A stretch of DNA of 39,297 bases from IMG/VR virus record IMGVR_UViG_3300008469_000008, positions 1 to 39,297 of that record. One strand, given 5' to 3'. The DNA comes from a virus. The translations under genes and the position numbers were made by a program. The stretch's first letter is position 1, and each line of letters begins with the position of its first letter. The notes beneath the pieces were generated by a model that saw only the letters and a program-made list of their open reading frames with translations, did no database searches and was not told the DNA's origin. Positions 1-39,297 of the stretch are shown one piece after another.

Positions 1-99
1 TACCTAAAACATCGACCGGCAGTAATGGTCTAGGTAAACCTAATATCTCGCCTAACCCATCTAGTTGGCTACATATCGCATTATCTAATAAGCGGTTAT
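1..99. repeat. Left copy of 99-bp end overlap (circular contig)
   Basis: These 99 bases are repeated exactly at 39199-39297. Removing one copy joins the two ends in frame through the DUF2612 tail gene, which shows that the molecule is circular or circularly permuted and was cut at an arbitrary point. The length is the kind of overlap left by a k-mer assembler, and the repeat lies inside a coding region, so it should not be read as a packaged terminal repeat. Confidence 0.95.
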
Positions 100-232
100 C
101 TAATACATTATTTAATGTATTATCTAGAGCTTGGAATTCATCCAGTTGTATATTGATTAAATCCTTAAGCTTTTCACTTTGTTTGAATTGAAAAGCTAAT
201 CGGTTAAGTCCATGTTCAACTAGATCTCTCAT
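1..232 (-). CDS. DUF2612 tail protein, N-terminal part (continues at 39297)
   Basis: This is the first third of a 226-residue tail protein; the rest lies at 38750-39297 across the contig join. The start ATG (232-230) overlaps the stop of the baseplate J gene by ATGA, the usual sign of translational coupling. The N-terminal part is helical and rich in Leu, Asn and Asp. DUF2612 proteins follow baseplate J in many myoviruses and are thought to act like P2 gpI, linking the baseplate wedge to the fibre; that role is inferred from position. The joined frame is exactly 681 nt after the 99-bp overlap is removed, which confirms one intact gene. Confidence 0.85.
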   Translation of the reverse strand, partial: MRDLVEHGLNRLAFQFKQSEKLKDLINIQLDEFQALDNTLNNVLDNRLLDNAICSQLDGLGEILGLPRPLLPVDVLG

Positions 233-1380
233 GACGATATAACCTCAATAAAAGATAGATCATAGTTACTTAGTTCATCAAATCCTATAGGGAGATTTAC
301 TGTTCCAGTGGGATTTGATGATGGTCCTATTCTTAAATCTATTGAAACTACACCAGGGACATCATTAATTGGTGAATAAAATTGACTTAAAATAACGTCT
401 TCACCTATAGTATAATGTTCTGAAAAATTTAATATATTGTCCTTGATTTGACCATCACCATTACCCGGATAATTTACATCAGTTGTTATGGTTACTTTAA
501 AGTATATGTCAATATATGTTGGTCTTGAAAACTTAATATTTTGGGGGAAACCTTGACTATCAATTATTTGTTCAGTAACTGCACCATAAGATAAAATACC
601 TTGAGGGGTATTAACCCATATTGTTTCAGCAATATCCGAAGCAGTACCGCCTGCAACTATTGATAAAAATTGATGAGCCGGTATACCTTCAGGACTAGTT
701 GAACCCGTACCATTAGAAATTACTCTCGCAGAGGTAACATTATCCAAATTTGATAATTGACCGAACAAGCTATCAACAAGATTACGACCTGCAGTTTGAG
801 TCGACAATGAACGTCTATCTCTTAACTCGGAGTCTGTTTCTTCATTAGTACCTTCAATCGCAGCTGAGACATTAGTAACAGTTTGCCAACCAAAGATCGG
901 AGTATCAATATTTGTAATTGCACCAGGTAAAGCTACAATTGGACCACTATTAACTGCCGTAGCATTAATCAGAGTTGACCCACTGATAATAACATCTAGA
1001 TCCGTAGCAAATTGTTCAGTATTATTTGGAATAGATACAAGTGATCCTGCAGGTATAACAGTTCCATCTGTACCTGTTAGAGTTAATTCCACTCTTGAAA
1101 ATGTAGCTGATCGTCTTTCGATACCATTTAAGCCAACCAGATTTGATAGTTGTACACCTTGAGCGGTTGATGGATAAAAGGCGTTATAAACAAATTCAGC
1201 AAGCTCCCAAACAAGTGCCTCACTCTCCGACTCGATACCGATAATCTGACCGAAATTACTTTGTGGATTAAGATTTATATTTTCACCAAATACTAATTTG
1301 AAAGCAGCTTCTTTCTCAGATTTAATATCAGCTAATCTTTTACGATTAAAACCATCTGCCGTTAAACCAAAATCTGCCAT
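229..1380 (-). CDS. Baseplate J-like wedge protein
   Basis: This 383-residue protein fits the baseplate J family (Mu gp47, P2 gpJ, T4 gp6-like), which forms the wedge ring around the hub of a contractile tail. Typical features are the N-terminal region that mentions LNPQSNFGQI, the central GTDGTVIPAGSLV stretch, the segment EGTNEETDSELRDRR near residues 177-191, and a C-terminal domain ending in a short IEVISS tail. The length is normal for the family. It sits between the gp25-like gene, 1 nt upstream, and DUF2612, the standard order of a simple baseplate. Family assignment is strong; the exact contacts are inferred. Confidence 0.9.
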   Translation of the reverse strand: MADFGLTADGFNRKRLADIKSEKEAAFKLVFGENINLNPQSNFGQIIGIESESEALVWELAEFVYNAFYPSTAQGVQLSNLVGLNGIERRSATFSRVELTLTGTDGTVIPAGSLVSIPNNTEQFATDLDVIISGSTLINATAVNSGPIVALPGAITNIDTPIFGWQTVTNVSAAIEGTNEETDSELRDRRSLSTQTAGRNLVDSLFGQLSNLDNVTSARVISNGTGSTSPEGIPAHQFLSIVAGGTASDIAETIWVNTPQGILSYGAVTEQIIDSQGFPQNIKFSRPTYIDIYFKVTITTDVNYPGNGDGQIKDNILNFSEHYTIGEDVILSQFYSPINDVPGVVSIDLRIGPSSNPTGTVNLPIGFDELSNYDLSFIEVISS

Positions 1381-1381
1381 A

Positions 1382-1741
1382 TCATATTCCTAAATTTATT
1401 GTTTGATTTACAATTATACCATTATTTTGTATAACTTCGAAACTTACTAATAATGATTTATTACCTGTATTGGGTAATAGTGATAATATATTCAATTTCT
1501 TAACATTATCTGTATTTTTAATTTCATTTCTAAATATACTGTAAACAACAGCCAGATTTGTACCTTTTTCGAAAATAGTTTGTGGGTAGGGTATCCCCGC
1601 AGTATTATCTAAAAACCATTCATTCAATATAAATTGGAGTCGAATTAATAGATCCTGTATAACCTCATTATCTGTAGTTGTTAGAGTTAGATCTTGATTA
1701 GTAACAAATAGATCATGGTCATCGTCTAATGCTAAATCCAT
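1382..1741 (-). CDS. gp25-like baseplate wedge protein
   Basis: This 119-residue protein resembles the GPW/gp25 family (also called DUF2634), a small wedge component that starts sheath polymerisation around the tail tube. The N-terminus (DLALDDDHDLFVTNQDLTLT) and the segment LNEWFLDNTAGIPYPQTIFEKG are characteristic: an acidic start, then the W-F-G-P region where the T4 protein has its conserved motif. It lies directly before baseplate J as in most myoviruses. It has its own L-type promoter element at 1760-1768 and a clear AAAAGGAG ribosome binding site 5 nt before the ATG. Confidence 0.85.
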   Translation of the reverse strand: MDLALDDDHDLFVTNQDLTLTTTDNEVIQDLLIRLQFILNEWFLDNTAGIPYPQTIFEKGTNLAVVYSIFRNEIKNTDNVKKLNILSLLPNTGNKSLLVSFEVIQNNGIIVNQTINLGI

Positions 1742-1759
1742 ATTAACTCCTTTTCGTAT

Positions 1760-1768
1760 ATTGTATCA
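1760..1768 (-). promoter_or_regulatory. L-type late promoter element TGATACAAT
   Basis: On the minus strand this reads TGATACAAT, an extended -10 (TGn before a -10 hexamer). It lies 18 nt before the gp25-like ATG, in a gap between genes. The same nonamer precedes late genes at 12313, 12964 and 17182. No obvious -35 hexamer is present. Confidence 0.6.
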
Positions 1769-1788
1769 AAAATTAAAGTCTTTTGATA

Positions 1789-2466
1789 TTAAACCAGAGG
1801 TGCGGTATTCGCCCCACCAGAAGTTACTCCCCCATGAACATGATCTTTGACCTCAGCCGTACCGATTTTAAGACTTGTTGCAGCTTCAATTGTCGGTGCC
1901 GTGATCTTACCTGTTACCTCTAAATCATTATTAATAATAGTTTTAGCACTTGTTATTTCAGTATTGGCCGTTGTCTCCATCAATACCGTACCATCGGTTT
2001 TTAAAGTAATCTTAGAATTACCGTTCGTACTTTTTATAACCATATTATCTGGATCAAAATTCTCAATCTTTTGAGTTTGTGAATAAAGGACCGGAACTAT
2101 AAAAGCGTCGGATAAATCAAATTTTCTTGTATCATTCGGTGATTGTATACCACCATCTTCGAGCCAATTATCAATAGATCTTTCAATTACATAGATTGAA
2201 ACTTCATCACCTTCCTTTAATGGAAAAGTTATTGTAAAGTCTCCAGATTTTAGAAATCTTACGGGAATTTTACTTAACACAGGTAAATTTACAAGCTCAC
2301 TATCAATATTCCTTTGAAGCTCCGGTTGTACATCAGCAAGTTGTTCTACTGGATCGAACGAGATTATCTGACCTGGCAAAATCGTATGAACATCTTTTAA
2401 ATATGTATTAATAGCTACGGCCAAAACACTTTCGAGACTAGCTCTTCTATCTTCTGTTCCTGGCAT
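1789..2466 (-). CDS. Baseplate central spike, Gp138-like
   Basis: This 225-residue protein looks like the small membrane-piercing spike of simple contractile tails (Gp138 N-terminal/gpV-like family). Residues about 25-110 form an OB-fold-like region (DVHTILPGQIISFDP through the KEGDEVSIYVIERSIDNW segment). Residues about 145-205 are Thr/Ile-rich repeating strands expected of a trimeric beta-helix (KSTNGNSKITLKTDGTV, then short I-T-A repeats). The C-terminus has VKDHVHGG, whose His-x-His could bind the apical metal ion seen in several phage spikes; that is inference. It overlaps the hub gene by 1 nt. Confidence 0.8.
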   Translation of the reverse strand: MPGTEDRRASLESVLAVAINTYLKDVHTILPGQIISFDPVEQLADVQPELQRNIDSELVNLPVLSKIPVRFLKSGDFTITFPLKEGDEVSIYVIERSIDNWLEDGGIQSPNDTRKFDLSDAFIVPVLYSQTQKIENFDPDNMVIKSTNGNSKITLKTDGTVLMETTANTEITSAKTIINNDLEVTGKITAPTIEAATSLKIGTAEVKDHVHGGVTSGGANTAPLV

Positions 2467-3338
2467 TAGAATTTCCTTGCTTCAATATTTGAAAACCAAT
2501 CATTTGAATGTGTATCACCTACATGATTAATCTTATCCGTACGGTATATACCGACACCTACAGTTGTGGGTACTTTTCTAAAGATTAAATTACCAATATT
2601 AATCTTCGAACTTATAGATTTTATCTCAATCCTTCGACCTAGTTTCAATTGAGGTAGTAATAATGATTTAACTTTTATTCCAACCTCCGTCAATTCAGGA
2701 CTGGCTATCATCCCGTTAGATTGACTTAATTCGATAGATGGTTCATCAGTTAGTGGTTTATCCTTAGTTGTTGTTTCAATAACACTATTATTAATGGAAT
2801 AGTCAAATCCACAATTCTGAGCTAATTTGTCGAGCCAATCTTTTACATTACCTGTTAAGACCAATCTCCGTAGTAATGATCTCTTTTTAGTTAAGCAATC
2901 TTTCAGGCCTTCAGTAACACCTTTTGTAACACCATCCATTTGCCCTATAAGCTCATTAAATATGCTTTCAGTAGTTTGACCTGGTGGAAGTGATTTATTG
3001 ATTGTAGAGCTATTTATCGATTGAATAGCGTCACCACAAAATAAATTTGTAATCCAATCTGTACCGTTTTTCTCATGTGTAACGTTTACTATATTACCCG
3101 AGAATATCAAAGCTATACTTTCTTCATATCCTGCATACAGATAAATCTTTGTAAATTCCTCTTTAATCTTGTTACGATTAGACTTATTGAGATTATATAT
3201 TTGTATGGATCCTGTACTAGGGTAACCGACAAGTGATAGTTCGATATTGAATGAAATTCTCAAATCGGTTATTTCGAGTCCACCTGAACCAGGTTCACCT
3301 ACAATTAATCTAACTTTTCGAATAAAGAAATTAGCCAT
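2466..3338 (-). CDS. Baseplate hub protein (gp27/gpD-like)
   Basis: This 290-residue protein occupies the hub position between the plug and the spike and has the expected all-beta pattern. The N-terminal half carries NIELSLVGYPSTGSIQIYNL and a following YLYAGYEESIALIFSGNI segment, which is typical of hub proteins in which GY...G strands form the first tube-like domain. Residues about 160-200 (VKDWLDKLAQNCGFDYSIN) match the second domain of gpD/gp44-type hubs. It would form the trimer joining tail tube to spike. The ATG overlaps the plug gene by 8 nt. Assignment rests on pattern and gene order. Confidence 0.75.
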   Translation of the reverse strand: MANFFIRKVRLIVGEPGSGGLEITDLRISFNIELSLVGYPSTGSIQIYNLNKSNRNKIKEEFTKIYLYAGYEESIALIFSGNIVNVTHEKNGTDWITNLFCGDAIQSINSSTINKSLPPGQTTESIFNELIGQMDGVTKGVTEGLKDCLTKKRSLLRRLVLTGNVKDWLDKLAQNCGFDYSINNSVIETTTKDKPLTDEPSIELSQSNGMIASPELTEVGIKVKSLLLPQLKLGRRIEIKSISSKINIGNLIFRKVPTTVGVGIYRTDKINHVGDTHSNDWFSNIEARKF

Positions 3339-3618
3339 TTTGTTTCTCGATAATTTCTAATTCAAATTCATCTAAATTATAACGACCAGGATCGTCATAT
3401 CTTTCACTTCTTAAATCAAAAGGTATTGCTGGGTGCATACTTAATAGGTTTTCTTTGGTTACTATTTTAACACCGTAAATAAAAGCATTATCATTTATAT
3501 CAAGAACATCTAAAGTCCAAAAGCCTAATGAATTCCACACCTGTTTGAATTTATAAATGGTTCCATTGATATTAAAGCTAAATGTTTCTGATGGATTATT
3601 CGTTAACGGTAAAATCAT
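3331..3618 (-). CDS. Baseplate plug protein, Pam3 gp18-like
   Basis: This small protein (95 residues) resembles the cyanophage Pam3 gp18-like baseplate plug family. Visible features are the opening LPLTNNPSETFSFNINGTIYKF, the strand pair FWTLDVLDINDNAFIYGVKIVT, and the late GRYNLDEFELEIIE. In Pam3 this protein closes the hub channel. Here it sits between the Dit-like protein and the hub, the same order as in that compact baseplate, and it overlaps both neighbours by a few bases (4 nt upstream, 8 nt downstream). The role is by analogy. Confidence 0.7.
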   Translation of the reverse strand: MILPLTNNPSETFSFNINGTIYKFKQVWNSLGFWTLDVLDINDNAFIYGVKIVTKENLLSMHPAIPFDLRSERYDDPGRYNLDEFELEIIEKQNG

Positions 3619-4130
3619 TTTAGACCTCCTTCGGTATTAGGTACAGTCTGATCAGCTGTATTAGCTTCATTAAATTGTTCAGCAGTCAATACCTCACTTC
3701 CAACAAAAATGATCTCTCTTAGATTAGCCGTAAAATGTAAGGAATTAGATGTATCTTTATCCTGGCTTTCTGACAAATTTTCAATAACAACATTATCGTA
3801 GGCTTTCAAATTGGTAATCAATGTGAATGGTGTTCTACTGGTTTGTAATTCCAAAAGATCTTCCCAAGCGTCAGCTGATGGTGTCGAGTCGCTAGCAAAT
3901 GACTCGAGTGTATTTAATCCACCAAGTATTGACACCTTTGTATTCGAAACAATACCTGTGATACTGAATGTCATTGGATTAATTATTATGTGATCGTTTA
4001 CGTCTGCACCATTTTCTATAGGGTTTGAAGTTATCGTTGAATTGGTTTGTGCTGACTCGTTCACAATAATATCAAGCTCGATCTCTTCTATGAAATTACC
4101 TTTTCTAAAAATTAACTGTGAAATACTCAT
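3615..4130 (-). CDS. Dit-like baseplate/tail protein
   Basis: This 171-residue protein has the N-terminal pattern of Dit-like myovirus proteins that cap the tail tube at the baseplate. It opens with a strand-rich segment, then has GADVNDHIIINPMTFSITGI, which is the usual 'switch orientation, known property, then define reference frame' region of this family, followed by SRTPFTLITNLKAYDNVVIENL. The C-terminal 30 residues (AEQFNEANTADQTVPNTEGG) look disordered. It begins 1 nt after the tape measure stop and overlaps the plug gene by 4 nt. Confidence 0.75.
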   Translation of the reverse strand: MSISQLIFRKGNFIEEIELDIIVNESAQTNSTITSNPIENGADVNDHIIINPMTFSITGIVSNTKVSILGGLNTLESFASDSTPSADAWEDLLELQTSRTPFTLITNLKAYDNVVIENLSESQDKDTSNSLHFTANLREIIFVGSEVLTAEQFNEANTADQTVPNTEGGLK

Positions 4131-4131
4131 T

Positions 4132-5577
4132 CTAGAACCTCGTTGGAGTTGACATATTCAACTCAGTAGTTTTAAATTCAGCACCAAGTGCTTCTGATAC
4201 GGCCTGTTTAACTTGTTCAGGATTACCCCCGTCAATGTTTACAGTAACCGCCTTATTATTTGTAACATTTGATTGATTACTTGTTGACCCTGTGAATGCT
4301 GCAATTGCTCCAGTAGATTGAGCTTGCTGAATTTGTGTAATATCTACTCCAGGTAGATTATTCAAAAGATCGATAGCGGCATTTATAGGTGAAATCATAA
4401 AATTATAAATAGTTGATCCAACATCTTTTATCAATGATATTAATCCATCTAATGCGGCTTTTCCATCACTGAAGATTAAACCCCAACCATCGCGAACCAT
4501 TTTGAAAACATCTATAAGACTCTCCATCACGATTTTAAATGTTTCTGATTTTTTAGTCAGAGCACCTATTTGACTGTCAGCCCCGTTTGCAAAAGCCACT
4601 AGATCTTCGATCAATAAAAATATAGCAGCCCCGGCGGCTAAGATTAAAGCTGGTATTAAAAGGATCCTTGCATTCATTGCCAATAGTGCCGCTGATACTA
4701 TACCTATTGATGTTGCCCATCCACCAAATGCCTGGGCTATACTATTTATAACATTAACCACTCTACGACCAATATTAAATAATACATTAATAACCTTGGT
4801 AAGTTTTTCAAAGAATGCACTAAGATTTTGTTTAATAATTTCTTTATTAGCTTTGAACCATTCAAGAAAAGCTTTAATCATTGGCGTTATCTGTTTCATT
4901 AGTTTAGTACCAATAGAAGAACCAACTCCCGATATAACTGTTTTGATCCTTAACATTTCATCATTGAATTTAGCCGCTGAAGCAGTTGCGTCTCTATCTA
5001 AAACAAAACCAAGTTCCTCAACTTCTTTTCTTTGTGCCAGAATGGCAGCTGAACCTTGTTCAATAGTTAACAATAGTGATGAATCTATTCCTAACTTATT
5101 CAACAATTCTAATTTTTGTGATGAGGAGTCTAATTTCGAGACCGAGTCGGCTACATCTAAAAGTAATTGATCTGCCTGTTTCAGATTACCATTTACATCA
5201 GTCGTACTTACACCTAAAAGACCAAAAGCCTCAACACCTGCACCTAAGCCTCTTGCGGCCTCACTTGACGTCTTAGCTATGTTTTCGAGTGATGTATTCA
5301 TAGCATTAACTGAACCACCATTTAATTGAGCAACAAAACCTAGTTCATTTATAGCTTGAGATGTTATACCGATTGTCTGGGCTAATTTACCCACCCCATC
5401 GTTTTGTTCTGCAATCTTTGAAGTGAATGCAAAGATTGCTGTACCAGCAGCGGCAGCTCCAGCAGCAACAACAGCTACGACCTTTGTTGCATTCTTCATA
5501 CCTTCATCGAATTTCTTTAAGGCTTTATCGTCAAATTCGAATGATAGTTTTGCAACGAGTGAGTCGATAATAGCCAT
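4132..5577 (-). CDS. Tail tape measure protein
   Basis: This 481-residue protein follows the frameshifted tail chaperone and has the composition of a tape measure: long helices, low aromatic content and two strongly hydrophobic stretches. The first is at about residues 33-51 (Ala/Val-rich) and the second at about 287-325. The N-terminus (MAIIDSLVAKLSFEFDDKAL) is common in small myovirus tape measures. The usual rule of about 0.15 nm per residue predicts a tail near 70 nm, which is short. Its ATG has an AAAAGGAA site and an L-type promoter element 19 nt upstream, at 5597-5605. Confidence 0.85.
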   Translation of the reverse strand: MAIIDSLVAKLSFEFDDKALKKFDEGMKNATKVVAVVAAGAAAAGTAIFAFTSKIAEQNDGVGKLAQTIGITSQAINELGFVAQLNGGSVNAMNTSLENIAKTSSEAARGLGAGVEAFGLLGVSTTDVNGNLKQADQLLLDVADSVSKLDSSSQKLELLNKLGIDSSLLLTIEQGSAAILAQRKEVEELGFVLDRDATASAAKFNDEMLRIKTVISGVGSSIGTKLMKQITPMIKAFLEWFKANKEIIKQNLSAFFEKLTKVINVLFNIGRRVVNVINSIAQAFGGWATSIGIVSAALLAMNARILLIPALILAAGAAIFLLIEDLVAFANGADSQIGALTKKSETFKIVMESLIDVFKMVRDGWGLIFSDGKAALDGLISLIKDVGSTIYNFMISPINAAIDLLNNLPGVDITQIQQAQSTGAIAAFTGSTSNQSNVTNNKAVTVNIDGGNPEQVKQAVSEALGAEFKTTELNMSTPTRF

Positions 5578-5596
5578 TTGAAATTCCTTTTATTGT

Positions 5597-5605
5597 ATTA
5601 TATCA
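5597..5605 (-). promoter_or_regulatory. L-type late promoter element TGATATAAT
   Basis: The minus strand reads TGATATAAT, an extended -10, 19 nt before the tape measure ATG. It overlaps the last codon (TGA stop) of the frameshifted chaperone extension, so promoter and stop codon share bases. Confidence 0.6.
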
Positions 5606-6189
5606 CGTTTTCTTATTGGCTTCTTTATTTGCCAAATATTCAGACTCCAATTTTAAATTCATAACCTCATGAAAATCATGGAGATCAGATAATGTATAAA
5701 CCGTTCGCAATTCATGTAAAGTACATAATTTTTCGATGACAGGTCTATACACAAATAGATCTATATTTAACTCTCTAGACTCTGATTGGCCTCTTGGAAG
5801 ATTGAATTTAACCCGAGCTTTCCCAGCACATCACTGAAATTCACTTCCAAGATAAATAGTGCTACAAGCCACATATCAGTTGTCTTACCCGAGAAATATG
5901 AATTAAATTCTATTGGTCTATCAATTGGATGACCTTCTGCAACCTGAACATAAAATACATTCTTTTCAAATAATTTAGTAATCAATGAAACTACATTCTG
6001 ATCATCGATATTGTCAGATAATTTTGAAATAGCCTTTGCGATACTTTCCTTATTAGCTCCACCAGTAAGCTCACCAAAAGATCCACCTAATATCTTAATC
6101 AATTTAGCTTGTATACTTAATGCAGATAATGCGTCCATAGTTGTAACCTTATAAGTTACTCCGTTAATTTCTTTACTTTCTTGTTTCAT
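5603..6189 (-). CDS. Tail assembly chaperone, -1 frameshift (GT-type) product
   Basis: A second reading frame is open from just before the end of the chaperone gene to a stop at 5605-5603. It joins the first frame by a -1 shift. The heptamer at 5824-5818 on the minus strand is G GGA AAG in zero frame, identical to the lambda G/GT slippery site. The fusion would be 195 residues. The extension contains VYTLSDLHDFHEVMNLKLES, the short acidic helix typical of the T part of such chaperones. In lambda, P2 and relatives the longer product binds the tape measure and tube protein and is absent from the virion. The shifted frame is closed upstream by a TGA, which limits the slip point to a short interval containing this heptamer. 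Confidence 0.85.
5767..6189 (-). CDS. Tail assembly chaperone, zero-frame (G-type) product
   Basis: The unshifted product is 140 residues. I chose the ATG at 6189 (MKQESKEINGVTYKV) because an AAGGACG ribosome binding site precedes it; an upstream in-frame extension to 6261 lacks such a site and would add an odd hydrophobic leader. The segment EINGVTYKVTTMDALSAL is typical of phage tail chaperones encoded between the tube and tape measure genes. A weak L-type element (TGCTACCAT) lies at 6224-6216. It is expected to coat the tape measure during tail assembly. Confidence 0.8.
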   Translation of the reverse strand: MKQESKEINGVTYKVTTMDALSALSIQAKLIKILGGSFGELTGGANKESIAKAISKLSDNIDDQNVVSLITKLFEKNVFYVQVAEGHPIDRPIEFNSYFSGKTTDMWLVALFILEVNFSDVLGKLGLNSIFQEANQSLES

Positions 6190-6215
6190 CTTTCGTCCTT
6201 TTTTAATATAGATTA

Positions 6216-6224
6216 ATGGTAGCA
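6216..6224 (-). promoter_or_regulatory. Weak L-type promoter element TGCTACCAT
   Basis: The minus strand reads TGCTACCAT, a degenerate match to the extended -10 nonamer found before other late genes, 26 nt upstream of the chaperone ATG at 6189. Two changes in the hexamer make it weaker than the others. Confidence 0.3.
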
Positions 6225-6290
6225 TACCTAAAAAGGACGAACTTAAAAGGTATACTCCCATTAATCTACCAGGGCATTAGGCCCGGATAG

Positions 6291-6710
6291 TTATACGATT
6301 ACAAAAGTACCAAAATCTGTTCTGAATGTAAATTCAACAGTATTAGCATTTTGACCACGAACTACATCAGGTGATTTTTGGATCCAGGCGTTATTACCAA
6401 CGAATGTCTCACCTGTCTCTTTATTAATAACAGTAAGTGGTAAAACATTTGCACCGGTTTCTCTATCAAGGTTATATAGTGCCATAAGCTCCTTATAACT
6501 CGGTGACGTCTGAAGTAACTTCACAGTAATTGTTGCACGATTATCATTAGTTTGAGTACGAACCACATCACCTTTTGCACCAGCTTGATCCGTAAATTGT
6601 TCTGTGTCGAAGGTGATGTTAACTACATCATCACCTTCACCGAAACCCTGTATTTCTAAAATACCGAAAATAACATTTACGTTTGTAAAAGAATAATTTC
6701 CAAAAGCCAT
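6291..6710 (-). CDS. Tail tube protein, DUF3277
   Basis: This 139-residue protein matches the DUF3277 family, the inner tube subunit that accompanies DUF3383 sheaths. Key features are the opening FGNYSFTNVNVIFG, the segment GEGDDVVNITFDTEQFTDQAGAKGDV, and RTQTNDNRATITVKLLQTSPS, which follows the family pattern of a first strand pair, a loop and a hairpin used for hexamer stacking. It is encoded 10 nt after the sheath gene, as usual. An extended -10 element, TGGTATAGT, lies 20 nt before the ATG within the end of the sheath gene. Confidence 0.9.
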   Translation of the reverse strand: MAFGNYSFTNVNVIFGILEIQGFGEGDDVVNITFDTEQFTDQAGAKGDVVRTQTNDNRATITVKLLQTSPSYKELMALYNLDRETGANVLPLTVINKETGETFVGNNAWIQKSPDVVRGQNANTVEFTFRTDFGTFVIV

Positions 6711-6720
6711 ATTCTACTCC

Positions 6721-8205
6721 TTATATAGATACTATACCACGAATTGTGATATTGTTTATGCCACCAGTTAGATCTGCAGTAAATGTACCACCTGGTAATT
6801 TACGGTCATCTCTATCAGCTTGACCTACATCGTTACGTTTAGGGAAAAATGTAACCACCGTTTGATCAACTAAAATACCTTGATCTACACCATATACTTG
6901 TAAAAGATTTTTTAATCTCGTATCAACAATGGTTATACCACCATCAGTAAAAGGAATAATATCTTTTTCAAGAAGTAAGCTCATAAGGCCTTCTTCGACA
7001 CGAGCTTGTAAAAAATCGATATTAATGATAATATCGATGAACTCGCCTTCTTTGTCGGTATTCCTACCACCGGTCATTGTACCAAAATATATGAAGTTAG
7101 CACCTAGAGTTGTAGTATAAACATTAACATTAACGTCCATACCAGCATCGATCTGTATCTGTGTAAGTGCTGAAGGATCAATATTTTGTGAAGCTCCTTG
7201 AGCAATACCTGCTAGAGTTTTATAAGCCCAATTTGTTGATCCAACGTCTTTAGGTAGTTGTTGACCCATCCAAGACCATTCAGGGTAAACGTTTTCATTA
7301 TCATGATAAACCAAAGATGTACGTTTATAATTTTTGGTTTTCAATTTAGCTGCTAATGAAGCACTTGATCCAAGGATAAGTGTATTAGCGTCGTTTGTTG
7401 TGACTATCATGATATTACGATTAGATTCAATTTGATCTGCAAGATCTTCTGTAAATTGAATATCTCTAAGACCTTTAATAAGACCTAAAGCATACCAAGC
7501 ATCATTTACATTCTTGATAGCTGTTAACATATCCGTTGCTGTTTCAGCAATTTGACCTTGTGATAATAGTGAACCTGCAGGATTTGTTGGACTAGCGATA
7601 ACATCACCATCAAGGAAACCCGTACCACTAATATCTGTACCAGCGGGGATGGCTACTGTCGAAAGTAATGTAATCGTTGAAGCTGCGCCTGTTGTATCAC
7701 TTGTAAACACAAATCGGTTAATTACATAAGTAACTGTCACACCAGCTGTACCGGCTGAAATAACACTCGCTACATCATCCAAGCTTGTAACAGTTGAAAA
7801 ATCTAAACCAGCAACATCAGTTACGACTGTATCAACTGTAATTGAAAATTCACCATCAGTGATCAACTTCCAAGCCTCAACATCTGTAAGTGGTGTTTCA
7901 CCAGCTTCGAGAACTGCTGAAATTGGACCATCAACATAACGACCGATTAAAAGTTCTTCAGGTTGGTTTTCATTAAATGGATCTTGACTGAAATAAGCGT
8001 CAGCAGCTTTCCATTCTTCAGTTGTGTTTGGAAACAATGTTTCAACTCCAGCCAATGTTGTAAATCTTTTAACTCTTTGGGCTGTTGTGATTACATTGCT
8101 ATTACTTATTAGGATAGGTATCCCAAAAGAAGCAGCTGACACACTAGGTGTATCTTTTCTGATCTCAACATCAACAAAACGTTTTATCGCTCTTTCTTCT
8201 GCCAT
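6721..8205 (-). CDS. Tail sheath protein, DUF3383
   Basis: This 494-residue protein matches the DUF3383 contractile sheath family. The N-terminus (RFVDVEIRKDTPSVSAASFG) supplies the strand that swaps between subunits in sheaths, and PILISNSN and the ETLFPNTTEEWKAADAYFSQ segment are typical. Residues about 125-210 are a Thr/Ser/Val-rich inserted domain likely exposed on the outside. The C-terminal part (TVVTFFPKRNDVGQADRDDR, then a GGINNITIRG strand) is the conserved inner core. The gene has a GGAG ribosome binding site and an L-type promoter element at 8233-8241. Confidence 0.92.
   Translation of the reverse strand: MAEERAIKRFVDVEIRKDTPSVSAASFGIPILISNSNVITTAQRVKRFTTLAGVETLFPNTTEEWKAADAYFSQDPFNENQPEELLIGRYVDGPISAVLEAGETPLTDVEAWKLITDGEFSITVDTVVTDVAGLDFSTVTSLDDVASVISAGTAGVTVTYVINRFVFTSDTTGAASTITLLSTVAIPAGTDISGTGFLDGDVIASPTNPAGSLLSQGQIAETATDMLTAIKNVNDAWYALGLIKGLRDIQFTEDLADQIESNRNIMIVTTNDANTLILGSSASLAAKLKTKNYKRTSLVYHDNENVYPEWSWMGQQLPKDVGSTNWAYKTLAGIAQGASQNIDPSALTQIQIDAGMDVNVNVYTTTLGANFIYFGTMTGGRNTDKEGEFIDIIINIDFLQARVEEGLMSLLLEKDIIPFTDGGITIVDTRLKNLLQVYGVDQGILVDQTVVTFFPKRNDVGQADRDDRKLPGGTFTADLTGGINNITIRGIVSI
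6731..6739 (-). promoter_or_regulatory. L-type late promoter element TGGTATAGT
   Basis: Extended -10 on the minus strand, 20 nt before the tube ATG and inside the 3' end of the sheath gene. It is a near match (TGnTATAGT) to the TGATA(C/T)AAT family. A dedicated promoter would suit the high tube protein demand; this is inference. Confidence 0.45.
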
Positions 8206-8232
8206 CGTAAACTCCTATTTTTCTGATTTTTC

Positions 8233-8241
8233 ATTATATCA
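8233..8241 (-). promoter_or_regulatory. L-type late promoter element TGATATAAT
   Basis: TGATATAAT on the minus strand, 27 nt before the sheath ATG, in the 40-bp gap after the terminator-protein gene. It is the same nonamer as at 5597-5605. Confidence 0.6.
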
Positions 8242-8245
8242 TATA

Positions 8246-8752
8246 TTAGATACTAATAAGATCACCATTAATTTCATTAGTAACTTCTACATGTTTGATC
8301 TCACTAATATCCTGATCACTTTCAATATCCGGTAAGTAATGAAAAAAGAAATCACATTGTGATCTATTCTCCCAGGACTTACCTATCTGTTCAGGTATTC
8401 GATTTGTCTGACCAGGTTCAACAATACCTATATCTAGATTATTGAAATAATCCTGTGTCAGGATCTTCGATAAAGAACTTTTTAATTTAACCATTTGTTC
8501 AGTTGACTCATCTCTATAAATATTTATAGATACCATAGCCTTACGGATACCTTCATAACTTGCTGTTATATCGCCATTACCTTGCCGTATTTCATTTCTA
8601 ACATCTTCTATAGGTTTAGATATGGATAAGATGTTTACGACTGCATATTGATCGTTAGGTCGAGGTCCATCACCATGTGAAAATATTACCTCAATACTCA
8701 AAGTGTTTACGACCCATGTTCTAATATTCTTTTTGAAATCATCATAAGTCAT
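8246..8752 (-). CDS. Tail terminator / neck protein
   Basis: This 168-residue protein sits between the connector genes and the sheath, where contractile-tailed phages encode the tail terminator. The pattern fits the gp12-like neck terminator group: an N-terminal helix (TYDDFKKNIRTWVVNTL), then DGPRPNDQYAVVNILSI, then SYEGIRKAMVSINIYRDE, which is the family order of helix, PRP-type loop and two central strands. It would cap the tube and sheath and join them to the head connector. Overlap with the upstream gene is 4 nt (ATGA). Recognition is by pattern and place. Confidence 0.7.
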   Translation of the reverse strand: MTYDDFKKNIRTWVVNTLSIEVIFSHGDGPRPNDQYAVVNILSISKPIEDVRNEIRQGNGDITASYEGIRKAMVSINIYRDESTEQMVKLKSSLSKILTQDYFNNLDIGIVEPGQTNRIPEQIGKSWENRSQCDFFFHYLPDIESDQDISEIKHVEVTNEINGDLISI

Positions 8753-9105
8753 GATTTAATCCTTATGGCTACGGCTTTGACATAATTACCTATTTTACGA
8801 TCAAATACATCATAAACTCTATATCTTGATCCATCATATATAAATTGGTCCGCGTCACTTTCACTAAATTCTGATACTGTTCTAACTATCGAGGTTGTAT
8901 GTATCTTTACGGCTTCAGTGGTTCTTGTACCTTCAGGTAATAATATTAGATCATCAGGATTAGCGTTTTGTATAACAGCTTTAATGGGTACCACAACATC
9001 GGCACCATTAACCCAATCACCATCGACATAAGATCCGGGACTTTTACGAATAATATCCAAAGGTTGTAACCATCTAGCTAAAGCTCTACTTACATCATTT
9101 AACAT
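8749..9105 (-). CDS. Head-tail connector / stopper-like protein
   Basis: This 118-residue protein is small and strand-rich, and lies between the HK97 gp10-like gene and the terminator gene, the usual place of a head-tail stopper. Visible features are an N-terminal helix (LNDVSRALARWLQPLDII), the segment SPGSYVDGDWVNG, a central LILLPEGTRTTEAVKIHT and a C-terminal DGSRYRVYDVFDRKIGNYVK strand pair, similar to SPP1 gp16-type stoppers. The function is inferred from size and order rather than from a clear motif. Confidence 0.6.
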   Translation of the reverse strand: MLNDVSRALARWLQPLDIIRKSPGSYVDGDWVNGADVVVPIKAVIQNANPDDLILLPEGTRTTEAVKIHTTSIVRTVSEFSESDADQFIYDGSRYRVYDVFDRKIGNYVKAVAIRIKS

Positions 9106-9108
9106 AAC

Positions 9109-9558
9109 TTACACCTTTACTTCATAACTTATGGATTGTCTTAATTGACCTGTATCAATAAGTGGTTTAGAACTACCTTTTAAGGCAATCGTTGTTTCAG
9201 TATTTGCAGGCCAATCATTACTTGTAAATCTCTCTTGGATTAATCCTGCAGTAAATATACCGAGTTTACCTAATCCAACCTCAAGAGTTGTTTTACCATT
9301 TAAAACTAATTTTGATTGTTGTCTAGCCAACTTTTTAATCTCTTTTGATTTATCTTCCAAAGTAGATCTTATAAAACTTCTTTCCGGAGTTTTAACCGTT
9401 CCAAATTCATGATAAAAACCAATTTGAGCAACGGTTAGATCACTGTCTTCATGTTGACCAACCTTAGCGAGGATCCCCACATTAACATGACCTTTTTCTA
9501 ATCTATTGAATAAGGCTTTAATACCTTTTCCGCCGGTACTATTAACCTGAACTTGCAT
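9109..9558 (-). CDS. HK97 gp10-like neck/tail completion protein
   Basis: I set the start at the ATG at 9558, 2 nt after the DUF4054 stop, giving 149 residues (MQVQVNSTGGKG...). A longer frame starting inside the upstream gene has a non-family leader. The core GILAKVGQHEDSDLTVAQIG-FYHEFG is the hallmark of HK97 gp10-like proteins (short helix, strand, YHEFGT), followed by PERSFIRST, in which P-x-RPF-like residues are conserved. The C-terminus LIDTGQLRQSISYEV is also typical ('L.dTG.L..SI'). These proteins complete the neck before tail joining. Confidence 0.8.
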   Translation of the reverse strand: MQVQVNSTGGKGIKALFNRLEKGHVNVGILAKVGQHEDSDLTVAQIGFYHEFGTVKTPERSFIRSTLEDKSKEIKKLARQQSKLVLNGKTTLEVGLGKLGIFTAGLIQERFTSNDWPANTETTIALKGSSKPLIDTGQLRQSISYEVKV

Positions 9559-9560
9559 GA

Positions 9561-9929
9561 TTAAACCGTTTGTGCCATTGTGCCAAGAGACTCCATTAGT
9601 GAATAAAATCTCTGACCATACTGTGTTGATAACCAATAAGATTGATTAGCATTATCGGGTGAATAATTGTTGAAACTAATTGATGTTCCATCAACTGCTT
9701 GTGAAGCTACGTTTCCAACACTACCTGCTCCACCGTTAGCAGTTTCTTCACTCAAGGCTAAATAATGAGCTGTTAAATAACATACACCTAACGAATACAA
9801 ACTTACCCACACAACTTCATTAAGTATCAATAGTGAGTCTTCAATAAATATTTCGATCCTAAGATCATCAATAGAGTTGAATTCAGGAAATCTTGCTTTG
9901 AAAGTATTAGCTGTACATGTATTAGCCAT
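9561..9929 (-). CDS. Head-tail adaptor, DUF4054
   Basis: This 122-residue helical protein fits DUF4054, an adaptor family that sits under the portal in phages with DUF2184 capsids. Typical features are FKARFPEFNSIDDLRIEIFI (F-x-x-x-FPEF followed by an acidic helix), LGVCYLTAHYLAL, and a Gly/Ser-rich segment before YWLSTQYGQRFYSL. It follows the 107-residue gene after a 25-bp gap that contains one small palindrome and the end of a hairpin (9947-9967). Confidence 0.8.
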   Translation of the reverse strand: MANTCTANTFKARFPEFNSIDDLRIEIFIEDSLLILNEVVWVSLYSLGVCYLTAHYLALSEETANGGAGSVGNVASQAVDGTSISFNNYSPDNANQSYWLSTQYGQRFYSLMESLGTMAQTV

Positions 9930-9946
9930 TATTTACCCTTGGGTGA

Positions 9947-9967
9947 AGATGGGCTTAAAGCCCATCT
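9947..9967 (-). other. Hairpin between head gene and DUF4054 gene
   Basis: AGATGGGC and GCCCATCT form a perfect 8-bp stem around a 5-nt loop; the loop region overlaps the stop codon of the upstream gene. The palindrome ACCCTTGGGT lies next to it at 9935-9944. No T-tract follows on the minus strand, so a processing or partial attenuation point between abundant head proteins and the adaptors seems more likely than a full terminator. Confidence 0.4.
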
Positions 9968-10278
9968 CCTTCATCTTTAGCTTCTTTGATAGCAGTTTCA
10001 AGCTGGGCAACAGTCATATCTGTTGTATCAATACCAAGTTCAGTAGCTTCGTCAATAAGAAGTTCTTTTTTAGTTTTCTTATCTCCAGAACCACTCGATT
10101 TAGTATCATCAGCTTTAACAATTTCAAGATCACCGGCTTTAACCATTGCCTTGAAAACTTTTTCATCTTTAACAAGATCTAAACGATCATCGTCAACTGC
10201 CTTTGTTGGAAGAAGGTCAATACGACCTTTTCCTGTTTGTAAACAAATCATTCTTTTAGAATTATTTTTAACTTTCAT
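9955..10278 (-). CDS. Small head-region protein with HeH/LEM-like C-terminus
   Basis: This 107-residue protein directly follows the capsid gene. The first half has a short strand-rich start (MICLQTGKGRIDLLPTKAV); a Lys/Ser/Gly linker follows at about residues 58-70. The C-terminal 35 residues (LLIDEATELGIDTTDMTVAQ and following) have the helix-extended-helix pattern common at the ends of small phage head proteins. The function is unknown; many phages encode such a protein between capsid and adaptor genes. It has an AAAAAGGACG ribosome binding site. Confidence 0.7.
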   Translation of the reverse strand: MKVKNNSKRMICLQTGKGRIDLLPTKAVDDDRLDLVKDEKVFKAMVKAGDLEIVKADDTKSSGSGDKKTKKELLIDEATELGIDTTDMTVAQLETAIKEAKDEGDGL

Positions 10279-10301
10279 TTTTCGTCCTTTTTATTTTTAA
10301 A

Positions 10302-11255
10302 TTAGATACCGTCTAAATATGAAGCAGACAATGGGTAACGGAACTCAACCCCAGATAGTTTATAAACTGCAGGCACTTCCCAACCAAGTGTTTTACGAAC
10401 AGGTTGCTCGATTTTGTATGGCATTGGAATGTGAAATACAACTTTATCAATATCTTTAGTGTAAACCATCATACGATCGGTTGCAGCTGCACCAGCACCT
10501 TTTAACTCAGGTAGAGACTTAATGTCATCAACAGAATTAATGTAAGGACTGTTCTGAACTACATACTGTAAGATAGTTGTATCACTATTATCACTACGAG
10601 GCGTAGACGCAATGTATGACCATTGAGCTGTTGGTAATAGTAATGTATCTGGTTTTTCAACTTCATTTGTTGTTTCAAAAACTTGAGCAAAAGCTGCATT
10701 AATATCAAATAAGATTTGAGCTGGTGTCTTTGCTGTCCATTCTGTACCTGAACCAGGATTAATAACGTTAGCTGCTGGAACATTTGAATTGTTTAGGAAA
10801 CCTTCTAAACCTTTAGTTGTATCACCGGTAAAACAAACAGATTGTGCATGTTCTTCATAACCTCTCATTGAAAGGTTTGCTTTCATTTGCGGTAATGGGC
10901 GATTTAACATAGCAGCTTGACGAAGTTCTTCATCTGAATACTTGTAACCTGTTGCACCAAGTTCAACTGGAACAATGTGTTGTGCCGTAGCAATATCCGC
11001 TAGTGGTACATCGATCGCATTAGATCCAATGAATTTACCCATTGTAGCACCATCAATTGAATAGTAAGTTACAGAAGTTGCACCTTCACCAGCTTCATTT
11101 GATACTGGAACAATATCTTGATAAACGATATGACGGTATTGAACCTCATATACTTTAGCTTCAACATGAGTTAGAGTCGACTCAACGAACCCTAGACCTG
11201 CATCGGCGTCATTTGTGATTTTAATACCTTCTGGTAATCCTGCAATTTTAGCCAT
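10302..11255 (-). CDS. Major capsid protein, DUF2184
   Basis: This 317-residue protein matches the DUF2184 major capsid family (HK97 fold). Useful landmarks are GFVESTLTHVEAKVYEVQYR at about residues 22-41, the conserved ELGATGYKYSDEELRQAAML near 97-116 (the start of the spine helix region), YEEHAQSVCFTGDTTKGLEG near 133-152, and a C-terminal EVPAVYKLSGVEFRYPLS strand, which closes the P-domain. The gene follows the cement protein, as is usual. No N-terminal propeptide is obvious, so scaffold is probably supplied by the nested protein from 12278. Confidence 0.9.
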   Translation of the reverse strand: MAKIAGLPEGIKITNDADAGLGFVESTLTHVEAKVYEVQYRHIVYQDIVPVSNEAGEGATSVTYYSIDGATMGKFIGSNAIDVPLADIATAQHIVPVELGATGYKYSDEELRQAAMLNRPLPQMKANLSMRGYEEHAQSVCFTGDTTKGLEGFLNNSNVPAANVINPGSGTEWTAKTPAQILFDINAAFAQVFETTNEVEKPDTLLLPTAQWSYIASTPRSDNSDTTILQYVVQNSPYINSVDDIKSLPELKGAGAAATDRMMVYTKDIDKVVFHIPMPYKIEQPVRKTLGWEVPAVYKLSGVEFRYPLSASYLDGI

Positions 11256-11265
11256 CTAAGACTCC

Positions 11266-11736
11266 TTATTTGAATTTAACTCTGCCGACTTCACCCGCCG
11301 CCACTGTACTGTCCCAAACTGCATTAGCAATAAGAACTGTTTCACCTACAACATTAGCTGTAACTAAACCACCAAGCTGACCTGTACCTGCAACATAGCG
11401 ATATTCTACTGGATCACCAGCTGAACAACCGTCTTCACAAATAGCATAAATAACACCTTCGTCGAGAATGTTTACACTTTCACCGATTTGGTATTTACGA
11501 TCACCAGCAGTATCAGCTGTTCCAGCGATTGTACGACCTGTAATACCTAAGAAGCTTCCAGCAGCCCCATCAGGTAGTAAACATTGATCATCAGCTGTAC
11601 CACGTACAACAGCTAAACCAAAATCAATAACAGTAGCTTCTGCACTACGACTAAAAACATTTGATAATTGAAGATCAGCATATTGACCTACGAAACCTTC
11701 AGCGTGAACTGATGGATAATTTGTTTGAACACCCAT
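11266..11736 (-). CDS. Capsid cement/decoration protein
   Basis: This 156-residue protein, between protease/scaffold and major capsid, has the pattern of the structural cement family that stabilises capsids: an early YPSVHAEGFVGQYADLQLSN, then AEATVIDFGLAVVRG and FLGITGRTIAG strands, and a C-terminal GEVGRVKFK strand. It is rich in Gly, Ala and Val with an all-beta pattern. It begins on the stop codon of the scaffold gene. The binding site on the capsid cannot be deduced here. Confidence 0.75.
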   Translation of the reverse strand: MGVQTNYPSVHAEGFVGQYADLQLSNVFSRSAEATVIDFGLAVVRGTADDQCLLPDGAAGSFLGITGRTIAGTADTAGDRKYQIGESVNILDEGVIYAICEDGCSAGDPVEYRYVAGTGQLGGLVTANVVGETVLIANAVWDSTVAAGEVGRVKFK

Positions 11737-12278
11737 TATTTCATTCCTTTTTTATCGAGATAAGCTTGACGAGCGTCTGTAGCGATTTTATCGTTATCAG
11801 TTGCTTTATCATCTTTTTCTTTTTTCATATCATCAGCTAATTTCTTAACAGACTCATCAGCTGCAATTTGATCTTCATTAACTATATCAAAGCGAGCGTC
11901 GATATAAACTTCAGATTTGCCGTCCATTGAAACACCAAAATGTTTTTCACAAACTGCTTTTTTAATTGCCATAGGATTACTCCCAACTTCACCAATACTA
12001 TCATTACCAATAATACCAGTTGCAAAAGCAATTAATCCAGCACGTTCAGTAACCATTTTATCAATGTCTTCATCACTTAGTTTCGAGTCATTAGCTGAAT
12101 CCAATCTAGCCTGTAGCATATCATTAGCTTTTTCAGCTTCTACTTTTTTCTCTCCCATGTCTTCAGCTTTTTTAGTAGCTTCATCCATTTCTTCATCTTT
12201 AGTAGAACGTTCAGCCATGATCGCTTTTCCTAGTTCTTCATCAACTTCGAACTCTTTACCATTAATCTTTATTTTCAT
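11736..12278 (-). CDS. Nested scaffolding protein (internal start in DUF2213 gene)
   Basis: The in-frame ATG at 12278 has a strong GAGAGG ribosome binding site 8 nt upstream and starts exactly where the protease domain gives way to the scaffold-like part (MKIKINGKEFEVDEELGKA). The product would be 180 residues, acidic and helical, with a heptad-like segment at about residues 24-65. An L-type promoter element at 12313-12321 lies 34 nt upstream. This is the same layout as lambda C/Nu3, in which scaffold is made in excess from within the protease gene. Both signals are visible; production itself is inferred. Confidence 0.7.
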   Translation of the reverse strand: MKIKINGKEFEVDEELGKAIMAERSTKDEEMDEATKKAEDMGEKKVEAEKANDMLQARLDSANDSKLSDEDIDKMVTERAGLIAFATGIIGNDSIGEVGSNPMAIKKAVCEKHFGVSMDGKSEVYIDARFDIVNEDQIAADESVKKLADDMKKEKDDKATDNDKIATDARQAYLDKKGMK

Positions 12279-12944
12279 ATCGATCGACCTCTCTTTTGGA
12301 TTTTCATCTATAATTGTATCATAATTTGAATCCGTTATGCTACATTGTCTCCCACAACGACCTTTTTCTACAATACTTAGATGATTTGCGACCATATCAG
12401 TATATCTAAATTGATATGGTTCGCCATTATAAAAACCATCTTCGGCTAATAATTTATAAGCATAACCAAGGGATACTTCGATTTTACCTTTTTGGACTTT
12501 GTCGATAAGATCTTCATCAGTAATTGTCATAAGGCCTTTGATCGTATCATCTTCAATTGTGATATTCGATACTTGACCTTTTTGTAGATCTTTAACATTT
12601 TCAAGATAAACCCAACGATCAGAAGGATGTTCATCAGTTACCACAAGATTTTTATAAGTTGAGACACTTTCAGGATTTGTAACGTCATCCGGATGACGTA
12701 AGACATTAAATACTTTTTTAGCATTTTCTCTATCCATACCTAACTCATAACCAGTATATGGTTGTAAGCCTGATCTACATATAGTAACAGGAGTATGCAT
12801 GAAACCTGTAGATGGATCAATTTTATTCTCACCAAGACCAACAGCGTCATTACCAATTGACTTTGTACAAATAGCATAAGCAGATGACTCACTCTTACCA
12901 GACTTGATTAATTCTTCAACACATTTATCAAATTTCTTAGGCAT
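11736..12944 (-). CDS. Prohead protease DUF2213 with C-terminal scaffold region
   Basis: This 402-residue protein combines a DUF2213 prohead protease-like domain with a scaffold-like tail. Residues about 45-205 contain the DUF2213 landmarks: MHTPVTICRSGLQPYTGYEL, TDEHPSD (putative catalytic His), KIEVSLGYAYKL (putative catalytic Ser in VSLGY) and TDMVANHLSIVEKGRCG. Residues about 223-402 are highly charged and coiled-coil prone. A Cys-containing CVEELIKSGKSESSAYAICT start is also seen in many phage head proteins. It has an L-type promoter element 19 nt upstream, and a second internal promoter and start produce the nested scaffold. Confidence 0.8.
   Translation of the reverse strand: MPKKFDKCVEELIKSGKSESSAYAICTKSIGNDAVGLGENKIDPSTGFMHTPVTICRSGLQPYTGYELGMDRENAKKVFNVLRHPDDVTNPESVSTYKNLVVTDEHPSDRWVYLENVKDLQKGQVSNITIEDDTIKGLMTITDEDLIDKVQKGKIEVSLGYAYKLLAEDGFYNGEPYQFRYTDMVANHLSIVEKGRCGRQCSITDSNYDTIIDENPKERSIDMKIKINGKEFEVDEELGKAIMAERSTKDEEMDEATKKAEDMGEKKVEAEKANDMLQARLDSANDSKLSDEDIDKMVTERAGLIAFATGIIGNDSIGEVGSNPMAIKKAVCEKHFGVSMDGKSEVYIDARFDIVNEDQIAADESVKKLADDMKKEKDDKATDNDKIATDARQAYLDKKGMK
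12313..12321 (-). promoter_or_regulatory. Internal L-type promoter TGATACAAT for nested scaffold
   Basis: TGATACAAT on the minus strand inside the DUF2213 coding sequence, 34 nt before the internal scaffold ATG. The flanking bases ATTATAG after it are shared with the copy at 12964-12972, which precedes the full-length gene. Confidence 0.55.
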
Positions 12945-12958
12945 ATTTTATTCCTTTT

Positions 12959-13789
12959 CTATAATTGTATCACAGGTACTGCGATACATCTACAATTAAT
13001 CGGTTGACCAGGTGAAGTTTTAACCCCGTCAACTGTAGGTAGATTATCCCAGTCGAACACTTTACCATTTAACTTAGCATGACTTTCCCTGGTTCTTTCA
13101 TCACCTGATGTAACCCATTTAAAAGACTCAACACCTAATTGTTCCTGTCTTCTCTTATTGATCGAAGCATTTATATTTGATGTTTCATTTCTGGCTATCA
13201 ATTTAATTCTATTTTGTAGCTTACCATTAATCGAACTGATGTCTTTTATTCCACCAATTTCACGGGCTATTTGTTCCCATCTTTGACCATTAGCTACACC
13301 ATTCATAACAACTGTTTCTATATCTGAAAAGTATTTACTTGATATAGATTTGATTAAAGATACGTTTTTATTAACTTGAGCTTCAAGGAAATCATTAAGA
13401 CCTTCATCAACTAATATTGTGGATAGATCAACACCAACAATCTTTTCTAAAGATCTATCAAAACCCTTTTTATTTTTAGTTGCTACGTTTGTGACCATTT
13501 TCGTAGCTGCTGATTTGGCCAGTAATGATGTAAGATTACTATATTTTAAAGATAGTGTGGCAATAGTATTTGTAATACTATCAACATATCCGTCGGTAGC
13601 ATACTGACTATTTAAAGATTTTAATAATGGTAGAAGCTGCTCACGAATATCGAGTCTCATAGCCTTTGTCAATTTATTCAATTCTCTGAAATATTGTACT
13701 GCTTCAATTTTAGGAACTACTTGTTGATTTATTTCAATAGATCCTTTTTTACCATTATTTCTGGCTATATCAGCAATATTAACTTTCAT
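12959..13789 (-). CDS. MuF-like head morphogenesis protein
   Basis: This 276-residue protein matches the SPP1 gp7/Mu gpF head morphogenesis family. The N-terminal two thirds are helical. The diagnostic C-terminal segment is complete: RIKLIARNETSNINASINKR, then FKWVTSGDERTRESHAKLNG, then a PGQPINCRCIAVPV end in which Cys-Arg-Cys is conserved. MuF proteins bind the portal, enter the capsid and may assist DNA delivery. The gene follows the portal after 2 nt, the usual order. No C-terminal toxin extension is present; the protein ends just after the core motif. Confidence 0.9.
   Translation of the reverse strand: MKVNIADIARNNGKKGSIEINQQVVPKIEAVQYFRELNKLTKAMRLDIREQLLPLLKSLNSQYATDGYVDSITNTIATLSLKYSNLTSLLAKSAATKMVTNVATKNKKGFDRSLEKIVGVDLSTILVDEGLNDFLEAQVNKNVSLIKSISSKYFSDIETVVMNGVANGQRWEQIAREIGGIKDISSINGKLQNRIKLIARNETSNINASINKRRQEQLGVESFKWVTSGDERTRESHAKLNGKVFDWDNLPTVDGVKTSPGQPINCRCIAVPVIQL
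12964..12972 (-). promoter_or_regulatory. L-type late promoter element TGATACAAT
   Basis: TGATACAAT on the minus strand, 19 nt before the DUF2213 protease ATG, within the last codons of the MuF gene. Confidence 0.6.
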
Positions 13790-13791
13790 GA

Positions 13792-15126
13792 TTAAAGTCC
13801 ATCCTCCTCATTTTCATCTATGTCATCAAACAAATTATTTTGATCATTTATATCTTCATCAATAGCACCATATACTTGGTCACTTGATAATTGCTTCTGA
13901 GTTGTCTCAATACTAATAACCCCCTTATCAAGGTAGATTTGATCTCGTTGTGCGTTATTAAGTGATATTGTAGACTCTTGTTCTTGGGTCATTTGCCATA
14001 ATGGTTCATATTCAAAATCAACTGTTTTAACTTTACCAACTTTTGAAACATAGATAATATCCAAAAGTTTTTGAAGTGGATCTGTCATTTCATTTTCTTG
14101 ACGGGCTGACATATCATCATAATAATTAGTTAATGAACTTTGGCCAGTATCACCAAGACCTGCTTCTTGTTTACCTAATAATTTCGAAGGAGGTATTCTA
14201 GAAGCTCCAGAAACTTTCAATAAGAACTTATCATCTAGATCCGGTAAGCCTGCAAATGTATTACTTTTCTTTTCATAAGTGTCATTCTTATCTAGGGCAA
14301 TACCATTGATATAACTCTTCATCTGGTGGGCTACACTTAATCTCTTAACAGCTGCTGCCTCACCTTCTGGTCCCATAGCGATCATTTCATTTAATTGATC
14401 AATACCATATACATCGACATTTGACTCTTTGACCATAGCAGCTATTTCTAAGGAAGTTCCCTGACTATTACTAATCGGTTGCCAAGTCTTTTCGTAGATT
14501 GAATTACCCCAATAGCCTTGTCTTTCGAATTCTTCGATCGATTTAATTTCACCATCAAATCTTAATACTCTAGAATGATGTATTTGCTGCCCATTACGGC
14601 TCACCATATAGTATTCAGGTAAACCGTAGTTTGTTGATAAAAGATTTGTATTAAGGGTGCTAACGTTAACATGCCAGCGATCTAATACTAATAGATTTTT
14701 AATACCTTGTTTACGTACTGACTCAACAAGTAATGGCTCTTTGAGATCTTTACCATCATCAACCATCATGATTATGATTGCACCACCATAAGCCCCGGCC
14801 CATTTCAAAGCCTGGTTTACTTTTGATTTAGCTTTTAATCTTTTAAGTTCTTTATTAATAATGTCTTCAGTCGACTCTTCTTCATCTAAAATTGAGATCC
14901 AATTACGGGTCATATCATTAGCTGTTACATCAACAACCGCTGACGCCAGCCAATTCTCAGAATATAAAGCTGATACGAATTCCCGATTTAAACTGATAGA
15001 TTTTCCACGTTTAAAATTCATATATGTTAAAGAGTCTTTTGAAGTACCTAAACCAGTTAATAAGTTTTCAAAACCATCGACTGCAATTGGTTTACTGCTC
15101 ATTTTATTGTGATAGACTTTACCCAT
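13792..15126 (-). CDS. Portal protein, DUF1073 family
   Basis: This 444-residue protein fits the DUF1073 portal family. Landmarks are YMNFKRGKSISLNREFVSAL with LYSENWLASAVVDVTANDMT (the conserved 'w.a.k.id..a.DmtR.w' region at about residues 54-75), KWAGAYGGAIIIMMVDDG at about 108-125, YWGNSIYEKTWQPI near 205, and a C-terminal acidic tail (DINDQNNLFDDIDENEEDG). Twelve copies would form the DNA channel at the capsid vertex. Some family members are fused to anti-CBASS phosphodiesterases; I see no such added domain at this length. Confidence 0.88.
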   Translation of the reverse strand: MGKVYHNKMSSKPIAVDGFENLLTGLGTSKDSLTYMNFKRGKSISLNREFVSALYSENWLASAVVDVTANDMTRNWISILDEEESTEDIINKELKRLKAKSKVNQALKWAGAYGGAIIIMMVDDGKDLKEPLLVESVRKQGIKNLLVLDRWHVNVSTLNTNLLSTNYGLPEYYMVSRNGQQIHHSRVLRFDGEIKSIEEFERQGYWGNSIYEKTWQPISNSQGTSLEIAAMVKESNVDVYGIDQLNEMIAMGPEGEAAAVKRLSVAHQMKSYINGIALDKNDTYEKKSNTFAGLPDLDDKFLLKVSGASRIPPSKLLGKQEAGLGDTGQSSLTNYYDDMSARQENEMTDPLQKLLDIIYVSKVGKVKTVDFEYEPLWQMTQEQESTISLNNAQRDQIYLDKGVISIETTQKQLSSDQVYGAIDEDINDQNNLFDDIDENEEDGL

Positions 15127-15137
15127 GATTACAACCT

Positions 15138-15587
15138 TTATTCATCGATAACTTGGATGATTACTTTCTCACCACTTAATATCGTATCTCGGATTTTACC
15201 ATAAATCTCTTTATAAGCGTCTCTACTTCGACCAACACTTTTTGTTTCAGGACTTAGATCGGCAATCATACCAACTAAAATACAACCTTCAGTATGCTCT
15301 TTAGTATTACCTGTATGTATGTAGATCCACTCATAATTAGGTACATCTTGAAGCCATAACATACCCTTATGAAACTCTGCACCATATTTGTCTTTATAAC
15401 GTTTAGTCATACCACCATCATTACGAAGTTTTATTTCATAACTACCCATGGGAATTCGTGTATCACCATAAATCTTACTATCATGATGAGGATCTTCTAA
15501 TGTGAAATACATAGGCTCACCATCAATTTTCAAAAAGCCTACTGTACCCTTATCATCAGTTTTTAATCTATTTAAAATAACCTTCAT
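15138..15587 (-). CDS. DUF5675 protein, candidate endolysin
   Basis: This 149-residue protein matches the DUF5675 pattern. Landmarks are RIPMGSYEIKLRND, MLWLQDVPNYEWIYIHTGNT and EHTEGCILVG, an arrangement with His in HTGN and Cys in GC that resembles the His/Cys dyad of L,D-transpeptidase-type (YkuD) folds. It lies last in the lysis cassette, right after the spanin candidates, and no other wall hydrolase is recognisable in the genome. A muralytic function is therefore likely by elimination but is not established for this family. Its start lies inside the 3' end of the lipoprotein gene. Confidence 0.7.
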   Translation of the reverse strand: MKVILNRLKTDDKGTVGFLKIDGEPMYFTLEDPHHDSKIYGDTRIPMGSYEIKLRNDGGMTKRYKDKYGAEFHKGMLWLQDVPNYEWIYIHTGNTKEHTEGCILVGMIADLSPETKSVGRSRDAYKEIYGKIRDTILSGEKVIIQVIDE

Positions 15588-15801
15588 TACATACCTCTAA
15601 TTTTTTATTTAGCTTGTATTGTTTCAAAATCCAACCATCAACTTCTTGAGACTTTAATGATTTGATTTTAGTCAATACTTTTTGAGATGGTGCTGGATAT
15701 GAAGGACAAACAGACTTACTTCCACAGGCTTGCAGTGTAAGCGTCATTAGAACTATACTCATCATCATCATCAATTTCTTGATATTTTCTAAGCTTATCA
15801 T
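15568..15801 (-). CDS. Rz1-like outer-membrane lipoprotein (o-spanin)
   Basis: The product of 77 residues has a basic N-terminus, a hydrophobic helix (MMMMSIVLMTLTL) and the lipobox LQAC, so Cys at about residue 26 would be lipidated. The mature part is short (about 50 residues) and begins CGSKSVCPSYPAP, with the Pro-containing linker usual in o-spanins. I prefer the ATG at 15801 because the AAGG site is 6 nt away; an ATG at 15807 is too close. The gene overlaps the 64-residue ORF upstream in another frame, a typical spanin layout. Confidence 0.75.
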   Translation of the reverse strand: MISLENIKKLMMMMSIVLMTLTLQACGSKSVCPSYPAPSQKVLTKIKSLKSQEVDGWILKQYKLNKKLEVCNEGYFK

Positions 15802-15910
15802 TTTCATCCTTCAAATTTTCTAACTCTTCAGATTTACGACCTACCATAAAAGTCGTAAGTGTGGGTAAAACTTCTTTAAGAAATCCTAATATAAGTTTTA
15901 CCCATTCCAT
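15716..15910 (-). CDS. Short i-spanin-like membrane protein
   Basis: This 64-residue protein has one amphipathic/hydrophobic N-terminal segment (about residues 4-23, ending TFMVG), then a charged helix (RKSEELENLKDENDKLRKYQ) that could be a coiled coil, then an acidic tail. Its last 92 nt overlap the lipoprotein gene in another frame, the arrangement seen for Rz/Rz1 pairs. It is much shorter than lambda Rz (153 residues), so the inner-membrane spanin could instead be the 114-residue protein at 16269-16613. The start overlaps the holin-like stop by 1 nt. Confidence 0.55.
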   Translation of the reverse strand: MEWVKLILGFLKEVLPTLTTFMVGRKSEELENLKDENDKLRKYQEIDDDDEYSSNDAYTASLWK

Positions 15911-16257
15911 TATTTTATTACCTGTATAACTTTACGACTGATCATATCATCAAGTTGATTACCATATTTAGCAACAATCGTTGGGTCTATCTTATCAATA
16001 TATTTCCGAGCTGCATAAAGTTTTTCATTACCTGCCAATTTAATAGACCCGGTCTTTGCATGTTCACGGGCTTTACCTTCTGCATAATTAATAGCATTAT
16101 CTAGTATACGTTCAATACGATCATTTTCAAAACCATACTTAGTAACATCGATCTTTGTTGTGATAAGTTTTTTAACATATACACCTAAGACGGTAAGGCC
16201 TAAACTAATTACAATTGTTATGGTCTGAAAGATCAACTCCTGGGTTGCTGTTTCCAT
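15910..16257 (-). CDS. Holin-like protein (LLH-type)
   Basis: This 115-residue protein has one N-terminal transmembrane segment (about residues 8-28, FQTITIVISLGLTVLGVYVK) followed by a long soluble helix and a C-terminal ARKYIDKIDPTIVAKYGNQL region. This is the layout of superfamily 6 LLH-type phage holins, which are often near 110-150 residues long. It precedes the spanin and endolysin candidates, supporting a lysis role. A second candidate with one membrane helix lies immediately upstream. Confidence 0.65.
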   Translation of the reverse strand: METATQELIFQTITIVISLGLTVLGVYVKKLITTKIDVTKYGFENDRIERILDNAINYAEGKAREHAKTGSIKLAGNEKLYAARKYIDKIDPTIVAKYGNQLDDMISRKVIQVIK

Positions 16258-16268
16258 TTTATTTCCTT

Positions 16269-16613
16269 TTAGTTTTGTTGGAAGGCTTTACCTTCGATTA
16301 TCTTACATATTTTATCTAAAGTGGCGTTCATGTGGTTCATTTCTGCCACAAGCTTTTCTTCCATACGATCCATCGACTCATCATATTTTTTCCTCGTGAT
16401 AAATACCTCATATACAAATTTTTCTGTTGCATAAGTCCTATCTAAAGCTTCAACCATTCTTAATTGAGTTTTTTCTAAAACGTTAATCCTATTTTTACTT
16501 TTGTCATCATTTTCAGATAATTCACTAATAGTCAGATGACTCTGTGAGACCTTCCAAATTAGACCTAAAATAAAAATAGCCAATGTTACCAAACCACCAA
16601 ACTCGAACGTCAT
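16269..16613 (-). CDS. Membrane-anchored coiled-coil protein of lysis cassette
   Basis: This 114-residue protein has a strong N-terminal membrane segment (about residues 5-22, GGLVTLAIFILGLIWKV) followed by charged helices (SELSENDDKSKNRINVLEKT and KKYDESMDRMEEKLVAEMNH). The topology, one N-terminal helix and a periplasmic or cytoplasmic coiled coil, is shared by i-spanins, antiholins and small phage membrane proteins. It is the better sized i-spanin candidate in the cassette, but it is not adjacent to the lipoprotein gene. I cannot separate these roles from sequence. Confidence 0.55.
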   Translation of the reverse strand: MTFEFGGLVTLAIFILGLIWKVSQSHLTISELSENDDKSKNRINVLEKTQLRMVEALDRTYATEKFVYEVFITRKKYDESMDRMEEKLVAEMNHMNATLDKICKIIEGKAFQQN

Positions 16614-16629
16614 TTATTCCTCCTAAAAT

Positions 16630-17163
16630 TTAATTATCATGCAAAATAATCCCGTGACATGAGACTCTAAAATAATCCATACCGCTTAAATCATCCTGAA
16701 TAATAATTTTTAAATCTTTATCTAAAATAATAGGGGCATTACCATTATATGTTTCTGTAAAATCCCAGGTACCATATATTAATGATTTAGTAATCCCGTT
16801 GATCTTAACAGCTTGTGCTGCTACATTTGAAGATATAAGCATAGTATCACCATTAGTTTTCAAATTTGCACTACCATTTATTGCTGGTGTTCCAGGGTTT
16901 GCTTGAAACTCAACCCCCTTTACTAGAGCTGGGATATTACCAAACTCTGATAAATCCATTAAATCATTTGCCCCGATGAGAAATGTTACACGTTCAAGAA
17001 GTAAATCAGTTAATGGTAAGTCTTCAAGAGTAAATTCAACGGGGGATATTGATCCATCCACCGACAAAATATCAGAACTATTATTTTTAAACTTTAAATA
17101 AAAACTGTCATTTGCCTGAACCGAGTTTGTATCGATTTGTAAATTATTATACTTGACCGGCAT
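16630..17163 (-). CDS. Unrecognised beta-rich protein
   Basis: I do not recognise this 177-residue protein. It is predicted strand-rich from its alternating pattern, low in Cys, with segments NSSDILSVDGSISPVEFTLE, NGSANLKTNGDTMLISSNVA and a C-terminal YFRVSCHGIILHDN. The repeating Asn/Asp/Ser/Thr composition fits a virion surface or decoration protein. It lies between the large terminase and the lysis genes and has its own L-type promoter element (17182-17190), suggesting it is made in quantity late in infection. Confidence 0.6.
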   Translation of the reverse strand: MPVKYNNLQIDTNSVQANDSFYLKFKNNSSDILSVDGSISPVEFTLEDLPLTDLLLERVTFLIGANDLMDLSEFGNIPALVKGVEFQANPGTPAINGSANLKTNGDTMLISSNVAAQAVKINGITKSLIYGTWDFTETYNGNAPIILDKDLKIIIQDDLSGMDYFRVSCHGIILHDN

Positions 17164-17181
17164 ATTGGATCCTTTATGATA

Positions 17182-17190
17182 ATTGTATCA
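17182..17190 (-). promoter_or_regulatory. L-type late promoter element TGATACAAT
   Basis: TGATACAAT on the minus strand, 18 nt before the ATG of the 177-residue protein, in the short gap after the large terminase gene. Confidence 0.6.
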
Positions 17191-17196
17191 TATCCG

Positions 17197-18558
17197 TCAT
17201 GACATCATAGCATCGATTGCAGAAGATTTGGTATTAAAAAATGACATTATGAATGCGTCAGCTATATTCGGGGATTTTATTTGACGCTTTTTAAGGTCAT
17301 CTTTACTCTCAACTTTAACCTTACCACTCTTATCAAAATCACGATTTGGTGTAGATAACTCATCAATTAGTTGTCTCAATTCGGGTAAAGAACTATCGAG
17401 ACTTATAATATCACCATCATCAATTTCATAACCTTTAGTAACTGCATTATAAGTTTTCTTACATCGTTCAGCTATATCCCACCAAGCTTGAGCTTTTAAG
17501 TTACCAAAGAAGTCTTTATTCTTAACACCAATATCATACATCTTATCTGGATCTTGTACTGCGTCACCAGCATTGAATTTCTTATATCGGATATTGTGAA
17601 CTGATCTACCGTTAGCGTTATTGAAATCTCTGAAGTTACTCCCAGCAGAAGCTCCAACACCGATTGAGTCATAAACAATAATGCTTCGATCTTTCATAGC
17701 TTCATTGAATACCTTTTTAGAACTCTTATTCAATTCGTCTTCACCAGCCTGCCACTCTTCAATATGATAACAGTGTTGACCATGACGTTTGACTAGGGCA
17801 CACTTATCGTCGCCACTATCAGCAATATCAAAGCCGATCACTCGTTTACCTGATGGTTCGACTTTTAATTTGCTATGAGCGTCGATACAAGCTTCTAACC
17901 AACTTCTTTTGATAATAGACTCATTACTGTCTTCTTTGGCTATACCGAGATATACATATTCGTATTCTTTATAGTCTTCACGTTTAAGTTTTTCGATTTT
18001 TCTTTTCATGGTATTAGTTAGAAAAGGATTTTCATCATAATTGATATGACGGACAATAGTCCCGTTAGCCGGATCGTGTTTAAATGTCTCTACAAAATCC
18101 GTAACTAACCTTGGATTATATAAGATCCAACACTCAGATCCTTCAGCTCTAATCGTAGGCTCAATAACTTCCCATTGTTTCTTAGTGAGACCTTCAGCCT
18201 CTTCAATCCAACAAATGTCAGCACCTTCAAAACCTTTGATGTCCGCTAAATTCCGATTAATACCATAGAAATGAAATTCTGATCCGGTAGTCTTATGTTT
18301 AATAGAAGTATTGAGAATATCAAACTCGTCAGTAAGACCTAAGTTTTCAATCTGGATAACCAGGATAGCATATACAGACTCGGCAATCTTATTTTGGAAT
18401 TGCCTGATACATAAGAATTTAACTTTATATTTAGAAGCTAAGAAAATAGAGAAGCCTGCAGTGTCCCAAGTTTTAGACGAAGCACGTCCACCTTTTAGGA
18501 CTTTAATATCGGCCTTAGTTTTCCAGAACTGTTTAAGATTAGGGTTCAGTTTGCTCAT
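17197..18558 (-). CDS. Terminase large subunit
   Basis: This 453-residue protein is the ATP-driven DNA packaging motor and headful nuclease. The ATPase domain has Walker A GGRASSKT (residues 23-30) and Walker B ICWIEEAEG (about 115-123), typical of the PBSX-like large terminases. The C-terminal RNase H-like nuclease shows three expected acidic positions: VIGFDIADSGDDK, IIVYDSIGVGAS and NIADAFIMSFF. Length is normal. A nuclease-type terminase and a circular assembly are compatible with headful packaging. It starts 3 nt after a tiny membrane-protein gene and its start is preceded by that gene's TAA. Confidence 0.93.
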   Translation of the reverse strand: MSKLNPNLKQFWKTKADIKVLKGGRASSKTWDTAGFSIFLASKYKVKFLCIRQFQNKIAESVYAILVIQIENLGLTDEFDILNTSIKHKTTGSEFHFYGINRNLADIKGFEGADICWIEEAEGLTKKQWEVIEPTIRAEGSECWILYNPRLVTDFVETFKHDPANGTIVRHINYDENPFLTNTMKRKIEKLKREDYKEYEYVYLGIAKEDSNESIIKRSWLEACIDAHSKLKVEPSGKRVIGFDIADSGDDKCALVKRHGQHCYHIEEWQAGEDELNKSSKKVFNEAMKDRSIIVYDSIGVGASAGSNFRDFNNANGRSVHNIRYKKFNAGDAVQDPDKMYDIGVKNKDFFGNLKAQAWWDIAERCKKTYNAVTKGYEIDDGDIISLDSSLPELRQLIDELSTPNRDFDKSGKVKVESKDDLKKRQIKSPNIADAFIMSFFNTKSSAIDAMMS

Positions 18559-18561
18559 TAT

Positions 18562-18663
18562 TTAAAACAACCAATAAGCTAATAAACTATAGAATAATAA
18601 ACCTGATACTATTATTGATAACCAGGTTATACATCTAATATGCTTCAACATAAAAGCTTTCAT
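18562..18663 (-). CDS. Tiny membrane protein between terminase genes
   Basis: A 33-codon frame (MKAFMLKHIRCITWLSIIVS, then a hydrophobic helix to the end, LLAYWLF) fills the gap between the terminase subunits. Two adjacent in-frame ATGs exist at 18666 and 18663; the GAGGAG site inside the small terminase end is 5 nt from the second. The product is almost wholly one transmembrane segment with a positively charged N-terminus (N-in/C-out by the positive-inside rule). It may be a small holin partner or an inner-membrane effector; function unknown. Confidence 0.6.
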   Translation of the reverse strand: MKAFMLKHIRCITWLSIIVSGLLFYSLLAYWLF

Positions 18664-19208
18664 CATAACTCCTCATCGTCATAGAAATCATTGAAGTTAT
18701 TATTGACAACTTGCTTAGGGGCTTTTTGACGATTATCTTTTTCGAATACACCAAGATGTTTACCTAATAATTCGAGGGCCTTGATTTTATCAGACCTTTT
18801 ATATTCATCAATAGTTTCTTCTTTACGTTTACCATTTTTATCTTCGACTTTTAAAACAGTTGATTTGAAGCTTGCTGTTGCCTTAGCAGCACGATCATTT
18901 AATTCATGTGGTTGTAATAGTTCACCCGTTATATCACAATAAAAATCTTTCACATCACAGAATGCAATATCCATCAATTCTTTAACAATCATATCCTGGG
19001 TGAGATTGACTCTTTCAGCTCTTTGCTCCATCAGTTCTTTCAGGTAAGCCATAACGTTTGGATGGGATAACATTCTAGAAGCTGCTGTTGCCGCAGCACT
19101 AGGATTATGACCTGATCTTACTGCAGCTTGATAACCGTTGAAATCAATGATGTATTCTCTAGCAAAGTCCTTTTGTTTTTGTGTTATTTCAATTTTTGTA
19201 TCAAACAT
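18663..19208 (-). CDS. Terminase small subunit
   Basis: This 181-residue protein fits the Terminase_2 family, which recognises the packaging start site. The N-terminus (ITQKQKDFAREYIIDFNGYQ with AAVRSGHNPSAAATAASRML) is the family's helix-turn-helix, and VMAYLKELMEQRAERVNLTQ follows as usual. The central part (DIAFCDVKDFYCDITGELL) and the IKALELLGKHLGVFEKD segment are the standard second half that forms the oligomer ring. The acidic C-terminal tail ends NDFYDDEEL. It is adjacent to the large subunit gene, separated only by the tiny membrane protein. Confidence 0.9.
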   Translation of the reverse strand: MFDTKIEITQKQKDFAREYIIDFNGYQAAVRSGHNPSAAATAASRMLSHPNVMAYLKELMEQRAERVNLTQDMIVKELMDIAFCDVKDFYCDITGELLQPHELNDRAAKATASFKSTVLKVEDKNGKRKEETIDEYKRSDKIKALELLGKHLGVFEKDNRQKAPKQVVNNNFNDFYDDEEL

Positions 19209-19229
19209 CGTATAAGCTCCTTAAACTGA

Positions 19230-19493
19230 CTATCTATCCAAATCAGTATTAACCCTGACTCGCTTTTCTTTTTCTCTTTTAAGGTATGCTATTTTGCGAT
19301 CTACTTGGGGTTTAGCCCAAGGCTCTACTTCAAAACCTAACACACCGATTAAAATCATCATAGTATTATGACTACATTCGTACTTTTTTGCCAGCTCTCT
19401 AATATGTATTCCTGACTCATAGTCTTTTACAACTTCATCTTTCTTTTCATAATAAAGATCGACAACTCTTTTACTTTTTTTCTTTTTATACAT
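19230..19493 (-). CDS. Small HTH DNA-binding protein at head of late operon
   Basis: I start this gene at the ATG at 19493 (87 residues), 7 nt after a GGAG site; a TTG 12 nt upstream lies on the binding site itself and is unlikely. Residues about 22-52 (VVKDYESGIHIRELAKKYEC and following SHNTMM) have the resolvase/Hin-type helix-turn-helix pattern. The remainder is highly basic. It is the first gene after the divergent P-type promoter, so it may regulate late transcription or assist terminase; neither can be shown from sequence. Confidence 0.65.
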   Translation of the reverse strand: MYKKKKSKRVVDLYYEKKDEVVKDYESGIHIRELAKKYECSHNTMMILIGVLGFEVEPWAKPQVDRKIAYLKREKEKRVRVNTDLDR

Positions 19494-19520
19494 AATTTTC
19501 TCCAAACCTTCGATAATTAC

Positions 19521-19553
19521 ATTATAGTCAATCTTACATTATATCAACATTAA
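19521..19553 (-). promoter_or_regulatory. P-type promoter P6, drives late arm
   Basis: On the minus strand: TTAATG (19553-19548), ATAATG (19542-19537, exactly 11 bp on) and the perfect -10 TATAAT (19526-19521, 16 bp after the second hexamer start). It is 27 nt from the HTH gene ATG and is the only minus-strand copy of the family I found. The first hexamer lies in the palindrome ACATTAATGT (19547-19556). Confidence 0.75.
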
Positions 19554-19561
19554 TGTATAAT
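19533..19561 (+). promoter_or_regulatory. Possible divergent plus-strand promoter
   Basis: The plus strand carries CTTACA (19533-19538) and TATAAT (19556-19561) with a 17-bp gap, a normal spacing for a sigma-70 promoter. It overlaps P6 on the other strand, so the two would compete. If active it makes a transcript of about 320 nt of hairpin-rich leader before the primase gene. It lacks the tandem hexamers of the P family. Confidence 0.4.
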
Positions 19562-19572
19562 AGTATCACATA

Positions 19573-19597
19573 CCACGGACAAAGTAACATTCCGTGG
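19573..19597 (+). other. Small hairpin in the divergent region
   Basis: CCACGGA and TCCGTGG form a perfect 7-bp stem around an 11-nt loop. It lies between the divergent promoters and the large inverted repeat and could be an operator or leader hairpin. Confidence 0.5.
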
Positions 19598-19616
19598 CCA
19601 AAAATAAAGGAACGCG

Positions 19617-19829
19617 TATTTCCCGTTTCTCTTTTTCTTACCCCATTTATGCCCTATCCCCCTTTTACGCTATATAATAGAAAAGACTATTTTTAGCATA
19701 AAAGGCTATTATTTTATTAATATATTATCGTATCGGTCATTTTATATATTAACGCAAAAAGGGGGATAGGGCATAAGGGGTCCTCCAAAATAAAAAGAGA
19801 AACGGGAAATATCTGTTTCTCTTTTTATT
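19617..19829. repeat. Large interrupted palindrome, origin or control region
   Basis: Two blocks are repeated in inverted order around an AT-rich core. Block A (19617-19636, 20 bp) matches 19792-19811 perfectly; block B (19648-19666, 19 bp, TATGCCCTATCCCCCTTTT) matches 19757-19775 perfectly. An ACCCC/GGGGT pair also flanks B. The core (19671-19750) is nearly all A/T and contains TATATAATAG and ATTAATATATTATC. A third, partial copy of A (19815-19829) lies downstream. The 397-bp region around it has no gene, and sits at the divergence of the two arms. It fits a replication origin or bidirectional regulatory site; sequence alone does not decide which. Confidence 0.85.
19789..19829. terminator. 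Terminator-like hairpin that competes with the larger palindrome
   Basis: AATAAAAAGAGAAAC (19789-19803) and GTTTCTCTTTTTATT (19815-19829) form a perfect 15-bp stem with an 11-nt loop, followed by a T-rich end in both directions. The left strand of this stem is also the right arm of block A in the large palindrome, so only one of the two structures can form at a time. On the plus strand it would stop leader transcripts just before P1. Confidence 0.55.
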
Positions 19830-19832
19830 CAT

Positions 19833-19865
19833 TTAATCTAATCTTAATGAGATTTTAATTACAAT
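19833..19865 (+). promoter_or_regulatory. P-type promoter P1, primase-helicase operon
   Basis: TTAATC (19833), TTAATG (19844, 11 bp on) and -10 TACAAT (19860, 16 bp after the second hexamer start). It is 25 nt before the primase-helicase ATG, which has an AAAAAGGAG ribosome binding site. Confidence 0.7.
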
Positions 19866-19890
19866 TCTTTACTTAAAAAGGAGATATTTA

Positions 19891-22335
19891 ATGACAAAAG
19901 CCGTTTATGATAAATATTTTAGACAAGGTTTTCAACTGATTGAACTCGGTGAAGATAAGAAACCATTAAAGAAAAGAGTAATAAATGGTAAATGTAAAAA
20001 ACAATCTGAACCATTTGACGAAGAGAAATTTTATGCTATCGTTCCATCTGAGAAACTATTAATAATTGATGTAGATATTAAAAATGGTAAAAAAGGTTTA
20101 GAGTCACTTGCTAAATTGGAAGCTGACCTCATGATGGATCTTGAACCATGTGTCCGTACGGGTAGTGGTGGAATACATATATATGTTACTTTAGATAAAC
20201 CTGTCCGTATAATACAAAAAGAATATCCAGACATAGATTTTATTGGCCACAAGGCTAACGATCGACTATGTACACCGTATGCGGTTGCTGGAGGTCAAAC
20301 TATACAGTTAAGTGGTAAAGATTATACTTATGAGTTATTGAAACCTGATGAGTCACTAATTATCAATGAAATTGATGAGATTAGTGAATTACTTGAAATT
20401 GATGTTGTACAAGTTGAAGCTGATAACAATATGATGTCAATCGATGATCTATATGAAAAGAAAACCCCAGATGAGATTAGATCGTTACTATCATGGTTAG
20501 ACGCTTCGGATTATCATGAATGGATGGCTAATGCTTCGGCTATTAAGCGTGAGCTCGGTAATACCAAAAAAGCTTTTGAGATTTTCAACGAGTGGTCCAA
20601 AACTGCAGACAACTATGATGATCGTGACGCTTGTCTGAAAAAATGGAAAGAAGTTGGTGATTATCAAGGTCAACCAAGAACGATGGCTACATTATATATG
20701 AATGCCTTATCTAATAAAACCAATAAGATTATTAGTGAGATTAACAAATGTGAAGATCCTGAAGAACTATATAGATTAGTTAATGATGAAAAATGGCTTG
20801 ATTATCCCCGCTTTACAAATAAACTGATCAATAATGAGATTACCAAATCATACAGGACTCACTCTCAGGATCTTGGTGAGAATTTACTTTATAATGATTG
20901 CCAAAAACGAACTAAGGTTTTATACGGTAAAGACTTTGTAGATTATGATCAACTTGAAGCAGCTAGTCATGATGACGGCTTTTCTGATTATGTTATGGTT
21001 GGGTCGTTTACTAGAAACCCTTATTTTAGATTATCGGATGGATCTAGATATAACTTAGAAATGATGGGTATGCTATTAGATAAACCTTTAGTCGATATAT
21101 CCAAAAAGCTTAAACTAAAAAAGACCATGACTGTTCAAGTTGCTTTTAGAAATAAGTTAATCGATCATGCAACTAATCATGAGTATAACCCTACAACTAA
21201 TGATCGTGTATTCATAAATGACCGTGGCCAAAGAATACTAAATCTTTTTGATCCCAAAACAGTACCCGTTGAAACTGATTTGACAAATGAAGGCCAAAAG
21301 CTTATTCGTAAATTTATAAACCATTTAAGTAATCTTATGAGTAAAGATGAAGCTGATGTGCTTTTAGATTGGATGGCGTATGCGGCTCAAAATCCAGGTA
21401 AGAAAATACTATGGGTACCGCTCATTCAGTCGGTTGAAGGTGTTGGTAAATCTTTAATAGGTAACTTATTAATCAATCACGTATTTGGTACTCAAAATGC
21501 CGGTGTTGTCGATAGTGTTATTATTGCTGAGAAAAATAACTCATGGGCCTCAAGTAAGATGTTAAGAATACTTGAAGAGATCAAATTATCAGGTCATAAT
21601 AGATATGAGGTTTTAAATCAACTTAAACCATTAATCACAAATCCGACAATAACAAGAGTTGAAAAGTTTGAGGTATCTATGGAAGTTCGTAACACTTGTA
21701 ATTTCATAGCATTTACAAATTTCAAAGACGCATTACCTATTGATGAGCATGACCGCCGTTGGTGGTTAGTCTTCTCACCTATAGACTCATTAGATCAACT
21801 TGAAAAAGTGGTTGGTCAAAATCGTCAAGACTATTTCCAACCATTACATGAGTTATCCAGACCAGATAGTGCTTATGGTACCGAATTTAAAACCTATCTA
21901 TTAAACCGCGATATTAGTAACTTTAATCCAAACTTTCCACCTGAGTCGAAACATAAAGAAGAATTAGCTGAAATTGAGAAAGCTAAATTAACGGGTATAG
22001 ACGAGGTTCAAGACCTGATCAACTACCTATATAAAGACTCAACGGATAAAGTTGTTAATATGACCTTATTACGTGAGGCTAGTGAGCTGGCATTCGATAA
22101 CGGTAAACGTATAACACCAAGAGGCCTAAAACCTATTGAGATTAGAGCCGCACTTAAAAAGCTTGGTTACAAATCAGTATCTAAAAAAGATTTTGGCGAT
22201 GCTGATTGGAAAGGATTAAGTCCCGTGTATTATCATACTAAGACTTGTACGATACCCGAAGCTTGCAGACTTTGGAAAGAAACTAAAACTGTAGACTTTA
22301 TGGCAGATCAATTTGATGATCTAGATGAATTATAA
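19891..22335 (+). CDS. Primase-helicase (Prim-Pol + SF3-type helicase)
   Basis: This 814-residue protein opens the replication operon. The N-terminal 170 residues are a Prim-Pol-type archaeo-eukaryotic primase: IIDVDIKNGKKG (Asp60, Asp62) is motif I and TGSGGIHIYV (His96) is motif II. Residues about 190-265 (IRSLLSWLDASDYHEWMANA) resemble the PriCT-2 linker. The C-terminal part is an SF3-type helicase (DUF5906-like) with Walker A EGVGKS near residue 517, an acidic ILEEIK Walker B-like strand and the NFIAFTNFKDALPIDEHDRR arginine-containing motif. It should make primers and unwind DNA at the fork. Placement next to the palindromic region favours an origin-related role. Confidence 0.9.
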   Translation: MTKAVYDKYFRQGFQLIELGEDKKPLKKRVINGKCKKQSEPFDEEKFYAIVPSEKLLIIDVDIKNGKKGLESLAKLEADLMMDLEPCVRTGSGGIHIYVTLDKPVRIIQKEYPDIDFIGHKANDRLCTPYAVAGGQTIQLSGKDYTYELLKPDESLIINEIDEISELLEIDVVQVEADNNMMSIDDLYEKKTPDEIRSLLSWLDASDYHEWMANASAIKRELGNTKKAFEIFNEWSKTADNYDDRDACLKKWKEVGDYQGQPRTMATLYMNALSNKTNKIISEINKCEDPEELYRLVNDEKWLDYPRFTNKLINNEITKSYRTHSQDLGENLLYNDCQKRTKVLYGKDFVDYDQLEAASHDDGFSDYVMVGSFTRNPYFRLSDGSRYNLEMMGMLLDKPLVDISKKLKLKKTMTVQVAFRNKLIDHATNHEYNPTTNDRVFINDRGQRILNLFDPKTVPVETDLTNEGQKLIRKFINHLSNLMSKDEADVLLDWMAYAAQNPGKKILWVPLIQSVEGVGKSLIGNLLINHVFGTQNAGVVDSVIIAEKNNSWASSKMLRILEEIKLSGHNRYEVLNQLKPLITNPTITRVEKFEVSMEVRNTCNFIAFTNFKDALPIDEHDRRWWLVFSPIDSLDQLEKVVGQNRQDYFQPLHELSRPDSAYGTEFKTYLLNRDISNFNPNFPPESKHKEELAEIEKAKLTGIDEVQDLINYLYKDSTDKVVNMTLLREASELAFDNGKRITPRGLKPIEIRAALKKLGYKSVSKKDFGDADWKGLSPVYYHTKTCTIPEACRLWKETKTVDFMADQFDDLDEL

Positions 22336-22346
22336 TAAAAGGAAAA

Positions 22347-22832
22347 ATGATGAAAAAGAAAAAACATAAAGTAACAGTTAATATGACTGAAACACAAAAA
22401 GCTCAAGCGATAATTGTTAGTTCGTATATGCTTTATATTATTGATGGATTAATGAATGATAAAGGTAAAACTTTTGGATCGACTATAAACCTGAAACAAA
22501 AGCTTCACACTCAAACTCGTCAAGCTCAAAATATAGATTATGTGATGTTATCAAATCAAGCATGGCAAATGACGGTTGATAAATACAAGGATAAGAATTA
22601 TAGATTAATGATAGCCCACGCCGTAGAATGTTTTTACTTCGATAATCAGGAAGTATTAGATCTGATGTATGGTCCGGATTTAGTAAATCTTGTTTGGAGA
22701 TTTACATGTAAACAATTTGAAGGAGCTGAATATGAAACAGAAGTTATACCTGAAACAAATATCATTACTAAGGATTTAACCGAGTCAATGAGAAAAGTAA
22801 TTTTCGACCATTTACAAAAACAAAAAGGATAA
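22347..22832 (+). CDS. Unrecognised replication-operon protein
   Basis: I do not recognise this 161-residue protein. It is helical, with a basic start (MMKKKKHKVTVNMTETQKAQ), a middle QAQNIDYVMLSNQAWQMTVD and HAVECFYFDNQEVLDLMYGP. Two adjacent ATGs (22347, 22350) are possible; the AAAAGG site is 4 and 7 nt away respectively. It lies 11 nt after the primase-helicase and 4 nt before the SF1 helicase, so it probably takes part in replication or loading; there is no motif to say how. Confidence 0.7.
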   Translation: MMKKKKHKVTVNMTETQKAQAIIVSSYMLYIIDGLMNDKGKTFGSTINLKQKLHTQTRQAQNIDYVMLSNQAWQMTVDKYKDKNYRLMIAHAVECFYFDNQEVLDLMYGPDLVNLVWRFTCKQFEGAEYETEVIPETNIITKDLTESMRKVIFDHLQKQKG

Positions 22833-22836
22833 AAAG

Positions 22837-24093
22837 ATGGAATTAAGTAAAGATCAAAACAAAGCGTTAAAGTTAGCTCTAAGACCTGGACTCAATAGTT
22901 TGTTCATAACAGGTCAAGGTGGTACAGGTAAAAGTGAAATTATAAAAGTATTATGTGGGCAATTAAATCCTAGAGATTATATTTTATTAGCCCCTACCCA
23001 ATCAGCAGCTTTAAAGATAGGGGGAAAGACAATTCATAGTTTTTTCAAAGTAAAGCCTACGATCAATTTGAATGTTGAAAAAGAAGATGATGTTATAAGC
23101 TTCTGTCTCGACGAGATTGACACCGAAAGCGCTGACGGAAAAATCGTTATTATTGATGAAGCCTCTATGCTTGGTGAAAGGATGCTAACAGGTATCTTGA
23201 GTAGGATCAAACCTAAAAAGCTAATACTGTTTGGAGATCCTACTCAACTAAAACCAATTAAGGATAATCCCGTAGACTGGTCGGACTTCTGTGATGAGAC
23301 TGTATACCTTACTCATAATTTTAGAGTTCAAAATGAAGAGCTTAGAAGTATTATTGAAACATTCCGTGATGAAGGTCATGTAATTATGGACGCTGATACG
23401 GTCAGTGAAATATCAGACCTAGATTATTGCCCTAAAACGATTTATATGGCTCACACTAATGAAACTCTAAGTGCTATGCAAAAACACTTTTTAGGATATA
23501 GTAATGCCAAAATAGGTGATACTTTATTAACCTTTGGCAGCTGTGACGATAGTATTCAAAAAATTGTAAAAGTAGCAAATAAAGATATTCTTACAACTTA
23601 CTTTGGTAACAATGATTTGGTTGTGGTTACATCAGTACCAAGAATGATTGATAAAAATTTATGGTCATGTGATGTAGTTATTGAAAAAGATCATCTTAAT
23701 GGTACTGACTCAATCCAAGTAAATCAGTATAATAAAACTCCTTCAGTAATCGTTGGTGACTATAATATCTATAAGCGAACTTTACAAAGAAGATTTAAAA
23801 CAGCCCAAAATCGTCAAAAAGAATTGTTCAAAAAATATAAGGTTGATAAGAGTGCAATTCTTAAAAAGAAAATGACTACGGTTGAAAATGAAGATCTTAG
23901 ACTGAAATGGATCGATTACTTCAATTTGAAGAATTCACCATACGCTAGACATCATCAATTTAGAACTACATATAAGGCCCAAGGTCAATCATTTGATAGT
24001 GTAGTAATCGATTGGTATGACTTGCCGAGTAAAGACCATAAATATGTGGCTATGAGTCGAGCTCAGAATAATTTAATCTTGATTATGGATTAA
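22837..24093 (+). CDS. SF1 DNA helicase (Pif1/RecD/Dda-like)
   Basis: This 418-residue protein has all the SF1B helicase motifs: I GQGGTGKS (residues 26-33), II IIDEAS (about 106-111), III GDPTQLKPI (about 137-145), IV-like LTHNFR, V TYKAQGQSFDSV and VI YVAMSRAQNN near the end. This group (Pif1, RecD, T4 Dda) translocates 5' to 3' and helps replication start and recombination. The distinct middle (residues 280-345) is a Lys-rich insertion between the two RecA-like domains. It is the last gene of the P1 operon; promoter P2 overlaps its stop codon. Confidence 0.9.
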   Translation: MELSKDQNKALKLALRPGLNSLFITGQGGTGKSEIIKVLCGQLNPRDYILLAPTQSAALKIGGKTIHSFFKVKPTINLNVEKEDDVISFCLDEIDTESADGKIVIIDEASMLGERMLTGILSRIKPKKLILFGDPTQLKPIKDNPVDWSDFCDETVYLTHNFRVQNEELRSIIETFRDEGHVIMDADTVSEISDLDYCPKTIYMAHTNETLSAMQKHFLGYSNAKIGDTLLTFGSCDDSIQKIVKVANKDILTTYFGNNDLVVVTSVPRMIDKNLWSCDVVIEKDHLNGTDSIQVNQYNKTPSVIVGDYNIYKRTLQRRFKTAQNRQKELFKKYKVDKSAILKKKMTTVENEDLRLKWIDYFNLKNSPYARHHQFRTTYKAQGQSFDSVVIDWYDLPSKDHKYVAMSRAQNNLILIMD

Positions 24094-24122
24094 TGATAGT
24101 CTAATGTAAATAATTATACAAT
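24090..24122 (+). promoter_or_regulatory. P-type promoter P2, DUF2800-polymerase operon
   Basis: TTAATG (24090), CTAATG (24101, 11 bp on) and -10 TACAAT (24117, 16 bp after the second hexamer start). The first hexamer overlaps the helicase stop codon. The ATG of the next gene is 28 nt beyond the -10. Confidence 0.75.
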
Positions 24123-24150
24123 TCTCTTATCTAAAAACAAAGGACACCAA

Positions 24151-24516
24151 ATGAAATTAACATTTGAAATTGAAACAACAGAAGACGCTCAAAGAGCCCA
24201 AAAAGTATTATCGGCTTTTATTGGTAATGATACTGAAACAGTTGCTGAAGAGCCAAAGAAAGAAGTTGCTAAGAAAACAACTACGAGAAAGACACCAACT
24301 AAAAAAGCTGAGAAAAAAAATGAACTAGTTGAAGAACCTGAGTCAGATGAACCATCTGGTGTAGATCTTAAAACTTTAACAGGTATCGCAAAAGACGCAG
24401 TAGCTAAAACTGATCGTGCAACAGTAAAAGATGTTATCGCTGAGTATGGTGAAAAACTATCAGCAGTTGACAAAGCTGATTATGACGCTTTAGCTGCTAA
24501 GTTAAAAGAGCTGTAA
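24151..24516 (+). CDS. Two-domain small protein with Lys/Thr linker
   Basis: This 121-residue protein has a short first domain (MKLTFEIETTEDAQRAQKVL), a Lys/Thr/Pro linker (about residues 45-66) and a C-terminal helical domain (LKTLTGIAKDAVAKTDRATV followed by KDVIAEYGEKL), a layout found in small accessory proteins next to phage recombination nucleases. I do not know its function. Its stop overlaps the start of the DUF2800 gene by one base (TAATG), so the two are translated together. Confidence 0.75.
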   Translation: MKLTFEIETTEDAQRAQKVLSAFIGNDTETVAEEPKKEVAKKTTTRKTPTKKAEKKNELVEEPESDEPSGVDLKTLTGIAKDAVAKTDRATVKDVIAEYGEKLSAVDKADYDALAAKLKEL

Positions 24517-25718
24517 TGCCTGCGGCTCATGCAAAACTGAGTCCTTCTGGTTCGAGTCGTTGGCTTAAATGTCCAGGCTCGGTGAGAATGACTGCAGAGA
24601 TTAATCGTGAAAGTGGTTCAGCAGCTCAACGTGGTACAAACATACATCAAATAGGTGAAAACCTTTTAATTGGTAAATCAGTTGAAGTTGGTCAAACCGT
24701 AATTGTACCTAGTTGGGATAATCGTCCTGATACAGAGTTTGTAGCTGAAAAAGATATGGTTGAAGAAGGTCAAAATTATTTTGATTACGTTATGAAAATA
24801 GCTAATCGTGATAATGATAGTGAATTAATCGTTGAGATGAAGGTTGATCTGACGGATATTGCTCCTAACACATTTGGTCATGCCGATGCAGTGGTATTTG
24901 AAAACAATACTTTACATATTGTTGATCTTAAAACTGGAGCCGGTTTAGTATCAGCTAAAGAAAACTCACAATTGATGATTTATGCTTATGGGGCTTTTCA
25001 AGAACTTGAAATATATCATGACATTGAAAATATTAATTTACATATTGTTCAAGACAATGCCAGAACTGGTGGTGACAAATCAAATGATTGGATTCTAACC
25101 GTTGATGAACTTGTAAGTTTTATTGAAGATGAGGTTAAACCTAAAGCTATTGACGCTTTAAAAGAAGACTCTGAGTGTATACCTGGTGAGGTACAGTGTC
25201 AATGGTGTGACGCAGCCTCATTCTGTACTACTTTACATAAGCAAGCTGAAGAAACAATTGGTGATATTTTTGATGAGGTTACTGATCCAAAAGAGATTAA
25301 AGATCTTGAGCAAACTGTTAAGATTGAGGACGCAGTTGAATTCCTTAAAAATTCTAAACTGATTAGTATTTTAATTAAAGCTTATGAGGGTCGTATTTCT
25401 AGAGCACTTATGCAAGGTGGTCAAGCTCCAGGTTATAAGCTTGTAAAAGGTATTAAACATAAAAAGTGGACCGATGAAGAAGAAGCCTATCAAAAGTTAA
25501 AAGGTTGGTGCCAGATCGATGAGGTTGCTCCTCGTAAACTTGTAACTCCTAACCAGGCTGAAAAACTTCTTGGTAAAATGAGCACTCAGAAGAAAAACAA
25601 ATTCAACGGTCTATGGGTAAGACCTGAAGGTGAACTTATTTGTGTACCTGAGAGTGATAAACGTCCAGCAGAAAAACCTGTTACAGATGATTTTGATGAT
25701 CTAGACGACGAGCTTTAA
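24516..25718 (+). CDS. DUF2800 nuclease (RecB-like, Cas4-type Cys cluster)
   Basis: This 400-residue protein matches DUF2800, a PD-(D/E)XK nuclease family in phage replication operons. Landmarks are the N-terminal LSPSGSSRWLKCPGSVRMTA, GTNIHQIGENLL, GHADAVVFENNTLHIVDLKT (catalytic Asp and D-x-K) and the Cys cluster CIPGEVQCQWCDAASFC, spaced C-x6-C-x2-C-x5-C. In Cas4, AddB and other RecB-like nucleases this spacing holds an iron-sulfur cluster, so one is likely here. It would process DNA ends during replication and recombination along with the DUF2815 protein, encoded next. Confidence 0.9.
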   Translation: MPAAHAKLSPSGSSRWLKCPGSVRMTAEINRESGSAAQRGTNIHQIGENLLIGKSVEVGQTVIVPSWDNRPDTEFVAEKDMVEEGQNYFDYVMKIANRDNDSELIVEMKVDLTDIAPNTFGHADAVVFENNTLHIVDLKTGAGLVSAKENSQLMIYAYGAFQELEIYHDIENINLHIVQDNARTGGDKSNDWILTVDELVSFIEDEVKPKAIDALKEDSECIPGEVQCQWCDAASFCTTLHKQAEETIGDIFDEVTDPKEIKDLEQTVKIEDAVEFLKNSKLISILIKAYEGRISRALMQGGQAPGYKLVKGIKHKKWTDEEEAYQKLKGWCQIDEVAPRKLVTPNQAEKLLGKMSTQKKNKFNGLWVRPEGELICVPESDKRPAEKPVTDDFDDLDDEL

Positions 25719-25787
25719 AGCCCGTCAGGTCCCTGATAAAGTTCAAACCAAAAACATATAAACGTACAAAGCTATAAAGGATTTAAA

Positions 25788-26303
25788 ATGGCTGAAAAAA
25801 TAATGATAAAAAATGCAAGACTAAGTTTTCCAAGTTTGTTCTCTAAGAACTCTTTTCAAGGTAGTGAAGGTAAATATGAGGCAACTCTACTTTTTCCTAA
25901 GAGCGATACTAAAACATACAAAAAAATTATGGCTGCTATCGAAGATGTTAAAACTGAAGGTAAGCTTGGAAAAATACCCGCTTCAAAACTATGTATTAAA
26001 GATGGTGATGAAATCGAGTATGATGGTTATGAAGATATGTGGGCCGTTAAAGCTTCAAATACTAAAAGACCAACAGTCTTAGATCGTGACAAGTCACCTC
26101 TAACTGAAGATGATGATGTCCTGTATGCTGGTTGTTATGTAAATGCGATCATCAGTCCTTGGGGTCAAAACAATGATTTTGGTAAGCGTGTAAATGCTAA
26201 TATCCTTGGTGTTCAATTTGTTAAAGATGGTGAACCATTCGGCGATGCAGTAACAGCTGATGCAGATGACTTTGATGAAGTTGAAGAAGACGAAGATCTT
26301 TAA
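25788..26303 (+). CDS. DUF2815 single-strand DNA-binding protein
   Basis: This 171-residue protein fits DUF2815, which functions as the phage single-strand DNA-binding protein. The family start (IKNARLSFPSLFSKNSFQGS), the core EATLLFPKSDTKTYKKIMAA and the NANILGVQFVKDGEPFG strand are all present. The acidic tail (DADDFDEVEEDEDL) is the kind used by SSBs to bind partner proteins. It follows DUF2800, as in many phages. A hairpin (26312-26335) lies just after the gene. Confidence 0.88.
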   Translation: MAEKIMIKNARLSFPSLFSKNSFQGSEGKYEATLLFPKSDTKTYKKIMAAIEDVKTEGKLGKIPASKLCIKDGDEIEYDGYEDMWAVKASNTKRPTVLDRDKSPLTEDDDVLYAGCYVNAIISPWGQNNDFGKRVNANILGVQFVKDGEPFGDAVTADADDFDEVEEDEDL

Positions 26304-26311
26304 TTGACTAG

Positions 26312-26335
26312 ATAACCAGATTAATTTCTGGTTAT
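26312..26335 (+). terminator. Hairpin after the SSB gene
   Basis: ATAACCAGA and TCTGGTTAT form a perfect 9-bp stem with a 6-nt loop, 9 nt after the SSB stop codon. It is followed by TGTGTGAG rather than a T-run, so it may be a partial terminator that leaves SSB mRNA in excess over polymerase, or an RNA end-protecting hairpin. Confidence 0.4.
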
Positions 26336-26365
26336 TGTGTGAGTTAAAACTAAAAGGATAAAAAT

Positions 26366-26530
26366 ATGGCAAAAACACAAAAACAAATCGAAGCTATAGG
26401 TTTAATAAAAAAAGCTAAAAAACTTCTACAAAAATCTAATCGACTTGATCTGAATACTGATATAAGTATAGCTATATCTCGTTGTGATGACAGACTTAAT
26501 TATAATAAAAGGTCAAAAAATGTTCATTAG
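26366..26530 (+). CDS. Small basic protein before DNA polymerase
   Basis: A 54-codon frame starting MAKTQKQIEAIGLIKKAKKL has a perfect AAAAGGA site 7 nt upstream of the ATG, as in the neighbouring genes. It is Lys-rich and helical in the first half and overlaps the polymerase start by 11 nt, which suggests translational coupling. I do not recognise it. Confidence 0.6.
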   Translation: MAKTQKQIEAIGLIKKAKKLLQKSNRLDLNTDISIAISRCDDRLNYNKRSKNVH

Positions 26531-28343
26531 AAGAAAGCCATTAGTGGTATGTGATATTGAGTCATCTCCGAACGCTTATTTAGTAGGTTTTAAAAGTATT
26601 GAAAAAGGTACTGTTATTCAGATCGGTGTATACGGTGAAGATGAGTCACTGACAACTGCCCAGATCAAAAAGCTAAGAGGTATATTATCAAAATACACTA
26701 TCATTACATTTAATGGTACTAAGTATGATATTCCAGTTATTTTAAAATCCTTAGAAGGTATTACCTGTAATCAGATATTCAAAATGGGTAGCACTATGAT
26801 TAATAAGAACATGCCTGGATGGTTAGCTATGAAAAATTATAGTGTTGACTGGTTCCAAGGTTTAATCCATATAGATCTTACTGAACCAGCTCCAGGTGTT
26901 ATGGTATCACTTAAAATGTATGGTGCAAGACTTCACTCACAAAAGCTTCAGGATTTACCTTATGAATATGATAAATATTTAACTCCTGAAGAATATGATG
27001 TATGGGCTAAATATAATGTAAACGACCTCGATACAACTATTGATCTATATAATGAAATTGAAAAGGCTATCGAGCTGCGATACAATATGAGCGATCATTA
27101 TAAGTTGGATCTCATGTCGAAAGGCGATGCTCAAATTGCCGAAGCTGTTCTAGTTCAAGCACTTAGTGAAAAAGGTATTCGAGCTAATAAAGTATCACTA
27201 GGTAAAGATTATCATATTAAATATAAATCACCGAAAGGTACAAAGTTTGTCAGTGAAGAATTACAGGAACTTCTTATTAATATTGAAGCTGAAGAATTTG
27301 TATTAGATAAAGGTGGTAAACCTCAACTTCCAAAATGGTTATCTAAACCTTTTGTTATTGGTAATACAAAATATAAAGTTGGACTTGGTGGCTTACATTC
27401 TCAAGAAAAGAAAATGGTATCACTATCAGATGAAAACTATATTATGAGAAATGCCGATGTGGCAAGTTATTATCCTTCAATGATTATCGAATTTGGTTAT
27501 TCACCTAAACAGTTCGGTGAACACTTCTCAGAAATTTATGAAGGATTTTATTGGTCTAGAAATCATCCTGTAACAGGTTCTAAGGTTCGTGGTGATAAAG
27601 TATCAAGTGACTCGACAAAACTTACTTTAAATGGTATCTTTGGAAAGCTTGGATCCAAATGGTCAAAATTATATGCACCAGACCTAATGCTTCAGGTTAC
27701 ACTTAGTGGGCAGCTCTTATTATTAATGTTAATCGAGCAACTCGAGTTAAAAGGTTTTGAAGTTAAATCATCAAATACTGACGGTATAGAGTATCTTTGT
27801 GAAAGATCTAGACAAGCCGAAGCTGAGGCGATTATCTATGATTGGGAGCTAGATACAGGTATGGTTATGGAACATGGAGCCTATGCTGGTTTATATGCCC
27901 GTGACGTTAATAATTATGTTGCGGTATATGATAAGTATGCCAAAGCCAAAGGAGCTTATACCGAAGCTAGTATAAAGAAGAATGCTGAATATATTATTGT
28001 CTTTGAAGCTATCAAAAAATATTTATTAAATAATATACCTCTTGAGGATACTATCAATAAATGTGATGATATTCGAGAGTTTATCATTTGTAGAAATGCA
28101 GATGGTGGTGGAGTTTGGAGAGAAGAGTATCTAGGTAAGGTTGTTCGCTGGTATTACTCAACTGATGGTGATCCAATAACTTATAAGAAGAATGGGAATA
28201 AGGTGGCGAAATCTGATGGTGCAAAACCAATAATGGATTTACCTGTTAATAATGAAATACCTCGGGATTTAGATAAAGATTTTTATATCGAATTAGCTAT
28301 AAAACATCTTGGAGATTTAGGAGTTGAATATGAAGCTATCTAG
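26520..28343 (+). CDS. Family B DNA polymerase with 3'-5' exonuclease
   Basis: I start at the ATG at 26520 (607 residues) because AAAAGG lies 6 nt upstream; an earlier in-frame ATG at 26484 has no site. The exonuclease motifs are intact: Exo I VCDIESS (Asp12, Glu14), Exo II FNGTKYD and Exo III YNVNDLD. The polymerase has motif A DVASYYPSMI, motif B KLTLNGIFGKLGS and motif C SNTDGIEY, in which the usual DTD is NTD; the metal-binding second Asp is kept, so activity is expected. At 607 residues it is compact, and no terminal-protein-type domain is obvious. It would be the replicative polymerase. Confidence 0.92.
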   Translation: MFIRRKPLVVCDIESSPNAYLVGFKSIEKGTVIQIGVYGEDESLTTAQIKKLRGILSKYTIITFNGTKYDIPVILKSLEGITCNQIFKMGSTMINKNMPGWLAMKNYSVDWFQGLIHIDLTEPAPGVMVSLKMYGARLHSQKLQDLPYEYDKYLTPEEYDVWAKYNVNDLDTTIDLYNEIEKAIELRYNMSDHYKLDLMSKGDAQIAEAVLVQALSEKGIRANKVSLGKDYHIKYKSPKGTKFVSEELQELLINIEAEEFVLDKGGKPQLPKWLSKPFVIGNTKYKVGLGGLHSQEKKMVSLSDENYIMRNADVASYYPSMIIEFGYSPKQFGEHFSEIYEGFYWSRNHPVTGSKVRGDKVSSDSTKLTLNGIFGKLGSKWSKLYAPDLMLQVTLSGQLLLLMLIEQLELKGFEVKSSNTDGIEYLCERSRQAEAEAIIYDWELDTGMVMEHGAYAGLYARDVNNYVAVYDKYAKAKGAYTEASIKKNAEYIIVFEAIKKYLLNNIPLEDTINKCDDIREFIICRNADGGGVWREEYLGKVVRWYYSTDGDPITYKKNGNKVAKSDGAKPIMDLPVNNEIPRDLDKDFYIELAIKHLGDLGVEYEAI

Positions 28344-29664
28344 ATCCGATCATAGACCTTACCAGACTAAAGGTGTACAGTTTATAAAAGATCGTAAAGG
28401 TTCAGCCCTATTCTTAGATATGGGTTTAGGTAAGACTTCAACAACTCTTACGGCCATCTTGGATCTACTTAATGACTTTGAAATCATTAAGCCAATTATT
28501 GTAGCACCATTAAGGGTAGCGAACACGGTTTGGCATAATGAATCAGATGACTGGTCACATCTCGAAGAACTGGGTTTCTCGATCATTACTGGTGATGTTA
28601 AAAATAGAATAGCAGCTTTAAATCAAAAGGCCGATGTATATGTTATCAATCGAGAAAATATTCCATGGCTTGTAGATTATTATAAAAGTAAATGGCCTTT
28701 TGATTTACTAGCTATTGATGAGAGTACCTCATTCAAAAATCCTACATCGAAAAGATTTAGAGATCTTAAGAAAATACTAAAGTATGTTAAGAAGCGTATT
28801 ATCCTTACAGGTACACCAGCTCCAAATGGTTATATCGATTTATGGTCTCAGATTTATATTTTAGACGAAGGTGAAAGACTTGGTAAGAATATCACTAGGT
28901 ATCGAAATACATATTTCGATAAGGATTTTATGGGTTTCAATTATGTACTTAAACCTGGTGCAGAAGAAAGGATCCAAGAAAAGATCAAAGATATAGTTTA
29001 TCATGTACCAACTGAAGGAAATGTGGAATTGCCTGACGTAGTCTCATCTGTTATTGATACCCAACTATCACCAAAACTTTCTAAGAAATATAAAGACTTT
29101 GAAGAAGATATGATTATGCAGATCGAAGATGAAAGTGAAGTGATTACAAGTATGAGCGCCGCAGCCCTTACAAATAAGCTATTACAATTCTCATCTGGTG
29201 CAATATATGATGAAGAACAAAATGTGCATAATATACATGATTTAAAATTTGATACTCTCGATGAGATACTTGAAGAAAATCCAAATGATAATTTATTAGT
29301 TGCTTATAACTTTAAACACGAGCTCGATAGACTTAAGAAAAGATACCCCGAAGCTGTTGTATTAAGTAAGGATGGATCGGAAGTTAAAGAATGGAATGAC
29401 GGTAAGATCAAGATGATGTTAGTCCACCCAGCTTCTGCAGGTCATGGTTTAAATCTTCAACATGGTGGTTGCTTATTAGTATGGTTAGGATTTACCTGGA
29501 GTCTCGAGAATTATCAACAGCTTAACAAAAGGCTACATCGATCAGGTCAAAAGAATACTGTAAGACTCTTACACATAGCTGTTGGTGCAGTTGAATATAG
29601 GTTGATGAAATCACTCGCTAAAAAAGATGTGACCCAAAGAGATCTTCTTGAGAGTTTACTTTGA
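28330..29664 (+). CDS. SNF2-family DNA helicase/translocase
   Basis: The ATG at 28330 (444 residues) has AGGAG 6 nt upstream and overlaps the polymerase end by 14 nt. Motifs are complete: I LDMGLGKTSTT (about residues 31-41), II LAIDES, III LTGTPAPNG, V VHPASAGHGLN and VI LNKRLHRSGQK. The protein is the short phage type, without extra domains, which is regularly encoded between a polymerase and a VRR-NUC nuclease. It may remodel forks or drive branch migration. Confidence 0.9.
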   Translation: MKLSRSDHRPYQTKGVQFIKDRKGSALFLDMGLGKTSTTLTAILDLLNDFEIIKPIIVAPLRVANTVWHNESDDWSHLEELGFSIITGDVKNRIAALNQKADVYVINRENIPWLVDYYKSKWPFDLLAIDESTSFKNPTSKRFRDLKKILKYVKKRIILTGTPAPNGYIDLWSQIYILDEGERLGKNITRYRNTYFDKDFMGFNYVLKPGAEERIQEKIKDIVYHVPTEGNVELPDVVSSVIDTQLSPKLSKKYKDFEEDMIMQIEDESEVITSMSAAALTNKLLQFSSGAIYDEEQNVHNIHDLKFDTLDEILEENPNDNLLVAYNFKHELDRLKKRYPEAVVLSKDGSEVKEWNDGKIKMMLVHPASAGHGLNLQHGGCLLVWLGFTWSLENYQQLNKRLHRSGQKNTVRLLHIAVGAVEYRLMKSLAKKDVTQRDLLESLL

Positions 29665-29963
29665 AAAGATTTAAATCAGAAAAAGAAGTTCAAACACTTA
29701 TATTGAAATTCTTAAAGTCTATTGGTTGCTATACACTTAAAACAGTTGTATCCAATAGAAAGGGTGTCGTAGACATACATGGCTGTTATCAAGGTAAATA
29801 CTTCGCCATCGAAGTTAAGGCTGAAAATAAAGATTTTAGAGAGGTTACTAAACTTCAAAGATATGATCTGATGAAAGTCAATGACGCCGGCGGCTTAGGT
29901 TTCTTTGCCAATAGTTTGGAATATGTTGAATTAATTTTTGATTATTATATGATTGAGATATGA
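29661..29963 (+). CDS. VRR-NUC nuclease
   Basis: This 100-residue protein is a stand-alone VRR-NUC domain, a PD-(D/E)XK-type structure-specific endonuclease family that cuts branched DNA. Landmarks are KEVQTLILKFLKSIG at the start, the catalytic VVDIHG (Asp) with YFAIEVKA (Glu-x-Lys), and the helix after it containing TKLQRYDLMKVNDAG. The likely start is TTG at 29661, which overlaps the SNF2 stop by 4 nt; no better start exists. It probably works with the SNF2 helicase in resolving replication intermediates. Confidence 0.88.
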   Translation: MKRFKSEKEVQTLILKFLKSIGCYTLKTVVSNRKGVVDIHGCYQGKYFAIEVKAENKDFREVTKLQRYDLMKVNDAGGLGFFANSLEYVELIFDYYMIEI

Positions 29964-29965
29964 AT

Positions 29966-29998
29966 CTAATGTTAGTCTAATGTGAATTTAGTGATAAT
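29966..29998 (+). promoter_or_regulatory. P-type promoter P3, methyltransferase operon
   Basis: CTAATG (29966), CTAATG (29977, 11 bp on) and -10 GATAAT (29993, 16 bp after the second hexamer start). It begins directly after the VRR-NUC stop and is 31 nt before the ATG at 30030. Confidence 0.75.
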
Positions 29999-30029
29999 GA
30001 TCTTAACTAAACATCAAAAGGACAAAAAC

Positions 30030-30560
30030 ATGAAAAAGGTACAAGTAATCATAATCGAACAAGACGATAAGTTTATCGCTAAAGATCAAGCAGGTAATAT
30101 TTATTATACTGGTAAACGTAAAGCTGACGTAAAAAGATCAGTTACAAAAGGTTCAAGAAAAGACGAACTTGAATTGGTTAATGGCTTTGCTGTTGAAGAG
30201 AAAAAAGAAGTTGAGACTCCAAAACCTACTGGGCCTAAAAAAGAAACTCCGAAACCCGCTAAAACAGAAAAGCCTAAAAAAGCTAAGTATCATGATTATA
30301 AGAAATATGTCATCACTAATTTTACAAGTGAAGATTTACATTCTAAATCACCAAAAATTGCAGACTTCTGTAAAAAGTTTGATCTCAAACTAAATAAAAC
30401 TGGTCGTAACTTGTCATTTGAAAAGGTACTTGATCTGATGATGGTCGAAGGTATTATTGAATATCGTGAAGCACAAACAGGTAAATATAAAAAGCTATCA
30501 TTCAAATATACTGAAAGTCATTTAGCTGCTATGTCACCGAATGAAGATGAGGAGTTATAA
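30030..30560 (+). CDS. Unrecognised two-part protein with Lys/Pro linker
   Basis: I choose the ATG at 30030 (176 residues, MKKVQVIIIEQDDKFIAKDQ) because AAAAGGA precedes it; a longer frame starting at 29982 would begin inside promoter P3. There is a strand-rich first part (to about residue 57), a Lys/Pro/Glu/Thr linker (about 58-85) and a helical second part (HDYKKYVITNFTSEDLHSKS, then SFEKVLDLMMVEGIIEYREA) that could be a winged-helix domain. A DNA-binding regulator is possible but not shown. Confidence 0.65.
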   Translation: MKKVQVIIIEQDDKFIAKDQAGNIYYTGKRKADVKRSVTKGSRKDELELVNGFAVEEKKEVETPKPTGPKKETPKPAKTEKPKKAKYHDYKKYVITNFTSEDLHSKSPKIADFCKKFDLKLNKTGRNLSFEKVLDLMMVEGIIEYREAQTGKYKKLSFKYTESHLAAMSPNEDEEL

Positions 30561-30561
30561 G

Positions 30562-30696
30562 ATGAGTAAAACTTACAATAGGATCTTTGGTGAAAAGCAG
30601 ATAGTTAATGGTCATGCTTTAAGAAATAAGTTAAATCTTATTTCTTTGAGAAAAGCAGATATTGAAATTAAAAAGGAATTACAAAATGGCAAGTAA
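30562..30696 (+). CDS. Small unknown protein (44 aa)
   Basis: A 44-codon frame (MSKTYNRIFGEKQIVNGHAL...) directly follows the previous stop and has the site GAGGAG 6 nt before its ATG. It is basic and helical toward the end (NLISLRKADIEIKKELQNGK). It overlaps the next small frame by 11 nt. No family recognised. Confidence 0.5.
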   Translation: MSKTYNRIFGEKQIVNGHALRNKLNLISLRKADIEIKKELQNGK

Positions 30697-30763
30697 ATCG
30701 CAACTAAGAGCTAAAAGACTTAAACGTAAAAAGAATAAAGAAAAGGTTGACCAAGATGGATAA
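30686..30763 (+). CDS. Very small Lys/Arg-rich peptide (25 aa)
   Basis: The 25-codon frame (MASKSQLRAKRLKRKKNKEK...) has an AAAAGGA site in front and overlaps both neighbours by a few bases. Twelve of its 25 residues are Lys or Arg. It might bind nucleic acid, or merely couple translation into the methyltransferase-like gene, whose ATG at 30756 lies in its last codons. Confidence 0.4.
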   Translation: MASKSQLRAKRLKRKKNKEKVDQDG

Positions 30764-31904
30764 GAAATTTACAATTGCCGGTGTAACATCAGGTGTAGGT
30801 AGTATGCTAATTGGAGCCAAAGAACTCGGTTTTGAAGTGCTTGGAAATGTAGAGTGGAGAAACTATTACAACACGGGTACCTTTGAGAAGAACTTTAACG
30901 CCCCATACACAACTGATTATGATAACATTGGACATCTACATGGTGCTGACATTGTAATGGTACATGATGATTGTGGTGACTTCTCAGGCCTCAACCTAAC
31001 TGGACCCAAAAAGTCCGATGTTGAATGTCAAGGTAAAATACCAATGACAGTTAAAGTCGTTAAAGAAATAGATCCAAATTTCTTTGCTATGGATAATCTT
31101 CCTAAAATGGCTGAGATCTTTCCGGCCCAGTATTGGATTGATGAATTTCCTGATTATGATATTTATTTTGAGTGGGTGAGTAATTATCATTATGGTAACC
31201 CCCAGAAAAATAGAAAAAGATTTTTCATCATTGGCGCTAAGAAGAAATTTAATTTTGTATTCGTACCAGGTGAATATGACTTCAAAACTGATATGGATCT
31301 TTATAGTAAGGATTGTGATGATCTAAAAAATCATATACCTGTTAAACTTGACGATAAAATCCGTGGAGTTAGTAAGCTTGTTGACGAAGATGAAATGCCG
31401 ATTGAAACATGGCAAGATCTTTATGATTATAGTCAAAGAACTTCTAGAGCTAATCTTCCTTATATGTCACCTAAAGGTGATGTCAGACCTAAACCTGGTA
31501 CAGCTAGAAATCCTAAAACATATAGTATGGTTATAACTGGTGGTATGACAACTTTCCATCATGATACAGGATTACCTTTGACAATTAGAGAAAGAGCTAA
31601 TATCCAAGGCTTTCCGAGAGATTTTGAGTTCATACTTACACCTGGTGAACATTGGTCAGGTAAGGGTTTTCGTCAAGTTGGTAAAGCTATGCCAGTACAA
31701 TTCACAACTTACTGTACTGGATTGTTTCATTCATATCTTACCCAAGATGAATTGGATATACCTATTGTAACCGATCAAAGATTTTTAGCTCCAAATCAAC
31801 ATATTGATAAAATCAAACTTGAGTATTGTGAATTGACTTCTTATAGTACAGAAGCAGCTTGTGAGAGTTGTTGGCTAAAATCAAAATGTGATAACTATCT
31901 TTAA
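30756..31904 (+). CDS. Divergent C5-cytosine methyltransferase-like protein
   Basis: This 382-residue protein (start ATG 30756) is a homologue of DNA C5-cytosine methyltransferases, which flip a cytosine and attack C6 with a motif IV Cys. Motif I is GVTSGVGSM (residues 9-17) with Glu33 as the ribose ligand. Motif IV reads HDDCGDFS: Cys73 and Phe-Ser are kept, but the usual Pro-Cys-Gln is Asp-Cys-Gly. Motif VI is DNL (113-115) instead of ENV. Motif VIII (Q150-x2-R-x-R) and motif IX/X (RERANIQGFP, 278-287, and VGKAMPV) are good. The C-terminus adds Cys358-x10-Cys-x2-Cys-x5-Cys, a metal or iron-sulfur site not normal in this family. It is a probable cytosine-modifying enzyme with changed target or chemistry. 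Confidence 0.8.
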   Translation: MDKKFTIAGVTSGVGSMLIGAKELGFEVLGNVEWRNYYNTGTFEKNFNAPYTTDYDNIGHLHGADIVMVHDDCGDFSGLNLTGPKKSDVECQGKIPMTVKVVKEIDPNFFAMDNLPKMAEIFPAQYWIDEFPDYDIYFEWVSNYHYGNPQKNRKRFFIIGAKKKFNFVFVPGEYDFKTDMDLYSKDCDDLKNHIPVKLDDKIRGVSKLVDEDEMPIETWQDLYDYSQRTSRANLPYMSPKGDVRPKPGTARNPKTYSMVITGGMTTFHHDTGLPLTIRERANIQGFPRDFEFILTPGEHWSGKGFRQVGKAMPVQFTTYCTGLFHSYLTQDELDIPIVTDQRFLAPNQHIDKIKLEYCELTSYSTEAACESCWLKSKCDNYL

Positions 31905-31933
31905 TGTCATTCTAATTTGATTTTAGAGATAAT
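31901..31933 (+). promoter_or_regulatory. P-type promoter P4, nucleotide-modification operon
   Basis: TTAATG (31901), CTAATT (31912, 11 bp on) and -10 GATAAT (31928, 16 bp after the second hexamer start). It overlaps the stop of the methyltransferase-like gene, 29 nt before the ATG at 31963. Confidence 0.75.
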
Positions 31934-31962
31934 ATATTTACTTAAAATTAAAAGGACCTAAT

Positions 31963-32133
31963 ATGGAAAAGGTAGTTATTGTAGATGAAGAAAATGTTGA
32001 AAAGGCTCCGGTCGAAGAGGTTGTACTTACAGAGGCTCAGGCCCGTAAAAGATTGAAAGCTAAAAGTAAAAAGCAGCTGATTGAATTGGTACTCGAATCC
32101 TGGATGGTTATCGATGAGTTGAAAAAAGACTGA
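31963..32133 (+). CDS. Small acidic/helical protein (56 aa)
   Basis: A 56-codon frame (MEKVVIVDEENVEKAPVEEV...) with AAAAGGA 7 nt before its ATG, first gene after P4. The second half (EAQARKRLKAKSKKQLIELV) looks like a charged helix. Unknown function. Confidence 0.6.
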   Translation: MEKVVIVDEENVEKAPVEEVVLTEAQARKRLKAKSKKQLIELVLESWMVIDELKKD

Positions 32134-32135
32134 TA

Positions 32136-32306
32136 ATGAAAATAGAGCGGACTGAAGAATATAAAATGTATCTTCGATTACAACTCAAGCAATTTATAAA
32201 AGATCCTAAAAAGCTCGAGATTATGGTCGAAGAATATTTCCTTGCTTTTCAAGACGGTATTAAATTCGCACAGGGTAGGTTAATTTTAGATGATAAAAAT
32301 GTGTGA
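32136..32306 (+). CDS. Small helical protein (56 aa)
   Basis: A 56-codon frame (MKIERTEEYKMYLRLQLKQF...) starting 2 nt after the previous stop and overlapping the next gene by 17 nt. It is a continuous predicted helix with many charged residues (KKLEIMVEEYFLAFQDGIKF). No family recognised. Confidence 0.55.
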   Translation: MKIERTEEYKMYLRLQLKQFIKDPKKLEIMVEEYFLAFQDGIKFAQGRLILDDKNV

Positions 32307-32544
32307 TGATTGCTTCGAAGAATTTGAAGCTGAAAATAAAAAAGTTACTGTATGTAAAAATTGTAAGCCTGAATTTGAACCATTCACTTCGGCTGATAAA
32401 ACTGGAAGTATCTGGCAATTAGTTCATACTAGGGGTTTTAAGTCTCAAGATGAGATTGATTACTATCAGTTTGTTAAGTCTGAACATAAAAGACTTTGTG
32501 GTAAAGATCTACCAAAAGTTAAAGAAATTGTAAAAGGAAAATAA
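32290..32544 (+). CDS. Zinc-ribbon protein (84 aa)
   Basis: This 84-residue protein begins MIKMCDDCFEEFEAENKKVT and then has CKNC, giving two CxxC pairs 12 residues apart, a compact zinc ribbon. The rest (SIWQLVHTRGFKSQDEIDYY and a KSEHKRLCGKDLPK end) is helical. Such proteins often bind nucleic acid or act as adaptors. The start ATG overlaps the previous gene. Confidence 0.65.
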   Translation: MIKMCDDCFEEFEAENKKVTVCKNCKPEFEPFTSADKTGSIWQLVHTRGFKSQDEIDYYQFVKSEHKRLCGKDLPKVKEIVKGK

Positions 32545-32864
32545 TGAGTAAAGATCAATTGAAAGAAGTTCAAAAAGAACGTGGTAATGTTTATGGTAAA
32601 TTTATAGATCATTCTCGAGCTGTTGATAAAATAGTTGATATTTTGAAAGATGTAAATATTCGTAAGAATGGATCTAAAGGTTTTGAAGATTGGCCTGAAG
32701 GTTTTGAAACATCAGCTTTTTATATGGTTAGTAAATTAGTTCGATTGGCTACTACACCAGATCATATAGATAGTGCTTTAGATCTTAGTAGTTATGCAGA
32801 TTTGTGGCTTAAAATTATTGAGGAGCAAGTTGATGAAACAAGCAATAAAAATTCTAAGAACTAA
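32544..32864 (+). CDS. DUF6378-like all-helical phage protein
   Basis: This 106-residue protein has the pattern of DUF6378: KERGNVYGKFIDHSRAVDKI near the start, MVSKLVRLATTPDHIDSALD, then LSSYADLWLKII. The order 'RG..YG', 'KL.RL...P.H.DS..D..sYA' is typical. The fold appears all-alpha and it may be related to MazG-type NTP pyrophosphatases; I have no proof of that. It overlaps the thymidylate-synthase-like gene by 32 nt, so translation is probably coupled. Confidence 0.65.
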   Translation: MSKDQLKEVQKERGNVYGKFIDHSRAVDKIVDILKDVNIRKNGSKGFEDWPEGFETSAFYMVSKLVRLATTPDHIDSALDLSSYADLWLKIIEEQVDETSNKNSKN

Positions 32865-33540
32865 TCTTCTTAGAAACGGTAAAGTTGTAAAGACTAAAAA
32901 ATGGCAAGGTATTGAAAATCCACCTGAGTTCTTGGAATTACTCCATGCTAGAATTATGATACCTATGTCACAGACTATACCTGAAATGGTTAAAGAGGCA
33001 CAACCGATGTTACCCTGGGCTGATATTCATTTCGAAGAACGAGTTGGGGGTCTACCATTAAATCCCCCACCTAGTCATAAGTTGTGGTTAAAAGGTAATG
33101 ATGAATATATGAGTGGTGATAAATTTAGTCATTCGTATCCCGAAAGATTTTGGAGTAAAGATCTTCATACCGGTATTCGTTTTCCAATTGGTGATCTAAG
33201 TGATCTAATCAATTTGTTAAAGGATCAACCCGATACTCGTCAGGCATATTTACCTATATATTTCCCAGAAGATATTGCAGCAGCTGTGATTGGTGAGCGA
33301 ATACCTTGTACACTTGGTTTTCATTTTATAGTCCGTAATGGTAAGCTCGATTTATTTTATCCGATGAGAAGTTGTGATGTTATTCGCCACATGCATAATG
33401 ATTTATATATGGCTAATCGATTGGCACTATATGTAAAAGAGCAAGCTGGTCTAGAGGTTACTCTCGGAAATATCCATTTTGTAGCTACATCATTACATTG
33501 TTTTACAAATGATCGTTACGCTATTGAAAAGGCTATATGA
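32833..33540 (+). CDS. Thymidylate synthase-family dCMP hydroxymethylase (predicted)
   Basis: The ATG at 32833 has AGGAG 7 nt upstream, giving 235 residues. From Cys159 on it aligns without gaps to E. coli ThyA: IPCTLGFHFIVRNGKL and MRSCDV match PCH..FQFYVADGKL and QRSCDV. Cys159 is the nucleophile, Arg179 and Ser180 bind phosphate. The ThyA Asn177 position is Asp190 (HMHNDLYMA against LGLPFNIAS). An Asp at this site distinguishes T4 dCMP hydroxymethylase from thymidylate synthase, because it pairs with the amino group of cytosine. It would therefore make 5-hydroxymethyl-dCMP (or a related adduct) with methylene-tetrahydrofolate. Its stop overlaps the AsnB-like ATG. Confidence 0.8.
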   Translation: MKQAIKILRTNLLRNGKVVKTKKWQGIENPPEFLELLHARIMIPMSQTIPEMVKEAQPMLPWADIHFEERVGGLPLNPPPSHKLWLKGNDEYMSGDKFSHSYPERFWSKDLHTGIRFPIGDLSDLINLLKDQPDTRQAYLPIYFPEDIAAAVIGERIPCTLGFHFIVRNGKLDLFYPMRSCDVIRHMHNDLYMANRLALYVKEQAGLEVTLGNIHFVATSLHCFTNDRYAIEKAI

Positions 33541-34820
33541 TGTGCGGGATAATGCTAACAAATAAAAAGTATGATGGCTCGATGAGTCATCGAGGTACTC
33601 GTCAAAGAAAATTGAAAGATCAAAATTCGGGCCTTACATTTATTCATGAACATTTAGCTATACAGGCTCCACAAGGTTATCAAAGTATTATTGAAACTGA
33701 TCGCTATGTTATATTATTTAATGGTGAGTTATTCGTTGATGGCTATGATAATGATTTAGAGTATATTAAAGATATATTTAGCAGCAGATCATTGATCGGT
33801 GCAGTCGACGCTATATCACATCAGGATGGATTTTACTCATTTATAATTTATGATAATCTCCATGATAATGTGATTTGTTTTACAGATCCTTTAGGTAAGA
33901 AACAATTATACTATTCTGACAACGGTATAGCTTCTGAATTACGACCTTTAGACAAAGGCCCAGTTAATCACCTGCATTTATCTAAAACGATAAAATTTGG
34001 CTATGTTACGGACGACTCAACACCATATACAAATATAAAAAGAGTTATGCCAAATCGCATATATAGATTTGATAATGATTTACAGTTTGAATGGTCAAGT
34101 GAACCTTACTATCAATTTAAAGAAGTTGATACCGATCAAGTTGATTTGTATGACCTGATCGGTCAAGCTGTCAAGAATAGATTGAAAGGTCATGAATCAG
34201 TTGGTTTGCTTTTATCTGGTGGACTTGACTCATCAATAATCGCACATCACGCTAAAGATCAAATTGCCAATTCATATTGTGTTGATAATCTAGATGATCT
34301 AGCTTACGCCAATTATATTGATCCAAAAGTAAAAGCGATATTCATTGAAAATCACGATGAGGCTTTAGCTGCTATGGAAATGCCAGTTGATCTCGGTAGT
34401 TTATATCCACAATATTCACTATTCTCTGAAGTGAGTGAAACAGTTGTTCTGACCGGTGATGGTGCTGATGAAGCTTTTGGTGGATACAGACGCATGCTGG
34501 AATATGACTCACAACTATCTGATATTTTTGATGAATTACCTTTTTATCATAATATCCGAATTGACCGCATGTCAATGATACATACTAAAGAGTGTAGAAG
34601 TCCTTTTATGAGTCTACCGGTTATCGAATATGCTATGAGCTTGCCGTACAGTGACCGTGTGAATAAGAAGCATTTACGTGAGAGGTATGATCACATTCTA
34701 CCTGATCGAATTGTTAATCGACCAAAAGAGCCTTTGAAAACTGACACTATCAGATCAAAAAATGGCGTTCAATATCGTAAGCAGCTAGTTGATAAATGGC
34801 TTGAAGGGATTAAGTCATGA
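33540..34820 (+). CDS. AsnB-like glutamine amidotransferase/synthetase
   Basis: I start at 33540 so that Cys2 (MCGIM) becomes the N-terminal nucleophile after Met removal; an ATG 3 nt earlier would block it. The glutaminase half has HRG, LFNGEL and DGFYSF of class II amidotransferases. The synthetase half has the ATP PP-loop SGGLDSS and LTGDGADEAFGGYRRM, and ECRSPFM matching the AsnB family ERxPF. Both domains are complete at 426 residues, shorter than cellular AsnB (about 550). It should move ammonia from glutamine to an AMP-activated carboxylate. It is coupled by overlap to the hydroxymethylase (ATGATG) and to the deaminase (ATGA), which points to nucleotide or DNA modification and not to asparagine supply. 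Confidence 0.85.
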   Translation: MCGIMLTNKKYDGSMSHRGTRQRKLKDQNSGLTFIHEHLAIQAPQGYQSIIETDRYVILFNGELFVDGYDNDLEYIKDIFSSRSLIGAVDAISHQDGFYSFIIYDNLHDNVICFTDPLGKKQLYYSDNGIASELRPLDKGPVNHLHLSKTIKFGYVTDDSTPYTNIKRVMPNRIYRFDNDLQFEWSSEPYYQFKEVDTDQVDLYDLIGQAVKNRLKGHESVGLLLSGGLDSSIIAHHAKDQIANSYCVDNLDDLAYANYIDPKVKAIFIENHDEALAAMEMPVDLGSLYPQYSLFSEVSETVVLTGDGADEAFGGYRRMLEYDSQLSDIFDELPFYHNIRIDRMSMIHTKECRSPFMSLPVIEYAMSLPYSDRVNKKHLRERYDHILPDRIVNRPKEPLKTDTIRSKNGVQYRKQLVDKWLEGIKS

Positions 34821-35320
34821 GTAAAATTAATTCTGTAATGATGAGGACAGCTCACAATTTCGCTTCACTATCATCAGCCAATCGTAAAAAGGTTGGTGCT
34901 GTACTTAGTAATAATGGTCGGATCGTAGCCTGTGGTTATAATGGGACTATACCTGGAGCTGATAATAAGTGTGAAATAGTCTGCCAAGATTGTGATGGGT
35001 ATAAACTTAGTGGTAAACCTAAATGGCAAGATAATCAATATATTGAGTCTACCTGTAAACGTTGTGGTGGTCAGGGTGAAGTTACAAGTGAGTTCGTATT
35101 ACATGCTGAACAGAATATATTAACCTTCTGTAATCGTGAAGGTTTAAAAACTGACGGTTGTACACTATATGTAACCATGGCACCTTGCAAGACTTGTTCA
35201 AAGTTGATCGTGTCTGCAGGTATAAAAGAAGTTTTTTACGATGAAGAATATCGTGATTTAAGTGGGGTTCAATTTCTAAAAGATATTGGATTAAAAGTAG
35301 AACAAATAAAAGGAAATTGA
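34817..35320 (+). CDS. dCMP deaminase with Cys-rich insert
   Basis: This 167-residue protein is a dCMP/cytidine deaminase: ACGYNGTIPGADN, HAEQN (zinc ligand His96, proton shuttle Glu98) and APCKTC (Cys124, Cys127) are complete. Between the first strand and the HAE motif it has an insertion with C52-x3-C56-x2-C59 and C80-x2-C83 (the second half CKRCGGQGE resembles DnaJ-type fingers), giving a second metal site. In T4 the deaminase shifts dCMP to dUMP, balancing the pool for thymidylate and hydroxymethyl-C. The start overlaps AsnB-like by ATGA. Confidence 0.9.
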   Translation: MSKINSVMMRTAHNFASLSSANRKKVGAVLSNNGRIVACGYNGTIPGADNKCEIVCQDCDGYKLSGKPKWQDNQYIESTCKRCGGQGEVTSEFVLHAEQNILTFCNREGLKTDGCTLYVTMAPCKTCSKLIVSAGIKEVFYDEEYRDLSGVQFLKDIGLKVEQIKGN

Positions 35321-35321
35321 A

Positions 35322-35822
35322 ATGAAAAAATATACTAATGATGAGTTACAGGTATTGACTAGCCAATGGGGTCATGATAGAAAAATAACTATCAATGGAA
35401 AGATACCTACACAAACGATTAAATTTGGTGAAGAAATGGCGGAATTATTCGAAGCCGAAACTCCTGACGATGTAAAAGACGCTATCGGTGACATGATTGT
35501 AGTGATCTCGATGATTTGTGATCTTAATGGTACTGCTATTATGGAAATTAATAGAATTGAAGAACTTTATACATCTAGACCATATAACCAAGAAGCCAAT
35601 CTAGTTGTCATGTATGGTAAACTTTGTAAATCAGTAGTTCGTGAAGATGATCAATTAAATAATATTCTGGCCAATATATTACACGCTTTAGATGATATTT
35701 GCTCCGAAAAAGATTTAGATCTAAATGGGTGTTGGAACCTGGCTTATGATGAAATCAAAGATCGTACAGGTACACTTCTTGAAAATGGTAATTTTGTAAA
35801 AGATGAAGATCTTGGTAATTAA
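35322..35822 (+). CDS. MazG-like nucleotide pyrophosphohydrolase
   Basis: This 166-residue all-alpha protein has the MazG signature KFGEEMAELFEAETPDDVKD and AIGDMIVVISMICD (E-x2-x-E ... E/D-x2-D). A C-terminal segment ending EIKDRTGTLLENGNFVKDED is typical of the phage version. MazG-like enzymes split NTPs or dNTPs to the monophosphate. T4 gp56 (dCTPase) shares this fold and removes normal dCTP so that hydroxymethyl-C is used; here the neighbours make a dCTPase-type role plausible but unproved. A second, degenerate half-repeat (residues about 85-140) lacks the Glu pair. Confidence 0.8.
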   Translation: MKKYTNDELQVLTSQWGHDRKITINGKIPTQTIKFGEEMAELFEAETPDDVKDAIGDMIVVISMICDLNGTAIMEINRIEELYTSRPYNQEANLVVMYGKLCKSVVREDDQLNNILANILHALDDICSEKDLDLNGCWNLAYDEIKDRTGTLLENGNFVKDEDLGN

Positions 35823-36252
35823 GCCTTATATCAATCCATACTATTTAACCGTTATCGACGATATGATAAATATACTCGATAACAGTGAACCAGGTAAACG
35901 CCGATGGACTCATGATGAGGTCACCGGTTTACCAAACTACTCGGCAACCACCAGGAGTACATTTCCCGATTGGTCCAAATTCTTTTATGTCAAAACTCCA
36001 AAAGATAGATATATTGATTACTGTATAGTAAATGGGCCTAAGCCGCACGATCACGGTTATTTCAATGGTAATACTAAAGAGCTCAAAAGAATACTTAATA
36101 ACTCAAAAGATGGTGTATTATCAAATTATGATCGTATACAAAAAGCCTGGGAGATTGCCGTATCTGGATTTTTAGATGATCTTGCTGATTTTGAGGAACT
36201 TCATGGTGAAAGATATTACCCTGATGAGGTCTATGAAGATTTTCCTTTTTAA
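35803..36252 (+). CDS. Unrecognised protein at operon end
   Basis: This 149-residue protein overlaps the MazG-like gene by 20 nt and ends the P4 operon. It starts MKILVIKPYINPYYLTVIDD, has an Arg/Trp/Thr-rich middle (GKRRWTHDEVTGLPNYSATT) and PKPHDHGYFNG, and an acidic Tyr/Asp/Glu C-terminus. The His-Asp-His of PHDHG is conspicuous but I cannot link it to a family. Its coupling to the nucleotide enzymes suggests a related task. Confidence 0.65.
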   Translation: MKILVIKPYINPYYLTVIDDMINILDNSEPGKRRWTHDEVTGLPNYSATTRSTFPDWSKFFYVKTPKDRYIDYCIVNGPKPHDHGYFNGNTKELKRILNNSKDGVLSNYDRIQKAWEIAVSGFLDDLADFEELHGERYYPDEVYEDFPF

Positions 36253-36259
36253 CTATATA

Positions 36260-36292
36260 TTAATGTCAATCTAATGTGTATGAATATATACT
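36260..36292 (+). promoter_or_regulatory. P-type promoter P5, right-end small genes
   Basis: TTAATG (36260), CTAATG (36271, 11 bp on) and -10 TATACT (36287, 16 bp after the second hexamer start), 31 nt before the ATG at 36324. Confidence 0.75.
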
Positions 36293-36323
36293 GATCCTAT
36301 CAAAACATAAAAGGATAAAAAGT

Positions 36324-36548
36324 ATGAAAGATAAAAAAGTTGATAATCTACCTAAAGCCATAAATCTGGCTGATTATGATAATCTTAAGAGTGTTGAAAT
36401 ATCACTTGATGATTTAAAGCCCCTTAGAAGCCATATAATCTCACTTGAGGATCTTATTAAGAGTGAACAGAAAAGACACGTAATAGCTATATCAAAGTTA
36501 CAATTAGAGCTATTAGAAAAACCTATTAAATTAAATATTTATTGCTAA
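36324..36548 (+). CDS. Small unknown protein (74 aa)
   Basis: I use the ATG at 36324 (AAAAGGA 8 nt before it), giving 74 residues; a longer frame from 36276 would start inside promoter P5. The protein (MKDKKVDNLPKAINLADYDN...) has a DLKPLRSHIISLEDLIKSEQ helix and ends with a KLQLELLEKPIKLNI segment. Unknown; it is one of two small genes before the convergent hairpin. Confidence 0.55.
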   Translation: MKDKKVDNLPKAINLADYDNLKSVEISLDDLKPLRSHIISLEDLIKSEQKRHVIAISKLQLELLEKPIKLNIYC

Positions 36549-36558
36549 AGGATAAGTC

Positions 36559-36705
36559 ATGGAAAAAATTACACTGAGAATAACTAACCAGAAAAACGGA
36601 TTAAGTAAATCGATCAATGCCACAAGCTATACGATGATTGATCTGGAGAAAACTTTTAAGGCTTATGAGCCTGCAGGATTTTTGATTAAGATCATAAGAT
36701 CTTAA
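36559..36705 (+). CDS. Small unknown protein (48 aa), last plus-strand gene
   Basis: A 48-codon frame (MEKITLRITNQKNGLSKSIN...) with AAAGGA 7 nt upstream. It is strand-rich, and its final codons lie in the terminator hairpin (36681-36710), so termination and the stop codon overlap. No family recognised. Confidence 0.5.
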   Translation: MEKITLRITNQKNGLSKSINATSYTMIDLEKTFKAYEPAGFLIKIIRS

Positions 36706-36710
36706 TCAAA
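36681..36710. terminator. Bidirectional hairpin at convergent gene ends
   Basis: TTTGATTAAGATC (36681-36693) and its exact reverse complement (36698-36710) form a perfect 13-bp stem with a 4-nt loop (ATAA). It spans the stop codon of the last plus-strand gene and lies 3 nt from the tail fibre stop on the other strand. There is no long T-run after either end, but the stem's ends are A/T rich. As the only structure between the converging arms, it probably stops both. Confidence 0.7.
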
Positions 36711-36712
36711 TG

Positions 36713-38737
36713 CTATATAAGTGATCCACCATATACATATCTACAAGCAAACGGGTATCTCTCTCCACTAGGTAGAACTGTGTCTACACCTTGAATAGGA
36801 CAATAGTAATATTTTATATAATTTGCATTATCCCATAACTGCTGATTCCTTTGAGATTTACCTTCTTCAAAGAATTGCGGCAATATCGCAATATGTTGAT
36901 TATTAGCACCGGCTTGAATTAATGGAGACCATTCTTTACCAAAGGAATAAAAACTCTCAGTAGGTGTTGCTGGATTAAATGTTGTAGCATTACTTAAATA
37001 TAGATCTCTATCTGTAGAATGCATGCCTGTATATAAAGTTTTAATAGTCAAATTTGCAACACTAGCTTCATAATACCCCCTAACATCGACGGCGCCGTCT
37101 AAGCCAAAATCAGTAAGCAATCTAATACTCGCATCAACATTTGCCTTTAAAGTACCTGTATATCTCAGTGTAATATTTTTACAAGTAAGAATATCTCCAA
37201 CTGCAATAGCATTACTTGCCGTTGTTGCACTTGTTTCTATGCCTATCTTTTTAATAACCTTAGGTGCTACAATTTGTAATAACATTTCACTTGCTACATC
37301 TCCTCCATGATAACTGCCGACAAAAGTTCCACTTCCGTCTATCATGACGGTGTCAATACTAGCACCGGTACCGCTATATAAAACTGGTGTAAACACACCC
37401 AAGATAAGAGTATCGTAAAAACCGGCGCTCGGGTTGCTAGTTGTTGGTAAATCACCCACCTCATAGAAGTTAGCTCCGAATACATAACAAAACCCTGACG
37501 CACCTGTATTAGAAATATTAATCACATTGTTTACATTTTTATCTAAATCAATGGAAATTAGTCTTAAATGATTTCCGGATACTAATTCTTTAGGAGCTAT
37601 TGCTGGAACAGTAACACCGTTTATTGTAACTACTATACTATCCGTTGAACCGGTTGAAGTTAGAAACAATAAGTTACCTTTTGTAGAAACGTTACCGTTA
37701 ACCGTAAAAGTAATATCATCTCCAATTGGGACACTGTATGCAAAATCATCAGTATTTCCATCAGGAGCCCAGGCATTGTCTATAGGGGATAAGTAGCTTG
37801 ATAGCCGTAGATCTGATGTAGTAACACCTGCTGATTGAGCAGTAGGCACTCTAGTTATAGCAAACCCACCTGTATGCACATAAGAATTTACCACCCTGAG
37901 TCTATCCCATGTCACCCCTGCATCATTTACCCCTGATCCACCTACACCATTAACTAAATCAAAACGAGCAATTTTACCCGATGTAGTTAGACTAATGATA
38001 GAATAACATTCACTAAAAGGACTCGTTACTGCATTATCTGTCTGTGCTCTTTTTACTATAAGCTTTTCATAAGCTCTCCCAATATCATATTCCCAAGCTT
38101 CTCCGTCTCTAACGATAGTTGCAGTTTTATATACTTTATCTAAAGTACCATTAGTAATAAATGCTCCAGAATAAGTGGTGCCGTTTCCTATTAGTTTTTT
38201 ACCGCCTAAATCTATGTTCGACGTAATTGTTACCTCTTTTTGAGAAACAGTTATATTTGACGCACCAGATCTAACCGCAGCACCTAGAGCTGTTGCGACA
38301 TTCTCATTTTCTACACCTGTAGATCCAACCTGCTTAATATCAATAGTATTATTTATAGGTAATACAACGGCTATATTCCCATTATTTAAAGTGATAGCAT
38401 GTCTCTCATCTATTGTTCCACCGTATGAACTAAGTACCCTATAAGTAGCACCTCCTCCATCTGAAACGGCTGAAAAACCCCTTGTTTTAACCGTTGATCC
38501 AGCTGGTAAATCAACACTAATCATGCTAGTTTTAGTATCAATTATACGGATTACTTCATCGTTTAGATATTTTATCCATTTATATACTAAGTTTTGCCAC
38601 CAGTTAAATGATTGAAATGGGGGCTTTTCAGGAATACCCGCAGGAGCTAACCAGCCCTCATCTTTATGTTGTTGATCAACCTCTACGATATTAACTTCGT
38701 TTTTATCCCATTCGGGAATAGTATTTGGAATAGCCAT
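36713..38737 (-). CDS. Tail fibre / receptor-binding protein
   Basis: This 674-residue protein lies at the end of the tail module. The N-terminus (IPNTIPEWDKNEVNIVEVDQ then FQSFNWWQNLVYKWIKYLND) is a conserved attachment region found in many fibres that bind the baseplate. Residues about 70-130 (SVDLPAGSTVKTRGFSAVSD, GGGATYRVLSS) look like a tailspike-type head domain leading into a right-handed beta-helix; the middle is rich in Gly, Asn, Thr and Ser and suggests a long beta-structure. No catalytic site for polysaccharide cleavage is recognisable. It would recognise the host surface. It is the likeliest site of host-range variation. Confidence 0.8.
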   Translation of the reverse strand: MAIPNTIPEWDKNEVNIVEVDQQHKDEGWLAPAGIPEKPPFQSFNWWQNLVYKWIKYLNDEVIRIIDTKTSMISVDLPAGSTVKTRGFSAVSDGGGATYRVLSSYGGTIDERHAITLNNGNIAVVLPINNTIDIKQVGSTGVENENVATALGAAVRSGASNITVSQKEVTITSNIDLGGKKLIGNGTTYSGAFITNGTLDKVYKTATIVRDGEAWEYDIGRAYEKLIVKRAQTDNAVTSPFSECYSIISLTTSGKIARFDLVNGVGGSGVNDAGVTWDRLRVVNSYVHTGGFAITRVPTAQSAGVTTSDLRLSSYLSPIDNAWAPDGNTDDFAYSVPIGDDITFTVNGNVSTKGNLLFLTSTGSTDSIVVTINGVTVPAIAPKELVSGNHLRLISIDLDKNVNNVINISNTGASGFCYVFGANFYEVGDLPTTSNPSAGFYDTLILGVFTPVLYSGTGASIDTVMIDGSGTFVGSYHGGDVASEMLLQIVAPKVIKKIGIETSATTASNAIAVGDILTCKNITLRYTGTLKANVDASIRLLTDFGLDGAVDVRGYYEASVANLTIKTLYTGMHSTDRDLYLSNATTFNPATPTESFYSFGKEWSPLIQAGANNQHIAILPQFFEEGKSQRNQQLWDNANYIKYYYCPIQGVDTVLPSGERYPFACRYVYGGSLI

Positions 38738-38749
38738 GTTTTTCTCCTT

Positions 38750-39297
38750 TTAAATAGTGGTAGCGAAATTGCCACCAAGTTCCGTATTATTAATATCTGT
38801 AAATCCTTTTGCATCGGGATCACTAAAAAAACCAAAACCATCAAAGGCATCTATTGATATGTATTCAATATACCCCAATCCGATTAGGGTCGGTAATAAG
38901 TCTAATAGTTCTATTTCTGAAGCATCTAGGACCTTTTCAATCGTGTATTGTGGAAATAAATTTATATTTAGAGTATATCTAACCCTAGCACCGTCCAACA
39001 TAAATGATAACATCTTAATTGTTTCTTCAACCGTAGATGACGAGCCATTAATAATTGCCTTAGCCCTTAACAATTTACGATATACCTCGTCATTAGCAAT
39101 TTGAGTTGTTGCATCATAATCTACAAAATTTCCACCAATTGTAGGATTATTAATATCACCAAATGACCTTGATGTAGGATCTGCAAAAAATCCAAATTTA
39201 CCTAAAACATCGACCGGCAGTAATGGTCTAGGTAAACCTAATATCTCGCCTAACCCATCTAGTTGGCTACATATCGCATTATCTAATAAGCGGTTAT
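38750..39297 (-). CDS. DUF2612 tail protein, C-terminal part (continued from 1-232)
   Basis: This is the rest of the 226-residue protein that begins at 232 and crosses the contig join; bases 39199-39297 are the second copy of the overlap. The full protein contains the same motif twice: residues 78-101 have GKFGFFADPTSRSFGDINN and 198-221 have GFGFFSDPDAKGFTDINN, each followed by an ...GGNF stretch. The segment between them is helical (AKAIINGSSSTVEETIKMLS). DUF2612 proteins are commonly encoded between baseplate J and the fibre. The tail fibre gene follows after 12 nt. Confidence 0.85.
   Translation of the reverse strand, partial: NRLLDNAICSQLDGLGEILGLPRPLLPVDVLGKFGFFADPTSRSFGDINNPTIGGNFVDYDATTQIANDEVYRKLLRAKAIINGSSSTVEETIKMLSFMLDGARVRYTLNINLFPQYTIEKVLDASEIELLDLLPTLIGLGYIEYISIDAFDGFGFFSDPDAKGFTDINNTELGGNFATTI
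39199..39297. repeat. Right copy of 99-bp end overlap
   Basis: Exact copy of bases 1-99, produced by cutting a circular assembly. It lies in the DUF2612 coding sequence and should be removed once when the genome is closed. Confidence 0.95.

Follow-up and report, generated by a model that had tools for sequence, protein, structure and literature searches.

The window, as we call the 39,297-bp virus record analysed here over its full length, carries a large palindrome just ahead of its primase-helicase gene. Judged by its sequence and by its likeness to studied replicons, this palindrome is probably a bidirectional origin of phage replication, which would act in double-stranded, possibly cruciform, DNA. 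The initial annotation had offered two readings, a replication origin or an RNA switch governing read-through into the primase operon. Comparison supports the origin: the symmetry is kept in relatives without the sequence, and mirrored arms stand beside Prim-Pol/SF3-type genes elsewhere.

A mirror-image element at the divergence of two gene arms

The palindrome is intergenic and lies, as had been annotated, where a leftward arm (terminase, portal and head genes) and the rightward replication arm diverge; 62 bp separate it from the start of the primase gene downstream. Its outer block, A, is a perfect inverted pair of 20 bp (19617–19636 and 19792–19811, both + strand), which confirms the earlier description. 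The inner block, B, is likewise perfectly inverted (19647–19666 and 19757–19776, + strand, the right arm being G-rich on that strand) and measures 20 bp, not the 19 bp first given. Between the two copies of B lies a core of 90 bp (19667–19756, no strand assigned; GC 0.22), the proposed melting region. The core had been described as about 80 bp of nearly pure A/T, which is right as to its A/T richness and a little strong as to its degree: A/T makes up 78% of the core and 81% of its inner 81 bp. Because the spacers between the blocks differ by 5 nt, A and B are not exactly coaxial. The two-block arms are 82% complementary overall, spacer included. A weaker outward extension (19602–19616, opposite 19812–19826) gives arms of 38 nt with 82% complementarity. 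That block A has a third, partial copy is likewise borne out: 19789–19803 pairs perfectly over 15 bp with 19815–19829 and T-rich sequence follows, which makes 19789–19829 (+) an alternative, terminator-like hairpin with 4 G-C pairs in its stem. A small separate hairpin, CCACGGA-N11-TCCGTGG, lies directly left of the palindrome (19573–19597).

Could such a palindrome arise by chance? We scanned mirror symmetry along the full record and found a score of 34.0 at the palindrome. The runner-up position scored 18.0, and ten shuffled sequences of 12 kb each never exceeded 14.5, which excludes chance. Single-strand folding gave z = −10.2 as RNA and −9.1 as DNA, and none of 200 shuffles folded equally well. 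The pattern is present in one copy, with no second occurrence in the record. A DNA search with the palindrome region against phage genomes returned no match, nor did an exact scan of viral contigs for block B, and a scan of genome contigs returned no encoded relative. GC skew was dropped as origin evidence and plays no part in the origin call, since it follows gene orientation.

The gene to the right (19891–22335, +) encodes a primase-helicase with a Prim-Pol-like N-terminus, a PriCT-2 domain and an SF3-type DUF5906 helicase (matches to PHROG 1156, PriCT_2 and DUF5906) and is the proposed initiator. Its residues 4–166 match a PHROG DNA polymerase/primase family, with Prim-Pol itself below Pfam's threshold; a 31% identical relative, L008, has a Pfam Prim-Pol match at 1.6e-8. 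A profile of the protein and its relatives matches, among solved structures, the helicase region of 6k9e (E 1.4e-12), which we take to be the NrS-1 phage primase-polymerase. This match and the DUF5906 match together support the SF3 helicase assignment. The NrS-1 enzyme forms a hexameric ring resembling SF3 helicases such as papillomavirus E1 (PMC7102993). In the C-terminal region, where a pRN1-type protein has a winged-helix DNA-binding domain, the window's protein gave no Pfam match, and structure prediction from a shallow alignment reached a poor pLDDT of 44.

On the left, a leftward gene (19230–19505, −) encodes a small putative DNA-binding protein with a weak match to PHROG 1303 (DNA binding protein), and ORFs of 89 and 86 aa occupy the same palindrome-adjoining place in two relatives, L003 and L004. 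Elsewhere in the window, the right end holds a leftward gene of 674 aa (36713–38737, −), oriented against its neighbours and with no PHROGs or Pfam match.

Symmetry retained without sequence

Close relatives of the window's primase (62–68% identical over aligned parts) were found in three viral contigs, L003, L004 and L005, and in all three the corresponding place beside the gene is occupied by a long inverted repeat. L003 has 31 bp without a mismatch, L004 has 33 bp with a single one, and L005 has 29 bp with 79% complementarity; the cores span 137–142 bp. When the four phages are compared, left arms are 32–52% identical between phages, whereas the arms within each phage are 79–100% complementary. 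Thus, across this small set, arm sequence changes while the mirror image is retained, which suggests that the symmetry of the palindrome matters more than its exact letters. The initial annotation had called for a search for compensatory changes in relatives, and its outcome favours a conserved symmetric structure. The same place, the same symmetry and a different sequence in L003–L005 also argue for the origin reading. From the near-complete turnover of arms whose complementarity is restored each time, we would go one step further, tentatively: in this phage clade the origin may be recognised mainly by mirror symmetry, as a cruciform or as two mirrored loading tracks, rather than by a fixed sequence, and the iteron origins of phage-inducible islands, the stem-loop of the plasmid pRN1 and these phage elements may form one family of mirrored origins tied to Prim-Pol/SF3 enzymes.

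The cores of L003–L005 (for example L003:5602–5741) share stretches such as TATAAGAAAGAGCTA and CATAATGCG and contain long runs in which purines and pyrimidines alternate; in the window, the core is shorter and holds only a trace of TATAAGAAAGAGCTA. In each of the four phages, direct repeats of 15–23 bp coincide with the outer ends of the palindrome or lie close to them: 19625–19639/19815–19829 in the window, where they represent the third copy of block A, 5550–5564/5779–5793 in L003, 4196–4218/4423–4445 in L004 and 2346–2360/2563–2577 in L005. Such repeats are the sole suggestion that the palindrome is an inserted mobile element, its inverted repeats flanked by target-site duplications. We consider this highly improbable, given that the element sits at the same place in four of four phages with flanks and core ends that are partly alignable, that its arms differ between phages, that each genome has one copy and that no relative lacking the element was found.

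Are mirrored elements also found beside more distant primases? L008 has two nested mirrored blocks beside its Prim-Pol/SF3-type gene and L010 has three. The palindrome is 5' of the primase gene in the window and L003–L005, and a mirrored element is found 3' of it in Vibrio phages 1.017.O and LP.1, Serratia phage JS26, Burkholderia phage AH2, Bordetella phage BPP-1 and Achromobacter phage phiAxp-2. Over 19 loci, a count that includes the first loci, which generated the idea, and close relatives that are not independent, 11 had their top mirror peak outside the primase gene at a distance of no more than 600 bp, against 2.1 expected at random; none of 1,000,000 simulations of random peak placement reached 11. 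This clustering beside the primase gene is a further argument for an origin. Since the first loci had suggested the idea and the close relatives were not independent, six further phages were picked before scanning; four of these had their top peak 72–246 bp 3' of the gene, with individually weak scores of 12–16.

Tandem repeats of 8–12 bp occupy one or both arms of the mirrored element in eight distant phages, and the repeats are themselves mirrored, as in the origins of phage-inducible islands (PMC6092414), which again speaks for origin function. Against it count that the window's arms contain no tandem iterons (p 0.69 and 0.47), that some phages with this enzyme type (phiVC8, PaMx11, STP-3 and AhMtk13b) gave no clear mirrored element in the mirror scan, that the close relatives number three and that the Prim-Pol match of the window's protein stays under the Pfam threshold. 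The arms of L003 likewise lack tandem repeats, and those of L004 and L005 are borderline. In L008, the right arm of the mirrored element (3668–3693) contains TTTGGTTA, the priming motif of the NrS-1 primase-polymerase.

The distant phages also bear on whether the palindrome is a packaging site (pac or cos) near the small terminase gene, which is 394 bp away in the window and separated from the element by one or two genes in L003 and L004. JS26 and AH2 keep the element beside the primase gene, over 9 kb from the terminase genes. Its position in these phages goes with the primase rather than the terminase, which makes a packaging site very unlikely and strengthens the origin reading. Two terminase relatives, Vibrio 1.210.O and Edwardsiella GF-2, are represented by terminase-side halves only and are uninformative on the element.

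Outward promoter-like motifs and the case for an RNA element

The palindrome is flanked on both sides by a promoter-like motif, TTAATG-N5-TTAATG-N10-TATAAT, that faces outward in all four phages (the window, L003, L004 and L005), with scores of 16–17 of 18 positions and a spacing of 8 on one L003 side. Such scores on both strands were matched in none of 300 shuffles per region. In the window, the copy facing the primase operon reads TTAATC-N5-TTAATG-N10-TACAAT (19833–19865, +; 16 of 18 positions) and the copy facing the leftward gene reads TTAATG-N5-ATAATG-N10-TATAAT (19521–19553, −; 17 of 18), which would place transcript starts near 19872 (+) and 19514 (−). Because these predicted promoters lie outside the palindrome and point away from it, neither predicted transcript contains it; thus, if the motifs are the promoters, the palindrome would be untranscribed, an arrangement that suits an origin. 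This is a prediction from the DNA letters alone.

Tandem TTAATG-like hexamers with an 11-bp spacing occur at several gene boundaries of the window (24079–24106, 29966–29993 and 36249–36276, as well as 19521–19553 and 19833–19865). They total 22 matches against 14.4 expected, a number found in 3 of 100 shuffles, and are possibly a phage-wide activator or promoter motif.

How does the alternative of an RNA switch or attenuator fare? On this reading, the palindrome would be part of the leader of the primase transcript, and read-through would depend on which of two structures forms, the long hairpin or the short terminator hairpin. The RNA fold is indeed very stable, the hairpin at 19789–19829 is terminator-like, and a sigma-70-like match at 19533–19561 (+) could drive transcription through the palindrome. 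The conserved motifs predicted as promoters in four phages nevertheless leave the palindrome outside both transcripts. In mirrored alignments from eight loci, the primase-coding strand has 32 G.U and 31 A.C mismatches, in a test diluted by the weak outer parts that the alignments take in; this near equality gives no hint that the ability to fold as RNA is preserved on one strand. Among the repeats listed for L003–L005, none corresponds to the terminator-like hairpin; Rfam at gathering thresholds matched no family to the palindrome region, and several phages have their mirrored element on the 3' side of the primase gene. Control of primase read-through by this palindrome is therefore unsupported, and we regard an RNA switch as unlikely.

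A leader RNA switch fits better with a second structured element that lies between the palindrome and the primase gene in the relatives (L004:4500–4634, L005:2651–2790 and L003:5836–5994) and is absent from the window. It lies shortly downstream of the predicted + start site and is built on AGGTGATCA repeats, of which the left arm can pair with the middle or the distal copy. Its RNA folds have z scores of −7.7 (L004), −6.0 (L005) and −4.1 (L003), both-sided changes are found at 5 pairs, and its CCTTCC-like loops are complementary to the ribosome-binding sequence GGAAGG.

The position of the palindrome between two outward motifs and beside a putative DNA-binding gene would also suit an operator, or a looping site, that serves the two divergent promoters and is recognised by a phage regulator such as the small DNA-binding protein. 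An operator would be expected to conserve its sequence, but the arms are not conserved, and the element found 3' of the primase gene in other phages is not between divergent promoters. We judge this explanation quite unlikely.

A proposed origin and its likeness to known systems

How might such an origin work? What we infer for the palindrome is origin activity, binding by the primase-helicase, loading of a double hexamer and bidirectionality. The adjacent Prim-Pol/PriCT-2/SF3-type primase-helicase would be the initiator, either by itself or together with the small DNA-binding protein encoded on the other side of the palindrome. One hexamer would assemble on each mirror-image arm, the two opposed hexamers would open the A/T-rich core, and both strands would be primed. 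Forks would then leave to the left and to the right, in the same directions as the two gene arms.

The replication origins of Prim-Pol/SF3 phages have been little mapped so far. If the proposed function is true, mirrored origins extend to many tailed phages and can be found in a simple way, and it becomes testable by what means an initiator recognises an origin of changing sequence and constant symmetry. New would be the evidence that symmetry outlives sequence in Prim-Pol/SF3 phages and a mirrored layout that joins island, pRN1 and phage origins.

With SV40-type origins and their T-antigen double hexamer (PMC9894130), the window would share a proposed principle, in which a symmetric origin carries two opposed ring helicases; this is an analogy only, as proteins and sites differ. 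The NrS-1 replicon (PMC7102993, PMC8718748) supplies, through its helicase region, the closest solved relative of the window's enzyme, a hexameric SF3-like ring. The NrS-1 priming motif TTTGGTTA does not occur in the window's palindrome, and its two copies in the window are at chance level.

The Sulfolobus plasmid pRN1 offers a functional parallel. A stem-loop beside its Prim-Pol/SF3 gene is needed for replication, with its structure conserved and its sequence not, and a stem mutant replicated only after a second mutation had made the stem symmetric again; for the Bordetella phages BIP-1 and BPP-1, an origin of this type was proposed in the same study (PMC4234260). This requirement for a stem-loop with a related enzyme favours an origin in the window, where a large inverted repeat again lies beside a Prim-Pol/SF3 replication gene, conserved in structure without sequence and lacking arm iterons. 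The two differ in design: pRN1 has a 21-nt stem and a 58-nt loop 3' of the gene, whereas the window has two 20-bp blocks around a 90-bp core, 5' of the gene and between outward promoter-like motifs. Function has been demonstrated in pRN1 only, the window's element being known from sequence.

The origins of phage-inducible islands, both SaPI and Gram-negative (PMC6092414, PMC7581432), lie 3' of rep and have clear iterons, whereas the window's element is 5' of the primase gene with arms that lack them. The general plan is shared nonetheless, two sets of sites around an A/T-rich region with a primase/helicase initiator adjoining, and several distant phages extend the likeness to mirrored tandem iterons. 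In SaPI, the iterons appear to be bound by two hexamers of Rep (PMC7581432).

Follow-up and report, generated by a model that had tools for sequence, protein, structure and literature searches.

The locus analysed here raises the question of whether a phage joins a thymidylate synthase (TS) homologue and an AsnB-like glutamine amidotransferase in the production of a modified cytosine that bears an amide. The window is the whole of the IMG/VR record IMGVR_UViG_3300008469_000008 (39,297 nt); its ends share a 99-nt direct terminal repeat, which indicates that the record is probably a complete genome. A sequence-only reading had proposed a four-gene cassette for these two enzymes, a dCMP deaminase and a MazG-like pyrophosphohydrolase, and all four open reading frames were confirmed, each on the plus strand (Table 1): the deaminase was recognised through PF00383 and the MazG-like protein through phrog_1992, though the latter exhibits no Pfam match. 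The overlapping stop/start codons that had been described are two in number, TS/AsnB and AsnB/deaminase, and the deaminase and MazG-like genes are separated by 1 nt. For the TS-like gene the start was placed at the ATG preceded by GAGGAG, the mechanical open reading frame opening at 32794. Two neighbours had been passed over, namely a C5-cytosine methyltransferase (C5-MTase) homologue and a small DUF6378-like gene; a cluster related to the latter recurs just upstream of the TS gene in 19 of 58 loci. A megablast search of the 30–38 kb region against phages gave no match.

Table 1. Coordinates of the features discussed, in positions of the window.
Feature	Position	Strand	Evidence
Direct terminal repeat, copy 1	1..99	.	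identical to 39199-39297
C5-cytosine methyltransferase homologue, 385 aa	30747..31904	+	PF00145 77.3 bits (cut-off 22)
Small DUF6378-like gene	32544..32864	+	PF19905 19.8 bits, below cut-off 27.1; phrog_474 2e-10
TS-fold homologue (235 aa), predicted to modify dCMP at C5	32833..33540	+	PF00303 33.2 bits (cut-off 24.3)
AsnB-like amidotransferase	33537/33540..34820	+	PF00733 119.3 bits, PF13537 36.8 bits
dCMP deaminase family protein	34817..35320	+	PF00383 72.2 bits (cut-off 25); phrog_174 4.6e-48
MazG-like nucleotide pyrophosphohydrolase, possibly dCTPase	35322..35822	+	phrog_1992 4.2e-33; no Pfam match
Direct terminal repeat, copy 2	39199..39297	.	identical to 1-99

Recurrence of the TS–AsnB pair

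One AsnB query of IMG/VR returned 211 relatives and the TS query at least 578; the best 80 of each were used, so that both sets represent the closest relatives and not a random sample. AsnB loci sharing more than 60% of AsnB 5-mers were merged and those repeating a contig or fragment (L001, L006, L012, L018, L020, L024) left out, giving 58 loci, of which 53 were reached by AsnB queries, the others being this phage and L004, L014, L015 and L017 (found by TS or C5-MTase query only). A TS gene is present in 51 of these 53 non-redundant loci, with the AsnB gene lying at a contig edge in the remaining two, and AsnB was found in 39 of the 44 loci reached by the TS query, three of the five without it being no more than 500 nt away from where the contig ends. 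Across the 58 loci TS occurs in 56, always on the same strand as AsnB (56/56) and at a spacing of 60 nt or less in 33 pairs; the same spacing holds for 33 of the 39 pairs from the TS query. Other phages with adjacent ThyA(Asp) and AsnB-like genes, a search for which had been suggested, were found: the pair is recurrent and its coupling extends far beyond this genome. Since the gene set recurs in divergent phages, it does not represent a chance neighbourhood. A tblastn search of 50,697 phage records yielded no match to the AsnB-like enzyme and a near-full-length TS relative in 90 of them. The genome-contig search aimed at the host returned just three MAG contigs, and no published account of the pair was found in the open-licence literature.

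Methyltransferases accompany the pair less regularly. An N6/N4-type methyltransferase (PF01555, 36.9 bits) or a C5-MTase is carried by 30 of the 58 AsnB loci (both by four), and the two types are scattered over the AsnB tree. Of the 14 loci that hold the C5-MTase, 9 have it at a distance of 60 nt or less from AsnB or TS, and loci reached by the C5-MTase query contain TS in 9/9 and AsnB in 7/9. We considered the N6/N4-type enzyme as a universal third component or alternative carboxylate donor and rejected it as optional: none was found in this phage, and both methyltransferase types are absent from three records that carry the TS–AsnB pair and end in direct terminal repeats (L038/G018, 34 nt; L060/G028, 99 nt; L086/G041, 127 nt). 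These records indicate that AsnB does not need a carboxymethyl-transfer step everywhere. By eye, no conserved oxidoreductases or PLP enzymes were noticed among the genes listed near the pair; family 2 glycosyltransferases occurred in 2 of 18 records, this phage not among them. L116, picked out by eye as a decayed AsnB, was not counted, as Pfam gave no match.

Residues of the three candidate enzymes

When aligned with E. coli ThyA and T4 gp42, the TS homologue exhibits the proposed replacement of ThyA Asn177 by Asp; its Cys159, Thr160, Asp182, His186, Asp190 and Phe224 correspond to ThyA positions 146, 147, 169, 173, 177 and 209. Cys146, Thr/Ser147 and Asp177 are present in all 76 aligned homologues, and positions 177 and 147 mark phage contigs with modified cytosine according to PMC8670742; we therefore predict that the enzyme acts on cytosine. 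Either 5-hydroxymethyl- or 5-hydroxy-dCMP may result: of the earlier assignment as a dCMP hydroxymethylase the cytosine-type residues stand, whilst the hydroxymethylase itself is uncertain because of His173 (this phage and 75/76 homologues, against Gly in ThyA and T4 gp42), a position 209 that is mostly Phe across the clade, and profile matches that are tied between the RB69-type 5-hydroxy-dCMP synthase and MilA (63.7 vs 63.2 bits). The predicted model (pLDDT 94.7) exhibits the TS fold, with Z about 20–21 over more than 200 residues against TS-fold chains; the best structural match, 9iqc (a phage dCMP hydroxylase; Z 21.6), is likewise tied with ThyA (21.5) and MilA (20.6), and the fact that T4 gp42 is not among the matches listed says nothing of a difference. 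An ordinary thymidylate synthase is ruled out by Asp177/Thr147 together with the presence of ThyX-like genes (named by eye) in 8 of 58 loci, where the TS homologue is hence not needed for dTMP. In locus L182 a glycosyltransferase (PF05637, 57.1 bits) follows a TS of the same type, as expected if the TS product carries a hydroxyl group.

The AsnB-like enzyme, earlier described as intact, has kept its glutaminase and ATP sites, and its substrate pocket is altered. Read from the second ATG (33540), its glutaminase domain carries Cys at position 2, and the synthetase domain exhibits the PP-loop SGGLDSS. Cys1 is kept in 56 of 57 AsnB-like sequences, and the PP-loop Ser/Asp, Asp351, Glu352 and Lys449 in all 57. 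The aspartate site is changed throughout (57/57), with Glu348 replaced by Asp, Asp384 by His and Thr321-Thr322 by Gly-Ser; roles of the human equivalents are given in PMC6748925, equivalence to AsnB residues being set by motif. Only 30 residues follow Lys449, compared with 104, and the scores fall below the NCBIfam asparagine-synthase cut-offs (TIGR01536, 155.6 vs 267.1 bits; PRK09431, 112.5 vs 499). Given that most of the acidic cluster of AsnB is retained (Asp348, Asp351, Glu352), a free amino acid could nonetheless serve as substrate. A GAT-QueC (7-deazaguanine) identity was rejected, since PF00733 and PF13537 were matched and QueC was not.

In the C5-MTase homologue we identified Cys76 (motif IV, HDDC), Asp116 (motif VI, DNL for ENV) and Lys313 (motif X, GK for GN). 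The catalytic Cys is present in 18/18 members of the clade (L030, L031 and L034 forming one group among the 18), and the column of CmoX Arg350 holds Lys in 17 and Arg in one; among 24 other C5-MTases used as control, 21 of them readable, the same column holds Asn in 19, Lys in one and Asp in one. CmoX uses carboxy-SAM and carries Arg where ordinary C5-MTases have Asn, with SPPC and Arg350 as its criteria (PMC12783734); SPPC, the Glu of ENV and Arg350 are all missing from the homologue of this phage. M.MpeI N374K, named in the same paper, indicates that Lys can serve for carboxy-SAM use. CmoA (TIGR00740) exceeded its cut-off in 0 of 45 records, with none in this phage. A C5-MTase model predicted from four sequences was set aside (pLDDT 49.5).

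Proposed pathway and alternatives

At somewhat less than an even chance, we consider TS and AsnB to be a self-standing, widespread route to an undescribed cytosine base, in which TS would modify dCMP at C5 and the AsnB-like enzyme would add glutamine-derived nitrogen to the product, whilst the C5-MTase clade would tailor C5-modified cytosine via a Lys-bound carboxylate group instead of a methyl group. As the best stepwise explanation, though with the chances leaning against it, we propose a TS-based cytosine hypermodification module whose last step is glutamine-dependent amidation and which runs parallel to CmoA-CmoX-CmoY without being the same system. In such a module the MazG-like enzyme and dCMP deaminase would hold unmodified dCTP/dCMP low, TS would add a hydroxyl-bearing group at C5 of dCMP (in all likelihood 5-hydroxymethyl, though perhaps 5-hydroxy), and the modified nucleotide would replace C in phage DNA; the C5-MTase homologue would then carboxymethylate the C5 side chain using host-made carboxy-SAM, after which the AsnB-like enzyme would adenylate the carboxylate with ATP and aminate it with glutamine ammonia to afford a primary amide. 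We infer this chemistry throughout from gene content, residues and recurrent linkage, and its final form, the origin of the carboxylate in particular, is speculative, as the sequence-only reading had allowed; the TS and AsnB steps are best supported in outline and the carboxymethylation is the weakest. After full replacement of C the C5-MTase would meet a blocked C5. The occurrence of the C5-MTase in just 14 of 58 AsnB loci also speaks against the module.

The same module could operate with TS as a flavin-dependent 5-hydroxy-dCMP synthase, AsnB amidating a carboxymethyl group on the ring hydroxyl as in tRNA cmo5U. The 9iqc match and the Phe209 shared with the RB69 enzyme speak for this, as does the 5-hodCMP synthase described in PMC13390438; MilA, however, scores equally in fold and profile, and RB69 exhibits Asn169/Val173 where this phage has Asp169/His173, and we regard this version as unlikely. 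Equally low is the probability that we attach to an AsnB acting without any carboxylate, in which it would activate either the hydroxyl group that the TS product carries or a carbonyl of the ring and add ammonia there, giving for example aminomethyl-cytosine by a complete two-enzyme pathway. The three terminal-repeat records and the kept glutaminase and PP-loop residues are in keeping with this, and carbonyl activation of the GMP synthetase type is established; on the other hand, the known relatives of AsnB act on carboxylates and we know of no precedent for alcohol adenylation in the family.

Plain CmoX-type chemistry, with the C5-MTase homologue forming 5-carboxymethylcytosine for amidation by AsnB and TS belonging to a separate nucleotide pathway, appears improbable. 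A cluster of CmoX with a glutaminase-bearing ligase has been published (PMC12783734), the C5-MTase homologue carries a basic residue in the Arg350 column, and an AsnB-like ORF of more than 400 aa occurs in 40 of 80 CmoX loci; yet the constant partner of AsnB is TS (56/58) and not the C5-MTase (14/58), the AsnB sequences linked to CmoX depart from those linked to TS at positions 76, 348, 350 and 384, and TS is found in 0 of the 80 CmoX loci, a narrow sample of closest relatives (the best 80 of 516, not drawn at random, each sharing 86% identity or more with S-B43 CmoX). Improbable to much the same degree is a set of independent genes, with TS making 5hmC or 5hoC against restriction, the C5-MTase methylating residual C and AsnB supplying asparagine or another free amide. 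Each family is ordinary by itself and the acidic cluster of AsnB is partly kept, but AsnB recurrently overlaps TS or C5-MTase, its scores miss the asparagine-synthase cut-off, its pocket is changed (Asp384 to His, Thr321-Thr322 to Gly-Ser; 57/57) and its C-terminus shortened, and the motif X Lys and motif VI Asp are unlike ordinary C5-MTases.

Were the TS–AsnB reading true, a TS-based route to an amide-bearing cytosine would stand beside the CmoX route, which was described in 2025, and would sit in a large uncultured share of phage diversity. Amide-decorated cytosine could shield the virus from bacterial defences, and new bases bear on restriction evasion, type IV defence specificity and tool use; three cloned genes suffice for clear, testable predictions.

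Comparison with known systems

As in the T4 pathway (gp42, gp56, cd and glucosyltransferases), a TS-fold enzyme with Cys146, Thr147 and Asp177 lies beside a pyrophosphohydrolase and a dCMP deaminase; unlike in T4, this enzyme carries His173 and Phe209 (Gly and Tyr in gp42), and an AsnB-like enzyme is present with no glycosyltransferase among the 38 of its ORFs that a Pfam scan covered. The 5-hydroxy-dCMP synthase of Mosigvirus/RB69 (AfhB, 9iqc/9iqu) shares the TS fold, Asp177, Thr147 and Phe209 but has Asn169, Val173 and Tyr80 in place of Asp, His and Trp, and its arabinosyl pathway was not seen in this phage. In the TS-linked 5hmC carbamoyltransferase system (MetaGPA, PMC8670742), an Asp177 TS from uncultured phages is likewise paired with an enzyme that gives cytosine a nitrogen-bearing group, although there a TobZ-like carbamoyltransferase and carbamoyl phosphate take the place of the AsnB-like enzyme. 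E. coli AsnB and the N-acetylglutaminylglutamine and XrtA/PEP-CTERM amidotransferases combine the same glutaminase and PP-loop synthetase domains, whereas the phage enzyme scores far under each family cut-off and differs from AsnB and AsnB-like amidotransferases in its changed pocket and short C-terminus. An AsnB-like ligase that acts on phage-DNA cytosine has already been published for CmoA-CmoX-CmoY of Synechococcus phage S-B43 (PMC12783734), in which a C5-MTase homologue also adjoins the ligase. Both C5-MTase homologues exhibit PF00145 homology, a catalytic Cys and a basic residue at the HhaI Asn304 position, although here this residue is Lys and not Arg, motif IV is HDDC and not SPPC, and motif VI holds Asp and not Glu; in this phage, moreover, the partner is TS, no CmoA was found, and AsnB belongs to another lineage with a glutaminase domain.

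The four-gene cassette and the recurrence of the TS-AsnB pair

The sequence-only reading had described a cassette encoding a thymidylate synthase-fold homologue (TS), an AsnB-like glutamine amidotransferase (AsnB), a dCMP deaminase and a MazG-like pyrophosphohydrolase, and all four genes were recovered as ORFs with Pfam or PHROG matches. Stop/start overlaps occur at two junctions (TS/AsnB and AsnB/deaminase), with a 1-nt gap between deaminase and MazG. An identical 99-nt direct repeat at both ends makes it probable that the window is a complete genome (39,198 bp, with the repeat in addition). Its gene content includes a replication block as well as terminase, portal, capsid and tail genes, and no tRNA was found in it. 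A Pfam scan of 38 ORFs of the window showed no glycosyltransferase family and no CmoA family, nor did the CmoA profile TIGR00740 match the window. Directly 3' of MazG, in the window and in L003, lies a conserved small protein of unassigned family, whose start in the window overlaps the end of MazG.

Positions of features in the window and in related loci (L numbers)
Record	Positions	Strand	Feature
Window	30747-31904		C5-MTase homologue
Window	32833-33540	+	TS
Window	33537/33540-34820	+	AsnB
Window	34817-35320	+	dCMP deaminase family
Window	35322-35822	+	MazG-like
Window	35803-36252		Conserved small protein
L003	11228-11629		Conserved small protein
L009	6820-7881		Gene just upstream of TS
L010	7075-7968		Gene just upstream of TS
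L184	7802-8845		Gene just upstream of TS
L022	9307-10185		N6/N4-type MTase
L116	588-1613		ORF adjoining TS
L182	1428-3176		TS, then glycosyltransferase

The search that this reading had proposed, for further viruses with adjacent TS (Asp) and AsnB genes, revealed a recurrent pair. AsnB had 211 relatives in IMG/VR, the best 80 of which were fetched; after removal of repeats, TS was present in 51/53 loci found with AsnB queries, and in the other two AsnB starts at contig base 2 or 78. Adding the window and four loci that other queries had turned up brings the set to 58 loci, 56 of them holding TS, always on the same strand and in 33 within 60 nt of AsnB. Conversely, of the 44 non-redundant loci obtained with the TS query (best 80 of at least 578 matches), 39 hold AsnB, which in 33 of them lies within 60 nt. 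Three of the five loci without AsnB reach a contig end within 500 nt; L109 is a TS locus without AsnB, and in L116 the ORF after TS has no Pfam match. By eye, this ORF, which starts MSGI, resembles a decayed AsnB without PP-loop. A deaminase cluster occurs in 26/58 loci, and 46/58 have a member of one of five small clusters assigned, in part by visual inspection, to MazG-like or DUF6378-like proteins. Within the phage collection the window TS matches 210 records, 90 of them over at least 80% of the protein; neither the window AsnB nor, at E 1e-3, that of the divergent phage contig L002 found a match there.

In five loci (L050, L051, L060, L067, L076) a gene that by eye resembles a nucleotide kinase lies close to TS and AsnB or between them, which fits a modified base made at the nucleotide level. 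An N6/N4-type MTase (L022 and relatives, 20/45 records) is associated with the pair; its DPPY motif is mostly altered (e.g. NGTPYP or TGSPYP), with NPPY in L014 and L015.

Predicted substrates of TS and AsnB

Asp177 (E. coli ThyA numbering), on which the prediction of a dCMP hydroxymethylase had rested, is invariant in 76 TS homologues, as are Trp80, Tyr94, Arg126, Cys146, Arg166, Asp169 and His207; position 147 holds Thr (59) or Ser (17), whilst 75/76 have His at 173 and 66/76 have Phe at 209. T4 gp42 shares Thr147 and Asp177 with this clade but has Gly173 and Tyr209, whilst the RB69 enzyme, described as a 5-hydroxy-dCMP synthase (PMC13390438), combines Thr147, Asp177 and Phe209 with Asn169 and Val173, where the clade has Asp169 and mostly His173. 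Positions 177 and 147 are reported to mark the TS genes of contigs with modified cytosine (PMC8670742), and from these residues we predict that the substrate is cytosine. The product would be either hydroxymethyl or hydroxyl: the predicted structure (pLDDT 94.7) fits three enzymes equally well, namely 9iqc, a phage dCMP hydroxylase (Z 21.6, rmsd 2.4, 208 aligned), ThyA (Z 21.5) and MilA (20.6). In L182 such a TS is followed by a glycosyltransferase, which fits both products alike, as both carry OH. This contig (3.9 kb, from a Lokiarchaeota MAG bin) has the family 34 enzyme (PF05637) immediately after TS, and is perhaps a virus contig with glycosylated cytosine.

Just upstream of TS, L010 (Mycobacterium phage Muddy), L009 (Streptomyces phage KimJongPhill) and L184 (a MAG contig) carry a conserved hypothetical gene that by eye resembles a second, diverged TS paralogue (no Pfam match in L009 and L010). 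A heterodimeric dCMP-modifying enzyme is possible.

Residues of AsnB were compared in the 57 of 58 sequences that reach 380 aa. The glutaminase Cys is conserved in 56 of these, and the PP-loop residues, Asp351, Glu352 and Lys449 (E. coli AsnB numbering) in all. All 57 show Glu348 to Asp, Asp384 to His and Thr321-Thr322 to Gly-Ser, and the window enzyme has 30 residues after Lys449 compared with 104 in E. coli AsnB. The equivalent residues of human ASNS, Glu-364 and Asp-367, contact the aspartyl group, and activity is lost in the mutants E364A, E364Q and D367A (PMC6748925). The acid cluster of AsnB is thus altered in part only, and a substrate other than aspartate is likely.

Possible source of a carboxylate

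Known AsnB chemistry requires a carboxylate. C5-MTases are capable of reacting with 5hmC in vitro. The window encodes a C5-MTase homologue (PF00145, 77.3 bits), overlooked in the sequence-only reading, with only two weak matches (21-25% identity) in the phage collection. L003 retains the gene order of the window, and L002 has TS, C5-MTase and AsnB in this order, separated by 5 and 1 nt; a query with this family returned nine loci, all with TS and seven with AsnB. The catalytic Cys is kept in the 18 non-identical clade members, whilst motif VI Glu is replaced by Asp in 17/18 and the motif X Asn column holds Lys (17) or Arg (1). The 24 control C5-MTases, drawn from other genomes, all have Glu in motif VI; at the motif X column 19 have Asn, one Lys and one Asp, with 3 unread. 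At this column Arg350 of CmoX from phage S-B43 binds the carboxyl group of carboxy-SAM, a role played by Lys in engineered M.MpeI N374K (PMC12783734).

The homologue, using host carboxy-SAM, would be the best candidate carboxylate donor in the window phage. As a general donor it is disfavoured by its presence in only 14/58 AsnB loci, and three TS and AsnB records with terminal repeats (one of only 34 nt) have neither this enzyme nor an N6/N4-type MTase. The carboxylate may be part of what TS makes or be provided by the host; otherwise AsnB would act on a different kind of group. Because of this gap, we rank a two-step outline, a cytosine-specific TS product followed by glutamine-dependent nitrogen addition, as fairly likely, above the full scheme of dCTP/dCMP depletion, TS product, DNA incorporation, carboxymethylation by the C5-MTase homologue and amidation by AsnB, which we regard as tentative and somewhat doubtful.

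Comparison with CmoX/CmoY loci and other known systems

Among 80 close relatives of S-B43 CmoX (best 80 of 516, 86-97% identical, and hence a narrow sample of one CmoX clade), motif X is Arg in all, CmoA is present at 63 loci and an AsnB-type match at 53 (40 over 400 aa), with TS and N6/N4-type MTase at 0/80 each. The larger CmoX-linked AsnB proteins (17 non-redundant) have Glu348, Ser350, Asn384 and Thr76, as opposed to Asp348, Ala350, His384 and Glu76 in the TS-linked set, which on these residues is a separate subfamily; AsnB-like ligases would accordingly have been recruited to cytosine modification in at least two forms. S-B43 CmoY, which acts on DNA, is without the glutaminase domain that TS-linked AsnB possesses; a second ligase cluster with this domain is mentioned, its proteins not having been obtained in soluble form (PMC12783734). 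The survey in that paper demanded SPPC and Arg350, and the Lys-type clade would have fallen outside it. No description of the TS-AsnB pair was found in searches of the open-licence literature. The part families and the logic of phage base hypermodification are known; what sets this system apart is the absence of CmoA, the Lys-type C5-MTase clade and the TS-AsnB pair.
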